From Candidatus Gastranaerophilales bacterium (GTDB lineage Bacteria > Cyanobacteriota > Vampirovibrionia > Gastranaerophilales > Gastranaerophilaceae): a DNA stretch of 64,000 nt. Both the position numbers and the translations under genes were made by a program. Numbering within the stretch: the first letter of the stretch is position 1; the number at the start of each line of letters is the position of its first letter. A model generated the notes under the pieces. That model was not told the DNA's origin, ran no database searches, and saw only the letters and a program-made list of their open reading frames with translations. Positions 1 to 64,000 of this stretch are shown here, in pieces. The stretch covers positions 1-64,000 of the forward strand of contig CANQLG010000008.1 of NCBI GenBank assembly GCA_947624645.1, given 5' to 3'.

Positions 1-557
1 TTATCAAGAGCCTCGGATAAACATCTGATTTCTTTTTCCATTAATAAGCCTGATACCGCAGGTTTTAAAACTTTAGCCAATTTTGCGGTTGATGTATGAT
101 TTCTGTGAGCTGCGCCAAATGCGTCATTTACATAAAAATCACCTAATTTTGCAAGCTGATTTGCAAATGTCATATCATCATCTTTTGCTTCTTCAGCTTT
201 ATAATATCTGATGTTTTCCAATAATGCTATTTGACCGTCTTTTAAATTTGCAATCATTTTTTCAGCTTCTTCAACGTCAGGAATAAACATTACTTCTTCA
301 CCTAATAATTTTGTCATATATTTTGCAACGGGAAGCAACGTAAATTCAGGATTCTTTTCACCTTTCGGTCTGCCAAGATGAGCCATTAATATAATTTTTG
401 CTCCTCTTTCTTTTAAGAAATTCAACGTAGGTAATATTGCCTGTATTCTTGTATCATCCGTTACATTTTTGTTTTCGTCTAAAGGAACATTTATATCTAC
501 TCTTACAAGAGCTTTTTTGCCCTTTATGTCGCCTAAATCTTTAATTGATTTTTTCAT
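1..557 (-). CDS. pgk: Phosphoglycerate kinase, N-terminal part (window edge)
   Basis: Cytosolic glycolytic enzyme that transfers phosphate between 1,3-bisphosphoglycerate and ADP. About 185 N-terminal residues are visible; the rest lies beyond the left edge, so this is a window cut and not a broken gene. Family signatures present are VRVDINVPLD near the N-terminus, DDTRIQAILPT, the MAHLGRPKG substrate-binding motif and YVNDAFGAAHR. The ATG at 557 follows a good AAAGGAGAG ribosome-binding site. It lies 11 nt after the thrB stop on the same strand, so it is probably the third gene of a dnaN-thrB-pgk transcript. Identification is secure. Confidence 0.95.
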   Translation of the reverse strand, partial: MKKSIKDLGDIKGKKALVRVDINVPLDENKNVTDDTRIQAILPTLNFLKERGAKIILMAHLGRPKGEKNPEFTLLPVAKYMTKLLGEEVMFIPDVEEAEKMIANLKDGQIALLENIRYYKAEEAKDDDMTFANQLAKLGDFYVNDAFGAAHRNHTSTAKLAKVLKPAVSGLLMEKEIRCLSEALD

Positions 558-568
558 TTTTCTCTCCT

Positions 569-1495
569 TTATACAACTATACTGCCTTGATTTTCTACCG
601 TTAATGTTCTTATATCTAAATTCACATTTAAATCATTAAATATTGCATTAATTTCATTTTCTGTTTTTTCAAATCCGTCATTCTTTGAAATTATTAAAAT
701 AGCAGGGCCCGAACCTGATATTACACAGCCTAAAATATCTTCTTTATTTTCACACAACTGTGTTACTTCTTTAAATCCTTTTATTAATTCTTCTCTATAA
801 GGCTGATGAATTTTATCTTTTAAACATTTTTTCATTAATTCACTATCATGCCTGTATACGGCATCAATTAACATTGCACACTTTCTGATATTAAATGAAG
901 CATCTTTAATAGTAACATTTTCGGGTAAAACTGATCTTGCTATCATTGTATCAAGTTCATAATCAGGAATAATGATTGTTAATTTCCAATCTTGCGGCCA
1001 ATCAATTTTTGAATAAGTTACACTGCCGTCATCTTCTATTGAAGATACACAAAATCCGCCCACTAGTGCGGGAGTAACATTATCTGGATGCCCTTCCGCT
1101 TCTGATGCTATTGATAATAATACTGCTTCATCAGCCGGTTTACCCAATAATTCATTAGCTGCCATTAATCCGCCTACTATAACGGCAGCACTGCTGCCAA
1201 GCCCTCTTGCAACCGGAATATTTGTTTTTATCGTTATTTTTATATCACTTACACTTTGACCGATATAGTTATATAACAGCTCTATTGCCTTATATACTAT
1301 ATTATTCTCATCTTTGGGTATGGATAATACATCATAAGTATCAATATCTTCTATTATATTTATTTCAATTCCGCTTCCGGGCATAACGGTTTCTTCTACC
1401 GTTATTTCATTATATATAGGAAGCGCTAACCCTAAACAATCAAATCCCGGACCTATATTTGCAGTCGTTGCCGGTACTCTTACACTTACTTTCAT
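569..1495 (-). CDS. thrB: Homoserine kinase
   Basis: GHMP-family kinase that phosphorylates homoserine to O-phosphohomoserine, the substrate of threonine synthase. The 308-residue length is normal. The N-terminus VPATTANIGPGFDCLG and the ATP-binding GLGSSAA loop (residues 98-104, preceded by PVAR) are the family hallmarks. A later Gly-rich CVISGSGPAIL motif also fits. It is separated from dnaN by 3 nt and from pgk by 11 nt, so the three are probably cotranscribed. The partner genes hom and thrC lie some 31 kb away in this window. Nothing unusual is seen in the protein. Confidence 0.95.
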   Translation of the reverse strand: MKVSVRVPATTANIGPGFDCLGLALPIYNEITVEETVMPGSGIEINIIEDIDTYDVLSIPKDENNIVYKAIELLYNYIGQSVSDIKITIKTNIPVARGLGSSAAVIVGGLMAANELLGKPADEAVLLSIASEAEGHPDNVTPALVGGFCVSSIEDDGSVTYSKIDWPQDWKLTIIIPDYELDTMIARSVLPENVTIKDASFNIRKCAMLIDAVYRHDSELMKKCLKDKIHQPYREELIKGFKEVTQLCENKEDILGCVISGSGPAILIISKNDGFEKTENEINAIFNDLNVNLDIRTLTVENQGSIVV

Positions 1496-1498
1496 ATT

Positions 1499-2614
1499 CT
1501 ACCTTATCTGTATAGGCATTATCAAACAAATATAATTTTCTTCACTGTCAGGCTTAAATACCGTTGCCGATAAACTTCCGTTTAATCCTATTATTACATT
1601 CTTTGATTCCATCGTTCTTATTGAATCAAGTACATATTTATAATTAAATGCTATCGCCAGTTCTTCACCTTTGTAATTACAATCAATTATATCTTCCGAT
1701 GATCCTGAATTAGGTGTTTCGGCTTTTAATACCAATTTGTTATCATCAAATAAAAATTTAACTATTCCAGTTCTGTCATTTACCATCGGAGATACTCTGT
1801 CTAATGCCAAAATTAATTCATCTCTTGATATTATTGCATTATTTGCCGTAGTTTTCGGTATTAACTGTTCATAAGGAGGATATTCTCCCTCAGTTAATTT
1901 TGAATTTATTGAAAAACTCATTGTTTTTAATGTTATTCTTGATTTATCAACAATCATTACAACATTTTCTTCGGTATTAAAAGAACAAATTCTTACAAAT
2001 TCATTTAAAATTTTTGAAGGAATAACTATTTTTGCACTTTTAGCTCCCTTATTAGCTATTGCTTCTATAACTCTTGTAAGTCTGTTACCGTCTGTTGCAG
2101 CCATTTCAAGTTTATTATCTTTTATCAAACAAAATACACCTGATATTACACTTCTGTTTTCATAGTTTCCTGATGCATATACGGTATTTTTTATTGATTT
2201 TAATAAAGGTTCCGTTTCAATTTCTATCTCTGTTCCGACTGCTGTTTCATCTTCTATTTTCGGAAATTCTTGTGCAGATATTCCTATCATTTCAAATTTA
2301 GAATTACCGCAAACTACGCTTATTATGTTTGTATCTTCATTTAATGAAATTTCAACGGGTTTTTCGGGTAATTTTGCTACTATCTCCAAAAGTTTTTTTG
2401 CAGGCAGAGTTATTTTTCCCTCTTTTTTTACAGCTGCCGTTGTTTTTGCTTTTATTGATATATCTAAATCCGTTGCACTTAAATTGAGGACATTATCTTT
2501 TGCTTCAAATAATACATTGGCTAATACAGGTTGTACATTTCCTCTTTGTGCCGTTACTTTTTCTACTATTTTCAATTTATTCAATAATGAATCTTTATCA
2601 ATTGTAAATATCAT
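1499..2614 (-). CDS. dnaN: DNA polymerase III beta subunit (sliding clamp)
   Basis: Ring-shaped processivity clamp for the replicative polymerase; a head-to-tail dimer encircles DNA. The 371-residue length and the three-domain pattern are typical, with the start MIFTIDKDSLLNKL, the internal ATDGNRL motif and the C-terminal LIMPIQIR. An AGGATAAAT ribosome-binding site precedes the ATG, and a TATAAT hexamer lies on the minus strand at 2652-2647, which would give a leader of roughly 25-30 nt. The gene is followed by thrB and pgk. The gap upstream carries DnaA-box-like repeats, consistent with the common oriC-dnaN linkage in cyanobacteria. Confidence 0.96.
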   Translation of the reverse strand: MIFTIDKDSLLNKLKIVEKVTAQRGNVQPVLANVLFEAKDNVLNLSATDLDISIKAKTTAAVKKEGKITLPAKKLLEIVAKLPEKPVEISLNEDTNIISVVCGNSKFEMIGISAQEFPKIEDETAVGTEIEIETEPLLKSIKNTVYASGNYENRSVISGVFCLIKDNKLEMAATDGNRLTRVIEAIANKGAKSAKIVIPSKILNEFVRICSFNTEENVVMIVDKSRITLKTMSFSINSKLTEGEYPPYEQLIPKTTANNAIISRDELILALDRVSPMVNDRTGIVKFLFDDNKLVLKAETPNSGSSEDIIDCNYKGEELAIAFNYKYVLDSIRTMESKNVIIGLNGSLSATVFKPDSEENYICLIMPIQIR

Positions 2615-2739
2615 ATTTATCCTCGATTTTTACTGTGCACATTTATATTATATAAGAAAAATAAAATTTAGCGTTAATCATTTTATCTTATTAATTACTT
2701 TAATATATATTTAAAAAATAAAAGTAGTAATAAGATATG

Positions 2740-2925
2740 TATAAATTGTATAAAACTGTCTGTAATACCAATAGTTAATATATTTTTTATTGTAGAAAAT
2801 TTGTAGAATAATATTTTAAAATTTGTATAAAAAAAATTAGAAAAGTAAAATCTTTAAATTTTATACAAATTAATAAACAGGATTTAAAAAAGTTTTCTAC
2901 AAGTTTTCTACAAGTTGTACATTTT
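2740..2925. other. Candidate replication origin: cluster of TTTT(C/A)TACA repeats
   Basis: This AT-rich gap beside dnaN holds repeated 9-mers. TTTTCTACA occurs at 2893-2901 and 2904-2912 (11 bp apart) and, on the minus strand, at 2791-2799. TATTCTACA is on the minus strand at 2802-2810. TTTTATACA occurs at 2859-2867 and, on the minus strand, at 2747-2755 and 2824-2832. A partial TTGTACA follows at 2915-2921. TTTTCTACA differs by one base from the cyanobacterial DnaA box TTTTCCACA. Paired same-strand boxes at helical spacing, AT-rich flanks and the dnaN neighbour suggest oriC. The TTTTATACA copies could be compositional noise. dnaA itself is not in the window. Confidence 0.5.
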
Positions 2926-2945
2926 TAATATTGTAAATTTTTGAT

Positions 2946-2968
2946 ACAAAAAAGGCATGAAAGCATGC
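2946..2968 (-). terminator. Weak Rho-independent terminator
   Basis: On the minus strand a short GCATG-CTTT-CATGC hairpin (2968-2955) is followed by a run of T. It lies just downstream of the small minus-strand gene ending at 2973. The stem is only 5 bp, so the call is tentative. Confidence 0.35.
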
Positions 2969-2972
2969 TTGT

Positions 2973-3281
2973 TTATTGGTCTTTTTTATATTTAAAATCA
3001 GTCGATTTTTTTTCGTGTAAAAATTTTGCAAGCTTATATTGTTCAAAACTCAGTGCAAAATTATATAATGCATTTATTAATGTTCTGCCGCTGTCGCTCT
3101 TTGCTATTATTAGAGTTCTGTTATTATTATTTTTGGCATAGTATAGTTCCGCTTTTAAAATATTATCGACTTTATCTAAAGATGGTCTGTTTATTCTTTC
3201 CAGTATCCATTCATTTAAAAGTTCAACAGAATTTTTATCAGTATTTTCCCTTAAATATTTTGAAAATTCTTTTAGTATCAT
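2973..3281 (-). CDS. Small hypothetical protein
   Basis: About 102 residues, soluble and charged, with no family I recognise. It is mostly helical in appearance (KEFSKYLREN, NALYNFALSFEQYKLAKFL) with a Lys-rich tail. I place the start at the ATG at 3281, which begins MILKEFSKYL. The in-frame codon upstream is TTG and lacks a ribosome-binding site. A TATAAT hexamer (3293-3288, minus strand) ends 6 nt before this ATG, so the transcript may be leaderless. The gene is divergent from the glycosyltransferase at 3335 and lies next to the candidate origin. No function is assigned. Confidence 0.6.
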   Translation of the reverse strand: MILKEFSKYLRENTDKNSVELLNEWILERINRPSLDKVDNILKAELYYAKNNNNRTLIIAKSDSGRTLINALYNFALSFEQYKLAKFLHEKKSTDFKYKKDQ

Positions 3282-3334
3282 ATTGTTATTATACAAAATA
3301 AATTATTGTTTTATAATAATTTTAAGAGGTTTAA

Positions 3335-4411
3335 ATGTCAGTAAAAGTCAGTGTTATTTTAGCGGTTTATAATGTTGAAAAATATATAAGGCAAACTCTT
3401 GACAGCGTTGTAAATCAAACATTAAAAGATATAGAAATAATAGTTGTTGATAATCATTCAACGGATAAAACTCTTGAAATTGTTAATGAATATGCCAAAA
3501 CCGACAAAAGGTTTGTTATCTATAAAAATACCGAAAACTTAAAACAAGGTATAGCCAGAAATTTTGGCGTTCAAATGGCAAGGGGTGAATATATTTTCTT
3601 TATTGACGGTGATGATTATATGGAGTTAACCGCTCTTGAAAAACTGTATAATAAAATAACCGAATCGGATGCCGATATTACTCTTTGTACTTGGAATCAA
3701 TTTGATGATTTAACGGGCAAAATTGATTATAACCATGTATATGCAAAATTAAAACAAATTCCCTCAGAATTTGATAATAAAACTTTCAATTGGCGGGATA
3801 TTAAATATTCCGTTTTTTGGCAGACAAGCGTGCCTTGGGATAAAATGTATAAAAGAGATTTTCTTATAAAAAAAGATGTTAAATTCCCCGGCGGTATTTA
3901 TTTTGAAGATAATGTATTTGTTTATGACGCCCTGTTTAAAGCCGATAAAATGTCGGTATTAAGAGAAGATTTAATTTTTTATCGTTGTAATCGTAAAAAT
4001 GCCGTTACTAATTCAAGAAATCATATTTTCTTTGATTATTTTAAAATTTTCAATCTTATAGGTGATAATCTTAAAAAAATTAATTTATTTGATGAAATGA
4101 AATATTATTATTGGGATTATAAAGTTATAACTTTATATTGGTGGTTTATGAAAGTAAAATTGCCTTATAAAAGAAAATTTTTTAATATGATGAAGTATGA
4201 TTTTAAACACCTTGGAATAAAAGAAGAAGATAAAGAATTTGTACGTAACAGAACATTATTTTTAATAAACAGATTTACCAAACTGCCGTTTTTTATTTAT
4301 TATCCGTTATTTTTCTTTTTTGATAAAATTTTCAGGATTGAAAAGGGTAAAAATAATTATGCGGTAATATTTTTCTCAACATTTGAAAAATGGTATAACT
4401 ATAAAAATTAA
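3335..4411 (+). CDS. Family 2 glycosyltransferase
   Basis: Transfers a sugar from a nucleotide-sugar donor, probably for surface polysaccharide or glycan assembly at the cytoplasmic face. The N-terminal GT-A domain is clear: VSVILAVYNVEKYIRQTLDS, VVDNHSTDKTLEI, ARNFGVQMARGEYI, and the metal-binding FIDGDDYM at about residue 90. The C-terminal ~150 residues are aromatic and basic, with a hydrophobic FFIYYPLFFFFDK patch that may contact the membrane. An AGAGG ribosome-binding site precedes the ATG, and a TATAAT lies at 3312-3317. The 3' end overlaps the convergent SDR gene by 4 bp. Acceptor and donor cannot be told from sequence. Confidence 0.88.
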   Translation: MSVKVSVILAVYNVEKYIRQTLDSVVNQTLKDIEIIVVDNHSTDKTLEIVNEYAKTDKRFVIYKNTENLKQGIARNFGVQMARGEYIFFIDGDDYMELTALEKLYNKITESDADITLCTWNQFDDLTGKIDYNHVYAKLKQIPSEFDNKTFNWRDIKYSVFWQTSVPWDKMYKRDFLIKKDVKFPGGIYFEDNVFVYDALFKADKMSVLREDLIFYRCNRKNAVTNSRNHIFFDYFKIFNLIGDNLKKINLFDEMKYYYWDYKVITLYWWFMKVKLPYKRKFFNMMKYDFKHLGIKEEDKEFVRNRTLFLINRFTKLPFFIYYPLFFFFDKIFRIEKGKNNYAVIFFSTFEKWYNYKN

Positions 4412-5136
4412 AACCCTAAAGAAAGCCCTGCACAGATATTTATTGATTGCCCCGTTATTGATTTTGCTTTATCGGATATTAAAAATTCACACGTTTGAGC
4501 GATTTCTAAAGGAGTTACAAATCTTCTTTGAGGTATTGTTTCTAAAATTTCAGATTTAGAAAAATCTTCATCAAGATTTTTATTATTAATTAAATCCGTA
4601 TCAACCCAGCCGGGGTTGATTATATTAACGGTTATATTATTTTGAGCAAGTTCTAAAGCAAGTGATTTTGTTAAACCGATTAAAGAAGCCTTTGTCATCG
4701 AATATATGGAAGCGTTTGCTTCTCCCATTACACCTGAAATAGAGCCTATATTTATTATTCTGCCCCAATTTTGATTTTTCATGTAAGGAACAACCCCTTT
4801 TATTAATTCATAAGGGGTTAGTGAATTTAAAACCAAAGAATTAATTATATCAATTGATTGCATTTTTTCTATCGGATTATAAAAATAAACCCCTGCATTA
4901 TTGATTAAAATATCAAAATTTATATTAAAAAACTCAAAAAGTCTTTCTGCTCCGTCAGTTAAAGACAAATCAACCGCAAAATAACCTGCAAAATTATTTT
5001 CTTTATATAATTTTTCTAAAATTTTTTCGTTTCTGCCTGTAATATATACGTTAAAAGAATCGGAAAAATATTTCGCCGTTGTAAGTCCTATACCTTTGCT
5101 TGAACCTGTTATTAATATATTTTTTTTATTCATCAT
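4408..5136 (-). CDS. Short-chain dehydrogenase/reductase, FabG-like
   Basis: NAD(P)-dependent oxidoreductase of the classical SDR family, 242 residues. The cofactor motif TGSSKGIG is at residues 10-17, NNAG at 79-82, catalytic serine in GSISG (131-135), and YSMTK gives Tyr145 and Lys149. The C-terminal PGWVDTD and SITGQSINICAG regions resemble 3-oxoacyl-ACP reductase FabG, but the fatty-acid genes are absent nearby, so the substrate is open. Its start overlaps the stop of the upstream RWYD-repeat gene by 11 bp, which indicates translational coupling in a hit-RWYD-SDR operon. Confidence 0.87.
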   Translation of the reverse strand: MMNKKNILITGSSKGIGLTTAKYFSDSFNVYITGRNEKILEKLYKENNFAGYFAVDLSLTDGAERLFEFFNINFDILINNAGVYFYNPIEKMQSIDIINSLVLNSLTPYELIKGVVPYMKNQNWGRIINIGSISGVMGEANASIYSMTKASLIGLTKSLALELAQNNITVNIINPGWVDTDLINNKNLDEDFSKSEILETIPQRRFVTPLEIAQTCEFLISDKAKSITGQSINICAGLSLGF

Positions 5137-5449
5137 CTACATTCGTTATAAAACTTAAAAGTGACATCAAATAAGAATTTATAAGTTCTTTTTTTTCATT
5201 ATCATCCAGAGTTTTTATAAATTCAATACACGTATGAAGATTATAATTTTCATCATACCAGCGGCTGTATTTTTCGGGAGCATTTTTATTCATATTTTGT
5301 ATGGCATTATCAAATCGGTTGTTGTATTTTGACAAAATTATCTGTAAAAAATCCTGAGCAATAAGCTCTATCTGATACTCGTTCAAATTTTCAAGAAGTA
5401 TCATTAAAGATTGTAATTCGGGATAATTGTCATACCAACGATTATACAT
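5126..5449 (-). CDS. Hypothetical protein with two RWYD repeats
   Basis: About 107 residues, acidic and helical, of unknown function. The chain contains two similar segments: RWYDNYPELQSLMILLENLN near the N-terminus and RWYDENYNLHTCIEFIKTLD about 60 residues later, each starting with RWYD and followed by a hydrophobic helix. I chose the ATG at 5449 (MYNRWYD), which lies 2 nt after the hit stop. The longer reading would begin at a TTG inside hit. It is sandwiched between hit and the SDR gene on one transcript. No signal peptide or membrane segment is seen. Confidence 0.7.
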   Translation of the reverse strand: MYNRWYDNYPELQSLMILLENLNEYQIELIAQDFLQIILSKYNNRFDNAIQNMNKNAPEKYSRWYDENYNLHTCIEFIKTLDDNEKKELINSYLMSLLSFITNVDDE

Positions 5450-5451
5450 AA

Positions 5452-5784
5452 TTAACCTGCCGGCCAATTGAATTTTCTGCCTGCCATAACGTGAACATGA
5501 ATATGAAACACTGTTTGACCTGCACTTTCACCCGTATTTATTACTGTTCTATATTCTTTTATTCCTAATTTTTTTGTAATTTTTGGAACAGCTGAAAAAA
5601 TATTACCCAATACTTCACTTGAATCAATTTCATTTAGTGAAGCGTAATGTTTTTTTGGTATTACAAGAAAATGCACGGGAGCTTGTGGATTCAAATCGTT
5701 AAATGCAGCTACATTTTCATCTTCATAAATTAAATCGGTCGGAATTTCTTTATTTGCAATTTTGCAAAAAATACAATCTGACAT
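5452..5784 (-). CDS. HIT family nucleotide hydrolase (HinT-like)
   Basis: Small cytosolic histidine-triad protein, a phosphoramidase acting on purine nucleotide amidates in characterised HinT members. At 110 residues it has the usual length. The triad HIHVHVM gives His94, His96 and His98, and the N-terminal CIFCKI supplies a CxxC pair that binds zinc in some relatives. AAGAGG precedes the ATG. It is the first gene of a three-gene minus-strand group with the RWYD protein and the SDR. The physiological substrate is unknown, as for most HIT proteins. Confidence 0.93.
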   Translation of the reverse strand: MSDCIFCKIANKEIPTDLIYEDENVAAFNDLNPQAPVHFLVIPKKHYASLNEIDSSEVLGNIFSAVPKITKKLGIKEYRTVINTGESAGQTVFHIHVHVMAGRKFNWPAG

Positions 5785-5869
5785 ATAAACCTCTTTGCAT
5801 TTTTTTTAAATTTTACAACATTTTTTTAATTTTATGCAATTTATTAATTTAAAAAAATAAATAATAATA

Positions 5870-6604
5870 TTAATCAATTTTATTTTGATTATCCGAAACA
5901 AAAAACTTAGAAAAAATTAATCCTGCTTCAAAAAGTAAATAAGAAGGCACTGCAAGCATTAACTGGCTTACTATATCAGGAGGAGTCAATATTCCGGCAA
6001 GTATTAATAATGCAACCACCACATAAGGTCTTTTATTCGCAACGGATGAATATGACAAAATATCTGTTTTTATTAAATAAAAAGTTACAATCGGAAGCTG
6101 AAACATTAATCCAAATGCCAAAGAAAGCCATAAACCAAGATTTATAACTTCTGATATTCTGAATACCGCTTGAATATTTTCCGATTGAAAGCTTAAACCG
6201 AATTTTATTATTAAAGGCAGTATCATAAATATGCAAAATACAACTCCTGCCGTAAAAAGAAAGCTTGATATAAATACTAATGATTTAATAAACTTTTTTT
6301 CACCCTCATAAAGTGCCGGAAGAATAAAGTTCCACAATTGTTTTGCGATATAAGGAAAACAAATTATTACAGACAGCAAAACCGCCATTTTAATTTGAAT
6401 TATAAAAACTTCTGCCGGTGAGAAAAAATTTAAAGTTACTTTATTTGAACCTAAAATAATCTTTATAAATCCGCTTAACACCTTAGGAGCAAAATAAAAC
6501 ATAAATGGCAGCACTATAACAACCGAATATAAGCATTTAAGAACTGTTTTTCTTAATGCTTCAAGGTGTGAAATTATACTTTCTTCCTGTTCATTTTCCG
6601 CCAT
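5870..6604 (-). CDS. tatC: Sec-independent translocase TatC
   Basis: Membrane receptor of the twin-arginine pathway that binds RR signal peptides of folded substrates. The 244-residue protein has the six hydrophobic segments of the family and conserved features: the N-terminal SHLEALRKTVLK (cytoplasmic recognition segment), the FSPAEVFIIQIKMA loop, FPYIAKQLWNFILPALYEGEKKF, and the late LAGILTPPD. Its ATG shares one base with the tatA stop (TAATG), so translation is coupled. It is the last gene of the operon starting at 10599. No second Tat locus lies in the window. Confidence 0.95.
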   Translation of the reverse strand: MAENEQEESIISHLEALRKTVLKCLYSVVIVLPFMFYFAPKVLSGFIKIILGSNKVTLNFFSPAEVFIIQIKMAVLLSVIICFPYIAKQLWNFILPALYEGEKKFIKSLVFISSFLFTAGVVFCIFMILPLIIKFGLSFQSENIQAVFRISEVINLGLWLSLAFGLMFQLPIVTFYLIKTDILSYSSVANKRPYVVVALLILAGILTPPDIVSQLMLAVPSYLLFEAGLIFSKFFVSDNQNKID

Positions 6605-6822
6605 TATTCCACATCTTTTGGCTTAAATTCTTCGGGTTTTTCCGCAGCATCTTCAATGGCGTCTTTAATTTCGTCGGTTTCTTTTTTTATTACTTCTTTT
6701 GCTTTTTTAAATTCATAAGAAGCTTTACCTAAAGCTCTTGCAAGCTCGGGTATTCTTTTTCCTCCGAATAAAAGCAATATAACAACAATTATTAAGGTAA
6801 TTTCGGTTATTCCAAGCGACAT
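6604..6822 (-). CDS. tatA: Twin-arginine translocase TatA/E subunit
   Basis: Pore-forming small subunit of the Tat translocase, 72 residues. It has one N-terminal membrane segment ([24 protein letters not shown]), the family [10 protein letters not shown] hinge, and an amphipathic Lys/Glu-rich helix followed by an acidic tail. AAGGAG precedes the ATG. It lies 22 nt after the polyferredoxin gene and is coupled to tatC. No tatB-like gene is seen, so this is likely a minimal TatAC system in which TatA is bifunctional. Confidence 0.95.
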
Positions 6823-6844
6823 ATTTTTCTCCTTTTAAAAAAGA

Positions 6845-8119
6845 TTATACTCTCTGCTGTTCATTTATTGCAAATACTTCAATGGCGTTTGAATTGCAAA
6901 CGGTTTTGCATCTTCCGCAACCTATACATTTTGAAGCGTCAATTTTTGCAGGTTCATTTTCTTCTTTTGTTATTGCGTTTACCGGACATACTTTAATACA
7001 AGCACCGTTTTTACTGCATTTATCGGGATTAATAACCGCCATTGCTATTCGTGTTTCTTGTTTTTTATCAAGAGAAATTTTCTTTATTGCGCCTGATGGA
7101 CATACTTTTGCACATTCTATGCAATCATATTTACAGTATTTTTCGCCTTTTGTATAGTCAATATGTACTGCTCCAAAGTCTTTATCGGCTTTTGTTAAGA
7201 TTTTATTCGGGCATGCATTTACGCAAAGATTACAATTTAAACATTTATTAAACATTCTTTGAGCGTTTTCGGCTCCCGGTGGCAGAATAACATTTTTTAT
7301 CTTTTCCGCAGCTGTTTTTCCTATCTCAATACCGGCTTTTATTGCTCCCGCCAAAACAATAAGCGCTGCGCCGAATGTAATTAATTCACGCCTTTTGGGG
7401 TTGAATATTACTTCTTCTTTCGGTTTTATTCCGTATTTTATTGCATCTTTAGGACATAATCCTTTACATTTTAAGCATTTAACACATGTTTCATTGTCTA
7501 TATATTGTTCACCAGAGTCGATACAGCCTGAGGGGCAGTTTCTTTCACACATCCCGCATGATAAACATTCATTTTTATCTATGTACATTTTGAATAATGA
7601 AAGTTTTGATAACAGTCCCAATAAACAGCCTATGGGGCAAATGTTCGTGCAAAAGTACCTGTTTTTGAACAGGGTTAATACTATTATTGCGATAAGCGCA
7701 ATTATTCCTATTATTGATAGAGTAAATGCGGAGCCAAAATATGTATAAGGTTCTAAATATCTTATTAATAATGCGCTTCCGCCTATCATAACTCCTAAAG
7801 TTATTGCTGTTATGAAATATTTAACAGGCAGATTTTTTCTCGGTTCTTCGTTTCCCTCACCTCTAAAAAGTGCGGTAATTTCTTGGATTATACCTAAAGG
7901 GCATAACAGTGAACAATAAAATCTGCCGAATAATAAAGTTAATAAAAGTATTATTGCAAGTGAAGCTATGCTTATAACCGTAAAATCAATTATTACTCTT
8001 TGAATTAAAGGTGCAGTTTGAATATCAAATAACGGAAGCGGGTAGAATATTCCCGTTATTCCTAAAATTGCCGTTATAAATATTAAAATTGCAATTCCAA
8101 AACGTATTTTATATAACAT
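6845..8119 (-). CDS. NapH-NapG-like fused membrane polyferredoxin
   Basis: A 424-residue fusion. Residues 1-165 form a NapH-like membrane domain with several hydrophobic segments and two CX3CP motifs (Cys69/73 and Cys157/161). Two [4Fe-4S] motifs follow (Cys185/188/191/195 and 212/215/218/222). Then come Arg243-Arg244 in RRELITFGAA with a hydrophobic stretch, like a Tat signal in mid-chain, and a NapG-like part. That part has the LPPGA motif and four further Cys clusters (near 293-303, 329-340, 368-378 and 398-408). In NapGH systems such proteins pass electrons from quinol to periplasmic partners. The start overlaps the upstream reductase stop by 1 bp. No nitrate reductase is present, so the partners are probably the neighbouring reductases (inference). 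Confidence 0.85.
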   Translation of the reverse strand: MLYKIRFGIAILIFITAILGITGIFYPLPLFDIQTAPLIQRVIIDFTVISIASLAIILLLTLLFGRFYCSLLCPLGIIQEITALFRGEGNEEPRKNLPVKYFITAITLGVMIGGSALLIRYLEPYTYFGSAFTLSIIGIIALIAIIVLTLFKNRYFCTNICPIGCLLGLLSKLSLFKMYIDKNECLSCGMCERNCPSGCIDSGEQYIDNETCVKCLKCKGLCPKDAIKYGIKPKEEVIFNPKRRELITFGAALIVLAGAIKAGIEIGKTAAEKIKNVILPPGAENAQRMFNKCLNCNLCVNACPNKILTKADKDFGAVHIDYTKGEKYCKYDCIECAKVCPSGAIKKISLDKKQETRIAMAVINPDKCSKNGACIKVCPVNAITKEENEPAKIDASKCIGCGRCKTVCNSNAIEVFAINEQQRV

Positions 8120-9351
8120 TATGCACTCGCCTTTGCTTTTTCGTATTCTTTTTGAACCTCTGCCAATAAATCAGGTATAGGAAGGTTTTGCGGACAGTTT
8201 TTATTACATAATCCGCATTTAATGCATTTATCAGCTTTTTCATTTTCACTTAAGGTTTCATAGTATATTTTTAAGTGAAACGCACTGTTTGTAACTTTAT
8301 ACTGGTTATAAAGAGCAAATATGGCGGGAATATTTATTCCTTTAGGGCAGACCTCCATGCAGTATTTGCAAGCAGTACAGTTTATTTCACCTTGAGATTG
8401 AATAATTTTAGCCATCTCATCGGCAACTTTTATTTCTTCTTCACTCATAGGAGTAAAGTTTTCAAAAGTAGCTATATTTTCTTTCATTTGTTTTAAATTG
8501 CTCATGCCTGATAAAACGGTTACAACATTATTTTGGCTTGCGGCCCATCTTAAACCGAATTCGGCAGGAGTTGCATTCGGATAATTTTCTTTTAATTTTG
8601 CCATAGCCTTTTCGCTTAAATTTACAAGTCCTCCGCCTCTTAAAGGCTCCATTACCGTAACGGGAATACCTAAAGCTTGTACTATATTGTACTGCTCATG
8701 TGCTTTAACTACATCCCAATCCAAATAATTTACCTGCAATTGAGCAAAATCCCATTTGTAATCTTTTACTACCTCTTTTAAAATCTCGGGAGTGCCGTGA
8801 AAAGAGAATCCAAAATATTTAATTAAACCTTCTTCTTTTAATTTATTAAGTTCTTCAACCATTTTAACATTTCTGTACTGCTCAAAAGTATTTAAATTAA
8901 TGTTATGGCACATATAAAAGTCAAAATAATCAACTTGGCATTTTTTTCTTTGTTCGTCAAAAATTTTTCTTACGTCACTTTGTGAATTCATTTTATAAAT
9001 AGGGCTTTTATCCGCTAAAATAAATGAGCTTCTGTCATATTTTTTTAATACTTTGCCGATAGCAGTTTCGGAATTTCCGTCAACGTACATATATGCGGTA
9101 TCAAAATAATTAGCACCGTGGGCAAAAGCGTATTCAGTCATCTTTTCAAGCTCAACCATATCGATTTTATTGCCGTCCATAGGAAGGCGCATGCAGCCAA
9201 AACCAAGCAAAGGTACTTCAATATCTTTATATTTTCTTTTTATAACCTGACCTTCAGATTTAATTAATTTTTCTTTACCGTAGCCTGCTGTCATTAAAGC
9301 AGTACCGCCAAGTGCAAAAATTGAACTTTTAATAAAATCACGACGTTTCAT
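8119..9351 (-). CDS. Tat-exported aldo/keto reductase with C-terminal 2[4Fe-4S] domain (copy 1)
   Basis: A 410-residue oxidoreductase of the COG1453 type. It begins with a twin-arginine signal (MKRRDFIKSS, then a hydrophobic stretch to about residue 23). The aldo/keto reductase barrel (about 40-300) keeps the tetrad Asp84, Tyr89, Lys115 and His149, and a SGMSNLKQMKENI segment typical of the cofactor-phosphate region. The C-terminus has two CX2CX2CX3C motifs (Cys325/328/331/335 and 376/379/382/386). AAGGAG precedes the ATG. It is colinear with the second copy and lies directly upstream of the polyferredoxin and tatAC. Substrate is unknown; a small carbonyl compound is likely from the family. 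Confidence 0.9.
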   Translation of the reverse strand: MKRRDFIKSSIFALGGTALMTAGYGKEKLIKSEGQVIKRKYKDIEVPLLGFGCMRLPMDGNKIDMVELEKMTEYAFAHGANYFDTAYMYVDGNSETAIGKVLKKYDRSSFILADKSPIYKMNSQSDVRKIFDEQRKKCQVDYFDFYMCHNINLNTFEQYRNVKMVEELNKLKEEGLIKYFGFSFHGTPEILKEVVKDYKWDFAQLQVNYLDWDVVKAHEQYNIVQALGIPVTVMEPLRGGGLVNLSEKAMAKLKENYPNATPAEFGLRWAASQNNVVTVLSGMSNLKQMKENIATFENFTPMSEEEIKVADEMAKIIQSQGEINCTACKYCMEVCPKGINIPAIFALYNQYKVTNSAFHLKIYYETLSENEKADKCIKCGLCNKNCPQNLPIPDLLAEVQKEYEKAKASA

Positions 9352-9360
9352 AGTTTCTCC

Positions 9361-10599
9361 TTATTTTATTTTTCCTGATTTTATATCCGAATATAGTGTA
9401 TGAATTTTAGATAATAATTCGGGAATATCTAAATTTTGCGGACAAGTTTTGCTGCAAAGACCGCATTTAATACATTTATCGCCTCTTTCATTTTCATCTA
9501 ACATATTATAACGACCCAAAAAGGCAATATATCTTTTTGGAGGTATAAATTCATTATATAATGATAAGATTACCGGAATATTTATACCTTTAGGGCAGAC
9601 CTCCATGCAGTATTTACAAGCTGTACAGTTTATTTCACTTTCTTCTTTAATTATTGAATTTATTTGTTTTGCTACTTTTTCTTCTTCAGCAGTTATTTTT
9701 TGAAAATTTACAAAGGTATCTATATTTTCTTTTATTTGTTGTAAATTGCTCATGCCGGATAGTACTGTCATAACATTTTCTTTTGAAGCAACCCACCTGA
9801 GTGCAAACTCGGCAGGTGTTGTATCGGGATAGTGTTCTTTTAATTTATTGATAGCTTTATCACTTAATCTGACTAAATTTCCTCCTTTGAGTGGTTCCAT
9901 AACAACAGTCGGAATACCGGCATTTTTTAATATATCATACTGCTGATGTGCTTCTGCTACATCCCAATCAAAGTAATTCATTTGAAGATAGCAGAAATCC
10001 CAGGGATGTTCATTTACAAGTTCTTTTAGCATTTTTGTACTTCCGTGGAATGAAAATCCCGCATATTTTATTTTTTCTTCTTTTTTAAATTCCATTAATT
10101 GATTAAACATTTCATATTTTCTATAATTTTCTATTGTATTTGGTCTGAGAGAGTGAATCATATAAAAGTCGAAATAGCCGACTTTACACTTTCTTAGCTG
10201 TTCTTCAAAGACTCTTCGAACATCTTCTTTTGACCTCATCATTTGGGGGGGGGTCTTATCAGCTAACAAAAAGTCTTTTCGGTGATAATTCTTTAAAACA
10301 TCACCTATCGCATTTTCGGATTTACCGTTTACATACATATATGCCGTATCAAAATAGTTAACACCATGGGTTATGGCATAATCAACCATTTTTTCAAGCT
10401 CAATCATATCAACGTTTTTACCGTCCATAGGAAGTCTTAAACATCCAAGCCCTAGCAAAGGCACCGTGATATTTTTGAATTTTCTTCTCGCAACTTGCTC
10501 TTTTGCTTTATATAATCTTTTTGAAGAACAACCTGTTGTCATTAAAGCAGTTCCGCCAAGTGCGAAAATTGAACTTTTAATAAACTCACGACGTTTCAT
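9361..10599 (-). CDS. Tat-exported aldo/keto reductase with C-terminal 2[4Fe-4S] domain (copy 2)
   Basis: Paralogue of the next gene, 412 residues from the ATG at 10599. That start has GGGAG 7 nt upstream and makes the tetrad fall at the same positions as copy 1 (Asp84, Tyr89, Lys115, His149), as do the Fe-S cysteines (325 to 335 and 376 to 386). A longer start at 10611 is possible. The signal is MKRREFIKSS with a hydrophobic stretch ending TTGCSS; Cys24 replaces Tyr24 of copy 1 and could be a lipidation site, though the lipobox is imperfect. A run of nine C (minus strand, 10253-10245) inside codons 116-119 is striking in so AT-rich a gene. It is the first gene of the operon. Confidence 0.9.
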   Translation of the reverse strand: MKRREFIKSSIFALGGTALMTTGCSSKRLYKAKEQVARRKFKNITVPLLGLGCLRLPMDGKNVDMIELEKMVDYAITHGVNYFDTAYMYVNGKSENAIGDVLKNYHRKDFLLADKTPPQMMRSKEDVRRVFEEQLRKCKVGYFDFYMIHSLRPNTIENYRKYEMFNQLMEFKKEEKIKYAGFSFHGSTKMLKELVNEHPWDFCYLQMNYFDWDVAEAHQQYDILKNAGIPTVVMEPLKGGNLVRLSDKAINKLKEHYPDTTPAEFALRWVASKENVMTVLSGMSNLQQIKENIDTFVNFQKITAEEEKVAKQINSIIKEESEINCTACKYCMEVCPKGINIPVILSLYNEFIPPKRYIAFLGRYNMLDENERGDKCIKCGLCSKTCPQNLDIPELLSKIHTLYSDIKSGKIK

Positions 10600-10627
10600 A
10601 TCATCTCCCATTTATGCTTATAACTAT

Positions 10628-10656
10628 TTTATATGTTGAGAGTAACTATAAGTCAA
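10628..10656 (-). promoter_or_regulatory. Sigma-70-type promoter of the redox/Tat operon
   Basis: On the minus strand a TTGACT -35 box (10656-10651), a 17-bp spacer and a TATAAA -10 box (10633-10628) lie about 30 bp before the start at 10599. CTTATA (10617-10622) and TATAAG (10647-10652) form inverted arms around the -10 box and may be an operator; that last point is speculative. Confidence 0.65.
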
Positions 10657-10666
10657 GAATTAATTA

Positions 10667-10694
10667 TTCACACTAAAAAGATTTATGATAAAAT
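10667..10694 (+). promoter_or_regulatory. Candidate promoter of the mur cluster
   Basis: TTCACA (10667-10672), a 16-bp spacer and TAAAAT (10689-10694) lie 22 nt before the murF ATG. The match is moderate. It is divergent from the promoter of the redox/Tat operon, the two sharing a 100-bp gap. Confidence 0.45.
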
Positions 10695-10715
10695 TATTTA
10701 TGAATTGGGGATAAA

Positions 10716-12035
10716 ATGAAACTTGGTTTAAGTGAGATTATACAAGCTGCACAGGCGCAAATTATAAAATCCGTTGCGGATGATGGATTATTTGGATTTT
10801 CTACCGATACAAGAACAATAAATGAAGGTGAAATATATATTCCGCTTAAAGGTGAAGCTTTTGACGGCGAAAATTTTATTGAAAATGCTGTTTCTTCAGG
10901 TGCCATAGGATATTTTACAACAGATAAGACAAAGGTTGTAGATAATGCAAAAATTATACTGCTTGTTAAAGATACTAAAGAAGCTTATTTAAAACTTGCT
11001 AATTATTACAAAAATAAAATTAATCCATATACTATCGCAATAACCGGAAGCAGCGGAAAAACCACCGTAAAAGAAATGATGTTCAGTGTATTTAAATGTA
11101 TAGGTAAAACGGTTAAATCAAATTTAAATCACAATAACGAAATAGGTTTATGTCAAACACTTTCTTCATTGGAAAAAGATACTAAATACTTAATCGTAGA
11201 AATGGGAATGAGAGGTTTTGGCGAAATTGAGCTATTGTCAAAGTATGCACAGCCTGATATTGCGGTTATAGTTAATACGGGTAGTGCCCATATAGGTAGA
11301 TTGGGCTCACTTTTAAATATTGCCAAAGCTAAATTTGAAATAACAAAATACCTTAATCTTAACGGTGTATTAATTGCTCATGATAACCCTCTGATTAAAC
11401 AAGTTAATGATAATAAGCATAAAACAATATATTTTAGCCTTTCTGATGAAAACCTGATAATAAAGGAAATGACTTCAAAGTCTTGCAGTTTTAATTATAA
11501 AGGCTTTGACTACAAATTGAATGTTGCGGGAGAACATAATATACAAAATGCCCTGAGTGTTATAGAAGCAGGTCTATTTTCAGGGATTCAACCCGATATT
11601 ATTGCTAAAGGTTTATCTGAATTTTCTCCTATCGAAAAAAGATGGGATATTGAAGAAATTAAAGGTTTTAAAATTATTAATGACAGTTATAATTCAAATC
11701 CTGAATCTGTCAAGGCTGCAATAAAAACATTCTTGGATTATACTCCATCACCAAAAAGCATTGTACTTGGTGATATGGGAGAATTAGGATTGAATGAAGA
11801 AGAGTATCACACTCAAACAGGTAATTTTTTAGAGCAATTCAACTGTGATTATCTGTTAACAGTCGGCAATTTAGCTAAATTTATTACACCTAAAAATATA
11901 AAAACAATACATCTTGAAAATAATCTTGAAGCTGCCGATTATATAAAAACTCATTTTCCAAAAGGTTCTAATGTTCTTTTAAAGGCATCAAGATTTATGA
12001 AATTTGAACAAATTCTTGAGGAGTTAAGAAAATAA
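10716..12035 (+). CDS. murF: UDP-MurNAc-tripeptide-D-Ala-D-Ala ligase
   Basis: Cytosolic Mur ligase that adds the D-Ala-D-Ala dipeptide to complete the UDP-MurNAc-pentapeptide, using ATP. At 439 residues the length is normal. The N-terminal domain contains the STDTRTINEGEIYIPLKGE pattern of MurF, the P-loop is ITGSSGKTTVKEM at about 109-121, and the C-terminal domain has NDSYNSNPESVKAAI and VLGDMGELG. GGGG precedes the ATG. It leads a tight cluster murF-mraY-murD-ftsW-murG-folC, and its stop overlaps the mraY start by one base. Confidence 0.95.
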   Translation: MKLGLSEIIQAAQAQIIKSVADDGLFGFSTDTRTINEGEIYIPLKGEAFDGENFIENAVSSGAIGYFTTDKTKVVDNAKIILLVKDTKEAYLKLANYYKNKINPYTIAITGSSGKTTVKEMMFSVFKCIGKTVKSNLNHNNEIGLCQTLSSLEKDTKYLIVEMGMRGFGEIELLSKYAQPDIAVIVNTGSAHIGRLGSLLNIAKAKFEITKYLNLNGVLIAHDNPLIKQVNDNKHKTIYFSLSDENLIIKEMTSKSCSFNYKGFDYKLNVAGEHNIQNALSVIEAGLFSGIQPDIIAKGLSEFSPIEKRWDIEEIKGFKIINDSYNSNPESVKAAIKTFLDYTPSPKSIVLGDMGELGLNEEEYHTQTGNFLEQFNCDYLLTVGNLAKFITPKNIKTIHLENNLEAADYIKTHFPKGSNVLLKASRFMKFEQILEELRK

Positions 12036-13009
12036 TGGAATTTAACGTATTAATAATAGTTTCGATGCTTGTTTCACTTGTATTAACGCTTTTATTCGGG
12101 GTTGTTTATATAGAGTTTTTGAAAAAAAGAATGTATACTCAATATATTTTGTCTGATGCACCCGAAACTCATGCACAAAAAGCAGGTACACCTACAACGG
12201 GCGGAGTTTTTATTGTATTACCTGTTATAGCAGCTTCAATTGCAGCTTTGACAATGAACCAGACTCTAACTCCCGAAGCATTGATTGTTCTTATGACTTT
12301 TATGTTTTTTATGCTTGCAGGCTTAACTGATGATATAGGAAAAATCAGGCACAAGGCGAATAAAGCCGGACTTACACCCAGAAATAAACTGTTTTTACAA
12401 ATAGCTATTTCTATATTGCCCTCCGTATACATGACTTTATCGGGTCAAACATATTTAAATATCGGACAATTCAGTTTTGATTTGTGGTATTTTTATCCGA
12501 TATTTGTAATAATATATATGACAGGTGTATCTAATGCCGTTAATTTAACAGACGGATTGGACGGTTTAGCATCATCAATTATATCAATAGCAATGCTTGC
12601 TTGTACTGTCATTTGCGTTATATCGGGTCATATAGATTTAGCAATAATTTCCGCAGCAACATTAGGTTCTGCAATCGGATTTTTATATTTTAACAGACAT
12701 CCTGCTAAAGTATTTATGGGAGATACAGGTTCTCTTGCATTAGGCGGATTATTGGGAACTCTTGCCGTTATGGGTAAATTTGAATTGTGGGTTTTGTTAA
12801 TCGGTATTATATTTTGTATAGAAACGTTATCGGTTATTATTCAGGTTGCAAGTTTTAAACTTACCGGTAAACGAGTATTTAAAATGAGTCCGATTCATCA
12901 TCATTTTGAACTGTCAGGCTGGAGTGAAAACAAGATAGTTTTGGTATTTTCTCTTGTAAGTTTGATATTTTGTACAATAGCAGCAGTATTATTCGGAATT
13001 TTATGGTAA
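12035..13009 (+). CDS. mraY: Phospho-MurNAc-pentapeptide transferase
   Basis: Integral membrane enzyme that transfers phospho-MurNAc-pentapeptide to undecaprenyl phosphate, forming lipid I. The 324-residue chain has about ten hydrophobic segments. Signatures present are TPTTGGVFIVLP, the LTDDIGK aspartates, NAVNLTDGLDGLA, MGDTGSLALGG and the C-terminal SPIHHHFELSGW histidine motif. It follows murF through a TAATG overlap and precedes murD by 6 nt. Slightly shorter than the Escherichia coli form but complete. Confidence 0.96.
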   Translation: MEFNVLIIVSMLVSLVLTLLFGVVYIEFLKKRMYTQYILSDAPETHAQKAGTPTTGGVFIVLPVIAASIAALTMNQTLTPEALIVLMTFMFFMLAGLTDDIGKIRHKANKAGLTPRNKLFLQIAISILPSVYMTLSGQTYLNIGQFSFDLWYFYPIFVIIYMTGVSNAVNLTDGLDGLASSIISIAMLACTVICVISGHIDLAIISAATLGSAIGFLYFNRHPAKVFMGDTGSLALGGLLGTLAVMGKFELWVLLIGIIFCIETLSVIIQVASFKLTGKRVFKMSPIHHHFELSGWSENKIVLVFSLVSLIFCTIAAVLFGILW

Positions 13010-13015
13010 AAAATT

Positions 13016-14368
13016 ATGAAAAGAAAATGGACAGATAAAAAAGTATTAATATTAGGACTATCAAAAAGCGGAGTAGCAGCGGCACAATATTTATCTTCAA
13101 AAGGTGCGGATTGTTTTATAACCGAAGCAAAACCGCTTCAGGAAAAAGATAAAGAGCTTGTGGCAAATCTTGAAAAAGAGGGTATAAAAGTTGAAACAGG
13201 CGCTCACAGTGATGAATTTATTAATGATTCGTATCTTGCAATAACAAGCCCGGGGATTCCGCCTAAAAGTGAGATATTTTCAAGACTTAAAGAAAAAAAT
13301 ATTCAAATAATCGGTGAAGTTGAACTTGCATATTTGGAGGCTAATGCCCCTTTTATAGCCATTACGGGTACAAACGGAAAAACAACCACGACGTTTTTAA
13401 CTTCCCACATATTAAACAGCGAATATAATGCACCCGTATGCGGAAATATAGGTGTTCCTCCTACTTCATTGATTGATAAAAATCCTGATTATTACGTATG
13501 TGAGGTTAGCTCATTTCAACTGGCAAGCGCACCCACATTCAAACCTCAAATTGCTTGTTTTTTAACCTTTACTCCTGACCATTTGGATTGGCATGGCGGG
13601 ATTGATAATTATTTTGAAGCAAAAATCAGCCTGTTTAAAGATTATAAGCAGCCTATGTATGCCGTATTTTCAGGCGCAGATGAAAAAATCTATAATTTTG
13701 CGCTTAATTATAACGGTGAAAAATATATATATGCTAAAGAGCTTGATAAAAATTGCTGTTTTATTAAAAACAATGCTGTTTATTTTAAACACAATAAAGA
13801 AGAAGAAATTATTAAACTAAGTGAGATTCCGCTTGTAGGTGAACACAATTGGCAAAATACAATGTGCGCAATTATTGTAGCTAAATTAACGGGAATTTCA
13901 AATGAAACCATAAGACAGCAAATAATGTCATTTAAACCCGTTGAACACAGAATTGAATATACGGCAGCAGTAAACGGTAAAACTTTTTATAATGATTCAA
14001 AAGCAACAAATCCCGAAGCATCTTTTGTTGCAATTAAAGCCTTTAAAGGCAAAACATTGACGCTTATTGCAGGGGGCAGAGATAAAAATACGGATTTAAC
14101 GGAGTTTTGCAAAGATTATGTTAATAAATACGTTAATACCGCAATTTTAATAGGTGAAGCAGCTCAAAGATTTAGAGAAAATATGGAAAAAAACGGATTT
14201 TCTAACATAATAAACGCAAATTCACTTGAAGAAGCGGTTGATATTTCTTTAACTTTAGATAATGAAATAGTTTTGCTTTCACCTGCTTGTGCAAGTTATG
14301 ATATGTTCAACAGTTATGAACACCGTGGAGAAGTATTTAAAAATTATGTCCAATCTAAATTACAATGA
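13016..14368 (+). CDS. murD: UDP-MurNAc-L-Ala:D-Glu ligase
   Basis: Cytosolic Mur ligase adding D-glutamate to UDP-MurNAc-L-Ala. The chain of 450 residues has the three Mur domains: an N-terminal Rossmann part with LILGLSKSGVAAA, the P-loop AITGTNGKTTTT at about 117-128, the HLDWHGG metal/substrate region, and the C-terminal NDSKATNPEASF and LIAGGRDKN motifs. The last 23 bp overlap ftsW. Ligases for the first and third stem residues (murC, murE) are not in this window. Confidence 0.95.
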   Translation: MKRKWTDKKVLILGLSKSGVAAAQYLSSKGADCFITEAKPLQEKDKELVANLEKEGIKVETGAHSDEFINDSYLAITSPGIPPKSEIFSRLKEKNIQIIGEVELAYLEANAPFIAITGTNGKTTTTFLTSHILNSEYNAPVCGNIGVPPTSLIDKNPDYYVCEVSSFQLASAPTFKPQIACFLTFTPDHLDWHGGIDNYFEAKISLFKDYKQPMYAVFSGADEKIYNFALNYNGEKYIYAKELDKNCCFIKNNAVYFKHNKEEEIIKLSEIPLVGEHNWQNTMCAIIVAKLTGISNETIRQQIMSFKPVEHRIEYTAAVNGKTFYNDSKATNPEASFVAIKAFKGKTLTLIAGGRDKNTDLTEFCKDYVNKYVNTAILIGEAAQRFRENMEKNGFSNIINANSLEEAVDISLTLDNEIVLLSPACASYDMFNSYEHRGEVFKNYVQSKLQ

Positions 14369-15482
14369 ACAAAATCAAATTCAACAACCCAATGTAATTC
14401 TGTCACCTTATGACAGTACACTGACTTTTATAGTTTTGTTTCTTATTATAATAGGATTTTTGGCAATATTTTCCGCAGGAGCACCAAAATGTATTATACA
14501 AGGTACTCATTCCGCATTTTTTGTTTTAAGGCAGTTTATATGGTTTATTTTGGGCTGTATAGCAATGTTTACCATAAGCAAATTCAATTATAAAGCATTG
14601 GATAAGATTGCCTTGCCTTTTGCTTGGATAATAATAGGTTTATTATTAGCGGTACATTTTTTTGGTACGACCGTAAACGGCGCTACAAGATGGCTTACTT
14701 TGGGTCCGATTCAATTTCAGCCGTCAGAAGCAGCGAAATTATCCGTTATAATACTTCTTTCTTCCGCTTTTTCACGTGATATTAATATTCTCAATTCAAA
14801 AATGTTTAAGTATTACATTCCAATTGTAATAATGCTGGGGTTAATATTTAAACAGCCAAACCTTAGTATGGTAATGATTTTGTGCGCATCCTCTTTGTTT
14901 ATGTATTTTGCGGCAGGTGGAAGCCTTAAAATTATATTTTCTACAATAATAATGGGGGCTTTCGGATTAACATTTGCAATCCGTTCATTTCAAAAACAAA
15001 GAATTATGATTTGGCTTAATCCCGAATCTGATCCTTATGGCAGCGGATATAATATAATCCAATCCATGCTTGCTTTTGTTGCAGGCGGGTTTTTTGGTGA
15101 GGGATACGGTAATTCAGTTCAAAAACTCGGATGGCTGCCTGAGGGTCATACTGACTTTATTTTTGCTGTTTTTGCCGAAGAATTCGGTTTTATTGGCTGC
15201 CTGTTAATTATAGGATTATTTATTGCTTTCTTACAAAGAGGACTTATTATTTCCAACCATTGTGAAGATGTTTTCGGCAAATTGCTTGCAGGAGGAATTA
15301 CGGTTTCTATCTGTATTCAAGCATTCATTAATATTTGCGTTGCAAGCTCAATGCTTCCCGCAACAGGTGTTCCTCTGCCCTTTATAAGCTATGGCGGTAC
15401 ATCTTTATTTATTACCATGTGTATGATTGGTGTTTTATTAAATATTTCCAAAAAAAGAATAAGAAGGTTGCCAAATGTCTAA
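14346..15482 (+). CDS. ftsW: Septal peptidoglycan polymerase FtsW (SEDS family)
   Basis: Multi-spanning SEDS glycosyltransferase that polymerises lipid II at the division septum together with a class B penicillin-binding protein. About 378 residues from the ATG at 14346 (MSNLNYNEQ). This start has GGAG upstream, and the longer frame upstream would run deep into murD. Signatures include GATRWLTLGPIQFQPSE with the functionally important region after it, GYGNSVQKLGWLPEGHTDFIFAVFAEEFG, and LPFISYGGTS near the end. Position between murD and murG favours FtsW over RodA. Confidence 0.93.
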   Translation: MSNLNYNEQNQIQQPNVILSPYDSTLTFIVLFLIIIGFLAIFSAGAPKCIIQGTHSAFFVLRQFIWFILGCIAMFTISKFNYKALDKIALPFAWIIIGLLLAVHFFGTTVNGATRWLTLGPIQFQPSEAAKLSVIILLSSAFSRDINILNSKMFKYYIPIVIMLGLIFKQPNLSMVMILCASSLFMYFAAGGSLKIIFSTIIMGAFGLTFAIRSFQKQRIMIWLNPESDPYGSGYNIIQSMLAFVAGGFFGEGYGNSVQKLGWLPEGHTDFIFAVFAEEFGFIGCLLIIGLFIAFLQRGLIISNHCEDVFGKLLAGGITVSICIQAFINICVASSMLPATGVPLPFISYGGTSLFITMCMIGVLLNISKKRIRRLPNV

Positions 15483-16593
15483 TAAAACTTACTTTATTTC
15501 AGGCGGCGGAACGGGGGGACATATTTATCCCGCTTTTACTATCGTTGATGCGCTGCTTAAAGAAACAGATACAGATAAAATTTATTTTATCGGAAACCCT
15601 AATAATCTTGAATTTGAAATCGCTAAAAATTACCCTCAAGTCAATTTTTTACCGGTTATTGTTTCAGGTATGCCCAGAAAAGTCGGTTTAGGTTTTGTAA
15701 AGTGGTTAATACAATTCATTTTGGCATTTTTTAAAGCTGCCGGCTATTTAAAAAAATATAAACCCGATGCTATTTTTACTACCGGAGGTTATGTTTCCGC
15801 ACCTATTGTTACTGCCGCAATTACTCTTAAAAGACCGTATATGATTCATGATTGTGATTCGGTCCCCGGCATGGTATCTAAACTTGCCGCTCCTAATGCA
15901 AAAATAGTTTCGGTTGCTTTTGAAAATTCCAAAAAATTCCTTAAGTCAAACAACATTATATATAACGGAAATCCCGTCAGAGATGCCTTTTTTACTGTCA
16001 CTAAAGATGAGGCAAGAAAAAAATTAAATATTCCCTCTCAGCAAAAAGTTATATTTGCAATGGGCGGTTCTCAAGGTGCTAAAACCATTAATTCTGCCAT
16101 GATTGAGCTTATAAAACCTTTAAGTGAAGATATGAATAATTTTGTAATTCTTCAGACGGGTAAGAAAAATTTTGATGAAACACTATGTGAGCTTGAAAAA
16201 ATTTATCCCGAATATAAAAATGATCACAATTTTATTATAAAACCTTATTTTGATGAAATGGTTTATCCTTTAAAATCTGCGGATTTGGTAATCGCACGGG
16301 CAGGTTCATTAAGTTTGACGGAGATTATTCAATGTCATTTAGCTTCAATATTAATTCCATATCCTTATGCAGCGCAAGATCATCAAAGAAAAAACGCCAA
16401 AGAAATGACGGATAAAGGCGTTTCTCTTTATCTTGAGGATTCGGAATGTAATAAAAACAGTCTTCTTGAAAAAATTCTGGAAATCATAAATGATGATAAT
16501 AAACTTTTATCAATGCAAAAAAAGGCTTCGGAACTTGCTAAAAATAATCCGACTGAAGAAATAATTAAACAATTGAAAAGCACTATAAAATGA
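15475..16593 (+). CDS. murG: Lipid II synthase (UDP-GlcNAc transferase)
   Basis: Peripheral membrane GT-B enzyme that adds GlcNAc to lipid I. The chain is 372 residues. The N-terminal SGGGTGGHIYPA loop, the MIHDCDSVPGMVSKL region, NGNPVR, the donor-binding MGGSQGAKTIN loop, ARAGSLSLTEI and IPYPYAAQDHQRKNA are all family features. It overlaps the ftsW end by 8 bp and the folC start by 4 bp. The usual acceptor-site HE of many MurG proteins reads HD here, a conservative change. Confidence 0.95.
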   Translation: MSNKTYFISGGGTGGHIYPAFTIVDALLKETDTDKIYFIGNPNNLEFEIAKNYPQVNFLPVIVSGMPRKVGLGFVKWLIQFILAFFKAAGYLKKYKPDAIFTTGGYVSAPIVTAAITLKRPYMIHDCDSVPGMVSKLAAPNAKIVSVAFENSKKFLKSNNIIYNGNPVRDAFFTVTKDEARKKLNIPSQQKVIFAMGGSQGAKTINSAMIELIKPLSEDMNNFVILQTGKKNFDETLCELEKIYPEYKNDHNFIIKPYFDEMVYPLKSADLVIARAGSLSLTEIIQCHLASILIPYPYAAQDHQRKNAKEMTDKGVSLYLEDSECNKNSLLEKILEIINDDNKLLSMQKKASELAKNNPTEEIIKQLKSTIK

Positions 16594-17795
16594 ATTATAC
16601 AGACGCAATAAACATTTTAACCTCGCAAAATAAATTCCGTATAAATTTAGGACTTGAAAGAATTCAATCCGTTATGAATTTTTTGGGGAATCCGCAGGAT
16701 AAAATAAAAATAATTCATATAGCAGGTACGAACGGAAAAGGTTCCGTATCAAGTATTTTAGCTAATATACTTATTTGTGCGGGATATAAAACGGGGCTTT
16801 ATACAAGTCCTCACCTTGTTGATTATACCGAAAGAATTAAAATTAATAATAATCAAATTTCAAAAGAAGATTTTGCATATTATATATCTCAAATTATCAA
16901 TCTAAATGAAGATTTAACGGAATTTGAGATTCTGAGCGCCTCTGCTTTCAAATATTTTTACGATAATAAAGTTGATATTGCGGTTATAGAAACAGGTTTG
17001 GGCGGAAGATTTGACGGTACAAATATCTGTAAAACTCCCGTTTTGGAAATAATTACGTCAATTTCCAAAGACCATACAGACAGGCTTGGCAATACTATTG
17101 AAGAAATTGCTTTTGAAAAAGCCGGAATAATAAAAGAAAATTCTGCCGTTATTTGTTCTAAAGACAATTTGGGGTTTGATGTTATAAAAAATGCTGCAAA
17201 AAAAACAAATTCACAATTAATCTGTGAGTTTAAGGATATAAAAACGGAATATGAAAACGGAGAAAATTTTGCAATAATTAACGGAAAGAAATACTCTTTT
17301 TCGCTTTTAGGTTTATATCAGCAAAAAAATCTTGCACTCGTTCTTGAAGCGGTTAAATATCTTAAAATTAATGATGAATCCCTAAAAGAGGGTTTAAAAA
17401 CCGTATTTTGGCCTGCCAGATTTGAATATATTAAAAATAAAAATCTTGTTATTGACGGTGCTCATAACCCTGACGGCGCTTTGGAGCTTAAAAAAAATCT
17501 TGAGTTCTATTTCAAAAATCAAAAAAGGATTTTCATTTATTCTTCTCTTGCGACAAAAGACTATAAAACCATTGCTAATACGCTTTTTAACTTGAATGAT
17601 GAAATTTATTTTTATGAATTTAATTATAAAAATGCATTGAATTTGGAAGAATATAAACGGAATTTACCTGATTTTAATGTTAAAAGATTTTCGCCCGAAG
17701 TCTTTAAAAAAGACTGCCTTAAAATCATAACCGGCAGTCTTTATATGATTGGAGATATTTATTCAAAGTATCCTACTTTAAGGGTACCGAAATAA
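16590..17795 (+). CDS. folC: Folylpolyglutamate/dihydrofolate synthase
   Basis: Mur-ligase-related enzyme that adds glutamate to folates (and glycosyl-free dihydropteroate in bifunctional members). The 401-residue chain carries the P-loop IAGTNGKGSVSS at about 45-56, GLYTSPHLVDYTERI, the ETGLGGRFDGTN motif, SKDHTDRLG and the late DGAHNPDGA. It is the last gene of the mur cluster, starting 4 bp inside murG (ATGA overlap). Its 3' end overlaps the convergent small heat-shock-like gene by 23 bp and contains that gene's apparent terminator. Confidence 0.93.
   Translation: MNYTDAINILTSQNKFRINLGLERIQSVMNFLGNPQDKIKIIHIAGTNGKGSVSSILANILICAGYKTGLYTSPHLVDYTERIKINNNQISKEDFAYYISQIINLNEDLTEFEILSASAFKYFYDNKVDIAVIETGLGGRFDGTNICKTPVLEIITSISKDHTDRLGNTIEEIAFEKAGIIKENSAVICSKDNLGFDVIKNAAKKTNSQLICEFKDIKTEYENGENFAIINGKKYSFSLLGLYQQKNLALVLEAVKYLKINDESLKEGLKTVFWPARFEYIKNKNLVIDGAHNPDGALELKKNLEFYFKNQKRIFIYSSLATKDYKTIANTLFNLNDEIYFYEFNYKNALNLEEYKRNLPDFNVKRFSPEVFKKDCLKIITGSLYMIGDIYSKYPTLRVPK
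17705..17742 (-). terminator. Rho-independent terminator embedded in folC
   Basis: A perfect 10-bp inverted repeat (AAAGACTGCC at 17709-17718 and GGCAGTCTTT at 17733-17742, 14-nt loop) is followed on the minus strand by a run of T. It lies about 30 bp past the stop of the minus-strand small heat-shock-like gene, yet inside the folC coding sequence. Confidence 0.65.
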
Positions 17796-18369
17796 CAAGA
17801 TGGTGCTTATCTTTCACTTTTGAAATATTAGCCGTATCCGCATTTTTCGGCAGAATAAAATCTTGAGAAAAACTTATATCGTTCTCAAAATCTTTATCTT
17901 TTACCTGAGAGCTGCCGAAAATAGTTAATTTCCTGCCGCTTATATTATAGTTAATTTTGTTTTCATCATCTTGAAAAGGTTTTAATCCTATAATAACGTT
18001 ATATTTATCATCATCAAAATCGGTTTTAATTTTTACCGAATTCATAAATAAATCGGGCAATTCAATCATAGGCGGATGTTTTAGTTTTTTCATTCTTTTA
18101 TCAAGATTGAAAGCATCATCAAAAGCTCTCATATCTTGTTTATACATTCTGTCAAAATCCTTAAACATCTGTTTTTCAAATGGTTTTGGATTAAAATGTT
18201 GTCTTTCCAATCGTTCTGCCATTTGGTCCATTACAAAATAAAATGCCAATAAACCGCCTAAAAATGCTGCCAATACCATTGCAAGACATTTTTTCCAACA
18301 GTGATTTTCAAAGCATATATGCTTGTTTTGTTCTGTATTTTGTGTATTTTCCTGATTATTTTCTTCCAT
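17773..18369 (-). CDS. Membrane-anchored small heat-shock-like protein
   Basis: About 198 residues from the ATG at 18369, which has AAGGGAG 6 nt upstream. The N-terminal ~25 residues are polar (Asn/Gln/Glu), followed by a single hydrophobic segment at about 28-47, a Met/Phe-rich linker, and a C-terminal domain (about 110-198) with the alpha-crystallin pattern: IIGLKPF, SGRKLTIFG, FSQDFILPKNAD and a final HHLVISVPLK. Soluble Hsp20 chaperones lack a membrane anchor, so this may guard the membrane or the exported side. Cysteines cluster before the anchor. No terminal IXI motif is seen. Confidence 0.7.
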   Translation of the reverse strand: MEENNQENTQNTEQNKHICFENHCWKKCLAMVLAAFLGGLLAFYFVMDQMAERLERQHFNPKPFEKQMFKDFDRMYKQDMRAFDDAFNLDKRMKKLKHPPMIELPDLFMNSVKIKTDFDDDKYNVIIGLKPFQDDENKINYNISGRKLTIFGSSQVKDKDFENDISFSQDFILPKNADTANISKVKDKHHLVISVPLK

Positions 18370-18438
18370 ATTGCTCCCTTTCTTTTTGCACATTTATTAT
18401 ATAATATACGTTTTATTTTTTACAATAATACTTTTTTC

Positions 18439-18747
18439 TTATTCGCCTATACAATTATTTAAGTATTCTATTGTATCAATTTTATTATCATACAGGAATT
18501 TAAGAAAATATAAATAATTAATATCATAAGAAGAAACTGTAACGTTTATTTCAAATCCGTCGGAACAAAAAGGTTCATAGTCATATATAACATAACTGTT
18601 GTATTTGCTTTTCCATTCTTTTTTATCAATCAGACAGTTATTTTCTAATGCGGTTTGTTCTAACCACGGAATAATATCTTTTGAAATGTTTTTAAATTCT
18701 AATCGGCTTCTTTGGTTCAGTCCGTTAATATATTTTTCAACCAGCAT
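18439..18747 (-). CDS. Hypothetical protein
   Basis: About 102 residues from the ATG at 18747 (MLVEKYINGLNQRSR), preceded by a GGGG stretch. The longer in-frame extension upstream looks non-coding. The protein is acidic, with many Tyr and Asn (YNSYVIYDYEP, SSYDINYLYFLKFLYDN). No membrane segment, signal peptide or known domain is visible. It lies alone between the small heat-shock-like gene and the HEAT-like gene. Confidence 0.55.
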   Translation of the reverse strand: MLVEKYINGLNQRSRLEFKNISKDIIPWLEQTALENNCLIDKKEWKSKYNSYVIYDYEPFCSDGFEINVTVSSYDINYLYFLKFLYDNKIDTIEYLNNCIGE

Positions 18748-19016
18748 CGTTCTACCCCGTAATAACCTATTTACACACTTCCATATCTCATACCAATTTA
18801 ACGTTATTAAAAAACAACTGTGTTCGGCGAGATATTTTAAGTTTAAATTTATTTTATAAAGAATTAAATATACCAAGGTATAATATATTAACTAAATATT
18901 TGGGCTATTTTTATAAATATTATAATTTAAAATCAAATGAAAAGTATTGTTTTTATTGAAGTTTAACCAAGTTATAAAGAATATATTAAAAAAACGGGAA
19001 TTTGAAAATTTTCGTT

Positions 19017-19022
19017 TATAAT
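19017..19022 (+). promoter_or_regulatory. -10 element of the HEAT-like gene
   Basis: A perfect TATAAT lies 29 nt before the ATG at 19052, with no clear -35 box. An AGAGG ribosome-binding site follows. Confidence 0.4.
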
Positions 19023-19051
19023 AAAATCGTAAACAAAAGAGGCATTTATTT

Positions 19052-19345
19052 ATGAATAACGTATTATTACCGATTAATGAATATTTGGATAAACTGGAAA
19101 CAGCCGATAACAATGTAAAAAATGAAATAGAAAACGAACTTGTAAATATAGGCAAAGATGCGGTTCCTTCTTTAGTTGATTCGCTTAGAATCGTAAAAGG
19201 TAAAACAAGAGGTATCGTTGCTATGGTACTTATCAGAATAGGCGAATCTTCCATTGATTACCTTAAGAAAGCAGCACAATCAAACAGTGATTTTGAATGG
19301 ATTGCAAATTATTTAATTACCGAAATTAAAGGTATTGCCGCTTAA
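19052..19345 (+). CDS. Small HEAT-repeat-like protein
   Basis: The 97-residue soluble protein consists of helix pairs. The segment NIGKDAVPSLVDSLRIVKGKTRGIVAMVLIRIGESSIDYLKKA has the HEAT-like spacing of hydrophobic residues with G(K/E)(D/S)(A/S) turns, as in phycocyanobilin-lyase-type or PBS-HEAT scaffolds. AGAGG precedes the ATG, and a strong terminator follows 15 bp after the stop, so it is a monocistronic unit. HEAT repeats usually bind other proteins; the partner is unknown. Confidence 0.65.
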   Translation: MNNVLLPINEYLDKLETADNNVKNEIENELVNIGKDAVPSLVDSLRIVKGKTRGIVAMVLIRIGESSIDYLKKAAQSNSDFEWIANYLITEIKGIAA

Positions 19346-19360
19346 TTAAAGGTTTATTTT

Positions 19361-19393
19361 AAAAAAGTCTGAGAATAACTCTCAGACTTTTTT
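19361..19393 (+). terminator. Strong Rho-independent terminator
   Basis: A perfect 14-bp inverted repeat (AAAAAAGTCTGAGA, loop ATAAC, TCTCAGACTTTTTT) directly follows the HEAT-like gene. Runs of A and T on both sides would make it work in both directions. Confidence 0.9.
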
Positions 19394-19422
19394 ACGTTTT
19401 TGTAAATTTAAATCTGTTTTTC

Positions 19423-19452
19423 TTGACTTCAATTTATTTCTTAATCTATCAT
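19423..19452 (+). promoter_or_regulatory. Candidate promoter of the LysM gene
   Basis: TTGACT (19423-19428), an 18-bp spacer and TATCAT (19447-19452) lie 30 nt before the ATG at 19483 and just after the preceding terminator. Confidence 0.5.
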
Positions 19453-19482
19453 GTAACTGTTAGGAAAAGGATTGGGATTTTT

Positions 19483-20058
19483 ATGAGAAATTCTTCGTTA
19501 TACAGGTCTAATATTTCAGGCGAAAAAATCGCTTATCTTTCTGAATTGAAAAGCCAAAAAGAATTTGAACAGGATGATAATACACCTAAAACATATAAAA
19601 GACCTGAAAAACAAAAAGAACTTGATCTTTTATGGCAAGCTTTTAAGATTAACCCGAAGGAAGATAAATCACCGGGGGTTTACCTTTTAACGGGGTTTAT
19701 CACAGGTGCATTATGTATTTTTATTATGAATGCCGTTATCAGTTTAAGTGCTAATACATCTCATGATAATTACAGCAGTGCTATTGACCAGCCTAAATAT
19801 GAAAAAAGAATTTCAAGAAAAAGTCAATTACAACAGGTAAAAGTTGTTCCCGAAGAACCTAAAGTAGTGCAGGAAAAAGAAGAAGTTCCCGCTGTTGAAA
19901 CTTATATTGTTTCCAGAGGCGACACTATGAGCAGTATTGTTAACAGATTCTACGGTAAATACGACAAAAATAAAATTGAAAAAATCAGAAAAGTTAACAA
20001 TCTCGCAACTGCAAGTAAATTATCTATCGGTCAAAAATTGATTATTCCTTTAGATTAA
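19483..20058 (+). CDS. Membrane-anchored LysM protein
   Basis: About 191 residues from the ATG at 19483, which has an AAAGGATTGGG ribosome-binding region. A cytoplasmic polar N-terminus of about 85 residues is followed by one hydrophobic segment (VYLLTGFITGALCIFIMNAV), a charged linker rich in Lys, Glu, Pro and Val, and a C-terminal LysM domain (ETYIVSRGDTMSSIVNRFYG ... SIGQKLIIPLD). LysM binds peptidoglycan GlcNAc, so this protein probably tethers membrane and wall. No catalytic domain is present. The stop overlaps convergent rsmD by 17 bp. Confidence 0.85.
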   Translation: MRNSSLYRSNISGEKIAYLSELKSQKEFEQDDNTPKTYKRPEKQKELDLLWQAFKINPKEDKSPGVYLLTGFITGALCIFIMNAVISLSANTSHDNYSSAIDQPKYEKRISRKSQLQQVKVVPEEPKVVQEKEEVPAVETYIVSRGDTMSSIVNRFYGKYDKNKIEKIRKVNNLATASKLSIGQKLIIPLD

Positions 20059-20590
20059 GGTAAGTTATTTGTTTGTTTCCGTATGTTTTGGCTTTAATTA
20101 GTTTATAGCCTTGTATATTTATATGTTTATCAATGGGATGTTCAAGTATTACTATGCCGTTGGGATTGAGTATTTTTATTTGGGAAATTAATTCTAATGA
20201 TTTTTCGTATAAATCAGATTCATAAGGCGGATCAATAAATATAACGTCCGCTTTTTTGTTAAGCTTGGGAAGATTTTTTAAAACGTCGCCAAAATATATT
20301 TCGGGTGCTAAGTTCAATGATAAAAAACTTTCTTTAATGGCAAGCGCAGTTTTTTTATCTTTTTCAAACATTATGGAACGGAATCCTCTTGATTCAGCTT
20401 CAAGTGCCATTATTCCGCTGCCTGAAAACATATCTATAAATGTCTTTCCGTCTGTTTCTGTCATTGCATAAAGGGTGTTAAATATTCCCTGACGTGTTTT
20501 TGACAGTGTCGGTTTTATGTTTTCATATTCTGCCGTTTTTACTTTTCTTGAATTAAATTTTCCGCCTGTTATTTGCATTTTATAGCTCAA
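20042..20590 (-). CDS. rsmD: 16S rRNA guanine-966 N2-methyltransferase
   Basis: SAM-dependent methyltransferase modifying G966 of 16S rRNA during 30S assembly. The 182-residue length fits. It has the RsmD start (ITGGKFNSRKVKT), RPT-like KPTLSKTRQGIFNTL, the SAM loop DMFSGSGIMALEAESRG, and the catalytic DPPYES motif. The gene overlaps the upstream secreted-protein gene by 11 bp, suggesting coupled translation. It belongs to a run of minus-strand genes from 24955 down to here. Confidence 0.93.
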   Translation of the reverse strand: MSYKMQITGGKFNSRKVKTAEYENIKPTLSKTRQGIFNTLYAMTETDGKTFIDMFSGSGIMALEAESRGFRSIMFEKDKKTALAIKESFLSLNLAPEIYFGDVLKNLPKLNKKADVIFIDPPYESDLYEKSLELISQIKILNPNGIVILEHPIDKHINIQGYKLIKAKTYGNKQITYLNLKE

Positions 20591-21104
20591 TCAGATTGTT
20601 AGGCTTATTTTCACCTTGCGGCTCATATAATTTTATTTGACCCAATATATTTGACCATTGTGAAAACATATTTTGTGAATAATGGGGCATTTTATTCATA
20701 TATATTGCAACAACTACACCTTCTTTTCCTTGAAATGCTCTTTGGATTGAACAGGTGTTTTTTTGTTCACTGCACCATGTAACCATTGCGTTATCTAAGT
20801 CCTTTTTGATATATTGCGGATAAATATCAGTAAAATTGGTTTTGTCTTTTCCGAGTTGTTTTTGTAATATTGCAATTGGTGAAATATCTGCATTTTTTAG
20901 AATTCTTTCATAAAATATAAGCATTTCAGTATAATTTTCACTGCTTTGATTTATCGGAACATAGCATTGTTTTGCGGCAACTCCGTCGGGACTTTGCACT
21001 TTATGCCAGCCGGAATTGGGAAAATCAAACTGCAATATATCTTTTGCACAGCTTGCGTTTTGGATTATTATTAATCCCATTAAAATTAAAAAAATTTTTT
21101 TCAT
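20580..21104 (-). CDS. Secreted hypothetical protein
   Basis: About 174 residues from the ATG at 21104, which overlaps the upstream stop by one base (TAATG) and has GGGAG upstream. The N-terminus MKKIFLILMGLIIIQNASCA is a signal peptide, ending in a cysteine-containing ASC-A site that could be cleaved by signal peptidase I; it is not a clear lipobox. The mature part is mixed alpha/beta with Cys in KQCYVP, TWCSEQKN and TCSIQ, so disulphides are possible. No known domain is recognised. Confidence 0.7.
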   Translation of the reverse strand: MKKIFLILMGLIIIQNASCAKDILQFDFPNSGWHKVQSPDGVAAKQCYVPINQSSENYTEMLIFYERILKNADISPIAILQKQLGKDKTNFTDIYPQYIKKDLDNAMVTWCSEQKNTCSIQRAFQGKEGVVVAIYMNKMPHYSQNMFSQWSNILGQIKLYEPQGENKPNNLIEL

Positions 21105-21838
21105 TATATTAACTCCCATGCCGGTTTTTCAACAGCGGCAAATACTTCAACGTCTTCATTTTTCAATAAATTTTCAAAAATTTCCACAACAATTTTTTCG
21201 CTGTGAAAATGGCCTAAATCAATGATTGTCATTTTATTTGCATTAAGTGCTTGATGGTGTTTTAAATCGCCTGTTATAAATACATCAATTCCGATTTTTT
21301 CCAAATCCTGAATATACTCAGCTCCCGAGCCTGAGCAAAAAGCTATTGAACGATATGTTTTTCGTTTGCTGTTTACTACTCTGACACTTGGCAGACTAAA
21401 TATTGTTTTTAGTGTTGATATTAATTTGGAAAAATTTTCTTCTTTCCTGAATTGTTTATACTTTATAAATTCAAATGCCGTATCTAAATCTTTAAATCCG
21501 CATTTTTCCGCTAAATATTCACTTACTCCGCCTTGGGCTATATCCAGATTTGTATGTGCAGAGTATATTTGTATATTATTTTGGATGGCTTTTATTATGT
21601 ATGGCGAGTGTATTGATTTTATTGATGTAAAAAATACAGGGTGATGAGATAATATCAAATCACACTTTTTATCTATTGCTTCATCTACTGTTGACGGAGT
21701 TACATCCAAGGCTACAAGTATTTTTTTTGTATCTTCTATACCCAAATTTATCTGCCATCCCGAATTATCCCATGCCTGCATTGTGGTTAACGGGGCAAAT
21801 TCTTCTATTCGTTTTATTATTTTATTTACTTTTTCCAT
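21104..21838 (-). CDS. Nif3-like dinuclear metal-centre protein (DUF34/YbgI)
   Basis: Member of the widely conserved Nif3/YqfO/YbgI family, which forms toroidal hexamers with a dinuclear metal site; its biochemical role is unsettled despite labels such as GTP cyclohydrolase type 2. At 244 residues it is the short form lacking the inserted PII-like domain. Metal-ligand regions are visible: AWDNSGWQI, LSHHPVFF, SAHTNLDIA, and a late DLGHFHSEK. It sits between coaBC and a secreted protein, with 17 bp overlap with coaBC. Confidence 0.9.
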   Translation of the reverse strand: MEKVNKIIKRIEEFAPLTTMQAWDNSGWQINLGIEDTKKILVALDVTPSTVDEAIDKKCDLILSHHPVFFTSIKSIHSPYIIKAIQNNIQIYSAHTNLDIAQGGVSEYLAEKCGFKDLDTAFEFIKYKQFRKEENFSKLISTLKTIFSLPSVRVVNSKRKTYRSIAFCSGSGAEYIQDLEKIGIDVFITGDLKHHQALNANKMTIIDLGHFHSEKIVVEIFENLLKNEDVEVFAAVEKPAWELI

Positions 21839-23006
21839 ATATTTTTCCCAAAATTTCTTCCGCTAAAGTATATTTATCTGTTTTTTCAAGATGCATAATA
21901 TTATGTTCTTTATCTATTATATATAATTCATTGTAATTTGACTCAAAACCGATATCTTTTTTTGAAATATCGTTAGCGCAAATATAGTCGCAGCCTTTTT
22001 TCGTTATCTTAATTTTTGCGTTTTCCACTATGTTTTCGCTTTCTGCACAAAAACCTGCTACAATTTGATTATCTTTTTTTATTTTACACATTTCTTTTAA
22101 TATGTCAGGATTTTCTATTAATTCAATTTTTAAGGGATTACCATCTTTTTTAATTTTTTGTTCGCTTTTATTTTTTACTTTATAATCACTCACGGCAGCA
22201 GCCATAATCAATGAATCTGCACTGCAAAATTCTTGTTTTACTGCTTCATACATTTCATCCGCCGTTTTTACATTTATAACTTTATATTGTTTTTTAGCCT
22301 CAACGGTAGAGATTAAAACAACTTCCGCTCCCATTGAATACGCATTATCCGCAAGAGCTATCCCCATTTTTCCCGAGCTGTAATTACCTATATATCTTAC
22401 GGCATCAATATCTTCTTTTGTTCCGCCTGCTGTTATTACTATTTTTTTACCTTTTAAAATTTGTTCGGGGATTAAACACTCTTTAACTTTTTTAAAAATA
22501 ATATTTATATCGGCAAGTCGGCCTTTGCCTTCCGTTCCGCATGCTAAAAACCCTGTTTCGGGTTCAATTATTTTAACTCCTCTTGTTTTTAATGTATTAA
22601 GATTATTTTGTACGGCGGGATTTTCCCACATATTAGTATTCATACAAGGTGCTATTATGATTTGTTTTTTAAAGGCACAAAATGTTGCGGTTAACAAATT
22701 ATCACAAATTCCGAGAGCTGTTTTGGCTATTGTATTTGCACTTATAGGTGCTATTAAAAATATATCCGCTTCATTAACTAAGGCAATATGTTCGGGTTTA
22801 TATTCTTTTATATTAAACATTTCAGTGTCAACACTATTTTGGCTTAATGTTTCTAAGGTAGTTTTTGTTACAAATTCCAACGCATTAGGAGTTACTACAA
22901 CTTTTACGTTTGCATTATTTTTTTTAAACAATCTGATAAGCTCGCATATTTTATATGCAGCAATTGCTCCCGTTATTCCTATCAGTATCGTTTTACCTTT
23001 GAACAT
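21822..23006 (-). CDS. coaBC: Bifunctional phosphopantothenoylcysteine synthetase/decarboxylase
   Basis: Two consecutive steps of coenzyme A synthesis: ligation of cysteine to 4'-phosphopantothenate, then FMN-dependent decarboxylation. I place the start at 23006 (MFKGKTILIGITGAIAAYK), matching family N-termini and avoiding overlap with gmk; a start at 23027 is also open. The CoaC part has LIAPISANTIAK, CMNTNMWENPAV and FLACGTEGKGRL. The CoaB part begins at VITAGGTKEDIDAVRYIGNYSSGKMG and includes MAAAVSDY and GFCAES. Pathway partner coaD is at 59187. Confidence 0.94.
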   Translation of the reverse strand: MFKGKTILIGITGAIAAYKICELIRLFKKNNANVKVVVTPNALEFVTKTTLETLSQNSVDTEMFNIKEYKPEHIALVNEADIFLIAPISANTIAKTALGICDNLLTATFCAFKKQIIIAPCMNTNMWENPAVQNNLNTLKTRGVKIIEPETGFLACGTEGKGRLADINIIFKKVKECLIPEQILKGKKIVITAGGTKEDIDAVRYIGNYSSGKMGIALADNAYSMGAEVVLISTVEAKKQYKVINVKTADEMYEAVKQEFCSADSLIMAAAVSDYKVKNKSEQKIKKDGNPLKIELIENPDILKEMCKIKKDNQIVAGFCAESENIVENAKIKITKKGCDYICANDISKKDIGFESNYNELYIIDKEHNIMHLEKTDKYTLAEEILGKIYGKSK

Positions 23007-23010
23007 ATTA

Positions 23011-23565
23011 TTATTTTCCTGTGTCATATATTTCTTGAAGCTGTTTTAGTGCTTCATCTATATTATCATTTATAATTTTATGGTCAAAAGATTTACCGGC
23101 TTCAATCTCACGAGCTGCTTCATTCAGTCTGCGTTTGATTGTTTCTTCATCTTCAGTGTGTCTGCCTCTTAGTCTTTGTTCCAAAACTTCTATCGAAGGA
23201 GGCATTATAAATATTGATACAGCCTCATTCATTTTGTCTTTTACCTGTTTTGCGCCTTGTACTTCTATTTCAAGTATTAAATCAATGCCTTTAGCTAAAG
23301 TTTTTTCAACAAAACTTTTGCGTGTTCCGTAATAATTTCCGCTGAATCTTGCCCATTCCAAAAAATCATTATTTTTTATTTCTTGTTCAAATTCTTCTTC
23401 CGTAACAAAAAAATAGCTTACTCCGTCTGTTTCTCCCGTGCGTGGCTGTCTTGTTGTTGCAGATATTGAAAGCTTTACGTCGGGATTTTTTTCCAAGAAC
23501 AACTTTAATATTGTTCCTTTGCCCACGCCGGAGCATCCGGCTATTATAAATAATCGACCCCTCAT
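23011..23565 (-). CDS. gmk: Guanylate kinase
   Basis: Phosphorylates GMP to GDP with ATP, essential for guanine nucleotide and (p)ppGpp pools. The length is 184 residues. The P-loop GCSGVGKGT is at about 10-18, the GMP-binding SATTRQPRTGETDGVSYFF follows, with LEWARFSGNYYGT and the lid region RLRGRHTEDEETIKRRL. It lies 1 nt after rseP and just before coaBC on the minus strand. In many bacteria gmk neighbours rpoZ and coaBC; no rpoZ is visible here. Confidence 0.95.
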   Translation of the reverse strand: MRGRLFIIAGCSGVGKGTILKLFLEKNPDVKLSISATTRQPRTGETDGVSYFFVTEEEFEQEIKNNDFLEWARFSGNYYGTRKSFVEKTLAKGIDLILEIEVQGAKQVKDKMNEAVSIFIMPPSIEVLEQRLRGRHTEDEETIKRRLNEAAREIEAGKSFDHKIINDNIDEALKQLQEIYDTGK

Positions 23566-23566
23566 T

Positions 23567-24955
23567 TTATATTTTACCTATTACCCATGCATGTATATCA
23601 TTATATACAATAAGTATCATCAATGCTATCAAAAGATAGAAGAAAAAGTTACTTACTTTTTCGACAAAATCTTTGCTGACAGGTTTTCCCGTAACTTTTT
23701 CGATAATTAAAAAGAATAAATGTCCGCCGTCAAGCGCAGGAATAGGCAATATATTGATTAGTGCCAAATTTAAAGATATCATAGCCGTCAATAATAAACC
23801 TTGAAAAATACCTTTATAGGCTATAATTTCCGTTCCGATTTTGGTAATTGCTATAATACCGTTCATTTCACTTACGGGAATTTTGCCCGTAAACAGTTTA
23901 CCTAATGTATATACCATAAAACCTATATTATAGTTTACATAATGATAAGTTGCGGGGATTAATTTTTTTAAATCCGATGTATCTGTATATTTTTCACTAT
24001 AACTCTGTTCAATCCCCATTTTACCTTCTTTATCAGGATATGCGGGTTTTAACTCTATTTGCTCATTATTTCTCAATACAACTATGGATACAGGTTTTTT
24101 AGTATCTGATATTGCGGCTGCAATATCAATTAAAAGTGCATCATTTTCAAGCGTATAGGTTTTTTGATAGTTAATTTTATTTCTCAAATCTTTTTGGAAT
24201 CCCGACAGTTCCGTTTCATTTGAATTATATTTTTCAAGCCCTATTATGTTATCAAAAGTTAAATTAACGCTTTTTTCATCTTCAAAATCGGGTAATTTTA
24301 TTGTTGTGCCTGATTTTATTGGTTGAGTATCGCTTAATGCAGGATTTAGTTTCTTAAGTTCAACCAATTTAGAATCAATAATATTCTGATTTGCAAATCC
24401 GTCAAATTCTTTTGAAAGTGTGAAAAATTTATTAATTGCAATAGGATAATCAACTTTTGTTCCGTTAATTGAATAAATAATATCACCTTTTTTTAATCCT
24501 GATTGAAGTATTGATTCAACAGCCGAAGGTGCAAATTTTTCAAATTTAACTGTAAACTTGTTATCGGGTAAATGTTTCCAAATTAATCCCGTAAAAAATA
24601 TTAAAATGTAAGCTAAAATTATATTGCAAATTACACCGGCGGATATTACTATCGACCTTTGTCCCACTGTTTTATTAGAATAACGCATCGGCGAATCTTT
24701 GGGCAGGTCGCAATCTTCTTCATCGTCAGGAAAAGAAACGTATCCTCCAAGCAAGAATGCGTGAATTAATATTTCTGTATCACCTATTTTTTTTGAAAAT
24801 AAGGTAGGCCCTATCGGCAGACCGAATCCGAATTTATCCACTCTTATTCCCACCAGCCTTGCTGCCGCAAAGTGTCCCGCTTCATGCACCAGTATCAATA
24901 AACTTATCAATAATATCATTATTATTGAGCTTGAAAACATATGTATAAAATTCAT
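23567..24955 (-). CDS. rseP: RIP-type zinc metalloprotease RseP/RasP
   Basis: Site-2 intramembrane protease that cleaves single-span membrane proteins such as anti-sigma factors or signal-peptide remnants. Zinc ligands are HEAGH (His24, Glu25, His28) in the first membrane segment, and the third ligand lies in the late NILPIPALDGGHLFF motif. The 462-residue chain is longer than minimal homologues because of a large extracytoplasmic region with a PDZ domain (SGLKKGDIIYSINGTKV) and an extended insert. No sigma/anti-sigma pair is nearby, so its substrate is unknown. Confidence 0.93.
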   Translation of the reverse strand: MNFIHMFSSSIIMILLISLLILVHEAGHFAAARLVGIRVDKFGFGLPIGPTLFSKKIGDTEILIHAFLLGGYVSFPDDEEDCDLPKDSPMRYSNKTVGQRSIVISAGVICNIILAYILIFFTGLIWKHLPDNKFTVKFEKFAPSAVESILQSGLKKGDIIYSINGTKVDYPIAINKFFTLSKEFDGFANQNIIDSKLVELKKLNPALSDTQPIKSGTTIKLPDFEDEKSVNLTFDNIIGLEKYNSNETELSGFQKDLRNKINYQKTYTLENDALLIDIAAAISDTKKPVSIVVLRNNEQIELKPAYPDKEGKMGIEQSYSEKYTDTSDLKKLIPATYHYVNYNIGFMVYTLGKLFTGKIPVSEMNGIIAITKIGTEIIAYKGIFQGLLLTAMISLNLALINILPIPALDGGHLFFLIIEKVTGKPVSKDFVEKVSNFFFYLLIALMILIVYNDIHAWVIGKI

Positions 24956-24977
24956 TTTATTCTTCTCTTTTATCTAT

Positions 24978-24983
24978 TATAAT
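24978..24983 (+). promoter_or_regulatory. -10 element directly before comF-like start
   Basis: TATAAT ends 9 nt before the ATG at 24993 and no ribosome-binding site lies between, so transcription would begin within a few bases of the start codon. A -35 box is not evident. Confidence 0.45.
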
Positions 24984-24992
24984 TTGTATTAT

Positions 24993-25652
24993 ATGATAAA
25001 GTTGATTGAAAAACTACTTAACCTTATATATATACAACCATGCTACTTATGTAAAAGTACAAAGGAAGATACTATATTATGTTCAAAATGCAGAAAAAAA
25101 ATACATTATCTGCCAAATACTCCCTTAAAAATAATTAATGAAGTTCAGGTATATTCTTGCACAATATATGATGACATAATTAAAAAGCTTATTAAAAATC
25201 TTAAATATCATAATCAAAAATATTTAGCTAAACTTCAAGCTAAAATTATGTATGAATTTTGGAAAGAAATAAATTTGAATGAAAATTATCTTTTGCTTCC
25301 CGTTCCCATTCATAAAAACAGAAAAAAAGAACGCAAATATAATCACATGGATATAGTAGCGGATGAATTTTCTAAGCTTTCCGGATATAAAACCGATAAT
25401 AAATTTCTTATAAGAATAAAAGATACTGATAATCAATATAAATTACATAGAAAAGAGAGAATAAAAAATATAAAAGGTGCATTTGGCTTAAATCAAAAAA
25501 CAACAGCACCCGAGAAAACTCAAGCGCTGTTAATTTTAGATGATATAACTTCAACGGGAGCAACTCTTGAAGAAATTATTAATCTTCTGAAGCAAAACGG
25601 TTATAAAAATATAACAGCTTTAACTCTTGCCACTCCTGATATTTGGAATTAA
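24993..25652 (+). CDS. ComF-type phosphoribosyltransferase
   Basis: About 219 residues from the ATG at 24993; an upstream in-frame TTG is less likely. An N-terminal zinc-ribbon (CYLCK ... CSKCRKK) precedes a phosphoribosyltransferase fold with the PRPP-binding LILDDITSTGATLEE motif near the C-terminus. The central NRKKERKYNHMDIVADEFSK corresponds to the family R-x-R-x-x-N-Q-x-x-L region, though the glutamine is replaced by His. ComF proteins act in DNA uptake and related DNA transactions. With pilT elsewhere in the window, transformation ability is possible but unproven. Confidence 0.85.
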   Translation: MIKLIEKLLNLIYIQPCYLCKSTKEDTILCSKCRKKIHYLPNTPLKIINEVQVYSCTIYDDIIKKLIKNLKYHNQKYLAKLQAKIMYEFWKEINLNENYLLLPVPIHKNRKKERKYNHMDIVADEFSKLSGYKTDNKFLIRIKDTDNQYKLHRKERIKNIKGAFGLNQKTTAPEKTQALLILDDITSTGATLEEIINLLKQNGYKNITALTLATPDIWN

Positions 25653-25662
25653 TATTGATTTA

Positions 25663-26781
25663 TTATACTGCTTGTTTTGTCATGTTCAAACATTTAACGA
25701 CCGTATCAACAACTGTTTGTTGTTCTTCCGGAGTTATTTCGGGGAACATCGGAAGCGACATTACAAGTTTTGTGTCTTTTTCGGTCAACGGCAGGTCACC
25801 TTCTTTGTATCCGAGGTTTTTATGTAATTTTTGTAAATGCAGCGGAACGGGATAATAAATCATTGCTCCGATACCGTTTTCCTGTAATAATTGATGAACT
25901 TGGTCACGGTTTTCTATTCTTATTGTATATTGATGGTAAACGCAATAAGAGTTTTCAATTTCTTTAGGAGTCAATATCTCAGGATATTTAGCAAACATTT
26001 CATTATATCTGTAAGCGTTTTCTCTTCTTTTAGCATTCCATTCATTAACGTAAGGCATTTTAACTCTCAAAATGGCAGCTTGAATTTCATCAAGTCTTGA
26101 GTTAACTCCAAGTTCATCATGATAGTATCTGACGGCACCGCCATGGTTTCTTAAAGCAATAACTCTGTTATAAAGTTTTTCATCGTTGCAGGTAATCATA
26201 CCGCCATCGCCCATACCGCCTAAATTTTTGGTCGGATAGAAGCTAAAGCACCCGAAATCTCCGAATGAACCAACTTTTTGTCCTTTATATTCAGCCCCGA
26301 TAGCTTGACAGCAGTCTTCTACTACTTTTAAATTATGGCGTTTAGCTATATCCGTTATTTTATCCATTTCGGCAGGCTGTCCGTACAAATGAACCGGAAT
26401 TATAGCTTTTGTTCTCGGGGTAATTGCCGCTTCTATTTTATTTGCATCAATATTAAAAGTATCGGAATTAATATCAACAAATACGGGAGTTGCACCTGCT
26501 AATCCTATTGCGCTTGCTGTTGCTACAAAGGTAAATGCTGTTGTTATAACTTCATCACCTTTTCCGATATCTAAAGCTCTGAGGGCTAAATGCAGTGCAT
26601 CAGTACCTGAATTTAATCCTACGGAATATTTTGTTCCCACAAATTCTGAAAATTCCGTTTGGAACGCTTTATTATGTTTACCCAATATATATGAACCCGA
26701 AGCCAATACTTCAATTACTTCTTTTTCAATTTCTTTGCCTATTTTGGCATATTGTCTTTTTGAATCTAAAATCGGTATCAT
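25663..26781 (-). CDS. DegT/DnrJ/EryC1/StrS family aminotransferase
   Basis: PLP-dependent sugar aminotransferase that aminates a nucleotide-linked keto-sugar for surface glycan synthesis. The 372-residue chain has the family [14 protein letters not shown] cofactor region, [27 protein letters not shown] and catalytic Lys185 in [19 protein letters not shown] precedes the ATG. It is not in an operon with other sugar genes but sits close to a family 2 glycosyltransferase. It is convergent with the comF-like gene, the two stops being 10 nt apart. The sugar substrate cannot be told. Confidence 0.92.
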
Positions 26782-26881
26782 TTTTATCTCCTTAACTTCC
26801 TTTACCCTATATTATTAGTTTAACACAGCTTTATTGTGCCTTTACATATTCTTAATATATTATGATTTATATCCGTAAAAA

Positions 26882-26892
26882 TATAATATAAT
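26882..26892 (+). promoter_or_regulatory. Overlapping -10 elements before glycosyltransferase
   Basis: Two overlapping TATAAT hexamers (26882-26887 and 26887-26892) end 11 and 6 nt before the ATG at 26899, with no ribosome-binding site. The message may be leaderless or have a leader of a few bases. Confidence 0.4.
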
Positions 26893-26898
26893 ATTTAT

Positions 26899-27861
26899 AT
26901 GTTTTTTAATAATATAAAAATTTCCGTTATTATACCCGTTTATAATCCCGATACAGCTTTATTAAAAGAGGCTTTAAATTCTTGTTTAAATCAAACCGTA
27001 AAAAACATAGAAATAATTCTTATAGATGACGGAAGCAAAGTTTCGTTTAAAAATGATATTAAAAACTTAATTTCTTTAAAAAATATCAAATTTATTCGAT
27101 TAAAACAAAATCAAGGTGCAGGATATGCCAGAAATATAGGTATAAAAAAAGCAAAAGGTGAATTTATTGCTTTTCTTGACGGTGATGATTATTTTTATTC
27201 ATCCGATTCGCTTGAAAAACTTTATGATTTGGCAAAAAAAACAAATCTAAATGTTATTGCGGGTATACCTTTCCAAGATAACGGTGATGATTTCTCTCAA
27301 ATAATTTGGAGTTTTAAAGATTATATTAATCTTTTTTCCAATAAGGTTGCCAATATCCATGATTATCAAATATGTTACGGATTTTGGAGCTTCTTATATA
27401 ACAGAAAATTTTTGGTTAAAAATAATTTATTCTTTAACGATTTAAAAAGATTTCAAGACCCAATATGGTTATTTAGTGTTTTAAATAAATGTGAAAATTT
27501 TTACGGCTCTGATGTTCGATTTTATGTGCACCGAGTGAAAAATATGCTTAATTTCAATTGGGACGAACAAAAATTAAAAGATTATTATAAAGGAATAACT
27601 TATCTTGTACGAGAGTCTTATAATTTAAAATTATACGATTTACATACTTTTTTATACAGAAAATCTCTTTTTTGGGAATTTCCTTTGATTCAAAAAGCAA
27701 AAGATACAATTAATCTTGATTTAACACTTGAGGCAAATAATTTAATAAATTCATTTAATTTTGGGGTTATTACCGAAAATGAACCTGAATTGCCTGTAAT
27801 AAGTTCTTTTGAAGATTACAAAAATTTGGATATCAAAAAATTTGATAAATTTAACTATTAA
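26899..27861 (+). CDS. Family 2 glycosyltransferase
   Basis: GT-A fold transferase of 320 residues. ISVIIPVYNPDTALLKEALN, EIILIDDGSK, GAGYARNIGIKKAKGEFIAF and the metal-binding FLDGDDYF (about residue 95) are standard. The C-terminal half is aromatic, containing RFQDPIWLF where the catalytic ED/QD-type acidic motif is expected, and lacks membrane segments. It resembles the transferase at 3335 in its N-terminal domain but differs in the C-terminal half. It probably acts on a surface glycan. The stop overlaps the convergent kinase gene by 11 bp. Confidence 0.88.
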   Translation: MFFNNIKISVIIPVYNPDTALLKEALNSCLNQTVKNIEIILIDDGSKVSFKNDIKNLISLKNIKFIRLKQNQGAGYARNIGIKKAKGEFIAFLDGDDYFYSSDSLEKLYDLAKKTNLNVIAGIPFQDNGDDFSQIIWSFKDYINLFSNKVANIHDYQICYGFWSFLYNRKFLVKNNLFFNDLKRFQDPIWLFSVLNKCENFYGSDVRFYVHRVKNMLNFNWDEQKLKDYYKGITYLVRESYNLKLYDLHTFLYRKSLFWEFPLIQKAKDTINLDLTLEANNLINSFNFGVITENEPELPVISSFEDYKNLDIKKFDKFNY

Positions 27862-28924
27862 TTTTAATCGGCAGTGAGAAAGTTATGGAAGTTCCGTTAT
27901 CGGAATTTGAAGCAAAAATATGTCCGTTATGTGCTTCTATTATTCTTCGGCAGTTATATAGTTCCAAACTGAACCCGACTTTTCTGAATTTGTTTGAGCA
28001 TGTTAAATATTCTTCAAAAATTCCGCTTAAATTATCATTTTTTTGTACATAGCCGTTATCTGTTACTGATACGGTAATATCATCCAAAGTACTATCTATA
28101 TTTATATATATTTTGGAGTCGGTTGAACTTTGCTCCGAAGCATTTATTATCAAATTGTTTATAACTTTTGTTATTTCATCTTTATCAAATTCAACGGGCG
28201 AAATTTTTCCGTTTATAATAAGCTCTATGGTCTGGTTCTTTTTATCAAGAACTTTCATTAGTTTATTACATCTTTCTTTTATTAAATCAATAAGCGAGTA
28301 TTCCTGTTTTTGAAGTTCAAATAAATCAATCTCGTTTTTATATTTAATAAGCAGATTATCAGCCATATATATCATAAATCGACAGGAGTTAAGTAATTCT
28401 TCGATAACATTTTTTAATTTAGTATCTAAAGTGCCGAATTTATTCTTTAATACTAATTCAAGAATTTGTATATTTGCTCTCATCGGATTTTTTAAATCAT
28501 GTGAGATTATGTCTATAAACGTTTCTTTTTGAATTCTGTTTTTAACTTCTTGAGTTACATCTTGAATAATTACACTATAACCTTTAATTTTATTTTTTCT
28601 GTTTTTTATTTTGGTTAAATGTATATTAACCGGAATATTTTGGAAAGCATTATTGTCATTTAATATCATTTTTAAGAAAAGATGATTTTTATCTGAATTT
28701 TTAAAATTTTCTATATTAATTCTTACATTTTCATTTAAGAAATTATCCGCAACATCAAACAGTGTATATTTGCCGTTATCGGTTATATATTTTGAATTGT
28801 GGAAAATGATATTAAACTTATCATCTGTAACAAGAATATCATCATTATTATATTTGGAGATATGCATAAGTACTTCATGCATAACATCAATATCTTTATT
28901 AAAAATATGTGAAGTAAAGCCCAT
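27851..28924 (-). CDS. PAS-domain histidine kinase
   Basis: A soluble sensor kinase of 357 residues without membrane segments. Residues about 25-125 form a PAS-like sensor (ILVTDDKFNIIFHNSKY ... GYSVIIQDVTQEV). The dimerisation domain contains the H-box IDIISHDLKNPMRA with His142 as phosphoacceptor. The ATPase domain has an N-box (VINNLIINASEQS), a G1 box (VTDNGYV) and a final GTSITFSLPI. Some ATP-lid glycines are less typical. No response regulator gene adjoins it, so it is an orphan kinase in this window. Signal unknown. Confidence 0.87.
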   Translation of the reverse strand: MGFTSHIFNKDIDVMHEVLMHISKYNNDDILVTDDKFNIIFHNSKYITDNGKYTLFDVADNFLNENVRINIENFKNSDKNHLFLKMILNDNNAFQNIPVNIHLTKIKNRKNKIKGYSVIIQDVTQEVKNRIQKETFIDIISHDLKNPMRANIQILELVLKNKFGTLDTKLKNVIEELLNSCRFMIYMADNLLIKYKNEIDLFELQKQEYSLIDLIKERCNKLMKVLDKKNQTIELIINGKISPVEFDKDEITKVINNLIINASEQSSTDSKIYINIDSTLDDITVSVTDNGYVQKNDNLSGIFEEYLTCSNKFRKVGFSLELYNCRRIIEAHNGHIFASNSDNGTSITFSLPIKINS

Positions 28925-28998
28925 ATAATAACTGTATTAAAATAACAGAAAAATATTATTAGCCGACAGGTTATTAAAAAATACAATTTTAAATAACA

Positions 28999-30336
28999 CT
29001 ATTTACCGATGCAGAAATTATCGAAGATATTATTTAAAATATCATCCGTAATGACTTCACCTGAAACTTCACTTATATACATTAAAGCAGATTTAACATC
29101 AATGGAAATAAGGTCTTGAATTTGTTTGGTTTGCGCACCGATTAATGCGTTAATTAAAGCATTTTTTGTTTCTTCCAAGCATTTTTGCTGCCTTTTATTG
29201 GTTATAAATTCCACTTCATTTAAATTTTGAGTTAAAACGGCAGACTTAATTTTTTGTTTTAAAGAATTAAGATTATCACCTGTTTTTAAAGATAAACAAA
29301 CTGCATCATTGTCTTTGTTTGATGTAAGGTCGGATTTTGTACCTATTTTTATGTAATTTTTATCTTTAATTGAATTAAAGATTTCATTATCTTCCTTTGT
29401 ATAACCTTCGCTTAAATCATACAAAAACAAAACAATATCAGCTTCAGAGAGATATTTTTTTGAAAAATCAATTCCGATAGCTTCAACCTTATTAATATTT
29501 TCACAATCACGTATGCCTGCCGTATCAATAATAGTAGCTAAAACTCCGTCTATATCAAGGGTTTCCTGAAGACAATCTCTTGTAGTACCTGCAATATCGG
29601 TTACAATCGCACGTTCTAAATTTAACAACGCATTAAATAATGAGGATTTTCCCACATTAGGTCTGCCAGCAAGCACAATTTTTATTCCTTGCCTGTATAT
29701 ATTTGAGCTTTTTGAAAAACTCAAAATATAATTTATTTTTTCAATTATATTCTCAAGAGTTGTTTCAATATAAGAATATTCAGGTTCTTTAACATCTTCA
29801 GGGAAATCAACGGCAGCAATAATTTTAGATAATAGCTCCATAATTTTCTGTCTGATAGCAGAGGTTTCAACGGAAAGTTTACCGAAAAGATTTTTTGCCG
29901 AATTAACCGCAAAACTTTCGGTTGGTGCATGGATTATATCAAGAACCGCTTCGGCTTGTGATAAATCCATTTTCTTATTTAAAAAAGCTCTTTTTGTATA
30001 TTCGCCTTTTTGAGCGGGACGGGCGCCGTATTTATAAGTTAAATCAAGAATTTTATTTGTAATATATATTCCGCCATGGCATTGAATTTCAATAATATCT
30101 TCACCCGTATAGCTGTTAGGGGCTTTAAAAGGCAATACAATAACGTCATCAATTTTTGCGGAATCTTCCAAAATATTTCCATGATAGATTCTTCCGGCTT
30201 CAAGATTTTTTATTGAAAACATTTTTTCAATAATATTAAAAGCCTTATTACCCGACATACGAATAATACTGACTCCGCCATTACCTATCGGAGTTGCTAT
30301 TGCACTAATTGTATCTGTTTCATACTGATTTTGCAT
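28999..30336 (-). CDS. mnmE: tRNA modification GTPase MnmE
   Basis: GTPase that with MnmG builds the 5-carboxymethylaminomethyl group on wobble U34 of certain tRNAs. I place the start at the ATG at 30336 (MQNQYETDTISAIATP) with GGAG upstream; an upstream start at 30366 would overlap bioB. The folate-binding N-domain has ATPIGNGGVSIIRMSG. The G domain has GRPNVGKSSL, the TDIAGTTRD switch, DTAGIRD and a GTKSDL motif. The C-terminus ends in the catalytic CIGK. It lies 16 nt after bioB and is likely cotranscribed. Confidence 0.95.
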   Translation of the reverse strand: MQNQYETDTISAIATPIGNGGVSIIRMSGNKAFNIIEKMFSIKNLEAGRIYHGNILEDSAKIDDVIVLPFKAPNSYTGEDIIEIQCHGGIYITNKILDLTYKYGARPAQKGEYTKRAFLNKKMDLSQAEAVLDIIHAPTESFAVNSAKNLFGKLSVETSAIRQKIMELLSKIIAAVDFPEDVKEPEYSYIETTLENIIEKINYILSFSKSSNIYRQGIKIVLAGRPNVGKSSLFNALLNLERAIVTDIAGTTRDCLQETLDIDGVLATIIDTAGIRDCENINKVEAIGIDFSKKYLSEADIVLFLYDLSEGYTKEDNEIFNSIKDKNYIKIGTKSDLTSNKDNDAVCLSLKTGDNLNSLKQKIKSAVLTQNLNEVEFITNKRQQKCLEETKNALINALIGAQTKQIQDLISIDVKSALMYISEVSGEVITDDILNNIFDNFCIGK

Positions 30337-30352
30337 AACTGCTCCGACGGTA

Positions 30353-31279
30353 TTACTCCATAACAAGGTTGAGTTCTTTAAGCATTTCTTTATCTTCTTT
30401 GGAATTTGAACCAGCTGTTGTTAAGTAATTACCAACCAATAAAGAATTAATTCCGGCTTGAATACCGAGTTTTTGATTAGCTTCACTTAATCTTGTTGTT
30501 CTTCCGCCTGCGTATCTGAGCATAGCATTTGGCAATATCATTCTGAATATACAAATCGTTTTTAAAATTTCTTCTTCGTCAATTTTATTTTCATATCCCT
30601 CTAATTGAGTACCTTTTATGGGATTTAAAAAATTAATCGGAACTGTTTTAGGATTTAATTCTTTTAAAGAAAATGCCATATCGATTCTGTCTTCTCTTGT
30701 TTCACCCATACCGATAATGACTCCGCAGCAAGCTTCCATTCCGTATTTTTGAATCATTTTAACGGTATTGACTCTGTCGGAAAATTTATGTGTAGTACAG
30801 ATTGATTTATGGTAATTTTCGGAAGTATTAATATTATGATTGTATCTTTCAACACCTGCTTCTTTAATACGTTTAACCTGTTCTTCGGATAATAATCCTA
30901 AAGATGCACAGCAATGTATTCCGTCAATAGAAGCAACCTGCCTAATCATTTCAAGTATTTTTTCAAAGTCCGAATCAGATGGAACTCTGCCCGATGTAAC
31001 TATACAAAATCTTGTTGCACCGTTTTCTTTTGCGCTTAATGCCGCTTTTTTTACTGTTTCTGTATCCAACAGAGGATGACATTGTATTTCGGCATGATTG
31101 TGTTTACTTTGTGCGCAATATTTGCAGTTTTCGGAGCATGCTCCTGTTTTTGCGCTAATTATGCTGCAAGCTTCTACTTTATTATCAAAATTTTCTTTCG
31201 TAATCTTATTTGATAATTCTATTAATTCCGTTAACGGTTTTTCATACATTTTAAGGTAATATTCTTTAGTATATTCCAT
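30353..31279 (-). CDS. bioB: Biotin synthase
   Basis: Radical SAM enzyme that inserts sulphur into dethiobiotin. The 308-residue chain contains the cluster motif CSENCKYCAQS (Cys48, Cys52, Cys55), the second-cluster region with FCIVTSGR, YNHNINTSENYH, and GMGETREDRIDMAF, and the late RYAGGRTTRLSEANQ with the conserved arginine. GGAGAG precedes the ATG. No other bio genes are in the window, so the organism may take up dethiobiotin or carry the rest elsewhere. Cotranscribed with mnmE. Confidence 0.95.
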   Translation of the reverse strand: MEYTKEYYLKMYEKPLTELIELSNKITKENFDNKVEACSIISAKTGACSENCKYCAQSKHNHAEIQCHPLLDTETVKKAALSAKENGATRFCIVTSGRVPSDSDFEKILEMIRQVASIDGIHCCASLGLLSEEQVKRIKEAGVERYNHNINTSENYHKSICTTHKFSDRVNTVKMIQKYGMEACCGVIIGMGETREDRIDMAFSLKELNPKTVPINFLNPIKGTQLEGYENKIDEEEILKTICIFRMILPNAMLRYAGGRTTRLSEANQKLGIQAGINSLLVGNYLTTAGSNSKEDKEMLKELNLVME

Positions 31280-31359
31280 AGTCTCTCCAATAACTTAATA
31301 TTATATATATTGGTATTATGCTACAAACTTAACTAAAATACATCTTTTTTTTGTAAATC

Positions 31360-31388
31360 TTGACTGATAGCAGTTATTATCCTTTAAT
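31360..31388 (+). promoter_or_regulatory. Promoter with -10 element abutting a start codon
   Basis: TTGACT (31360-31365), a 17-bp spacer and TTTAAT (31383-31388) end 8 nt before the ATG at 31397. No ribosome-binding site lies between, so a leaderless transcript is expected. Confidence 0.6.
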
Positions 31389-31396
31389 ATTAGTTT

Positions 31397-32437
31397 ATGA
31401 ACGATTTATCCATACCGACAAGAATATTAAAAGGTATAAATACAAGTTCTTCAATAGGCATGTTTGCCCGTGATACAGGCGGATGTTTACTGTCTAAACT
31501 TGCAGTATCAAGAAGTAAAGACGAAGCGAAAGAGATAGGATTTGCGGAACTTAGTGAATCCGCTTTGTTTTATTTTTCCGCTCCGTTTGTTGCAAAAGCA
31601 ACATCAAAGATATTTTCAAAAAAATATAATCTGGAAAAAGATATGATTTCGACCCCCGTAAAGGAAATGGCAAATATCGGGGCCGAGAAATTAAAAAATA
31701 TAAAACTTGCTAAATTCGGACAAATTATGTCGACTTTTGGTGTAATTCTGCCGATTGTCTTTGCGATAGCTCCCGTTAGAAACATATTAACTTATGCTAA
31801 AAACGGTAAAGAAGATTTTACGGATGTTGTGGGATTAAAAAAGGAAAATACAAAAGCTCAACAAGAACTTGCCAAACAAAAAGCAAAAAAATTAATAGCA
31901 AAATTAAGTACGGTTAGCGTTACTTCAATTGCCATATTGGCAGGTATTTTAGCCGCCGCAAAAAATGATAAAATATATGAATTGGTTAACCCCTTTATTT
32001 CAAAAATGGTTAAAACATTTGATTTTACAAAAACGGGTGATTTAAAACTTGCTCACTACGGAGCTTTTATTTATCCCGTCAGTATTGCAAGCTACTTTTA
32101 TGCTTCCAGAGACAAATATGAAAAACAGGAAAATGCAAGAAGATTCTCTGTTACGGTTCCTTTAATGTTTTTTGGCGAAAAAGTAATAGAAAAACCGATA
32201 CACAAAGGTTTTGATAAATTATTTAACACAAAAGTTATGGAAAATGGTCTGATAAAATCTTATGATGAAATATTAAAACTGCCTGAATCCATAAGAAATC
32301 AATATTTAAAAAGTAAAAATTGGAGTTATGGCTTGACTTTCTTAATTAATACGGTATTAATAGGAGCGGCAGTCGGAGTTTTGAACCGAATAGCCACTAA
32401 AAAACGCTATAATAAAGAAAATAAAGAAAATTTATAA
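31397..32437 (+). CDS. Multi-spanning membrane protein, unrecognised family
   Basis: A 346-residue protein with several hydrophobic stretches (around 54-66, 105-122, 170-187, 215-235 and 320-338) separated by Lys-rich loops, ending in a basic tail. The N-terminal [10 protein letters not shown] resembles LNTRVFKGLN of the small protein at 57138. General layout resembles the membrane proteins at 35412 and 36529, although direct alignment is weak. No signal peptide or catalytic motif is visible. The message is probably leaderless. Its stop overlaps that of thrC by 6 bp. Function unknown. Confidence 0.7.
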
Positions 32438-33499
32438 ATTAATTATTTTTAGAATTTCATGTAAATCAGCTTTTGTTTTCTTAACCTCTGAATTAGAATA
32501 TTTTATTGCACTGTCGGGATCTTTTAATCCGTTACCTGTTAAAATACAAACAGATGTTGAATCTTCTTTAATCAATCCTGATTTGTTAGCTTTAATAAGA
32601 CCGGCAACAGATGCGGCACTGCCCGGTTCCGCCAATATTCCTTCTTCTGATGCCATTAATTTATAAGCTTCAATAATTTCATTATCCGTAACTGAGTCAA
32701 TAGTACCATTAGACAGGTCACGAGCACGTTCAGCTTGTTTCCAGCTTGCAGGATTTCCTATTCTTATTGCTGTTGCAATAGTTTCGGGATGAAGAATTCT
32801 TTGACCTTTAACGATAGCTGCTGCACCTTCTGCTTCATATCCCATCATTTTAGGCAGATGTGAGGATTTTTTTAATGCAAAAAATTCTTCATAACCTTTA
32901 AAATATGCAGTAATATTTCCTGCGTTTCCGACGGGGATAAAATGATAATCAGGTGCATCACCAAGTGCTTCTATTATTTCAAATGCACCTGTCTTTTGAC
33001 CTTCAATTCTGTACGGGTTGACGGAATTTACAAGTGTAATAGGCGAATTTTTAGAGATTTCTATAACCATTTCAAGTGCTTCATCAAAATTACCCTGAAT
33101 AGCAATAATCTCCGCACCGTACATCATTGCTTGAGAAAGTTTTCCCAATGCTATATAACCGTCAGGAATTAAAACAAAAACTCTTACACCTGCCTTAGCA
33201 CCGTATGCAGCCGCAGCCGCACTGGTGTTTCCTGTTGAGGCACATATTATTGCTTTAGAACCGTCTTCGACAGCTTTGGTAACTGCCATTGTCATACCCC
33301 GGTCTTTAAAACTTCCCGTCGGATTTGCACCCTCATATTTTAGATATAAATTACCTTTTAGTCCGATTCTTTTGGCTAAATTATCCGCTTTTATTAAAGG
33401 AGTATTACCTTCATTTAACGTTATTATCGGAGTTTTATCCGTTACGGGTAAATATTGTCTGTATTTATTAATCAATCCTTGATAATGATTCTTTTCCAT
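32432..33499 (-). CDS. thrC: Threonine synthase
   Basis: PLP enzyme converting O-phosphohomoserine to threonine. The 355-residue chain is the shorter class. [14 protein letters not shown], the PLP lysine Lys65 in [27 protein letters not shown], the phosphate-binding PVGNAGN and late [10 protein letters not shown] are all typical. AAGGAG precedes the ATG. It follows hom by 12 nt on the same strand, forming a hom-thrC pair; the missing kinase gene thrB is next to dnaN. Confidence 0.95.
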
Positions 33500-33511
33500 T
33501 ACTTTATCTCC

Positions 33512-34783
33512 TTAGTTCATAACCCTTAAAAGGTTATTAATCTTTTTTATTTTTTCCGCATTTAACATTTCTTTTAGTGCATTTTGAATGTCCGATTCTT
33601 TACTTAGTTCAGTTATAACAACGATTTCGGCAGTGTTATCATTATTAATCCCTTTTTGCATAATAGTATTAATATTTATGTTGTGTTTACCGCAGACAGT
33701 TCCGATAAGTCCTATTGCCCCGGGGTTATTACTTGCCGTAATAGATATAAAATATTCATTATAGGTATCTCCTATATTTATTTGTTCGGCATAATCACTA
33801 TGATTACAAACAGTTTGCGGCAAAGGGTTTTGAGTTGTTTCAAGCTCTGATGCAAGTACTAATAAATCACCTGCTACGCTGCTTGAAGTCGGCATTGCAC
33901 CTGCACCTTCACCTGTTAATATTAAATCACCTACGGGATAGCCTGTTAACATTATTGAATTTGTTGCATTATCTATTTTTGCAAGTAAATGTTTTTTTGC
34001 TACAAGCATCGGATGCACTCTTACGTCAATTTTTCCGTCCTCTAATACCTGTCCTAATGCAATAAGTTTTATTCTGTATCCTAATTCTTTTGCGGACTTT
34101 ATATCTTGAGCGGTAATTTTTGTTATGCCTTCACGGTATATTTTATTAATATCAATCTTTTTATTAAAAGAAATCGTGGATAAAACAGCTAATTTATAAG
34201 CCGCATCATAACCCTCTACATCACCTGTCGGATTAGTTTCGGCATAACCGAGTTCTTGAGCTTCTTTTAATGCTGTTTCATAACTCATTCCTTTTTCAGA
34301 CATTTTTGTCAGTATATAATTTGTTGTTCCATTCAGTATTGCCGCAATTTTTGTTATTTTATTGGCACTCAGGATGGTTTTTATCGGCATAATTATCGGG
34401 ATTCCGCCTGCAACTGCCGCTTCATACAATATAATTACATTATTTTCTTTTGCTAAAGCAAATAATTCGCTTCCTCGTTTCGCAAGAAGTTCTTTATTTG
34501 CAGTAATTATATGTTTTTTGTTTTTTATTGCATCTTTTAATATGTCAAATGTCGGTTCAACATTTCCTGCCACCTCAATAACCACATCAATTTCAGGATT
34601 TGAGGTAATTTCATAAGGATTGTCGGTCAATAGATTTGTATCAAAATTTTCAATTTCTCTTTTTTTATTAATGTCTTTTACTGCAATTTTTAATATTTTT
34701 ATGTTATCAAACGATTTTAATACTTTATAAACGCCTGTACCTACCGTACCAAAACCTATCAATCCTACTTTTAATGATTTCAT
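33512..34783 (-). CDS. hom: Homoserine dehydrogenase with ACT domain
   Basis: Reduces aspartate semialdehyde to homoserine with NAD(P)H. I choose the ATG at 34783 (MKSLKVGLIG), preceded by CGGAG; the upstream extension is hydrophobic and unlike the family. About 423 residues: cofactor loop GFGTVGTGVYKVL, TANKELLAKRG, the GGIPIIMPIK and LNGTTNYILTKM regions, and PTGDVEGYDAAYK. The C-terminal ACT domain (ISITASNNPGAIGLIG onward) suggests feedback inhibition by threonine, as in characterised relatives. Confidence 0.95.
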   Translation of the reverse strand: MKSLKVGLIGFGTVGTGVYKVLKSFDNIKILKIAVKDINKKREIENFDTNLLTDNPYEITSNPEIDVVIEVAGNVEPTFDILKDAIKNKKHIITANKELLAKRGSELFALAKENNVIILYEAAVAGGIPIIMPIKTILSANKITKIAAILNGTTNYILTKMSEKGMSYETALKEAQELGYAETNPTGDVEGYDAAYKLAVLSTISFNKKIDINKIYREGITKITAQDIKSAKELGYRIKLIALGQVLEDGKIDVRVHPMLVAKKHLLAKIDNATNSIMLTGYPVGDLILTGEGAGAMPTSSSVAGDLLVLASELETTQNPLPQTVCNHSDYAEQINIGDTYNEYFISITASNNPGAIGLIGTVCGKHNININTIMQKGINNDNTAEIVVITELSKESDIQNALKEMLNAEKIKKINNLLRVMN

Positions 34784-34834
34784 ATTTTCTCCGATAATTT
34801 TATATATGCATATTAAACCATAAGCAAAACCAAT

Positions 34835-34868
34835 AAAAAAGGAGATACTGTCAGGCATCTCCTTTTTT
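34835..34868 (-). terminator. Bidirectional-type terminator
   Basis: A perfect 12-bp inverted repeat, AAAAAAGGAGAT and ATCTCCTTTTTT, with a 10-nt loop, lies 17 bp after the zinc-ribbon gene stop and upstream of hom. It should end the zinc-ribbon transcript. Confidence 0.85.
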
Positions 34869-34885
34869 TATGAAAAATACTTATT

Positions 34886-35164
34886 TTATTGAGCTTCAGC
34901 TGCTTTCATTGCGGCATAACAATCTTTACAGTATACTTCTTTACCTTCAATAGGTTTAAAAGGAACTTTAGTTTGGCATCCGCATTTAGAACAGGTGACT
35001 TCATAAAGTTTTCTTCTGTTTTTTTGTCTTCTGTTTTTTCTGCATTCAGGGCAACGTTTAGGTTTGTTAACGAGACCTCTTTGTGCATAGAATTCTTGTT
35101 CGCCTGCCGTGAATACAAATTCACTTCCGCAATCTTCGCAAATAAGCTTTTCGTCTTCGTACAT
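34886..35164 (-). CDS. Small double zinc-ribbon protein
   Basis: A 92-residue protein with three CxxC-type pairs: CEDCGSEF, CPECRKN, CSKCGCQ, and a final CKDCY. The first half resembles the zinc-ribbon (zf-trcl) family with FTAGEQEFYAQRGL, followed by an Arg/Lys-rich linker, and the second half is the CxxC-x(n)-CxxC module often attached to it. AAGGAG precedes the ATG and a strong terminator follows, so it is monocistronic. The basic linker hints at nucleic-acid binding, perhaps ribosome-linked; that is inference. Confidence 0.85.
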   Translation of the reverse strand: MYEDEKLICEDCGSEFVFTAGEQEFYAQRGLVNKPKRCPECRKNRRQKNRRKLYEVTCSKCGCQTKVPFKPIEGKEVYCKDCYAAMKAAEAQ

Positions 35165-35411
35165 TTTGGTTTCTCCTTGGTTTGTTGTTTGTTAATAATT
35201 TGCGATAGGAACTAAAAGTTTAATTACTAAATAGTTGTCTATATAAAAAATATTTTATAATTTAACCTGATTTTTAGCAAGAAGATTATTGCAAAATTTT
35301 ATAAAATTTAAAATATTAAGATATGTAAAAATTTATAAAAATCTTTCAAACATGTGGCAATAATATAGTTTGAGGGTGTTTAAGAATACAGGTATATATG
35401 TGTGAGGCGTA
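35165..35411. other. Intergenic region before the GH13 operon
   Basis: A 247-base AT-rich gap between the zinc-ribbon gene and the four-gene operon, the two being divergent, so it should hold both promoters. I see no well-spaced -35/-10 pair I would defend and no hairpin. Confidence 0.3.
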
Positions 35412-36527
35412 ATGGTTTATTCGGTTGGGATTAACGATACAAATACAAATAAATTCAATCATGTAACTTTTGGTTCCGAACAAAAGGAAAAAAATAAAAC
35501 AGAAGCACAAGATACACTTCTTTATGAAGAAAAAAAGAAACATCCATTAACCACGGGGTTAAAAATACAAGCCGATAAATTTATTAATGCTTGCACTAGA
35601 TATCCTAAAAAAGGTTTAGAGGGCAGTAAAAATTCTAATTTTTATGAATTTTTAACTATGGGCATGGTTCCATATGTTGTAGGAAGTGCTATGATGATTG
35701 CCGTATTTAATCTGGCAAGTAAATTTTTTGAAACCCCTGCTGCCGTTAGTGCTTCTAAATTAGGTAAAAAAATGGGGATTGGGGTTATTGCATACGGACT
35801 TGCAAAAACATTTTCTAAAAAACTTATAGAAGTACCGCTCAATTTAAGATATGGAATTGATGTAAATTTACCTTATAAAAAAGTTGTACATGAATTACCC
35901 GATAAAGACAATTTAAATAATCTTGTTACGCACGAATACCATAAAGCATTTGAAAGCGTGGATTTTCCACGTTGGGATTTATTTTATAATAATGACAATT
36001 ACGGCAAAGAAAGAGAAAGCTACTATAAAAAAGTAGGTAAAAAGATGGGCTTATCCGATAAAGATTTAGAGCATGCCGATCAAAAAGTTAAACCGATTAT
36101 TAAAGAAAAAGTAGTTAAAACAAAATTATTTTCAACCTTAAGTTCATACCTATGGGCAGCAACGGCTGTTGGCGTTTCAATGCAAAGTCCTTGGGAAAAC
36201 TTGGTTGTTAATCCTGCAAAAAGAATTGCCAATTTTAAAAATTACAGAAAACTCGCACATATCGCAAAAGAAGAAGGAAGAAAAATTGCAAAATATGATA
36301 ATTTTGCTAAAGAATTAGGTCAAAAATTTGTTGCAAGTTGTAAAGAATTCTTTAATAACAGCTCAAAAACCACTCGTTATGCAGGAAGAATCCTATTAGG
36401 AAGTGCTGTTGCAATGACTTTATTAGGCAATTTTTCAACTTTATTTAACTTTAATAAAAATAGGGGGGTTAAACCCAATGCATCAACCTCGTTGATTGAT
36501 GAAAAAAGAGAAAAGGTAGTATGTTAG
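35412..36527 (+). CDS. Multi-spanning membrane protein, paralogue A of the GH13 operon
   Basis: A 371-residue protein with a soluble polar N-terminus (HVTFGSEQKEKNKT), hydrophobic segments at about 83-103, 122-135, 246-260 and 326-345, and a basic tail. Landmarks are EVPLNLRYGIDV (140-151), LPDKDN (162-167), LWAATA (247-252) and NPAKRI. The same landmarks occur in the same order in the next gene, so the two are paralogues. GTGAGGCG precedes the ATG. It opens a four-gene operon ending at 40941. I recognise no known family. Confidence 0.75.
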   Translation: MVYSVGINDTNTNKFNHVTFGSEQKEKNKTEAQDTLLYEEKKKHPLTTGLKIQADKFINACTRYPKKGLEGSKNSNFYEFLTMGMVPYVVGSAMMIAVFNLASKFFETPAAVSASKLGKKMGIGVIAYGLAKTFSKKLIEVPLNLRYGIDVNLPYKKVVHELPDKDNLNNLVTHEYHKAFESVDFPRWDLFYNNDNYGKERESYYKKVGKKMGLSDKDLEHADQKVKPIIKEKVVKTKLFSTLSSYLWAATAVGVSMQSPWENLVVNPAKRIANFKNYRKLAHIAKEEGRKIAKYDNFAKELGQKFVASCKEFFNNSSKTTRYAGRILLGSAVAMTLLGNFSTLFNFNKNRGVKPNASTSLIDEKREKVVC

Positions 36528-36528
36528 C

Positions 36529-38865
36529 ATGACAAATATTTTGAACACAATTATTGCAAATCAAAATATTTCTCCATCACAGGCAATGGATAATAAACCG
36601 TTACCTGCTTTTACCTTTGATACTAACGGAAAAGTAAAACCTAAAGAATATAAAGGACATTTATTACCGTCAAGAATATTCGGTTCGCCGATAGAATATG
36701 CAAAAGATTTGAAAAAAGATATAGTAAGTATAGGCAAAGCCGCAAAAGGTCAGGCTAATGACTATGAACTCGGGCGAATAAATGATTTGGGAATGAAACT
36801 TGGTGCGCTTGGTTTAGCTGCATATTTATTTGTAAAAAATCCTTTAAAATTAAGTAAAGCAATGGAATTTGCAGGATTCGGAACATTCTTTGCATCTATG
36901 GCATTATGGCCGAAAATAGCTATACAGGCACCAATAAAAGCCAGAACCGGAGTTGATATTCACCAAAAATATATTGACTCTCAAGGTCGTAAAAAGATGC
37001 TTTTCCAAGATCCTCAATATGTTTTAACTGATTTATATTCTAAAGAACAATTGGAAAAAATGGGAGATAAACTTAAAGTAAGCAAAAATCTTCCCGACAG
37101 AGATAATTTTATTAAACAAAGAGCACAAAAAACAGCACTCCAAGGTAACACGCTGTGGATGATGACGGCAGGTGTTGCGACTCCGGTTATGAGTGCATTG
37201 GCATGCAACAGACTTGAAAAACCAATAAATGCAATCATAGAAAAATATGATTTGTCATCAAGTGCACGTGCCGTTGAAAATATTGGCAATAAAGGTTTAT
37301 TATCCAAAATAAAAGAATATTTTAATGCTAAATCATTGGAAAAATTACTTGCTAAAAATGCCGATAAGCCTCTAAATGATAAATTAATTGCTAAGATAGC
37401 TTCAAAAATCGGAGTACAAGCAAATTCCGCATCAATACAAGCAGCTATTCAAGATGAATTAAAAGCTTTAAGAACCCCCGGAACATTAAATGAAACATCA
37501 ATAATAAATTTGTTAAAAGACAGAATACCTGATTTATCAGCATTACCTCAAGCTCAAAAAGATGCATTAAATAAAGCAATAAGTGAAGGTTCAATTCCGA
37601 AAATAGCTGATATATTATCTAAAGTTACAGGAAGCTCAAAACGTGAACAGGTAAAACTCGCAAGAGAATTTTCCGCTATATTAACTGAAGCAAAAAATAA
37701 AGCGGCAGTGCCAAGTCTTTCTCAAGTTTCAGATAAAATCAGAACACTTGCTGCAAATGTATCCGAATTTGCTTCAAAGAAAAGTGTTTTGGACAGGTTT
37801 ATTTCGGCAAGAGTCGGAGATAAATCCGGAACATATATTGCTAATCAATGGGGCAAAGTAAGCGAAAGAGTTATTAAATCTCTTAAATTAAGCGGAAAAG
37901 AATTGAAATCCGTATCAGAAGGCAATGTTGAAATCTTAATGGAAAGACTTTCTGACTTAGCTTCTCAAGATGCCAAATTTGATAAAGTTGTACAAGATTT
38001 AATAAAATTAATCGGAGATTATGAAACAAAAACCGGTTCCTCATTTACTACAACGGTAAAGGAAACTGCAGAAAATATATGCACAGCTGCAGGCGGCGAA
38101 TTTGAATCCAAAGGATTTAAAAGGCTTGCTCAAAGTGTTTCGGATGCCGCTAAAAAGGGAACAGTAGAAAATATAATTAATGTTAATACGGCAGAAAGAA
38201 TAACCGGTGCACAATCTTCATTTTATCGTTTGATTCAGTCGCTTGATTTATTCAGAGCAATTAAGGAAGGAACTTTAACAACAAGAATAAGTAAAATTTT
38301 AACTGAAAACGGACAAAGTGCAGATTCAGCTTCTGTTCAAAGAATAGTTGAAGCTTGTAAAAAAGTAATTATGGATGCTACAACAACAGATTATGTTGAA
38401 AAACTTAAATCTTCCGGATTCGGCTTATCGGAAGGCGAATATAAAACTGTTATGAAAGTTTTATTTGATTCCGAATCTGAAAGTGCTATTGAAGCAAGTT
38501 TGAAACGTACGGTCGGTTCTGATAGGGCATCAGAATTATTAAAAGGATTTAAAGCATATAAAAAAGAATTTATGGACAAGATAGCTAATTGGCAAAACGG
38601 AATGACTTCGGATTTGGCAAGATGCACCGTTGATGGTGTTACAAATGGAGCTAATGCCGTTGAAAGAAATAATCTTGCAGGAAAACCAATCAGCAATTTC
38701 TTTAAAGATACTGCAAAGAAAGTATATAATTCCAATAAATGGCTGAAAATCTTTGGCGGAACAATGTTAGCTTTAACGGCAGTTACTTTAATTGCCACTT
38801 TAGTAATAGGTAAAAAAAGTAAAACAGAAAAACAAGCAGAGGAACAACAAAAGACAAATGGCTAA
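36529..38865 (+). CDS. Large helical membrane protein, paralogue B of the GH13 operon
   Basis: A 778-residue protein. The first ~240 residues match paralogue A: QAPIKARTGVDI (133-144), LPDRDN (188-193), LWMMTA (209-214), and NRLEKPI (227-233), with hydrophobic segments around 92-102 and 115-131. Residues about 250-740 form a long, mostly alpha-helical and polar region with short repeats of Ile/Leu spaced helices (KLIAKIASKIG, ADILSKVTGSS). A single hydrophobic segment near 748-765 precedes a Lys/Gln tail. It starts 1 nt after paralogue A and overlaps the GH13 gene by 8 bp. No catalytic motif is seen. Confidence 0.72.
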   Translation: MTNILNTIIANQNISPSQAMDNKPLPAFTFDTNGKVKPKEYKGHLLPSRIFGSPIEYAKDLKKDIVSIGKAAKGQANDYELGRINDLGMKLGALGLAAYLFVKNPLKLSKAMEFAGFGTFFASMALWPKIAIQAPIKARTGVDIHQKYIDSQGRKKMLFQDPQYVLTDLYSKEQLEKMGDKLKVSKNLPDRDNFIKQRAQKTALQGNTLWMMTAGVATPVMSALACNRLEKPINAIIEKYDLSSSARAVENIGNKGLLSKIKEYFNAKSLEKLLAKNADKPLNDKLIAKIASKIGVQANSASIQAAIQDELKALRTPGTLNETSIINLLKDRIPDLSALPQAQKDALNKAISEGSIPKIADILSKVTGSSKREQVKLAREFSAILTEAKNKAAVPSLSQVSDKIRTLAANVSEFASKKSVLDRFISARVGDKSGTYIANQWGKVSERVIKSLKLSGKELKSVSEGNVEILMERLSDLASQDAKFDKVVQDLIKLIGDYETKTGSSFTTTVKETAENICTAAGGEFESKGFKRLAQSVSDAAKKGTVENIINVNTAERITGAQSSFYRLIQSLDLFRAIKEGTLTTRISKILTENGQSADSASVQRIVEACKKVIMDATTTDYVEKLKSSGFGLSEGEYKTVMKVLFDSESESAIEASLKRTVGSDRASELLKGFKAYKKEFMDKIANWQNGMTSDLARCTVDGVTNGANAVERNNLAGKPISNFFKDTAKKVYNSNKWLKIFGGTMLALTAVTLIATLVIGKKSKTEKQAEEQQKTNG

Positions 38866-40612
38866 TTATATAACTAATAAATTGAATATAATGCCGAGTG
38901 CGGTTCAAAAACCGGTTGAACCCGCAGTTGTTATGCAACCTGCTAATTACAATACGGCTTATATGCCTCAACAGCCGATTGGCTCAAATATTTTAGAAAA
39001 ATATTTACAAAACCAAGGCTTAGCTGCTGCACCTCAAGTTATTCCCGCTTCTTATAATATAAATACTCAACCTGAGGTTTATAAGAATAATTTAAGAACC
39101 AAATTTAAAAATAATGATGCCGTTATAATGGGTGTACTGATAAGAAGCTTAGGTGCTGAAAACAGAGTTGGTAATGATCTTTTAAGAGATGGCGATATAA
39201 AAGGCAATTTTAATAATGCTGTAAAAAGATTAGATGAATTTAAAAAATTAGGAATAAATACATTACATGTTCTTCCGGTAAATCCTCCGGGCAAACAAAA
39301 TGCAATGGGAACGGCAGGTTCCGTGTATGCGCCTCAGGATTTACTTAAAATTGACCCTGCGTTAGATGACCCGAATGATCCGAGAAATGTAAAAGAAGAA
39401 TTTAAAAACTTTATTAATGAATGCCATAAACGAGGCATAAGCGTTATGCTTGATTTACCAAGTTGTGCTTCTTATGATTTGTTTAAACAAAGACCTGAAT
39501 TAATGGCATTTGAAAAAGACGGCACGCCTAAAACTCCCGGAGGCTGGAATGATATCAGGATGTTTAATCCTTGGAAAGATGAAACAAAACGTGAATTAAA
39601 CCCTGATTTACTCAAATTACATAAAGATTTTGTCGATATGTGTATTGATTTGGGAGTCGACGGGATAAGAAGCGATGTCGCAAGAACTAAACCTACGGAA
39701 TTTTGGGATAATTTAATAAGTTATTCACGTAAAAGAGATCCCGAATTTGCTTGGCTTGCAGAAAGCTATACTTATGAAGATGCTTCTCCGCAATTAAATA
39801 TGAATTATGACAGACCTGAAGATTGTTTAAGAGCAGGTTTTGACAGCTATTACGGACAATATCATATTTTCCATGAAATGGCAAAAGCTCAAGATTTAAT
39901 TAACTATGTTAAAGAAAATCTTAATATGTCACAAGGTATGGATTCGGGCAAATCCGTTATAGGTTCTTTCGGTACTCATGATGATATATCTATTATGAAT
40001 CATGGCGGTGTAACGTACTCTAATTTGGTTTCAGGTATTCAAGCCACTTTGCCTATGTTGAATCCTTATTATTTTGACGGTTATCAAACGGGTGATGAAT
40101 ATTTATATGATTTTGAAGGTACAACCGATGACAAAACAGATACCGATTCTAACGAATGTACAGTTCATAAAGGCAGACCCGATATATTTAATTTTTCAAG
40201 ACCCTTAATCGGCAAGCATCCTGAAATCGGCGATTTTATGCAAAATACCTTAGAAGTCAGAAATAATCCTAAATATCACGATATACTTACAAAAGGCTCT
40301 TTTATTCCGTTAAAAGTTTCTAATAATAATAATGATCAAATTATTGCATACGCACGTCATTTAAACGGTAAAACACTTGTTGTTATAGCAAACAGAGATG
40401 TTAATTCAAAACAATCGGGCACTGTTGAAATCCCCGGATTAAAAGAAACTCAAGATTTAAAGAATCTGTTTAAATCATATGGTGAAGATTCCACAATTCA
40501 GGCTGCTGACGGTAAAATTAATGTAGAACTTGGTACGGGCAGAGTTCATTTATTCGAAATTAATACTCCCGATATTGAAAAATCGGGTTTGGAAGTCTTA
40601 AAACAAAAATAG
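38858..40612 (+). CDS. GH13-family alpha-glucan-active enzyme, atypical
   Basis: A 584-residue alpha-amylase superfamily protein with no signal peptide. After a Pro/Gln-rich N-terminus (1-75) the barrel shows nucleophile Asp273 in GIRSDVARTKP (with Arg271), acid/base Glu302 in WLAESY, and His374-Asp375 in FGTHDD. Region I reads LDLPSCAS (Asp199), lacking the usual Asn-His pair. The TKPTEFWDNLI context after the nucleophile recalls GlgE-type maltosyltransferases (GH13_3). A beta-sandwich C-domain seems to follow from about 480. It overlaps both neighbours (8 bp and the following small gene closely), so it acts with the membrane proteins, probably inside the cell. Confidence 0.85.
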   Translation: MANYITNKLNIMPSAVQKPVEPAVVMQPANYNTAYMPQQPIGSNILEKYLQNQGLAAAPQVIPASYNINTQPEVYKNNLRTKFKNNDAVIMGVLIRSLGAENRVGNDLLRDGDIKGNFNNAVKRLDEFKKLGINTLHVLPVNPPGKQNAMGTAGSVYAPQDLLKIDPALDDPNDPRNVKEEFKNFINECHKRGISVMLDLPSCASYDLFKQRPELMAFEKDGTPKTPGGWNDIRMFNPWKDETKRELNPDLLKLHKDFVDMCIDLGVDGIRSDVARTKPTEFWDNLISYSRKRDPEFAWLAESYTYEDASPQLNMNYDRPEDCLRAGFDSYYGQYHIFHEMAKAQDLINYVKENLNMSQGMDSGKSVIGSFGTHDDISIMNHGGVTYSNLVSGIQATLPMLNPYYFDGYQTGDEYLYDFEGTTDDKTDTDSNECTVHKGRPDIFNFSRPLIGKHPEIGDFMQNTLEVRNNPKYHDILTKGSFIPLKVSNNNNDQIIAYARHLNGKTLVVIANRDVNSKQSGTVEIPGLKETQDLKNLFKSYGEDSTIQAADGKINVELGTGRVHLFEINTPDIEKSGLEVLKQK

Positions 40613-40626
40613 TGCAGGCTGAAGAT

Positions 40627-40941
40627 ATGAAAGTAAATTTTAATCCATCATTCAGATATAATTCAATATTTTCAGAGTTTAGAAATAAGTCTGAAAATAA
40701 ATCCGGTGTCACTCCCGTATACACAAAAGAACAAATTATTACCGCAAAAACAAAAAAAAACATATCCGAGTGTAAATATATTGTTATTGCTCTTGGTATT
40801 TTATATTTTGCTATGAAAAAAAATTTGAAAAATAACCGTTTAAAAAATGAGGCTAAAAAAGCGGAAGAACTTGCTAAAATGATAGTTCCCAAAAAGAGTT
40901 TGATAAATATCAATCCTGAAGAAGTATTAAATCTTCACTAA
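40627..40941 (+). CDS. Small single-span membrane protein of the GH13 operon
   Basis: About 104 residues from the ATG at 40627 (MKVNFNPSFRYNSIF); a GTG at 40612 overlapping the GH13 stop is an alternative. A polar N-terminus with aromatic residues is followed by one membrane segment (YIVIALGILYFAM) and a strongly basic Lys-rich helix. No domain is recognised. It closes the four-gene operon, and its end overlaps convergent deoC by 15 bp. Confidence 0.6.
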   Translation: MKVNFNPSFRYNSIFSEFRNKSENKSGVTPVYTKEQIITAKTKKNISECKYIVIALGILYFAMKKNLKNNRLKNEAKKAEELAKMIVPKKSLININPEEVLNLH

Positions 40942-41577
40942 ATTTACGCCGCTACTTGTTCCGAGCCTTACCGCACCTGCTTCAATTAAAGCAATTGCCT
41001 GTTCTTTTGTTTTAATTCCGCCTGAGGCTTTAATTTTAACTTTTGAGTTTTGAAGAATCTCTTTCATTAATTTAACATCTTCAACTTTTGCACCGACCCC
41101 GTTTTTTACAAAACCGGTTGATGTTTTAGCAAACTCCGCTCCGGATTTTATTATTATTTCACATGCTTTTATTATTTCTTCTTTTGTTAAAAGGTCTGTT
41201 TCTATTATTACTTTTAACGGGATATTTTGGCATGCATTTTTTACTGCTTCTATATCTTTTTGTGTATAACCGTAATTTTTATCTTTGATTGATTGAACAT
41301 TAATAACCATATCAATTTCATCAGCACCTGATTCTATTGCCTTTTGAGCTTCAAATGCTTTAACTTCACTTAAACATGCACCTAAAGGAAATCCTACAAC
41401 GCTTACAATCGTTATATTGCTTCCTTTCAAATATTCTTTTGCAAGTTTTACATTACAGCTATTTACGCATACACCCTTAAATTTATACTGTTTTGCCTCT
41501 TCAAATAATTTTATAAGCTCATCTCGTGTTGCATTTTGTTTTAAAAGAGTATGTTCTATATATTTTTCAAGTTCCAT
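40927..41577 (-). CDS. deoC: Deoxyribose-phosphate aldolase
   Basis: Cytosolic class I aldolase that cleaves 2-deoxyribose-5-phosphate to glyceraldehyde-3-phosphate and acetaldehyde in nucleoside catabolism. At 216 residues it has the normal length. The Schiff-base lysine is Lys151 in FAKTSTGF; the assisting Lys183 is in KIKASGGIKT; DEIDMVIN supplies the acidic pocket residues. It leads no nucleoside operon here, lying 3 nt after recO in a recO-deoC minus-strand pair. Acetaldehyde produced could be a substrate for reductases, but no link is shown. Confidence 0.95.
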   Translation of the reverse strand: MELEKYIEHTLLKQNATRDELIKLFEEAKQYKFKGVCVNSCNVKLAKEYLKGSNITIVSVVGFPLGACLSEVKAFEAQKAIESGADEIDMVINVQSIKDKNYGYTQKDIEAVKNACQNIPLKVIIETDLLTKEEIIKACEIIIKSGAEFAKTSTGFVKNGVGAKVEDVKLMKEILQNSKVKIKASGGIKTKEQAIALIEAGAVRLGTSSGVNLVKI

Positions 41578-41580
41578 AAC

Positions 41581-42345
41581 TTACCTTATGCCCTCCAGTA
41601 TTTGAGTTGTTTTAAAACTTTTGGGAGAATAATATTCAATATAGTTTTTTAAAAGATTAATACAAGTATCTAAAAATTTTTCCGTAACTAAATTATCATA
41701 TTTAGTGGGAATATTGAAATCTTCTTTAAGCAGTGTATTTAAAAAATCTTTTATTTTTGAGTGAATTTTGATTTTTTTTACGATATTTTGAGCACATTCC
41801 GGGCATATAATACCGCCTTGTTCTATTGAAAAATATATATTTTCATCTTGGACGGGTTTTGTACATTTAACGCAGTTATTAAGTTCTGTTGAATAGCCCG
41901 TAATATCCATAATTTTAAGCTGGAATTTGAGTACTGCGAGCATGGATTGCTCTTTTGTTTTTGCATTTGATATATATTCCAAGAAGGTATAGAACAAATT
42001 ATAGATATCTTCACTATTAGGGTCGTTTTCCACTCCGAAATTAGCGACAATTTCAGAGCAATACATAGCAAAGAATATTTTATTTATGTCATTACGAAGA
42101 TTAAAGAAAGTATTCAAAGCTTCTGCCTGACAAATTGTATCAAGAGTTCTTCCCTTATTAAGCATCATTTTATTGGCAACAAGTAAATCCATTCTGCCCC
42201 CAAGCTTACTTGTCGGCTTTTTTATACCTTTTGCCACACCTTTTATGAGTCCTTTTTCTTTTGAATACATAACTATAATCTTATCGGATTCACTCAAACT
42301 GTATGATTTTAAGTTAATAGTATTTGTAGTAAATTGTTCTTTCAT
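41581..42345 (-). CDS. recO: DNA repair protein RecO
   Basis: Recombination mediator that, with RecR, loads RecA onto single-stranded DNA. The 254-residue protein has an N-terminal OB-fold part (LKSYSLSESDKIIVMYSKEKGLIKGVAKG), a helical middle, and a zinc finger of the CxxC type (CVKCTKPV ... CPECAQ). No start ambiguity of note. It lies 2 nt after pilT and 3 nt before deoC, so all three probably share a transcript, though they have no shared function. Confidence 0.92.
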   Translation of the reverse strand: MKEQFTTNTINLKSYSLSESDKIIVMYSKEKGLIKGVAKGIKKPTSKLGGRMDLLVANKMMLNKGRTLDTICQAEALNTFFNLRNDINKIFFAMYCSEIVANFGVENDPNSEDIYNLFYTFLEYISNAKTKEQSMLAVLKFQLKIMDITGYSTELNNCVKCTKPVQDENIYFSIEQGGIICPECAQNIVKKIKIHSKIKDFLNTLLKEDFNIPTKYDNLVTEKFLDTCINLLKNYIEYYSPKSFKTTQILEGIR

Positions 42346-42347
42346 AT

Positions 42348-43439
42348 TTAAAAATTATTTTCGCTTCCCGTATATACACCTCTGATATAGTGCATAAGTT
42401 CATTGGGAGAATCCGAGTTTTCAAGTGCAACTTCTTTAGTTATAAGGTTTCTTTTAAACAAATCATATAATGATAAGTTAAAAGTAATCATATCATCATA
42501 AGAGCCTTTCTGAACAAGTTTATATATTTCATTAAGATCGTCTTTTATAATAAAGTCTTTTATCGTTGCAGTTGAATATAACAGTTCAACGGCAGGTATT
42601 CTGCCTTTTCCGTCGGCTTTAGGCAATAGTTTTTGAGATACGGAACCTCTAAATACCTCGGCAAATTGGCTTCTTACGGCATCACGTTCGGACGGAGCAA
42701 AGAAACTCAAAATACGATTAATAGTTTGTATTGCATTAAAAGTATGAAGCGTTGCAAAAACTAGGTGTCCTGTTTCTGCTGCGTGGAGGGCACTTTGTAC
42801 TGTTTCCATATCTCTGATTTCACCTATTAATATGACATCGGGGTCTTGCCTTAGTGCAAATTTTAATCCGTCCAGATAATTTGGAGTATCTACACCTATT
42901 TGTCTTTGCGTAAATATTGATTTATTACTTTTATATACATATTCAATCGGATCTTCAATAGTAACAATATGTTTTCTATGAGTGTTATTAATATGATCAA
43001 GTATAGAAGCAATTGTTGTAGATTTTCCCGAACCTGCTACACCTGTTATAAGAACAATGCCGTTATCCAATTGAGAAAATTTTTCCATATTTTCAGGTAA
43101 ATTTAGTTCTTTAAAAGTAGGAATATTATATGATACCAAACGAATAGTCATGGAATGATATCCGAAAGACATTGCAAGATTGACTCTAAAACGGCATACT
43201 CCTTCAATTTCATAAGGAAAATCAGCATCATAAGAATTAAATATTTTATCTCGCATGGAAACTGGTGCCATCGTATCAATTGCGTGAATCATATCATCTT
43301 CTGTTATAGGGGGAAGTTTAGATTTAATTATTTTTCCGTCTATTCTGAATGAGGGTACTTCTCCCACAATAAAATGTAAATCAGAAGCACCCAGTTCTAC
43401 TGCTTTGATTAATAAAGTGTCTATCGTATAATCGCTCAT
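42348..43439 (-). CDS. pilT: Type IV pilus retraction ATPase PilT
   Basis: Hexameric secretion-type ATPase powering pilus retraction, needed for twitching and DNA uptake. About 363 residues from the ATG at 43439 (MSDYTIDTLLIKAV), which has GGAG upstream; a TTG further up is unlikely. The N-domain has ASDLHFIVGEVPSFRIDG. The ATPase core has the Walker A GVAGSGKSTT, an Asp box IVTIEDPIEY, Walker B VILIGEIRD and a His box ETGHLVFATLHT. No other pilus genes are in this window, so the rest of the machine lies elsewhere or the protein has another job. Confidence 0.93.
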   Translation of the reverse strand: MSDYTIDTLLIKAVELGASDLHFIVGEVPSFRIDGKIIKSKLPPITEDDMIHAIDTMAPVSMRDKIFNSYDADFPYEIEGVCRFRVNLAMSFGYHSMTIRLVSYNIPTFKELNLPENMEKFSQLDNGIVLITGVAGSGKSTTIASILDHINNTHRKHIVTIEDPIEYVYKSNKSIFTQRQIGVDTPNYLDGLKFALRQDPDVILIGEIRDMETVQSALHAAETGHLVFATLHTFNAIQTINRILSFFAPSERDAVRSQFAEVFRGSVSQKLLPKADGKGRIPAVELLYSTATIKDFIIKDDLNEIYKLVQKGSYDDMITFNLSLYDLFKRNLITKEVALENSDSPNELMHYIRGVYTGSENNF

Positions 43440-43541
43440 TTTAATATTCTCCAATTTTTATAATAACAGTATATACTTTTTTTTAAGCTAATAAAAAAAA
43501 TTTACAATTAATTTTTAAAAATTTTATAATATGTAAAGTTT

Positions 43542-43570
43542 TTGACTATTACGTGTATTTGTTGTGTAAT
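43542..43570 (+). promoter_or_regulatory. Sigma-70-type promoter of smc
   Basis: TTGACT (43542-43547), a 17-bp spacer and TGTAAT (43565-43570) lie 31 nt before the smc start. It should drive smc-scpA-scpB and possibly the metalloprotease gene. Confidence 0.65.
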
Positions 43571-43601
43571 TGTAAATGTCTAGACATGGGTATTTGTAAA
43601 A

Positions 43602-46600
43602 TTGTATATAAAAGAACTGGAAGTCGATAATTTTAAATCTTTTGCAAATGAAATGACAATCCCGTTTCTGAAAGGATTTACGACAATATCGGGGCCGAAC
43701 GGATCGGGAAAGAGTAATATCATTGACTCAATTTTGTTTGCTTTAGGGCTTGCCAGTGCCAGAAATCTGCGCACGGAACAATTATCCGACTTTATCTCTA
43801 CCCATACAAAAAAAAATGAGGCCTATGTTAAAGTTGTTTTTGAACCTGAAAATAAAGATGAAGAACCCATTTCTGTTGCGAGAAGAATAAAAAAATCCTC
43901 GCAAGGATTTAATAGTGTTTACTATTTGAATGATCAGGTTTCTACTCTTACTGATATCCATACAAAACTTGAAAAATACCGTATAACGCCTAACAGCTAC
44001 AATGTTATGATGCAAGGCGACGTTATGAGTATTACAAATTGTTCAACCGTGGAAAGACGTAAAATTATTGATGAAATTGCGGGAATTGCCGACTTTAACA
44101 GACGTATTGAAAAAGCACAGGAAGAACTTTTGACTGTTGAAGAACGAGTTGAAAATGCCAATCTTATTTTGACTGAAATAGATTCTTCTATTGAAAGACT
44201 GGCGCAAGAAAAGGAAACTGCACTAAAATACCAAAAGTTAAAGACGGAAAAATTTCAGCTTGAAAGTCAGATTACAACCGTTAAATACTTTGATATAAAA
44301 AGAAATTTGGAATTGGCTCATCAAAATATTTTAGAGTTTAATAAAAAGAAAAAAGATGAAGAACTAAATCTTGCTAAACTTGAAGAAACTCTTAGTGAAA
44401 TAAAGAAAAAATATGGTGAAATTTCTGAACTTGTTAAAAATAACGGTGAAGCGGAACAAATTGAAACAAAAAAACAATTGGAAGAATTAAAAGGGCAGAT
44501 TTCAAGAAAAAATCTCGCAATAAGTTCCGTTGAAAAAACAATCCATGATAATCTTAAAACCATTGAAAATTCTAAAAACGGCATTGATAATCATAAAGAC
44601 AAAATTGAAAAAATTACGCTTAAAATTGAAGAGAAAAAAGCAGAAATTGTTTCCGTTGAAGAAAATATTAAAATTCAAGAAGCTGAATTATCAAGAATTT
44701 TAGAAGAAGTATCCGGTTTAAATAAAAATGCCGATAAACAGCTTGAAGAACGAAATAATCTTAAAAAAGAGCTTGAAAAATTAAAAGAAGAAGAATGGAA
44801 TTTAAAATCCGAAACCATTCCGCTGGAAACGGAATTAGCTTCATATAAAAAAGATATTGACCTTGCAAAAAAATCGTTAAGTGAACTTATGGATTTTAAA
44901 TCTAACTTTAACGATAATAAAGATAAATTAAAGCTTCAAGTTGAAGAATTAACAAAAGAACTTGAAGATTATAAACTTGCTCAACAAAATGTAATGTACA
45001 ATTTGGATAAAAATAAAAACGAAATATCCGATTTGATGCATGATATACAAATGGCGCAAAAGAAGATATTAACAATAGAAGCTCAAAAAAGTGCTTATGA
45101 AGAAATAAGTTTAGGCAGGTCAATAGATACAATAATAAAAGCAAAGATAAGAGGAGTACATGCTCCGTTATTGCAGTTGGGCAGCGTAGATAATAAATAC
45201 TCTACCGCACTGGAAGTTGCCATGGGTGGCAGAATGAAAAATATAGTTGTTGATGATGAAGAAGTTGCAAGGCAATGTATTGATTATTTAAAATCCGCTC
45301 GAGCAGGGAGCGCTACATTTTTACCTTTAAACAGAATGAAAAAAACTCCTAACTCTCTTAAAATGCCAAAAGAAAAAGGTGTTATTGATTATGCAATAAA
45401 TCTTGTAGATTTTGATGATAAGTATTTGGATGCATTTTATTATGCACTGGGTGAAACATTAATAATGGAAGATTATGACAGTGCAAAAAGGCTTATAGGT
45501 AAGTATAGGATAGTAACGCTTGACGGAAGTTTATTTGAAAAATCAGGCGCCATAACAGGCGGTGACAGACAAAACAGCGGACTAAAGTTCAGCCAAAATC
45601 AAGATGAAGAACTCAATAAATACAAATCTCGTTTTTCTGAACTTCAAAAATACTATTCCGAGCTAGAAGATAAACAAAAAGAACTTCAGGATAAACAGGA
45701 AAAAATAAGAACAAATTACTCTAACACAATGACAGCACTAAATAGCGCCAAAATAGAGTTAAATAATTTAAACAGTAACTCTCAAAACAACGAACAAAAA
45801 ATTGCCGAAAATAATAAGATTATTCGTGAAAATGAACCTAAAATTCAAAATCTTGAGAAAAAACTTGAAAAATATGAAGCAAATCTTGTTGAATTAAATG
45901 ATAAAATGCTTATTCTTCAGGATAAAATAGCCGAAATTGAAAGTAAAATGTCAGAAGGCGAACTTAAAAAACTTAAAGAAATGACATCTGCCATTGAAAA
46001 TAAAATTAAAGAATTTCAAACAAAAATATTGAGATGTAATAATGAAATCAGTGAATTAAACAGAGATATCGATTTTAATAAAGAACTTATAAAAACAAAA
46101 GAAGAGCAAATTCAAAGATTAATAAAAGATAATGAATTGGCTGAAAAAGACAAAATTGTATATTCTCAGGAAATTAAAGATATAGAAATCAAAGCTCAAG
46201 AACTTGAAGAAAAGATAAAAGTACTTGGCGAAAAGCTGATACAACTTCAAAAACAAAGAGATTTGGTGCAGGAAGAATTATTAAATACAGAAACACAAAA
46301 GAATAAAATTTCAAATGAAATAGAAAAAATAACGGAGCAAGTAGAAGCATTTAAAGCAAGAAGACGTGAATTAGAGCCTCAATTAGAGGAAATAAGAACG
46401 GAATTAAAAGATAATGACATTGATATAAATTCGCTTGTACCGACAGAAATATCAACTGAAGAAATAACAGGCAGAATCCAAAGACTGCAAAAACGCATGG
46501 AAGAGATGGAACCTGTAAATATGCTTGCAATACAAGCTTATGATGAAGTAAAAGCCCGTCAGGAAGAAAAGAAAGAGCAAATAGCAACTCTAACCAACGA

Positions 46601-47099
46601 ACGTAAACAAATATTAGAAAAAATGAACGGTTACGAGCAAATAAAAAAAGAAACTTTTATGAAAACTTATAATAATATAAATGAGAATTTCAAAGATATA
46701 TTTGCGAAGTTATCAGAAGGTGAGGGCTCCTTGATGCTTGAGAACCCCGAAAATCCGTTTGAAGGCGGATTAACAATAGAAGCTCAACCCAGAGATAAGA
46801 AAAAACAAAAACTAGGCGCTATGTCAGGTGGTGAAAAGTCATTAACGGCACTTGCTTTAGTATTTGCCATTCAAAAATATCTGCCTGCACCGTTTTATGC
46901 TTTGGATGAGGTTGATGCAAATCTTGACGGAATTAATGTCGAACGTTTAGCTGATATTATTCAACAGCAAGCAAAAAATACGCAATTTATAGTAGTTAGT
47001 CATCGTAAACCTATGATAGAATCAGCTAGTAGGACAATTGGTGTAACACAAAAAGAACATGGCAAAACACGTGTAACAGGCGTTAAATTCAGGGACTAA
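43602..47099 (+). CDS. smc: Chromosome partition protein SMC
   Basis: ATPase of the bacterial condensin; a coiled-coil dimer that organises the chromosome with ScpA and ScpB. The 1165-residue chain starts at a TTG (MYIKELEVDNFKSF matches family N-termini). Walker A GPNGSGKSN is at 31-39, long coiled coils occupy about 170-500 and 670-1000, and the hinge lies between (GVHAPLLQLGSVD ... GSATFLPLNRMKK, about 520-640). The C-terminal head has the signature LGAMSGGEKSLTALAL and Walker B APFYALDEVDANLD. It leads an operon with scpA and scpB. Confidence 0.97.
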   Translation: MYIKELEVDNFKSFANEMTIPFLKGFTTISGPNGSGKSNIIDSILFALGLASARNLRTEQLSDFISTHTKKNEAYVKVVFEPENKDEEPISVARRIKKSSQGFNSVYYLNDQVSTLTDIHTKLEKYRITPNSYNVMMQGDVMSITNCSTVERRKIIDEIAGIADFNRRIEKAQEELLTVEERVENANLILTEIDSSIERLAQEKETALKYQKLKTEKFQLESQITTVKYFDIKRNLELAHQNILEFNKKKKDEELNLAKLEETLSEIKKKYGEISELVKNNGEAEQIETKKQLEELKGQISRKNLAISSVEKTIHDNLKTIENSKNGIDNHKDKIEKITLKIEEKKAEIVSVEENIKIQEAELSRILEEVSGLNKNADKQLEERNNLKKELEKLKEEEWNLKSETIPLETELASYKKDIDLAKKSLSELMDFKSNFNDNKDKLKLQVEELTKELEDYKLAQQNVMYNLDKNKNEISDLMHDIQMAQKKILTIEAQKSAYEEISLGRSIDTIIKAKIRGVHAPLLQLGSVDNKYSTALEVAMGGRMKNIVVDDEEVARQCIDYLKSARAGSATFLPLNRMKKTPNSLKMPKEKGVIDYAINLVDFDDKYLDAFYYALGETLIMEDYDSAKRLIGKYRIVTLDGSLFEKSGAITGGDRQNSGLKFSQNQDEELNKYKSRFSELQKYYSELEDKQKELQDKQEKIRTNYSNTMTALNSAKIELNNLNSNSQNNEQKIAENNKIIRENEPKIQNLEKKLEKYEANLVELNDKMLILQDKIAEIESKMSEGELKKLKEMTSAIENKIKEFQTKILRCNNEISELNRDIDFNKELIKTKEEQIQRLIKDNELAEKDKIVYSQEIKDIEIKAQELEEKIKVLGEKLIQLQKQRDLVQEELLNTETQKNKISNEIEKITEQVEAFKARRRELEPQLEEIRTELKDNDIDINSLVPTEISTEEITGRIQRLQKRMEEMEPVNMLAIQAYDEVKARQEEKKEQIATLTNERKQILEKMNGYEQIKKETFMKTYNNINENFKDIFAKLSEGEGSLMLENPENPFEGGLTIEAQPRDKKKQKLGAMSGGEKSLTALALVFAIQKYLPAPFYALDEVDANLDGINVERLADIIQQQAKNTQFIVVSHRKPMIESASRTIGVTQKEHGKTRVTGVKFRD

Positions 47100-47103
47100 T
47101 TAA

Positions 47104-47967
47104 ATGTTAAATCCGAAGGATACAAACAATTTTTATATACAATCGACTGCCGAATCTTATGAAAAAGATTTGGGATTTAATCCTGACTCAGTTTTGGATA
47201 CGCCGAATGAAGAATTAGACGGAATAGAAGTATTGGTTCAGATGGCAAAACAAGGAAAAATTGACCCTTGGAATATTGATATAGCCGATATAGCAGATAA
47301 ATATATGCTTCATATAGCTGAAAGTAAGTCAAATAATTTGCGTTTAAGTGGCAGGGCATTATTTTTCTTAGCAGTATTATTAAAATTAAAATCAAATGTG
47401 CTTGTTGGAATAGATCCTATGCAGTTTGAAGTTCAGCCTGAAGTAAATCCCGAATATGATGACTCTGATGATTCGAGATTTTCGGATGAACTTTATTATC
47501 AGGATTATTACCCTGATAATGTTATACCCATTGAAGATATAATTCAAAGAAGAACCAGTGTAAAACTAAACAGAAACAGAATCGTAACATTAAAAGATTT
47601 AATCAGACAGTTAGAATTTTATGAACAACTGGATAAAAAACAAGCTGTAAAAAATTCATTGGAGCGTGCTAAAAGGCGTGTCAGAAATTATGCCAATATG
47701 AGTGCCGATGATATTATAAATCTCGCTCATGAAGAGTATATTGAAAGCAGCGTAAAAATATTACATGAAAATCTTATTAAAATTTTTGAAAAAGAAGAAA
47801 AAGTAGAACTTAATACGTTAACTTTATTAGGGCTTGATAAAATTTCGGCATATATAGCATTGTTATTTTTAACTTCCGAAAGTGAATTTGATTTGGAACA
47901 GGAAGAATTTTATTCGGATTTATATGTAGTAAAAGAAAAACCACCCATGGAAGAACAAACGGCGTAG
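47104..47967 (+). CDS. scpA: Segregation and condensation protein A (kleisin)
   Basis: Kleisin subunit bridging the two SMC heads. The 287-residue protein has the family pattern ELDGIEVLVQMAKQGKIDPWNIDIADIADKYM near the N-terminus, SNNLRLSGRALFFLAVLLKLKSNVLV, an acidic variable linker (residues about 115-145), and a C-terminal winged-helix region (LNTLTLLGLDKISAYIALLFL). It follows smc by 4 nt and precedes scpB by 9 nt, so stoichiometric production is expected. The N-terminal ~30 residues are an extension relative to short homologues. Confidence 0.94.
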   Translation: MLNPKDTNNFYIQSTAESYEKDLGFNPDSVLDTPNEELDGIEVLVQMAKQGKIDPWNIDIADIADKYMLHIAESKSNNLRLSGRALFFLAVLLKLKSNVLVGIDPMQFEVQPEVNPEYDDSDDSRFSDELYYQDYYPDNVIPIEDIIQRRTSVKLNRNRIVTLKDLIRQLEFYEQLDKKQAVKNSLERAKRRVRNYANMSADDIINLAHEEYIESSVKILHENLIKIFEKEEKVELNTLTLLGLDKISAYIALLFLTSESEFDLEQEEFYSDLYVVKEKPPMEEQTA

Positions 47968-47976
47968 AGGTAAGTT

Positions 47977-48492
47977 ATGGATTTAAAATCAAGAATTGAA
48001 GCTGTATTGTTTGTAACGGGCAGAGCCGTGGATTTAAAAGAAATAGCATCAATATTAGGAGCGGATGAACAGGAAACAGAAAATGCAATGCTTGATTTAA
48101 TAATGGATTATTCATCACGTGACGGCGCACTTGAAATTGATGATGAAAACGGTTATATTATACAAGTTAAGGAAGAGTATATGGACATAGTTGAAAAATT
48201 ATGTCCTGTTGATATAACAAATGCAGTATTAAAGACACTTACGGTAATTGCATTAAAAGAGCCCATAAGGCAAGCAGAACTTAAAGAATTAAGAGGTTCA
48301 ACGGCTTATGAACATGTCCAAGAATTAATAGATAAAGGATTAATAAGCAGAAAAAAAGATAAAAACGGACGTTCATATAACTTAAAAACTACGCCAAAAT
48401 TTGCAGAATATTTTAAAATAAAAGGTAACAGTGAAATTTTATCAAAATTGGAAACAAAAAAATTGTCGGAATTATTGGAGTTAAATAAATAA
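47977..48492 (+). CDS. scpB: Segregation and condensation protein B
   Basis: Dimeric winged-helix partner that binds the ScpA kleisin. The chain of 171 residues shows the family features LKSRIEAVLFVTGRAVDLKEIASILGA, a middle linker, and KTLTVIALKEPIRQAELKELRGSTAYEHVQELIDKGLISRKKDKNGRSYNL, the second winged helix, ending TTPKFAEYF. The GRSYNL part is the usual PGRP-type turn, here N-G-R-S. GAGG precedes the ATG. It completes the smc-scpA-scpB unit; the next gene follows 16 nt later. Confidence 0.94.
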   Translation: MDLKSRIEAVLFVTGRAVDLKEIASILGADEQETENAMLDLIMDYSSRDGALEIDDENGYIIQVKEEYMDIVEKLCPVDITNAVLKTLTVIALKEPIRQAELKELRGSTAYEHVQELIDKGLISRKKDKNGRSYNLKTTPKFAEYFKIKGNSEILSKLETKKLSELLELNK

Positions 48493-48508
48493 CATAAAGG
48501 AGAGTTTA

Positions 48509-50050
48509 ATGGCAGAAAACTATTCAACAAAAAAAGAGCAAAAAAAAGGTCTCAAAATAAGTATTATTGTTTTGTGTATATTATTGCTCTTAATTTTGGG
48601 AGTATTCTTTGTTTTAAGGAATATGGTACCAAGCTATATGTTTAATCAGGGTAAGAAATACTTAGAAATAGGTCAATATGATAAAGCATATAAAATGTTT
48701 ACAAATGTAGCAAACGCAAGACCTTATGATAATGAAGCTGTATATTATCAGGCATTAGCATTATCAAAGATGCCTCCAACATATGAAACACAAAAAGCTT
48801 TATATGAAATTTCACAATTAGACGATTGCGATGAAGCAAGTGATTTAGCAGACAATATTCTTATGAATATGCGCAGAGACCTTGTTAATCAGATAGGTCC
48901 TAACTATGCGGATAATATACTTTATAATGGTGCATTATTCAGATGGAATAATTCGAAACCCATAACATTTTCAATATCTGCTGATGGTAATGTGCCTTCT
49001 GATTCAATTAATGCCGTAAAAGATGCTGTATATGCATGGCAAGGCGCTACAAACGGAGAAATCAAATTTAAAGAAATTCAAAATAATGCAAATATTAATA
49101 TAAGTTTAGTTGATGATATATCAGTACAAGAAAAATACGATCCGCTTTTATTAGGGAAAACTATTCCTGCTTATAAAGATGATACTTTACAGAGAATGGA
49201 TGTATATATAAAGAAAAGAGAAGCTAACGGTTCTGAGCTTTCTCCTGATAAAGTATACAATGTAGCAGTCCATGAAGTAGGTCATGCTTTAGGACTTGGC
49301 GGACATAGTGCTGATGAAAATGATATTATGTATTACACTTTTGATAATATGAGAGTTCCGGCTGAAAAACGTTATCTGACAAACAGAGATATTAATACCG
49401 TATTGTTATTATATAAAATGATTCCTGATGTAATAGATACACCTATATCCGAATCGGAATATAACAAATTATTCTATCATGATGTAATTACGAGTTATCC
49501 GGGTGAAGATTTTGAACTTGAAACCCAAAGATTACTTCAACAATTAAAAACAGACGGAAATGATGTCGTTGCTTGGGTTGATTTAGCTATTAATTATGGT
49601 TTAAGAAAACAATATGCACGTTCAAATTATATTTTGAATCAAACACTTCCTTTGGTTCAAAATGATTTAAGAAATCAGTTTGTTATACTTTATAATTTGG
49701 CAGTTAACTATTATAAACTCAGAGAATATAATACATCTGAAAAATTCTTAAATCTTGCTAAATCTATTACTGATGACTTAGATACACAAATTCTTGAAAC
49801 ATTTTTGGATGTAAGATTTGGCAGATTAGCTATTGCTAAAGATAAATTAAAGCTTTTAATACAAAAATATCCTCAAAATATTGAAATAGCTCTTAAATTA
49901 GCAGAGGTTTATCATATGGAAAAAAATGATAAGCTGCAAAAAGAAACTATTGAAAACTTGATTAAAAGGAATCCTAAAGCTACTTTAGATAGGAGAGTTG
50001 TTAAATATAGAATAACACCGTCATCACATAGAAAATATATTAAAAAGTAG
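48509..50050 (+). CDS. Membrane-anchored TPR/matrixin-like zinc metalloprotease
   Basis: A 513-residue protein. One N-terminal membrane segment (about 17-37) puts the rest outside the cytoplasm. TPR-like helices follow (about 42-120). The metzincin-type catalytic domain covers about 150-300: ITFSI, DAVYAWQGATNGEIKFKEI, and VHEVGHALGLGGHS with zinc ligands His255, His259, His266 and catalytic Glu256, then a Met-turn at IMYY (Met274). More TPR-like repeats end the chain (about 355-490). AAGGAGAG precedes the ATG. It follows scpB by 16 nt. Substrate unknown; the fold points to cleaving extracytoplasmic proteins. Confidence 0.85.
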   Translation: MAENYSTKKEQKKGLKISIIVLCILLLLILGVFFVLRNMVPSYMFNQGKKYLEIGQYDKAYKMFTNVANARPYDNEAVYYQALALSKMPPTYETQKALYEISQLDDCDEASDLADNILMNMRRDLVNQIGPNYADNILYNGALFRWNNSKPITFSISADGNVPSDSINAVKDAVYAWQGATNGEIKFKEIQNNANINISLVDDISVQEKYDPLLLGKTIPAYKDDTLQRMDVYIKKREANGSELSPDKVYNVAVHEVGHALGLGGHSADENDIMYYTFDNMRVPAEKRYLTNRDINTVLLLYKMIPDVIDTPISESEYNKLFYHDVITSYPGEDFELETQRLLQQLKTDGNDVVAWVDLAINYGLRKQYARSNYILNQTLPLVQNDLRNQFVILYNLAVNYYKLREYNTSEKFLNLAKSITDDLDTQILETFLDVRFGRLAIAKDKLKLLIQKYPQNIEIALKLAEVYHMEKNDKLQKETIENLIKRNPKATLDRRVVKYRITPSSHRKYIKK

Positions 50051-51329
50051 CAATTAAATCATATTCAACAGCTCCCGTTATTTTAGCATTGACAATGTCA
50101 CCAGGAATAACGGGAGTTGTTGTATTAATAAAAACTAAACCGTCTACTTCGGGTGCATCTTTATATGAACGTGCAACTATTATTCCGTCTTCATTTATCG
50201 CTTCAATAATACAGTCAATTTTTTTACCTATTATGTTGTTATTAATTTCTTTTGATATTTGTTGTTGAAGTTCCATCAAGATTTTTTTTCGTTGTTTTTT
50301 TACTTTAGCTGAAATTTGGGGTTTTAGTGAATAAGCTTTAGTATTTTTTTCTCTTGAAAATTCAAAGATACCAAGTTTATCTATTTTCATTTCTTTAATA
50401 AAGTCATAAAGTTCTTGAAAATCTTCGTTTGTTTCGCCGGGATATCCTACTATAAAAGTTGTTCTTATAGCTGCATTTGGTATTAATTTCCTTATATTTT
50501 TTATTAATAATTTATTATCCATAACAGGTCTTGACATGGCAGTTAACATATTTTTGCTTACATGTTGAAGCGGAACATCAATATATTTAACTACTTTATC
50601 CAATTTATTAATTGTTTTTAAAAGATCATCCGTTAATAATGAGGGATAAGTATACATAATTCTAATCCAACTTAAATCTTCTATTTTGTTTAATTCAATT
50701 AACAATTCTTTAAGTGAAGGTTTTCCGTATATATCTTTGCCGTAACTTGTGGTATCTTGAGCAATTAAAACTATTTCAGTCACTCCTTTTGAGGCGAGTT
50801 CCTGAGCTTCTTTAATGATGTTTTCAATCTTTCTTGATTTATAAGGTCCTCTAAGCCGAGGAATAATACAATATCCGCAATTAAAATTGCATCCGTCAGC
50901 TATTTTAATATAAGAACTTGCTCCCATGGTAATTTGCTGCCGTTTAATATTTTCGGGGTAATTATATTGGGGAGTTTTATTTACTTCAAATCCCGCTTCT
51001 TTTTTTATTATTTCACTTATTTTATCAAAATCGGTTGTACCTATAAAAGCAATGGCTTCAGGTATTAGCTCTTTCAGTTCCTCTTTATATTTTTGAGGCA
51101 GACATCCTGATATTATTACTTTTTTCCCTGCTTTTATCATATCAAATATCGATTTAACCGATTCTTTTTCAGCATCATGGATAAAAGAACAAGTATTTAT
51201 AATAACTATATCAGCTTTTGTTTCATCCAATGTTATTTTAAATCCGTCTTGAGCCAATTTCCCGAGCATTAATTCCGAATCTACAAGATTTTTAGCGCAG
51301 CCATGGTTAATCAATGCTATTTGCTTCAT
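50040..51329 (-). CDS. rimO: Ribosomal protein uS12 methylthiotransferase RimO
   Basis: Radical SAM methylthiotransferase modifying an aspartate of ribosomal protein S12. The 429-residue chain has the RimO-type start INHGCAKNLVDSE; the N-terminal cluster cysteines are Cys11, Cys47 and Cys76. The SAM cluster is at Cys147, Cys151 and Cys154 in DGCNFNCGYCIIPRLRG. The C-terminal TRAM domain contains DCIIEAINEDGIIVARSYKDAPEVDG, whose ...PEVDG signature favours RimO over MiaB. The stop overlaps the convergent metalloprotease by 11 bp, and the start overlaps the upstream gene by 23 bp. Confidence 0.94.
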   Translation of the reverse strand: MKQIALINHGCAKNLVDSELMLGKLAQDGFKITLDETKADIVIINTCSFIHDAEKESVKSIFDMIKAGKKVIISGCLPQKYKEELKELIPEAIAFIGTTDFDKISEIIKKEAGFEVNKTPQYNYPENIKRQQITMGASSYIKIADGCNFNCGYCIIPRLRGPYKSRKIENIIKEAQELASKGVTEIVLIAQDTTSYGKDIYGKPSLKELLIELNKIEDLSWIRIMYTYPSLLTDDLLKTINKLDKVVKYIDVPLQHVSKNMLTAMSRPVMDNKLLIKNIRKLIPNAAIRTTFIVGYPGETNEDFQELYDFIKEMKIDKLGIFEFSREKNTKAYSLKPQISAKVKKQRKKILMELQQQISKEINNNIIGKKIDCIIEAINEDGIIVARSYKDAPEVDGLVFINTTTPVIPGDIVNAKITGAVEYDLIATF

Positions 51330-52785
51330 ATATTTTTATTTCCTTTTCTTCTTTTATCAGTTTATAGTTATTGTTTATCATTTTATAAAAATTTTGGGCG
51401 TAATCAACTCCAAAGAAACTTTTTCCGTATTCTATATTATTAATGGGAAGAAGTACTATATATTCGGTTAAATTTTGTTCAAAATGATTTATTGTTTTAT
51501 CATCACCAAAAACGTCGTTATAAAATAATGGGTTAAGATTATAGTAGAAATTATCACCGTTTCTGTTTGTTATAAAGTTTATAATACATCCTTCCGGTAA
51601 GACTGTTACTCTATCATTAGGTTTTGTATTTGCCAAAATAAAGTCAGAGGTATATTTTATTAATTCCCCGTCTTTTTTAAATGTATATATACTGCCTTTA
51701 GTAGTATTTAATTTATAATTTTTATATTGAAGTGAAGAAAAATCCTCGCAGGCAAAAAGTAAAATGCATGCAAATAAAATAATTGAAAGATATTTATTTT
51801 TATCAAATAAAATAACTGTTGCAAGTGCGCAAATCGGAAATATAAAAATTCCCATATGACATACATTTAAAAATAAAAATGATTTAGCACTTGCCGTAAT
51901 TGCAATAAGAAGTATTATAAACAGGGGTTTATCATTATATATTTTTTTAAAATTCAAACAAGTCAATATAAGATTTAAAACGGGCAGTATTCCGAAAATT
52001 GCAAATATTTTATTGTCAAAAAATACTCTGAATTTAGCAAAAAACAATTTTAAAGCAGGTGCCGAGATTAGTTTGTATAAAAGAATAGTATTTTCTTTTA
52101 TATCATTAATATTAAGACCTTGAACCAAAAGAATTAATAAGCTAAAACAAGGAATTATCAAAAATGCAGTGAGTGATTTAAAAAATCCTTTTAATCCGAT
52201 TGGTTTAACAAATATAATTGCATACAAAATAACGAATAAATAAAATACAAATTCATATTTATTTGCAATACTGATACCTGCGAAAAAACATGATAAATAT
52301 GCTAAAAGTTTGTTATTTGATTTGATATATTTTATGAGGAACAAAGCTGATAACAAAAAAGAAGATAATGCATATACTATTGCAAAGCAATAAGTAAGAT
52401 TAGAGTTATACAAAAAGGTGTTATAAACAAGAGCGAATATCATAAGTGCTGTAAATAAAAACGATATGGATTTATTTAAGAATTCTCTTGCAAGTAAATA
52501 TAGAGTAATAGTAATAATGAAAGAGTTAAAAATACCCGCTATATAAAGTGTAGTAAACTTTTGTCCGAAAATAAGGAATAATAAGGCATTAAATTGATAA
52601 GACAGAGCGCCGTATATATTATAAATATCTTTAAAAAGTACGCTGCCGTTAAGCATTTGAGAGGGGATATAAAATTCTCTTCCCGTATCAATGAGTAAAA
52701 GTCCCTGATGGAGGAAGAAGAATGGCAAGAGTGCAAAAAACAGAACAGTTAATAAAAAAATAATACTTTTATCCGTTTTAAGCAT
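51307..52785 (-). CDS. GT-C-type membrane glycosyltransferase-like protein
   Basis: A 492-residue integral membrane protein with roughly ten hydrophobic segments, resembling PMT/ArnT-like lipid-linked-sugar transferases. The first outer loop carries IDTGREFYIPSQMLNG and FKDIYNIYGALSYQ, matching the DxGxE... acidic motif of this superfamily. The C-terminal ~100 residues form a soluble domain (PNDRVTVLPEGCIINFITNR). It likely glycosylates an extracytoplasmic acceptor using polyprenyl-linked sugars (inference). It sits between mutS and rimO on the minus strand. Confidence 0.75.
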   Translation of the reverse strand: MLKTDKSIIFLLTVLFFALLPFFFLHQGLLLIDTGREFYIPSQMLNGSVLFKDIYNIYGALSYQFNALLFLIFGQKFTTLYIAGIFNSFIITITLYLLAREFLNKSISFLFTALMIFALVYNTFLYNSNLTYCFAIVYALSSFLLSALFLIKYIKSNNKLLAYLSCFFAGISIANKYEFVFYLFVILYAIIFVKPIGLKGFFKSLTAFLIIPCFSLLILLVQGLNINDIKENTILLYKLISAPALKLFFAKFRVFFDNKIFAIFGILPVLNLILTCLNFKKIYNDKPLFIILLIAITASAKSFLFLNVCHMGIFIFPICALATVILFDKNKYLSIILFACILLFACEDFSSLQYKNYKLNTTKGSIYTFKKDGELIKYTSDFILANTKPNDRVTVLPEGCIINFITNRNGDNFYYNLNPLFYNDVFGDDKTINHFEQNLTEYIVLLPINNIEYGKSFFGVDYAQNFYKMINNNYKLIKEEKEIKIYEANSID

Positions 52786-52796
52786 TAAATAATCCT

Positions 52797-55370
52797 CTAA
52801 TCAAAAGATAATGTAAGCTGAGGGACATCAGGCAGATTAGTTTTGGATTTTTTGCCCGATAAATCCTTAGAATAGTTTTTTTGCATTTTTGTCATGATAT
52901 TTTGTGCTTTAGTTACGACACAATCAGGCAATCCTGCCATTTTAGCGACTTGAATACCGTAGCTTTTGCTTGCTGAACCTTCAATAACTTTGCGTAAGAA
53001 TTGGATTTGCCCATTTTCCTCAGAAAGAGTAATTCTGTAATTTTTAATTTGTTCAATAGTTTTAGGCATAACGTTCAATTCATGGTAATGTGTAGCAAAA
53101 ATAGTTCTGGCTTTAATTTTAGTGGCAATATATTCCGCTACTGCCCAAGCGATAGCGACACCGTCGTAAGTCGAAGTACCTCTGCCAATTTCATCAAGCA
53201 AAATTAAACTTTTTTCCGTTGCACTATTAAGAATGTATGCTGTTTCATTCATTTCAACCATAAAAGTAGATTGTCCCAACGATAAATCGTCAACGGCACC
53301 TACCCTTGTAAAGATTTTATCAACGATTCCTATTCGTGCATAAGAAGCGGGAACAAAAGAGCCTATTTGTGCCAATAAAACTATTAATGCATTTTGACGC
53401 ATATAAGTGGATTTCCCTGCCATGTTGGGGCCTGTAAGTATCATAAATTGAGTATCTTCAAAGTTTTTAATATCCGCTATAAGCTTTAAATCATTAGGAA
53501 CATACTGTCCCATAGGTAAGATTTTTTCTACTACGGGGTGTCTGCCGTCTTTTATATATAATTCATTTGAGTCAACGATTTCGGGTTTTGTGTAGTTTGA
53601 TTCTGTTGCAACAGTTGCAAAAGATAATAAAACATCAATTCTTGCCAAAAAATGTGCAGTTTCTTTAATTATATCAACAAATTCTTTAGAGTATTCACAC
53701 ATATCTTTAAAGATTTTTTGTTCAAGTTCAACGATTTTATATTGGGCGGAATAAACATCATTTTCGTGCTTTTTTAGTTCTTCCGTCATAAATCTTTCAA
53801 CGTTTGTGAGAGTTTGTTTTCTTACATAATTCATCGGAACTTGGTTAAGGTTAGATTTTGTAATTTCAATAAAATAACCGAAATTGCGGTTATAGCTTAC
53901 CTTTAGATTTTTTATTCCCGTTAATTCTTTTTGTTCGTTTTCAAAATTTCTGAGCCATTCTTCTGTGCCAGTTAAAAGTGATTTATAATAATCCAAATCG
54001 GCATTTACGTTATCTTTAATAAATCCGCCGTCTTTAATATTAACAGCGGCATCTTCTTTAATTGTTCTTCTAATTATGCTTCCGAATTCAACCAAATCTT
54101 CGATTTTTTCAGGCAAGTTAATAAAGTATTCATTTTTAAAATTTTTCAAAATATTTTGGAATTCGCTGATTAACTCAAAAGTATCGCTTAAAGCCAAAAA
54201 GTCACGAGGATTTGCGGTTGTATTACTGATTTTAACGCCAAGTCTTTCAAGGTCACAAATTTTGTCCAGTAATACAGACAGATTAATCCTGTTTATAGAA
54301 TCATTTATTAATTCTTCAACTGCATCTTGTCTTTTTTTCAATTGAACAATATTTTTTATAGGTTGTGTAATCCAAGATTTTAACAATCTTGACCCCATAG
54401 AGGTTTTTACTCTGTCTATTGCCCAAAAAAGGCTTCCATATTTAGATTTATCACGTGAAGTTTCTATAAGCTCCAAGTTTTTTCTGGTATTCGCATCTAT
54501 TGATATAAAATCCGATATTGAATAAGAATTAATAACATCAAACTTAGGCAATAATCCCTTTTGAGTCTCAATAATATATTCAAGTAAAGCACCAATACAC
54601 AGAAAACCTGTTCTATATTCACTGAAACCAAAAGCTTCAAGTGAAGAAACTTTAAAGATTTCTTTAATATTTCTGATAGCCTTATCTTCACTGAATGCTG
54701 AAAGAGGCATTTTCGTACAAGGATAAATACCGGTAATTTCGTCAGGGAGGTCAATTTTTTCATCGGGAACAATTTGAAACGGCAGTATTTTTTGTTTTTT
54801 TACCGGAGTAAGAATCTCAGCCGGTTTAATACGTGCAAGTTCAGACAAGATATCTTGTAATGCCCCTTGAGTAACTTTAAATTCGCCTGTCGAAATATCG
54901 GTATAAGCAAGTCCGAATATATTATCCATACAAATAACCGCACAAAGATAATTATTCCCCGTTGGTTCAAGCAGATTAATTTCCGTAATTGTACCTGCGG
55001 TGATTGTTTTAATAACATCACGTTTAACAACACCTTCGGCTTCTTTCGGATTTTCAAGTTGTTCACAGATTGCGACTTTATAATTTTTGTTTAAAAGTTT
55101 TGGGATATAAGTATTAACGGATTTAACGGGGATTCCCGCCATAGGTACTTTGCCGATGGCGCCTCCGTCTTTATGGGTTAAGGTAAGTCCCAATTCTTTG
55201 GAAAATAAAATGGCGTCTTCGCAGAAACCTTCATAAAAGTCACCCATTCTGTACAATAAAACAACTCCGGAATATTTTCTTTTTATGTCCAAAAACTGTT
55301 TGAACATAGGTGTTGCTTTTTCCCAATCAATATCGGAGCTGTTAGAATTCTTGATTTCTTCATTTATCAT
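52797..55370 (-). CDS. mutS: DNA mismatch repair protein MutS
   Basis: Mismatch-recognising ATPase that starts mismatch repair with MutL. About 857 residues from the ATG at 55370 (MINEEIKNSN); a TTG upstream extends 13 residues. The mismatch-binding domain begins TPMFKQFLDIKRKY with GVVLLYRMGDFYEGF, whose RMGDFYE matches the Phe-x-Glu wedge. The ATPase has Walker A TGPNMAGKST, LDEIGRGTSTYDG and ATHYHEL, and then YGIQVAKMAGLP. No clear ribosome-binding site is seen. mutL is not in this window. Confidence 0.95.
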   Translation of the reverse strand: MINEEIKNSNSSDIDWEKATPMFKQFLDIKRKYSGVVLLYRMGDFYEGFCEDAILFSKELGLTLTHKDGGAIGKVPMAGIPVKSVNTYIPKLLNKNYKVAICEQLENPKEAEGVVKRDVIKTITAGTITEINLLEPTGNNYLCAVICMDNIFGLAYTDISTGEFKVTQGALQDILSELARIKPAEILTPVKKQKILPFQIVPDEKIDLPDEITGIYPCTKMPLSAFSEDKAIRNIKEIFKVSSLEAFGFSEYRTGFLCIGALLEYIIETQKGLLPKFDVINSYSISDFISIDANTRKNLELIETSRDKSKYGSLFWAIDRVKTSMGSRLLKSWITQPIKNIVQLKKRQDAVEELINDSINRINLSVLLDKICDLERLGVKISNTTANPRDFLALSDTFELISEFQNILKNFKNEYFINLPEKIEDLVEFGSIIRRTIKEDAAVNIKDGGFIKDNVNADLDYYKSLLTGTEEWLRNFENEQKELTGIKNLKVSYNRNFGYFIEITKSNLNQVPMNYVRKQTLTNVERFMTEELKKHENDVYSAQYKIVELEQKIFKDMCEYSKEFVDIIKETAHFLARIDVLLSFATVATESNYTKPEIVDSNELYIKDGRHPVVEKILPMGQYVPNDLKLIADIKNFEDTQFMILTGPNMAGKSTYMRQNALIVLLAQIGSFVPASYARIGIVDKIFTRVGAVDDLSLGQSTFMVEMNETAYILNSATEKSLILLDEIGRGTSTYDGVAIAWAVAEYIATKIKARTIFATHYHELNVMPKTIEQIKNYRITLSEENGQIQFLRKVIEGSASKSYGIQVAKMAGLPDCVVTKAQNIMTKMQKNYSKDLSGKKSKTNLPDVPQLTLSFD

Positions 55371-55440
55371 AGCTATACTTAATGTATTACAAATTTTGCT
55401 TAATTTCAACGAATATACAATATTTAGTAAAGGAGTATTA

Positions 55441-56055
55441 ATGAAAGGCTGTTTTAGTTTAATTATAAAGACCGTTATAGCAGTTTTGGTATTTTTCGGA
55501 TTATTACATTTGGGGATAATTGATAAAATAAAGGATAAAATAGATGAATATAAAAATCCGTCTCAAGAAGTAATGCTTGATAAAACAAAAGATGTAATTG
55601 ATTTATCTCAAATTGATGATGAGTATGAAATAGATAAGAACTTAAAGCTTTTACAAAACAGGATGATAGTAGCCGATCATAATGCAACGGGGCAAAAAAT
55701 GATTATGATTGAGCCTAAACAAGAAGCAATTCTTACAAAAGAAGATATTAAAAATGACAATATTAAAGAGAAAATAAACAATTTAAAAGAAAAATATAAA
55801 TATAAGCTTATAAAGTTTGATAAACTGGAAGTAACAAAACACGGTAATTTTAATGGAATTAATCAAGATATTCCTTATGTAAAGATAGAAGCGTCCGTAT
55901 CAAATTTTCCGATGAAAGATATAGAGGGGATTTTGGGTGTAGCGGAGCTAAAAAACGGTAAAAATTTGATAGTAATATCCGTAAACGAGAAAGGAAAATA
56001 TTCGCAAATAATTACTCAAGCATTTTACGAAAAGGTAAAAGATGCAAATTTATAA
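55441..56055 (+). CDS. Hypothetical single-span protein
   Basis: About 204 residues from the ATG at 55441, which has AAAGGAG 7 nt upstream. A hydrophobic N-terminus (CFSLIIKTVIAVLVFFGLLHLGI) is either a membrane anchor or an uncleaved signal, followed by a charged linker, a coiled-coil-like stretch (EDIKNDNIKEKINNLKEK) and a beta-rich C-terminal domain ending VKDANL. No known family recognised. It is divergent from mutS and overlaps the ribD start by 14 bp, so it is probably coexpressed with riboflavin synthesis by position alone. Confidence 0.65.
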   Translation: MKGCFSLIIKTVIAVLVFFGLLHLGIIDKIKDKIDEYKNPSQEVMLDKTKDVIDLSQIDDEYEIDKNLKLLQNRMIVADHNATGQKMIMIEPKQEAILTKEDIKNDNIKEKINNLKEKYKYKLIKFDKLEVTKHGNFNGINQDIPYVKIEASVSNFPMKDIEGILGVAELKNGKNLIVISVNEKGKYSQIITQAFYEKVKDANL

Positions 56056-57121
56056 AAAATTAATGCGAAGATGTATTGCATTAGCTAAGCAAAGTGAAGG
56101 CAGAGTATCTCCAAATCCCTTGGTAGGTGCGGTTATATTTGATGATGCATACAATATTATCTCTGAAGGCAGGCATGAAAGATACGGAGAAAATCATGCC
56201 GAAAGGAACGCAATACTTTCGGCGAAAGAAAATTTAAGAGGGAAAAATCTTATAGTAAATTTAGAACCTTGTTCACACTATGGCAAGACTCCGCCTTGTG
56301 CGGATTTAATTATCGAAAAAGGTATAAAAAGAGTGATAACGGGCATGGTAGACCCGAATCCCAAAGTTTCGGGCAGAGGAGTAGAAAAGCTTAAAAACGC
56401 CGGTATTGAAGTAATTGAAGGTATATTAGAAGAAGAATGCCGTCAATTAAATGAAATTTTTATTAAGAATCAATTATATTCAAAACCGTTTGTAACAATA
56501 AAAACAGCAACAACACTGGATGGAAAAATAGCAGCCAAAACAGGTTCCTCACAATGGATAACGGATGAAACGTCAAGAAAAGAAGTACATAAACTAAGAA
56601 ACAGATATGATGCAATTTTAACGAGTTCCTCGACGGTAATACAAGATAATCCGAGTATGACATGCCGTATAAAAAACGGGCGTAATCCTGTTAGGATAGT
56701 ATTAGATACAAATTTAAGAACGAAACCCGACAGTAAAGTATATTTAAATGACGGAACAAAAGTAATAATATTAACAGCTCAAAAGCCAAAGAATAAATAT
56801 AATTCAAATGTGAAAATAATAAACTGCCCTCTAAAGGACGGTTATATAGATATACAAAAGGCAATGGAGATAATATATAATCAAGGTATAATGTCAATAC
56901 TTGTTGAAGCGGGTGGAAGATTGAATAATTCAATAATACAATCCGAGTGTGCGGATAAACTTATACAATTTATTGCCCCTAAACTTTTATGCGATAAAGA
57001 CGGGATACCGTTTGTTTATGGTGAAACCAGAGCTAAAATTGCGGAATGTAACAATTTAGAATTTGTATCGACTAAATTTCTTAAAAAAGATATAATGATA
57101 ATCTGCAAGTTTAAACATTAA
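56042..57121 (+). CDS. ribD: Bifunctional riboflavin biosynthesis deaminase/reductase
   Basis: Deaminates and then reduces the pyrimidine intermediate in riboflavin synthesis. The deaminase domain has zinc ligands His52 (HAERNA with Glu54), Cys77 and Cys86 in EPCSHYGKTPPC. The reductase domain (about 147-359) shows FVTIKTATTLDGKIA, SSQWITDETSRKEVHKLRN, and VEAGGRLNNSII. The 359-residue length is normal. It starts 14 bp inside the preceding gene. No other rib genes and no FMN riboswitch are visible here. Confidence 0.95.
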   Translation: MQIYKKLMRRCIALAKQSEGRVSPNPLVGAVIFDDAYNIISEGRHERYGENHAERNAILSAKENLRGKNLIVNLEPCSHYGKTPPCADLIIEKGIKRVITGMVDPNPKVSGRGVEKLKNAGIEVIEGILEEECRQLNEIFIKNQLYSKPFVTIKTATTLDGKIAAKTGSSQWITDETSRKEVHKLRNRYDAILTSSSTVIQDNPSMTCRIKNGRNPVRIVLDTNLRTKPDSKVYLNDGTKVIILTAQKPKNKYNSNVKIINCPLKDGYIDIQKAMEIIYNQGIMSILVEAGGRLNNSIIQSECADKLIQFIAPKLLCDKDGIPFVYGETRAKIAECNNLEFVSTKFLKKDIMIICKFKH

Positions 57122-57137
57122 ACGACAAAGGAGAAAT

Positions 57138-57437
57138 ATGATACAGCCAATATCTGGATTGAACACTCGTGTTTTTAAGGGATTAAATGCAGGGAATAAA
57201 AATCAAAGCAGATTGAAAAATTATGCGGACAGTTTTATAGATAATTCCGTACAGTCGACTCCTATGCTATTGGCATTAACTACCGTCTGGTCATTATTAG
57301 ATAAAAAAGCGACAAAATTGCCGTTAACCAAAACATTTGCTCATAATTTTTCGCATTTCTTTTTGCCTGTAATGCTTGTTTCTTCAACAATTTTGTCTAT
57401 AATGCAGAATGCGAATAAGGGTGAGAAAAAAGAATAG
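57138..57437 (+). CDS. Small membrane protein with TRVFKGLN N-terminus
   Basis: A 99-residue protein preceded by an excellent AAAGGAG. The N-terminus has LNTRVFKGLNAGN, similar to [12 protein letters not shown] in the membrane protein at 31397. Two hydrophobic stretches (STPMLLALTTVWSLL and FFLPVMLVSSTILSIM) flank a Lys-containing loop, and the tail is basic. It lies 16 nt after ribD. Probably a two-span membrane protein of the same lineage-type group; function unknown. Confidence 0.65.
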   Translation: MIQPISGLNTRVFKGLNAGNKNQSRLKNYADSFIDNSVQSTPMLLALTTVWSLLDKKATKLPLTKTFAHNFSHFFLPVMLVSSTILSIMQNANKGEKKE

Positions 57438-57462
57438 TTGTTTTCAACAGAAAAATTTGATG

Positions 57463-57468
57463 TATAAT
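57463..57468 (+). promoter_or_regulatory. -10 element abutting the diguanylate cyclase start
   Basis: TATAAT, preceded by TG, ends 7 nt before the ATG at 57476. An ATG at 57467 overlaps the hexamer and is unlikely to be used. The message is probably leaderless. Confidence 0.5.
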
Positions 57469-57475
57469 GGTAACT

Positions 57476-59083
57476 ATGAATCAGGATTTAGCAGAAAAAG
57501 TATATAGTCTACAAAAAAATGTTTTGGAATTACACAATCTTTTTGATTTGAACATGGTTGCAAATCAATCCACTTCTGTGGAAGACTTGTTATCAAAAGT
57601 AGCTTTTCTGGTAAAATCATCCTTAAATTTAAAAGATATAAGATTTTTCTTATGCAATAACGGTATATTTCAAACAAAGAATATAGTTGCCAATACTGAT
57701 ATGGAATTTGAATTTGATGCTGATAATGCACCGTTTTTGCAAGAAGAAACTGAAAAATTAATTAAAGTTATTAATCAGGACGGAAGCCCGATATATAAAG
57801 CATTTTGGAATCTGCATAAACTTTTTGAACTTCAAAGTGTATATTTTAAGGTATTTTATAACAATCACAGAGCTTTTTGTGTTTGTTCAATAAGTAACAA
57901 AGAAGATGAGAGCGGTTTCAACGAAGAAGATTTAAAGTATATAGAACAGGTATTTAATTGTATTGATCCTATCTTGAAAAAATTTATAAAAAATCAAGAA
58001 CAAGAACAAAGGATTATAGAGTTAAATAAAACAATAAATAATCTTTCAATATTATATAACATATCGCAAGCGGTAAACTTTATAGATGACTTAAAACGAT
58101 TGATAAGCGTAATATTGGATAAGGCAATAGAAACTGTGAATGCCGAAAAAGGTTCTTTGATGCTTTATGACGGTTCTGATAATACATTACAGGTAAAAGT
58201 AGTATACGGATTAAAAGATAAAAAACATGAAGACGATATAAATAACGGAATAGTTGAATGCCAAAAAATGAAACCTGAAAGCGGTATTGCAGGTAAGGTA
58301 TTTACGGAAAAGAAATCAATAATAACAAACCTTGGCGGTCAGGATCCGAGATTTAATAATCAATTTGAAAGTTCTTCAAACAATGTATCTTCACTTATTT
58401 GTGTACCATTGATAGCAAAAGGTGAATGTATAGGAATAATAAACATAACAAATAAGAAAAACGGGAAACTTTTTAATAAAAAAGATTTGGAATTTGTTGA
58501 AGCATTAGCAAATCAGGCAGCCATTGCGGTTGACAATGCTCAGTTATATGAACTGGCAACAAAAGACGGTTTGACAAAATTATATATCCACAGGCACTTT
58601 TATTTCTTGTTGGAGTCGGAAATCAAAAGAGTACAAAGATATCATCATGTATTGTCTTTAATAATGATGGATATTGATAATTTCAAACACGTAAATGATA
58701 CATACGGGCACTTAGTAGGTGATATGGTGTTGAAAGAAATAGCTTCAACGATACAAAAGACAATCAGACATGTAGATATACCTGCAAGGTACGGCGGAGA
58801 GGAATTTACGATAATTTTACCCGAAACACCGGTTTTAAACTCTGTAACAATAGCTGAAAGATTAAGAAAAAAAATCAGTGAAATTGCTGTAAAAGTAGAT
58901 GATGATACAACGATACGGCCGACGGTAAGTATAGGTATATCAGAGTTTCCGAATGCCGCAGAGGATATAAAAGAATTAATCGACTGGGCAGATAAAGCGT
59001 TATATGTATCTAAAGAAAATGGCAAAAACTGTATTCATTATTACTTTGACGGGGAGTTTTCAAGATACAATCCTACTGAATAA
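57476..59083 (+). CDS. GAF-GGDEF diguanylate cyclase
   Basis: Makes cyclic di-GMP. About 535 residues from the ATG at 57476. Residues numbered from the upstream ATG at 57467: an N-terminal GAF-like domain (to about 170), a short coiled coil, a second GAF domain (about 195-358, with AEKGSLMLYDG and ESGIAGKVFTEKKSIITN), then the GGDEF domain (about 365-535). GGEEF is at 443-447, metal-binding MDIDNFKHVND is intact, and RHVD (434-437) sits 5 residues before it, the inhibitory I-site. It should thus be active and product-inhibited. No EAL or PilZ gene is in the window. Confidence 0.92.
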   Translation: MNQDLAEKVYSLQKNVLELHNLFDLNMVANQSTSVEDLLSKVAFLVKSSLNLKDIRFFLCNNGIFQTKNIVANTDMEFEFDADNAPFLQEETEKLIKVINQDGSPIYKAFWNLHKLFELQSVYFKVFYNNHRAFCVCSISNKEDESGFNEEDLKYIEQVFNCIDPILKKFIKNQEQEQRIIELNKTINNLSILYNISQAVNFIDDLKRLISVILDKAIETVNAEKGSLMLYDGSDNTLQVKVVYGLKDKKHEDDINNGIVECQKMKPESGIAGKVFTEKKSIITNLGGQDPRFNNQFESSSNNVSSLICVPLIAKGECIGIINITNKKNGKLFNKKDLEFVEALANQAAIAVDNAQLYELATKDGLTKLYIHRHFYFLLESEIKRVQRYHHVLSLIMMDIDNFKHVNDTYGHLVGDMVLKEIASTIQKTIRHVDIPARYGGEEFTIILPETPVLNSVTIAERLRKKISEIAVKVDDDTTIRPTVSIGISEFPNAAEDIKELIDWADKALYVSKENGKNCIHYYFDGEFSRYNPTE

Positions 59084-59186
59084 GTTTTTGTAAAAAATCA
59101 TAAACATTTTTTTATATAAAATAATCTTAAAAACATGCTTGCAATATAATTATTCATGTAAGGCAGATACAAAGAAGGTAAAAACA

Positions 59187-59669
59187 TTGAAAACAGCTAT
59201 ATATCCGGGAAGTTTTGACCCTATAACGAAAGGTCATCTGGATGTGTTAAAGCGGGCAGGTGACATATTTGACAAGGTAATAATAGTTGTTTCCGTAAAC
59301 GTAAATAAAAAGAGTTTTTTACCTTTAGAGGACAGGCTTGCATTAATAAAAGAATCTTGTAAAGAAATGGATAATGTTGAAGTTGACAGCTTTGACGGAT
59401 TGACAATTGAATATGCAAAAAAAAGAAATGCTAATGTATTGATAAGAGGATTGCGTGCGGTATCCGATTTTGAGTACGAAATGCAGTTATCTCAAGCAAA
59501 CAGTGCTTTAGCATCAGATATACATACTGTATTTTTGATAACGAAACCAAAATACAATTTTATATCATCAGGTACGGTAAGAGAAATAGCGTTAATGAAT
59601 GGTGATGTATCAAAATTTGTACCCGAACCTGTTGCAAAATATTTAGAATTAAAATATACGAAAGGTTAA
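59187..59669 (+). CDS. coaD: Phosphopantetheine adenylyltransferase
   Basis: Penultimate step of coenzyme A synthesis: adenylylation of 4'-phosphopantetheine. I place the start at a TTG at 59187, whose product (M)KTAIYPGSFDP matches the family N-terminus; GAAGG lies upstream. That gives about 160 residues, the usual length. The GSFDPITKGHLDV nucleotide-binding motif, the RGLRAVSDFEYE segment and FISSGTVREIALMNGDVSKFVP are typical. It heads a coaD-coiled coil-dnaB group; coaBC is at 21822. Confidence 0.94.
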   Translation: MKTAIYPGSFDPITKGHLDVLKRAGDIFDKVIIVVSVNVNKKSFLPLEDRLALIKESCKEMDNVEVDSFDGLTIEYAKKRNANVLIRGLRAVSDFEYEMQLSQANSALASDIHTVFLITKPKYNFISSGTVREIALMNGDVSKFVPEPVAKYLELKYTKG

Positions 59670-59673
59670 AGCC

Positions 59674-60270
59674 ATGACAGAGTTAAGAGTTACTCATTTA
59701 ATAGATGAAGCAGATGAAATGCTTGATAACAAGTTTCATGTAGGCAGTTATTGTTTGTTTATGAATACAGATGATATACAAGATATTTTAAGTAAAATAA
59801 GGGCAATATTACCTGAGGAGATAAAGACGGCAGAAATGATATTAAAACGCCGTGATGATATATATATGGAGGCGCAAAGCCGTGCAGACAGAATAATAAG
59901 TGAAGCACAGAGCACTGCCGCAAACATATTGAGCGAATCGGAATTAATAAGAGCCGTAAGAGAGAAAGCTGCAAAAATCCAAGAGCAGGTAAAAGAAAAC
60001 TGCGAAGAGATGAAAAATAAAGCAACGGAAGAAGCTGAAGCAATAAGAAGAACGGCGTTCCAAGAAGCTATGCAGACAAGAGAAGGTGCACAAGGGTATG
60101 CCGAGCAGGTATTAAATACCTTAGAGCGTGATATAGAGCAGGTAATGGACAGCTTAGGTCAAAGAATAGAACAAGTAAGACGCGGTCAGGAATTTTTGGC
60201 ACAAAAAAGGAATCAGGTAAACGAAATACCTGTAAATCAGGAACAGCCTAAGGCTTTTATAGAACAATAA
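59674..60270 (+). CDS. Coiled-coil protein between coaD and dnaB
   Basis: A 198-residue soluble protein beginning with a short domain (LIDEADEMLDNKFHVGSYCLFMNTDDIQDILSKI) followed by a long Glu/Ala/Arg-rich helix (about 60-185) of heptad character, reminiscent of V/F-type ATPase stalk subunits and DivIVA-like proteins, and a Gln-rich tail. AAAGG precedes the ATG. No ATP synthase genes adjoin it. It lies 4 nt after coaD and 18 nt before dnaB. Probably structural; exact role unknown. Confidence 0.75.
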   Translation: MTELRVTHLIDEADEMLDNKFHVGSYCLFMNTDDIQDILSKIRAILPEEIKTAEMILKRRDDIYMEAQSRADRIISEAQSTAANILSESELIRAVREKAAKIQEQVKENCEEMKNKATEEAEAIRRTAFQEAMQTREGAQGYAEQVLNTLERDIEQVMDSLGQRIEQVRRGQEFLAQKRNQVNEIPVNQEQPKAFIEQ

Positions 60271-60288
60271 AAAATCGGGAGTGAGATA

Positions 60289-61653
60289 GTGGCAACAAGG
60301 GTTGTAAAACAGCAGGATACATCTATGCTTAAAATGATGCCTCAAAGCACCGAAGCGGAAGAAGCTGTTTTAGGTGCTGTGCTGGTGAATCCTCAAGCAT
60401 TAGGGCGTATTGTTGAGTATATAAAGCCTGAGAGTTTTTATAAGCCTGCTCACAGGGTAATATATGAAGCCGTACTTGAGCTTTTTAAAAAGAACGAGCC
60501 GATTGATATAGTAACAGTATCGGAACATTTAAGAAACAAAGAAGAACTGGAAAATGCGGGAGGCAGGGCTTATATCAATGATTTGGCTTTAAATGTTGTA
60601 ACAACAGCCAATATAGAGTTTTACGCTAAAATCATTCAGGAAAAAGAAATAAAACGAGCATTAATCAATGCGGGCTCTGAAATTGTATCCATGTCGTATG
60701 AAAATGAAGAAACCGATAAAGTTTTGGATGATGCTCAGAGGTTAATATTTAATATAGCATCGCAAAAGGATACTCAAGACTTAGTGCCTATACAAGATTT
60801 GGTTGTATCAAGCTATGAGCAGATAGAGTTAAGATACAATAATAAAGATGATTTGGTTGGGGTAGATACAGGATTTTATGATTTAAATACATTAACATCA
60901 GGGCTTCAGAAGTCTGATTTAATAATACTTGCTGCACGTCCATCAATGGGGAAAACGGCATTTGCTTTGAATATAGCACAAAATGTAGCTTTAAAAACAA
61001 AAAAAGGTGTGGCGATATTTTCTTTAGAAATGCCTAAGCAGCAATTAGTAAAGCGTATGTTATGTTCCGAAGCGGAAGTAGATACTCAAAGAATAACTTC
61101 GGGTCACATGCAGCCTAAGGATTGGGAAAAACTTGTTGAAGCTATGACGAGATTATCCGATGCCAGAATATACATTGATGACAGTTCCGGAATAACCGCA
61201 ACGGATATCAAAGCAAAATGCAGACGCTTAATGCTTGAAGAGAAAGACTTGGGGCTTGTTGTAATAGATTATTTGCAGTTGATGGAGGGCGGAGGCAATC
61301 CCAATGACAGAAATCAACAGATTTCAGTTATATCACGTTCGTTAAAAGGATTAGCAAGAGAGTTAAATGTACCTATAATAGCTCTTTCACAATTATCAAG
61401 AGGTGTGGAAGCAAGAAATGATAAACGTCCTATGCTTTCCGACCTTAGAGATTCAGGTGCAATAGAGCAGGATGCTGATATTGTTATGTTTATATACAGG
61501 GATGAATATTATAACCGTGATGAAGTTGAAAATAAAGGCAAAGCTGAAATAATAATAGCTAAGCACAGAAACGGGCCTGTCGGAACGATTAATTTATTGT
61601 TCCAATCAAATATAACAAAATTTAAAAATCCGACAAAAACTACCGAGTTTTGA
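60289..61653 (+). CDS. dnaB: Replicative DNA helicase DnaB
   Basis: Hexameric 5'-3' helicase at the replication fork. The 454-residue protein starts at a GTG with GGGAG upstream. The N-terminal domain has PQSTEAEEAVLGAVLVNP and NEPIDIVTVSEHL. The RecA-like domain has VGVDTGFYDLNTLTSGLQKSDLIILAARPSMGKTAFALN (Walker A), Walker B-type LVVIDYLQLMEG, LSQLSRGVEAR, DLRDSGAIEQDAD and the C-terminal KHRNGPVGT. No intein. The presence of dnaN and dnaB in one window is a coincidence of layout rather than a replication operon. Confidence 0.96.
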   Translation: MATRVVKQQDTSMLKMMPQSTEAEEAVLGAVLVNPQALGRIVEYIKPESFYKPAHRVIYEAVLELFKKNEPIDIVTVSEHLRNKEELENAGGRAYINDLALNVVTTANIEFYAKIIQEKEIKRALINAGSEIVSMSYENEETDKVLDDAQRLIFNIASQKDTQDLVPIQDLVVSSYEQIELRYNNKDDLVGVDTGFYDLNTLTSGLQKSDLIILAARPSMGKTAFALNIAQNVALKTKKGVAIFSLEMPKQQLVKRMLCSEAEVDTQRITSGHMQPKDWEKLVEAMTRLSDARIYIDDSSGITATDIKAKCRRLMLEEKDLGLVVIDYLQLMEGGGNPNDRNQQISVISRSLKGLARELNVPIIALSQLSRGVEARNDKRPMLSDLRDSGAIEQDADIVMFIYRDEYYNRDEVENKGKAEIIIAKHRNGPVGTINLLFQSNITKFKNPTKTTEF

Positions 61654-61689
61654 AATATTAATGAACATGTAGTAGAATGTTTTTTGGAT

Positions 61690-62820
61690 ATGAAAAAGAA
61701 GATTGCTGTATTATTAATAATTTTGGGATTGTGTATTTCGGATACATCATATATTGCGTATGCCCAAGAACCTATAAGAGGTCATATTGAAGAAACAGGC
61801 GTAAATAAACAAAATAACGAAAAAATATTTACAAATGAAGTAAAAAAACTGGAAGAAGATAAAGTAATAGAATTAACTGTTTCACAGGTATTGGCAGGGG
61901 CTACGTCAACTGAGGGTGATGAATTTTTTGCCGAGGTATCAAATGATGTACTTGCGGGCAGCGGAGTATTGTTACCTAAAGGCACGGTAGCACACGGAAA
62001 AATAAAAAATATTGTTGACCCCAAAAGGATGGGGCGTGACGGATATATAGAGCTGGGTTTTGATTATCTTATAACACCTGACGGAAGAGAGATTCCGATA
62101 GAGGGGAATATGACTTCCAAATTAAATCCAGCCAAAACAACGGCAAAAGTCGTAGGCGAAAGTATGGAGTCTATGGCAATAGGCTCGGTAACAGGAGCAA
62201 TGGCAGCTGTTGAGCTGGCAGGGATAGAAGGTGCCATTGTAAGTCAAGGTTATACGGTGCTTGGAGGAGCTGCGATTGGCAGTGTTATTGCACTTGGTAT
62301 GAGCCTTTTCAGAAAAGGCGAACACGTGTTAATTGCCCCCGGTGATGAAATAAAGGTTAAAATAAGAAGCACTGAAGCTATTCCCGTTATGACTTTTGAC
62401 TCGGTAAGACAGGACGAGATTAAATATGACGGGTTGGATGTCAATATTACTGATATATTTTTAGAAAAAGACCCATTTGGAAATTTAAATACCATCACTT
62501 TGGATTTAGTTATAAAAAATAATTCACAATATGATTTTTCAAGTTTTGATATTGAGCTTGTAAATGATTTGCATAATGCGTTCCATCCGTCAGTCTTTTC
62601 GGAATATAAAAATTCACTTGCCATGAAAACGATTAAACGTGGTGAGAATGTATCAGGTACTTTATCTTTTGCGGTTGATAATCCAAACAGAGAACATTGG
62701 CTTGTTTTTTATAACAGACGCAACCATAAACCGCTTGCCAGAATATCTGTTGAAAATGCAAAAAAAGACTTAAACATCACTGATTTAAATAAAAAGAAAA
62801 AGAAAAGAAAGAACAGCTGA
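61690..62820 (+). CDS. Secreted protein of unknown function
   Basis: About 376 residues from the ATG at 61690. The signal peptide MKKKIAVLLIILGLCIS... ends near AYAQE. The mature part has an N-terminal beta-rich region with VLLPKGTVAHGKI, a pattern shared by outer-barrel proteins such as VirB10-like ones, then a Gly/Ala-rich hydrophobic stretch (GAMAAVELAGIEG ... LGGAAIGSVIALGMSLF) that could span a membrane, then a beta domain (FGNLNTITLDLVIKNNSQYDF). The tail is very Lys-rich. No known family is certain. It precedes the Crp/Fnr gene by 7 nt. Confidence 0.65.
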   Translation: MKKKIAVLLIILGLCISDTSYIAYAQEPIRGHIEETGVNKQNNEKIFTNEVKKLEEDKVIELTVSQVLAGATSTEGDEFFAEVSNDVLAGSGVLLPKGTVAHGKIKNIVDPKRMGRDGYIELGFDYLITPDGREIPIEGNMTSKLNPAKTTAKVVGESMESMAIGSVTGAMAAVELAGIEGAIVSQGYTVLGGAAIGSVIALGMSLFRKGEHVLIAPGDEIKVKIRSTEAIPVMTFDSVRQDEIKYDGLDVNITDIFLEKDPFGNLNTITLDLVIKNNSQYDFSSFDIELVNDLHNAFHPSVFSEYKNSLAMKTIKRGENVSGTLSFAVDNPNREHWLVFYNRRNHKPLARISVENAKKDLNITDLNKKKKKRKNS

Positions 62821-62827
62821 TAAGTTT

Positions 62828-63463
62828 ATGCTTAATATAGATTTATTTGAAAATATAGAAAATAATGAAGTATTGGAACTATTAAAATGCCTTGGGCTAA
62901 AAACGAAAGTTTATAAAAAAAATTCGGTAATAATAAAAACTAATGATAAAATAGATTATTTGGGGATAATCTTATCGGGCAGTGCTCAAATTTATAGAAC
63001 AGATGCAGCAGGCAGACGGGTATTAACAGAAAATTTAAATGCGGATGATATATTTGCTCACGATATAGTATGTTTAGGAATAAAAAGAAGTCCTGTTTTG
63101 GTAGAAACAAAAGAGGGCTGTGAAGTACTTTTCTTGCCGTTTGAAAAAGTCGTAACGCCTTGTGAAAAATTGTGCGGATATCATATTCAGCTTATAAAGA
63201 ATATTTTAAAAATAATTTCCAAGCGAAATACTCTTTTGAATGATAAGCTGGATATAGTTGGTCAAAAAACAATCCGAGATAAAATACTGGCTTTGCTTAA
63301 TAATTATCGGGGAGAAGAGAAAATATTTTCCATACCGTTTTCACGTGAGGAGATGGCAAGATTTTTATGTTCGGACAGGAGTGCATTATCACGAGAACTT
63401 TCCAAAATGAGGGATGAGGGTATTTTAAAATATAATAAAAATCATTTTGAGATATTGAAGTAA
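62828..63463 (+). CDS. Crp/Fnr-family transcription regulator
   Basis: A 211-residue one-component regulator. The N-terminal cyclic-nucleotide-binding-type domain has VIIKTNDKIDYLGIILSGSAQIYRTDAAGRRVLTENLNADDIF, the long dimerisation helix follows, and the C-terminal winged helix has FSREEMARFLCSDRSALSRELSKMRDEGIL, the recognition part of Crp/Fnr. Several cysteines occur in the sensor domain (such as CPGLGLK-type and CEKLCGY), but no Fnr-type N-terminal cluster, so the effector is not evident. It may regulate the preceding secreted-protein gene, with which it is cotranscribed. Confidence 0.88.
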   Translation: MLNIDLFENIENNEVLELLKCLGLKTKVYKKNSVIIKTNDKIDYLGIILSGSAQIYRTDAAGRRVLTENLNADDIFAHDIVCLGIKRSPVLVETKEGCEVLFLPFEKVVTPCEKLCGYHIQLIKNILKIISKRNTLLNDKLDIVGQKTIRDKILALLNNYRGEEKIFSIPFSREEMARFLCSDRSALSRELSKMRDEGILKYNKNHFEILK

Positions 63464-63467
63464 TATT

Positions 63468-63701
63468 TTATGCTTCAATAAAAAGTCTTCTGCCTACTAT
63501 ATTCGGTTTTCCGTTATAATATCCTGCAAAATATCCGCCTCTTACAGGTTTATTTACTGCATAATCAGCTCTTACCGGTGATTGGACAAACGGATTTTCA
63601 AAAGGATTATATCCCGTACTTGAGGTTTTTGTATTTACCCTTTGATTTGAAACAGGGGCATATATTACTTGAGATAACATATTTCTTAATCTGTTTATCA
63701 T
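63468..63701 (-). CDS. Small hypothetical protein
   Basis: A 77-residue basic protein with GAGG 9 nt before the ATG. It is rich in Tyr, Asn, Pro and Gly (PFENPFVQSPVRADY, RGGYFAGYYNGKPN) with no membrane segment or signal peptide. Low-complexity composition suggests a disordered or surface-associated peptide. It is convergent with the Crp/Fnr gene, 4 bp from its stop. No family recognised. Confidence 0.5.
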   Translation of the reverse strand: MINRLRNMLSQVIYAPVSNQRVNTKTSSTGYNPFENPFVQSPVRADYAVNKPVRGGYFAGYYNGKPNIVGRRLFIEA

Positions 63702-64000
63702 TTTTTTTCCTCATTTGCATACACATATTTTTTTATAATGATAAATTTTGTAATGTCATTATTATATAATATGCTTTGTAAAAACTGTAAAAAAATCATA
63801 TATTTATATGATATAAAGTTGGTTTTACAGGGAATATTAATTATATAATTTGGAATTAATATAATTATAAATATAATATAAATATTATAGGAATGTATAA
63901 TTAGGCTTTAAAACGATTTATTAAGCTTGTTGGCATTTTTATCGGAAAATTCAGTATATATTCGAGATTTGTATTTTGTATTGTACATTTAAGCATTAGT
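63702..64000. other. AT-rich end of the window, no gene seen
   Basis: Nearly 300 bases of AT-rich sequence with several TATAAT-like hexamers (for example around 63850-63890) and no convincing open frame, hairpin terminator or RNA gene. It probably contains the promoter of the minus-strand gene at 63468 and of a gene to the right of the window. Confidence 0.4.

Follow-up and report, generated by a model that had tools for sequence, protein, structure and literature searches.

Polyferredoxins that join NapH and NapG in a single chain were described by Tooke et al. (2017; PMC5449189) who presented them as a class needing both the Sec and the Tat pathways. Their protein from the delta proteobacterium MLMS-1 (Q1NSB0) has five spans, a twin arginine directly before span 5 (residues 338 to 359), and seven clusters, three cytoplasmic and four outside. 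Using reporter fusions and RR-to-KK changes, these authors found that reporters were exported in a Tat-dependent manner and that the rest of the protein integrates in the membrane independently of Tat. The article gives predicted insertion energies (dG) of -2.38 for TM1 and +0.297 for TM5 of the MLMS-1 protein, and class ranges of -0.975 to -3.560 for TM1 and +0.297 to +1.715 for the last span. The actinobacterial Rieske protein (Sco2149 type) is similar in that Sec-inserted spans are followed by a twin arginine and a Tat-dependent last span, although it belongs to another protein family and has one Rieske cluster and three spans. The first-pass annotation had likened the present protein to the Rieske case; the analogy is right, although the MLMS-1 protein is the closer precedent.

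We analyzed a stretch of 64,000 nucleotides (the window) of a gut bacterium of the Gastranaerophilales, which encodes a NapH-NapG fusion polyferredoxin (PFD) (Table 1). Since the class had already been described, the need for both Sec and Tat is not a new observation; this kind of protein is known in other bacteria, and its setting with exported Fe-S aldo/keto reductases (AKRs) and tatAC is the less expected part.

Table 1. Features of the polyferredoxin locus, with positions in the window; dG values are from a re-implementation of the published Hessa scale, as opposed to the dgpred server
Feature	Position	Strand	Basis
NapH-NapG fusion polyferredoxin (PFD), 424 aa, ATG start	6845..8119	-	ORF, NCBIfam matches, homologues
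PFD NapH-like part, residues 1-234	7418..8119	-	NF007013 match 38-234; E. coli NapH alignment
PFD first CX3CP motif, residues 69-74 (Cys69/73)	7898..7915	-	cysteines invariant, 72 sequences
PFD second CX3CP motif, residues 157-162 (Cys157/161)	7634..7651	-	cysteines invariant, 72 sequences
PFD two [4Fe-4S] motifs, residues 185-222, predicted cytoplasmic	7454..7567	-	
PFD twin arginine R243-R244	7388..7393	-	conserved 71/72 and 72/72
PFD NapG-like part, residues 275-424, four cysteine motifs (one without Cys at 371)	6848..7297	-	NF007012 match; E. coli NapG alignment
PFD predicted TM1, residues 2-24, dG -2.65	8048..8116	-	helix 2-21 in AlphaFold2 model
PFD predicted TM2, residues 46-68, dG -3.34	7916..7984	-	dG scale
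PFD predicted TM3, residues 100-122, dG -1.65	7754..7822	-	dG scale
PFD predicted TM4, residues 131-151, dG -3.53	7667..7729	-	dG scale
PFD predicted TM5 / internal Tat signal anchor, residues 243-264, dG +0.33	7328..7393	-	continuous helix 243-272 in model
AKR1, aldo/keto reductase, N-terminal MKRRDF Tat signal, C-terminal 2x4 Cys motifs	8119..9351	-	
AKR2, second Tat-signal Fe-S aldo/keto reductase, lipobox-like TTGC, 60% identical to AKR1	9361..10611	-	
tatA, 72 aa	6604..6822	-	TIGR01411 54.1 bits, cut-off 53.9
tatC, 244 aa	5870..6604	-	PF00902 E 5e-55; TIGR00945 over cut-off

Domain structure of the fusion protein

In NCBIfam, the NapH profile NF007013 matched residues 38 to 234 of PFD (E 1.6e-30) and the NapG profile NF007012 residues 239 to 416 (E 5.1e-15), with scores far under the respective equivalog cut-offs (106.2 versus 234 bits and 55.3 versus 269 bits). 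The NF007012 alignment begins at profile position 7 of 254, that is, inside the NapG signal region. This accords with alignments to a profile of 72 relatives, in which E. coli NapH aligned with the first part of PFD and the aligned part of E. coli NapG began at the twin arginine of that protein, took in RPPGA and CAKVCPSGA, and reached as far as the last cluster. Thus, both halves resemble the E. coli proteins, the Tat signal of NapG included, although they form one chain here and two there; no NapA was seen within the window. The NapH-like first part with two CX3CP and two [4Fe-4S] motifs, and the arginine pair with a hydrophobic stretch (residues 243 to 264) followed by LPPGA (residues 279 to 283), had both been noted before the profile searches and were borne out.

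Four-cysteine motifs start at residues 185, 212, 293, 329, 368, and 398. The earlier count of four more clusters of the NapG type held as to their number and place, but the motif at residue 368 (residues 368 to 378; positions 6986 to 7018 of the window) is one cysteine short: it reads C-x5-C-x3-C, with Asn371 in place of the second cysteine. Cysteine occupies this position in 59 of the 72 aligned sequences, and asparagine in seven others besides PFD. Compared with the MLMS-1 protein as published (PMC5449189), PFD has span 5 much nearer to the N terminus (residues 243 to 264), two instead of three cytoplasmic clusters by its [4Fe-4S] motifs, and one outside motif lacking a cysteine.

Sequence searches of the PDB with PFD returned ferredoxins as the only matches, and fold searches matched only ferredoxin domains of unrelated enzymes, so these searches are uninformative on the membrane part. 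An assembly artefact or a chance fusion of NapH and NapG was considered and rejected, since the intact fusion recurs in dozens of independent genomes (31 of 58 genomes and 80 loci, and also in Bacteroidota).

Twin-arginine segment and predicted targeting

For conservation and insertion energies we used an alignment of 72 PFD sequences containing relatives at 45 to 87% identity. Arg-244 was present in every sequence and Arg-243 in all except one, which has lysine, while the flanking positions were variable. The median dG was +0.59 for TM5 and ranged from -0.95 to -3.38 for TM1 to TM4; the TM5 value was above zero in 83% of the sequences and at or below zero in 12 of the 72. The residues after TM5 (262 to 279) carried a positive net charge in 56 of the sequences and a net charge of zero in the other 16. 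In the AlphaFold2 model (pLDDT 89.7, pTM 0.84), a single helix (residues 243 to 272) starts straight after the twin arginine and lies between ordered ferredoxin domains, including the C-terminal one.

PFD therefore has the features of the published class, namely the fusion itself, a twin arginine before the last span, a positive charge after that span, and a TM5 of +0.33 against a TM1 of -2.65, values from our re-implemented scale that are set here beside the +0.297 of TM5 in the MLMS-1 protein (PMC5449189). We tested whether the segment might be just a membrane span of the usual kind with no resemblance to NapG, and this was not the case. The proposal that one chain needs Sec for its first part and Tat for its last is supported at the level of sequence by the conserved twin arginine, the homology to the NapG signal and the marginal span 5, and the same evidence supports the assignment of PFD, by sequence, to the dual-targeted polyferredoxins of Tooke et al.

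Operon organization and recurrence

The genes for AKR2, AKR1, PFD, TatA, and TatC all have the same orientation and are separated by no more than 22 nt, and the stop codon overlaps the next start codon as TAATG both between AKR1 and PFD and between tatA and tatC. Judged by this arrangement, AKR, PFD, tatA, and tatC are one operon. The presence of tatAC beside the fusion, already pointed out in the first-pass annotation, was confirmed by NCBIfam and Pfam matches. Such an operon is not described for the MLMS-1 protein in the parts of PMC5449189 available to us.

Both AKRs contain a PF00248 domain with the D/Y/K/H tetrad, and the N-terminal twin arginine, the tetrad, and eight cysteines were invariant among 57 aligned AKRs. 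AKRs normally depend on NAD(P)H, a cofactor that one would not expect to find beyond the membrane, and this leaves the reaction of an exported AKR unaccounted for. In the literature searched, we found no description of an exported Fe-S aldo/keto reductase, nor of an AKR, PFD, and tatAC module. Fe-S AKRs of Subdoligranulum and Monoglobus matched only from residue 39 to 49 onward, and thus the signal region lies outside the match.

Across 80 loci (48 from Gastranaerophilales, 17 from Alphaproteobacteria, 5 from Endomicrobia, and 10 others), tatA was located within 300 nt downstream of the PFD gene in 75 and tatC within 1 kb downstream in 73. An AKR with an N-terminal twin arginine lay directly upstream in 57 loci; the 23 loci without an AKR there include many alphaproteobacterial ones. 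We compared 58 genomes, the present one included along with its relatives. PFD and the AKR were jointly present in 31, jointly missing in 27, and never found one without the other; TatC accompanied them in each of the 31 and occurred in 5 further genomes. On a MutS tree, PFD changed state at least seven times. TatC shifted in the same way in 5 to 6 of 7 independent pairs and never in the opposite way (sign test, median p 0.03), for which physical linkage is part of the explanation. LarC likewise shifted with PFD and never opposite to it (median p 0.03), although this weakened to p 0.125 when the least complete genomes were left out; because this genome has LarC on a separate contig, its association with PFD is more than linkage alone. 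Genome G023 has tatA, tatC, LarB, and LarC in a row (locus L114, positions 3310 to 5760), yet lacks PFD and the AKR. In the distant lineage of Bacteroides and Parabacteroides, fusions with 27 to 29% identity (WP_237923812 and WP_094582378) also have their own mid-protein twin arginine followed by a hydrophobic stretch and adjoin AKRs with an N-terminal twin arginine and Fe-S motifs; they differ in that the AKR lies downstream and no tatAC occurs in the stretch examined.

Besides tatAC, genes for nickel-pincer nucleotide synthesis recurred near PFD (LarB in 48, LarC in 46, and LarE in 41 of the 80 loci); in roughly half of the loci they come after tatC (e.g., L121, 6467 to 9564), and among the relatives LarC occurs together with tatC. 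All three are also present in this genome, where such genes lie at L208 on contig C16 (3651 to 5071). LarC in this genome (L208, 4334 to 5071) and in 36 Gastranaerophilales loci consists of the LarC1 half alone, about 245 aa, and no LarC2 half was seen in a PF01969 search; alphaproteobacterial copies are full length, 402 to 414 aa. We found no convincing match to the LarA domain (PF09861) in this genome or its relatives, and about 15% of surveyed genomes have the nickel-pincer pathway without LarA (PMC11796402). A cytoplasmic DUF362 protein is encoded near a LarE gene in this genome (L140 on contig C38, 1 to 398 and 1363 to 2280) and in two relatives. As DUF362 belongs to the same Pfam clan as LarA (PMC11770544), it may be a nickel-pincer client; a universal role of this kind was dropped because many PFD genomes with LarC have no DUF362. 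DUF362 proteins with Tat signals occur beside the fusion in Alphaproteobacteria and Parabacteroides distasonis (L101, 5018 to 5965; L212, 5044 to 5976).

A flavodoxin lies beside the module in 36 loci, almost always with a hydrophobic N-terminal segment that would be an anchor or a signal (e.g., L052, 4174 to 4746). Flavodoxins are normally cytoplasmic. In this genome, a flavodoxin with a hydrophobic N terminus (L122 on contig C15, 2958 to 3533) adjoins an FMN-reductase-like protein (2335 to 2976) whose N-terminal MDRRSFIK signal makes it a likely further Tat substrate outside the operon. A TIGR01409 scan of the genome for other Tat substrates gave one match and missed both AKRs, and thus cannot be used for counting them. 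Beside another polyferredoxin locus, a radical SAM protein has what looks like a Tat lipoprotein signal at its N terminus (MNRRDFIKSCACCFSMLMLTAC; L084, 4240 to 5154). The Lar genes and flavodoxins suggest a wider outside redox system, without proving one.

Proposed export and electron transfer

We consider it probable that PFD is a dual Sec/Tat-targeted polyferredoxin of the published class, serving the Tat-exported Fe-S AKRs by electron transfer through the cytoplasmic membrane. Spans 1 to 4 would be inserted by Sec, so that the CX3CP motifs and two [4Fe-4S] clusters end up on the cytoplasmic face. Span 5 would be too polar for stable Sec insertion, and the C-terminal domain would acquire its clusters in the cytoplasm; TatAC would then export it by means of the twin arginine and span 5, which would remain as an anchor. 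Once outside, its clusters would pass electrons to, or take them up from, the Fe-S domain of the AKRs encoded just upstream. Going by the sequences, the C-terminal half is very probably carried outside in folded form by the exporter encoded alongside; the final topology and cluster content would follow the scheme above.

The marginal hydrophobicity of span 5, with a predicted insertion energy unfavorable on its own, would also suit a re-entrant or peripheral helix and a polyferredoxin facing the cytoplasm throughout. We regard this as very improbable, because the twin arginine is essentially invariant, the NapG homology runs through the Tat signal, and the gene is persistently linked to tatAC and Tat-signal AKRs. 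Indeed, NapH-only paralogues of about 230 aa stop short of the twin-arginine segment (L115, 3981 to 4682; L118, 4009 to 4716), genome G020, which has no tatC, carries only this short form, and the MLMS-1 protein provides a direct experimental precedent (PMC5449189).

A classical quinol dehydrogenase, with the NapH part oxidizing menaquinol and the NapG part feeding a reductase on the outside in the way that NapGH supplies NapA, accords with homology over the whole chain and with the experimentally studied NapGH complexes, which are such enzymes (cited in PMC5449189). We nevertheless judge it unlikely. Among the genomes searched, MqnA/D was found in 14 without PFD and in none of the 31 with it, and MenD never reached the cut-off and was not found in any PFD genome; the absence of quinones is thus read from two marker families, and a UbiA-family protein was present with a weak score. 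Gut relatives are described as fermenters without quinones in which ferredoxin is important to redox metabolism, although vitamin K synthesis is allowed for one gut type (PMC3787301). Given that the searches revealed no menaquinone pathway, we consider it unlikely that quinol donates the electrons; ferredoxin or another soluble carrier in reduced form is the more likely cytoplasmic partner. With the same topology, electrons might flow inward, the exported AKRs oxidizing an outside alcohol or sugar and PFD returning electrons to a cytoplasmic ferredoxin or hydrogenase. The sequence gives no indication of direction and AKR reactions are generally reversible, but on general grounds AKRs usually work physiologically as carbonyl reductases and fermenters need electron sinks; we therefore hold inward flow to be a minority prospect, somewhat ahead of the quinol route. 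Most likely, PFD is the route by which electrons cross the membrane between the cytoplasm and the exported AKRs, whichever way they run; outward flow, the AKRs as partners and ferredoxin as donor are what we infer.

More tentatively, and with somewhat less than even confidence, PFD may be part of a quinone- and cytochrome-free extracytoplasmic ferredoxin/flavodoxin chain. It would lead from ferredoxin through PFD to Tat-exported Fe-S AKRs, membrane-anchored flavodoxins, and FMN reductases outside, with tatAC largely dedicated to it, and in some lineages would be connected with the synthesis of the nickel-pincer nucleotide and with an exported enzyme of the LarA clan (DUF362). The link to LarB, LarC, and LarE in genomes where LarA was not found has a bearing on the question of which proteins other than LarA depend on the nickel-pincer cofactor (PMC11796402). 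Besides, AKR, PFD, TatA, and TatC are a compact gene set for testing the hand-over from Sec to Tat. If our reading is true, supposed pure fermenters without a respiratory chain would own a quinone-free, low-potential electron route to exported reductases, and the Tat system of these bacteria would exist largely for it.
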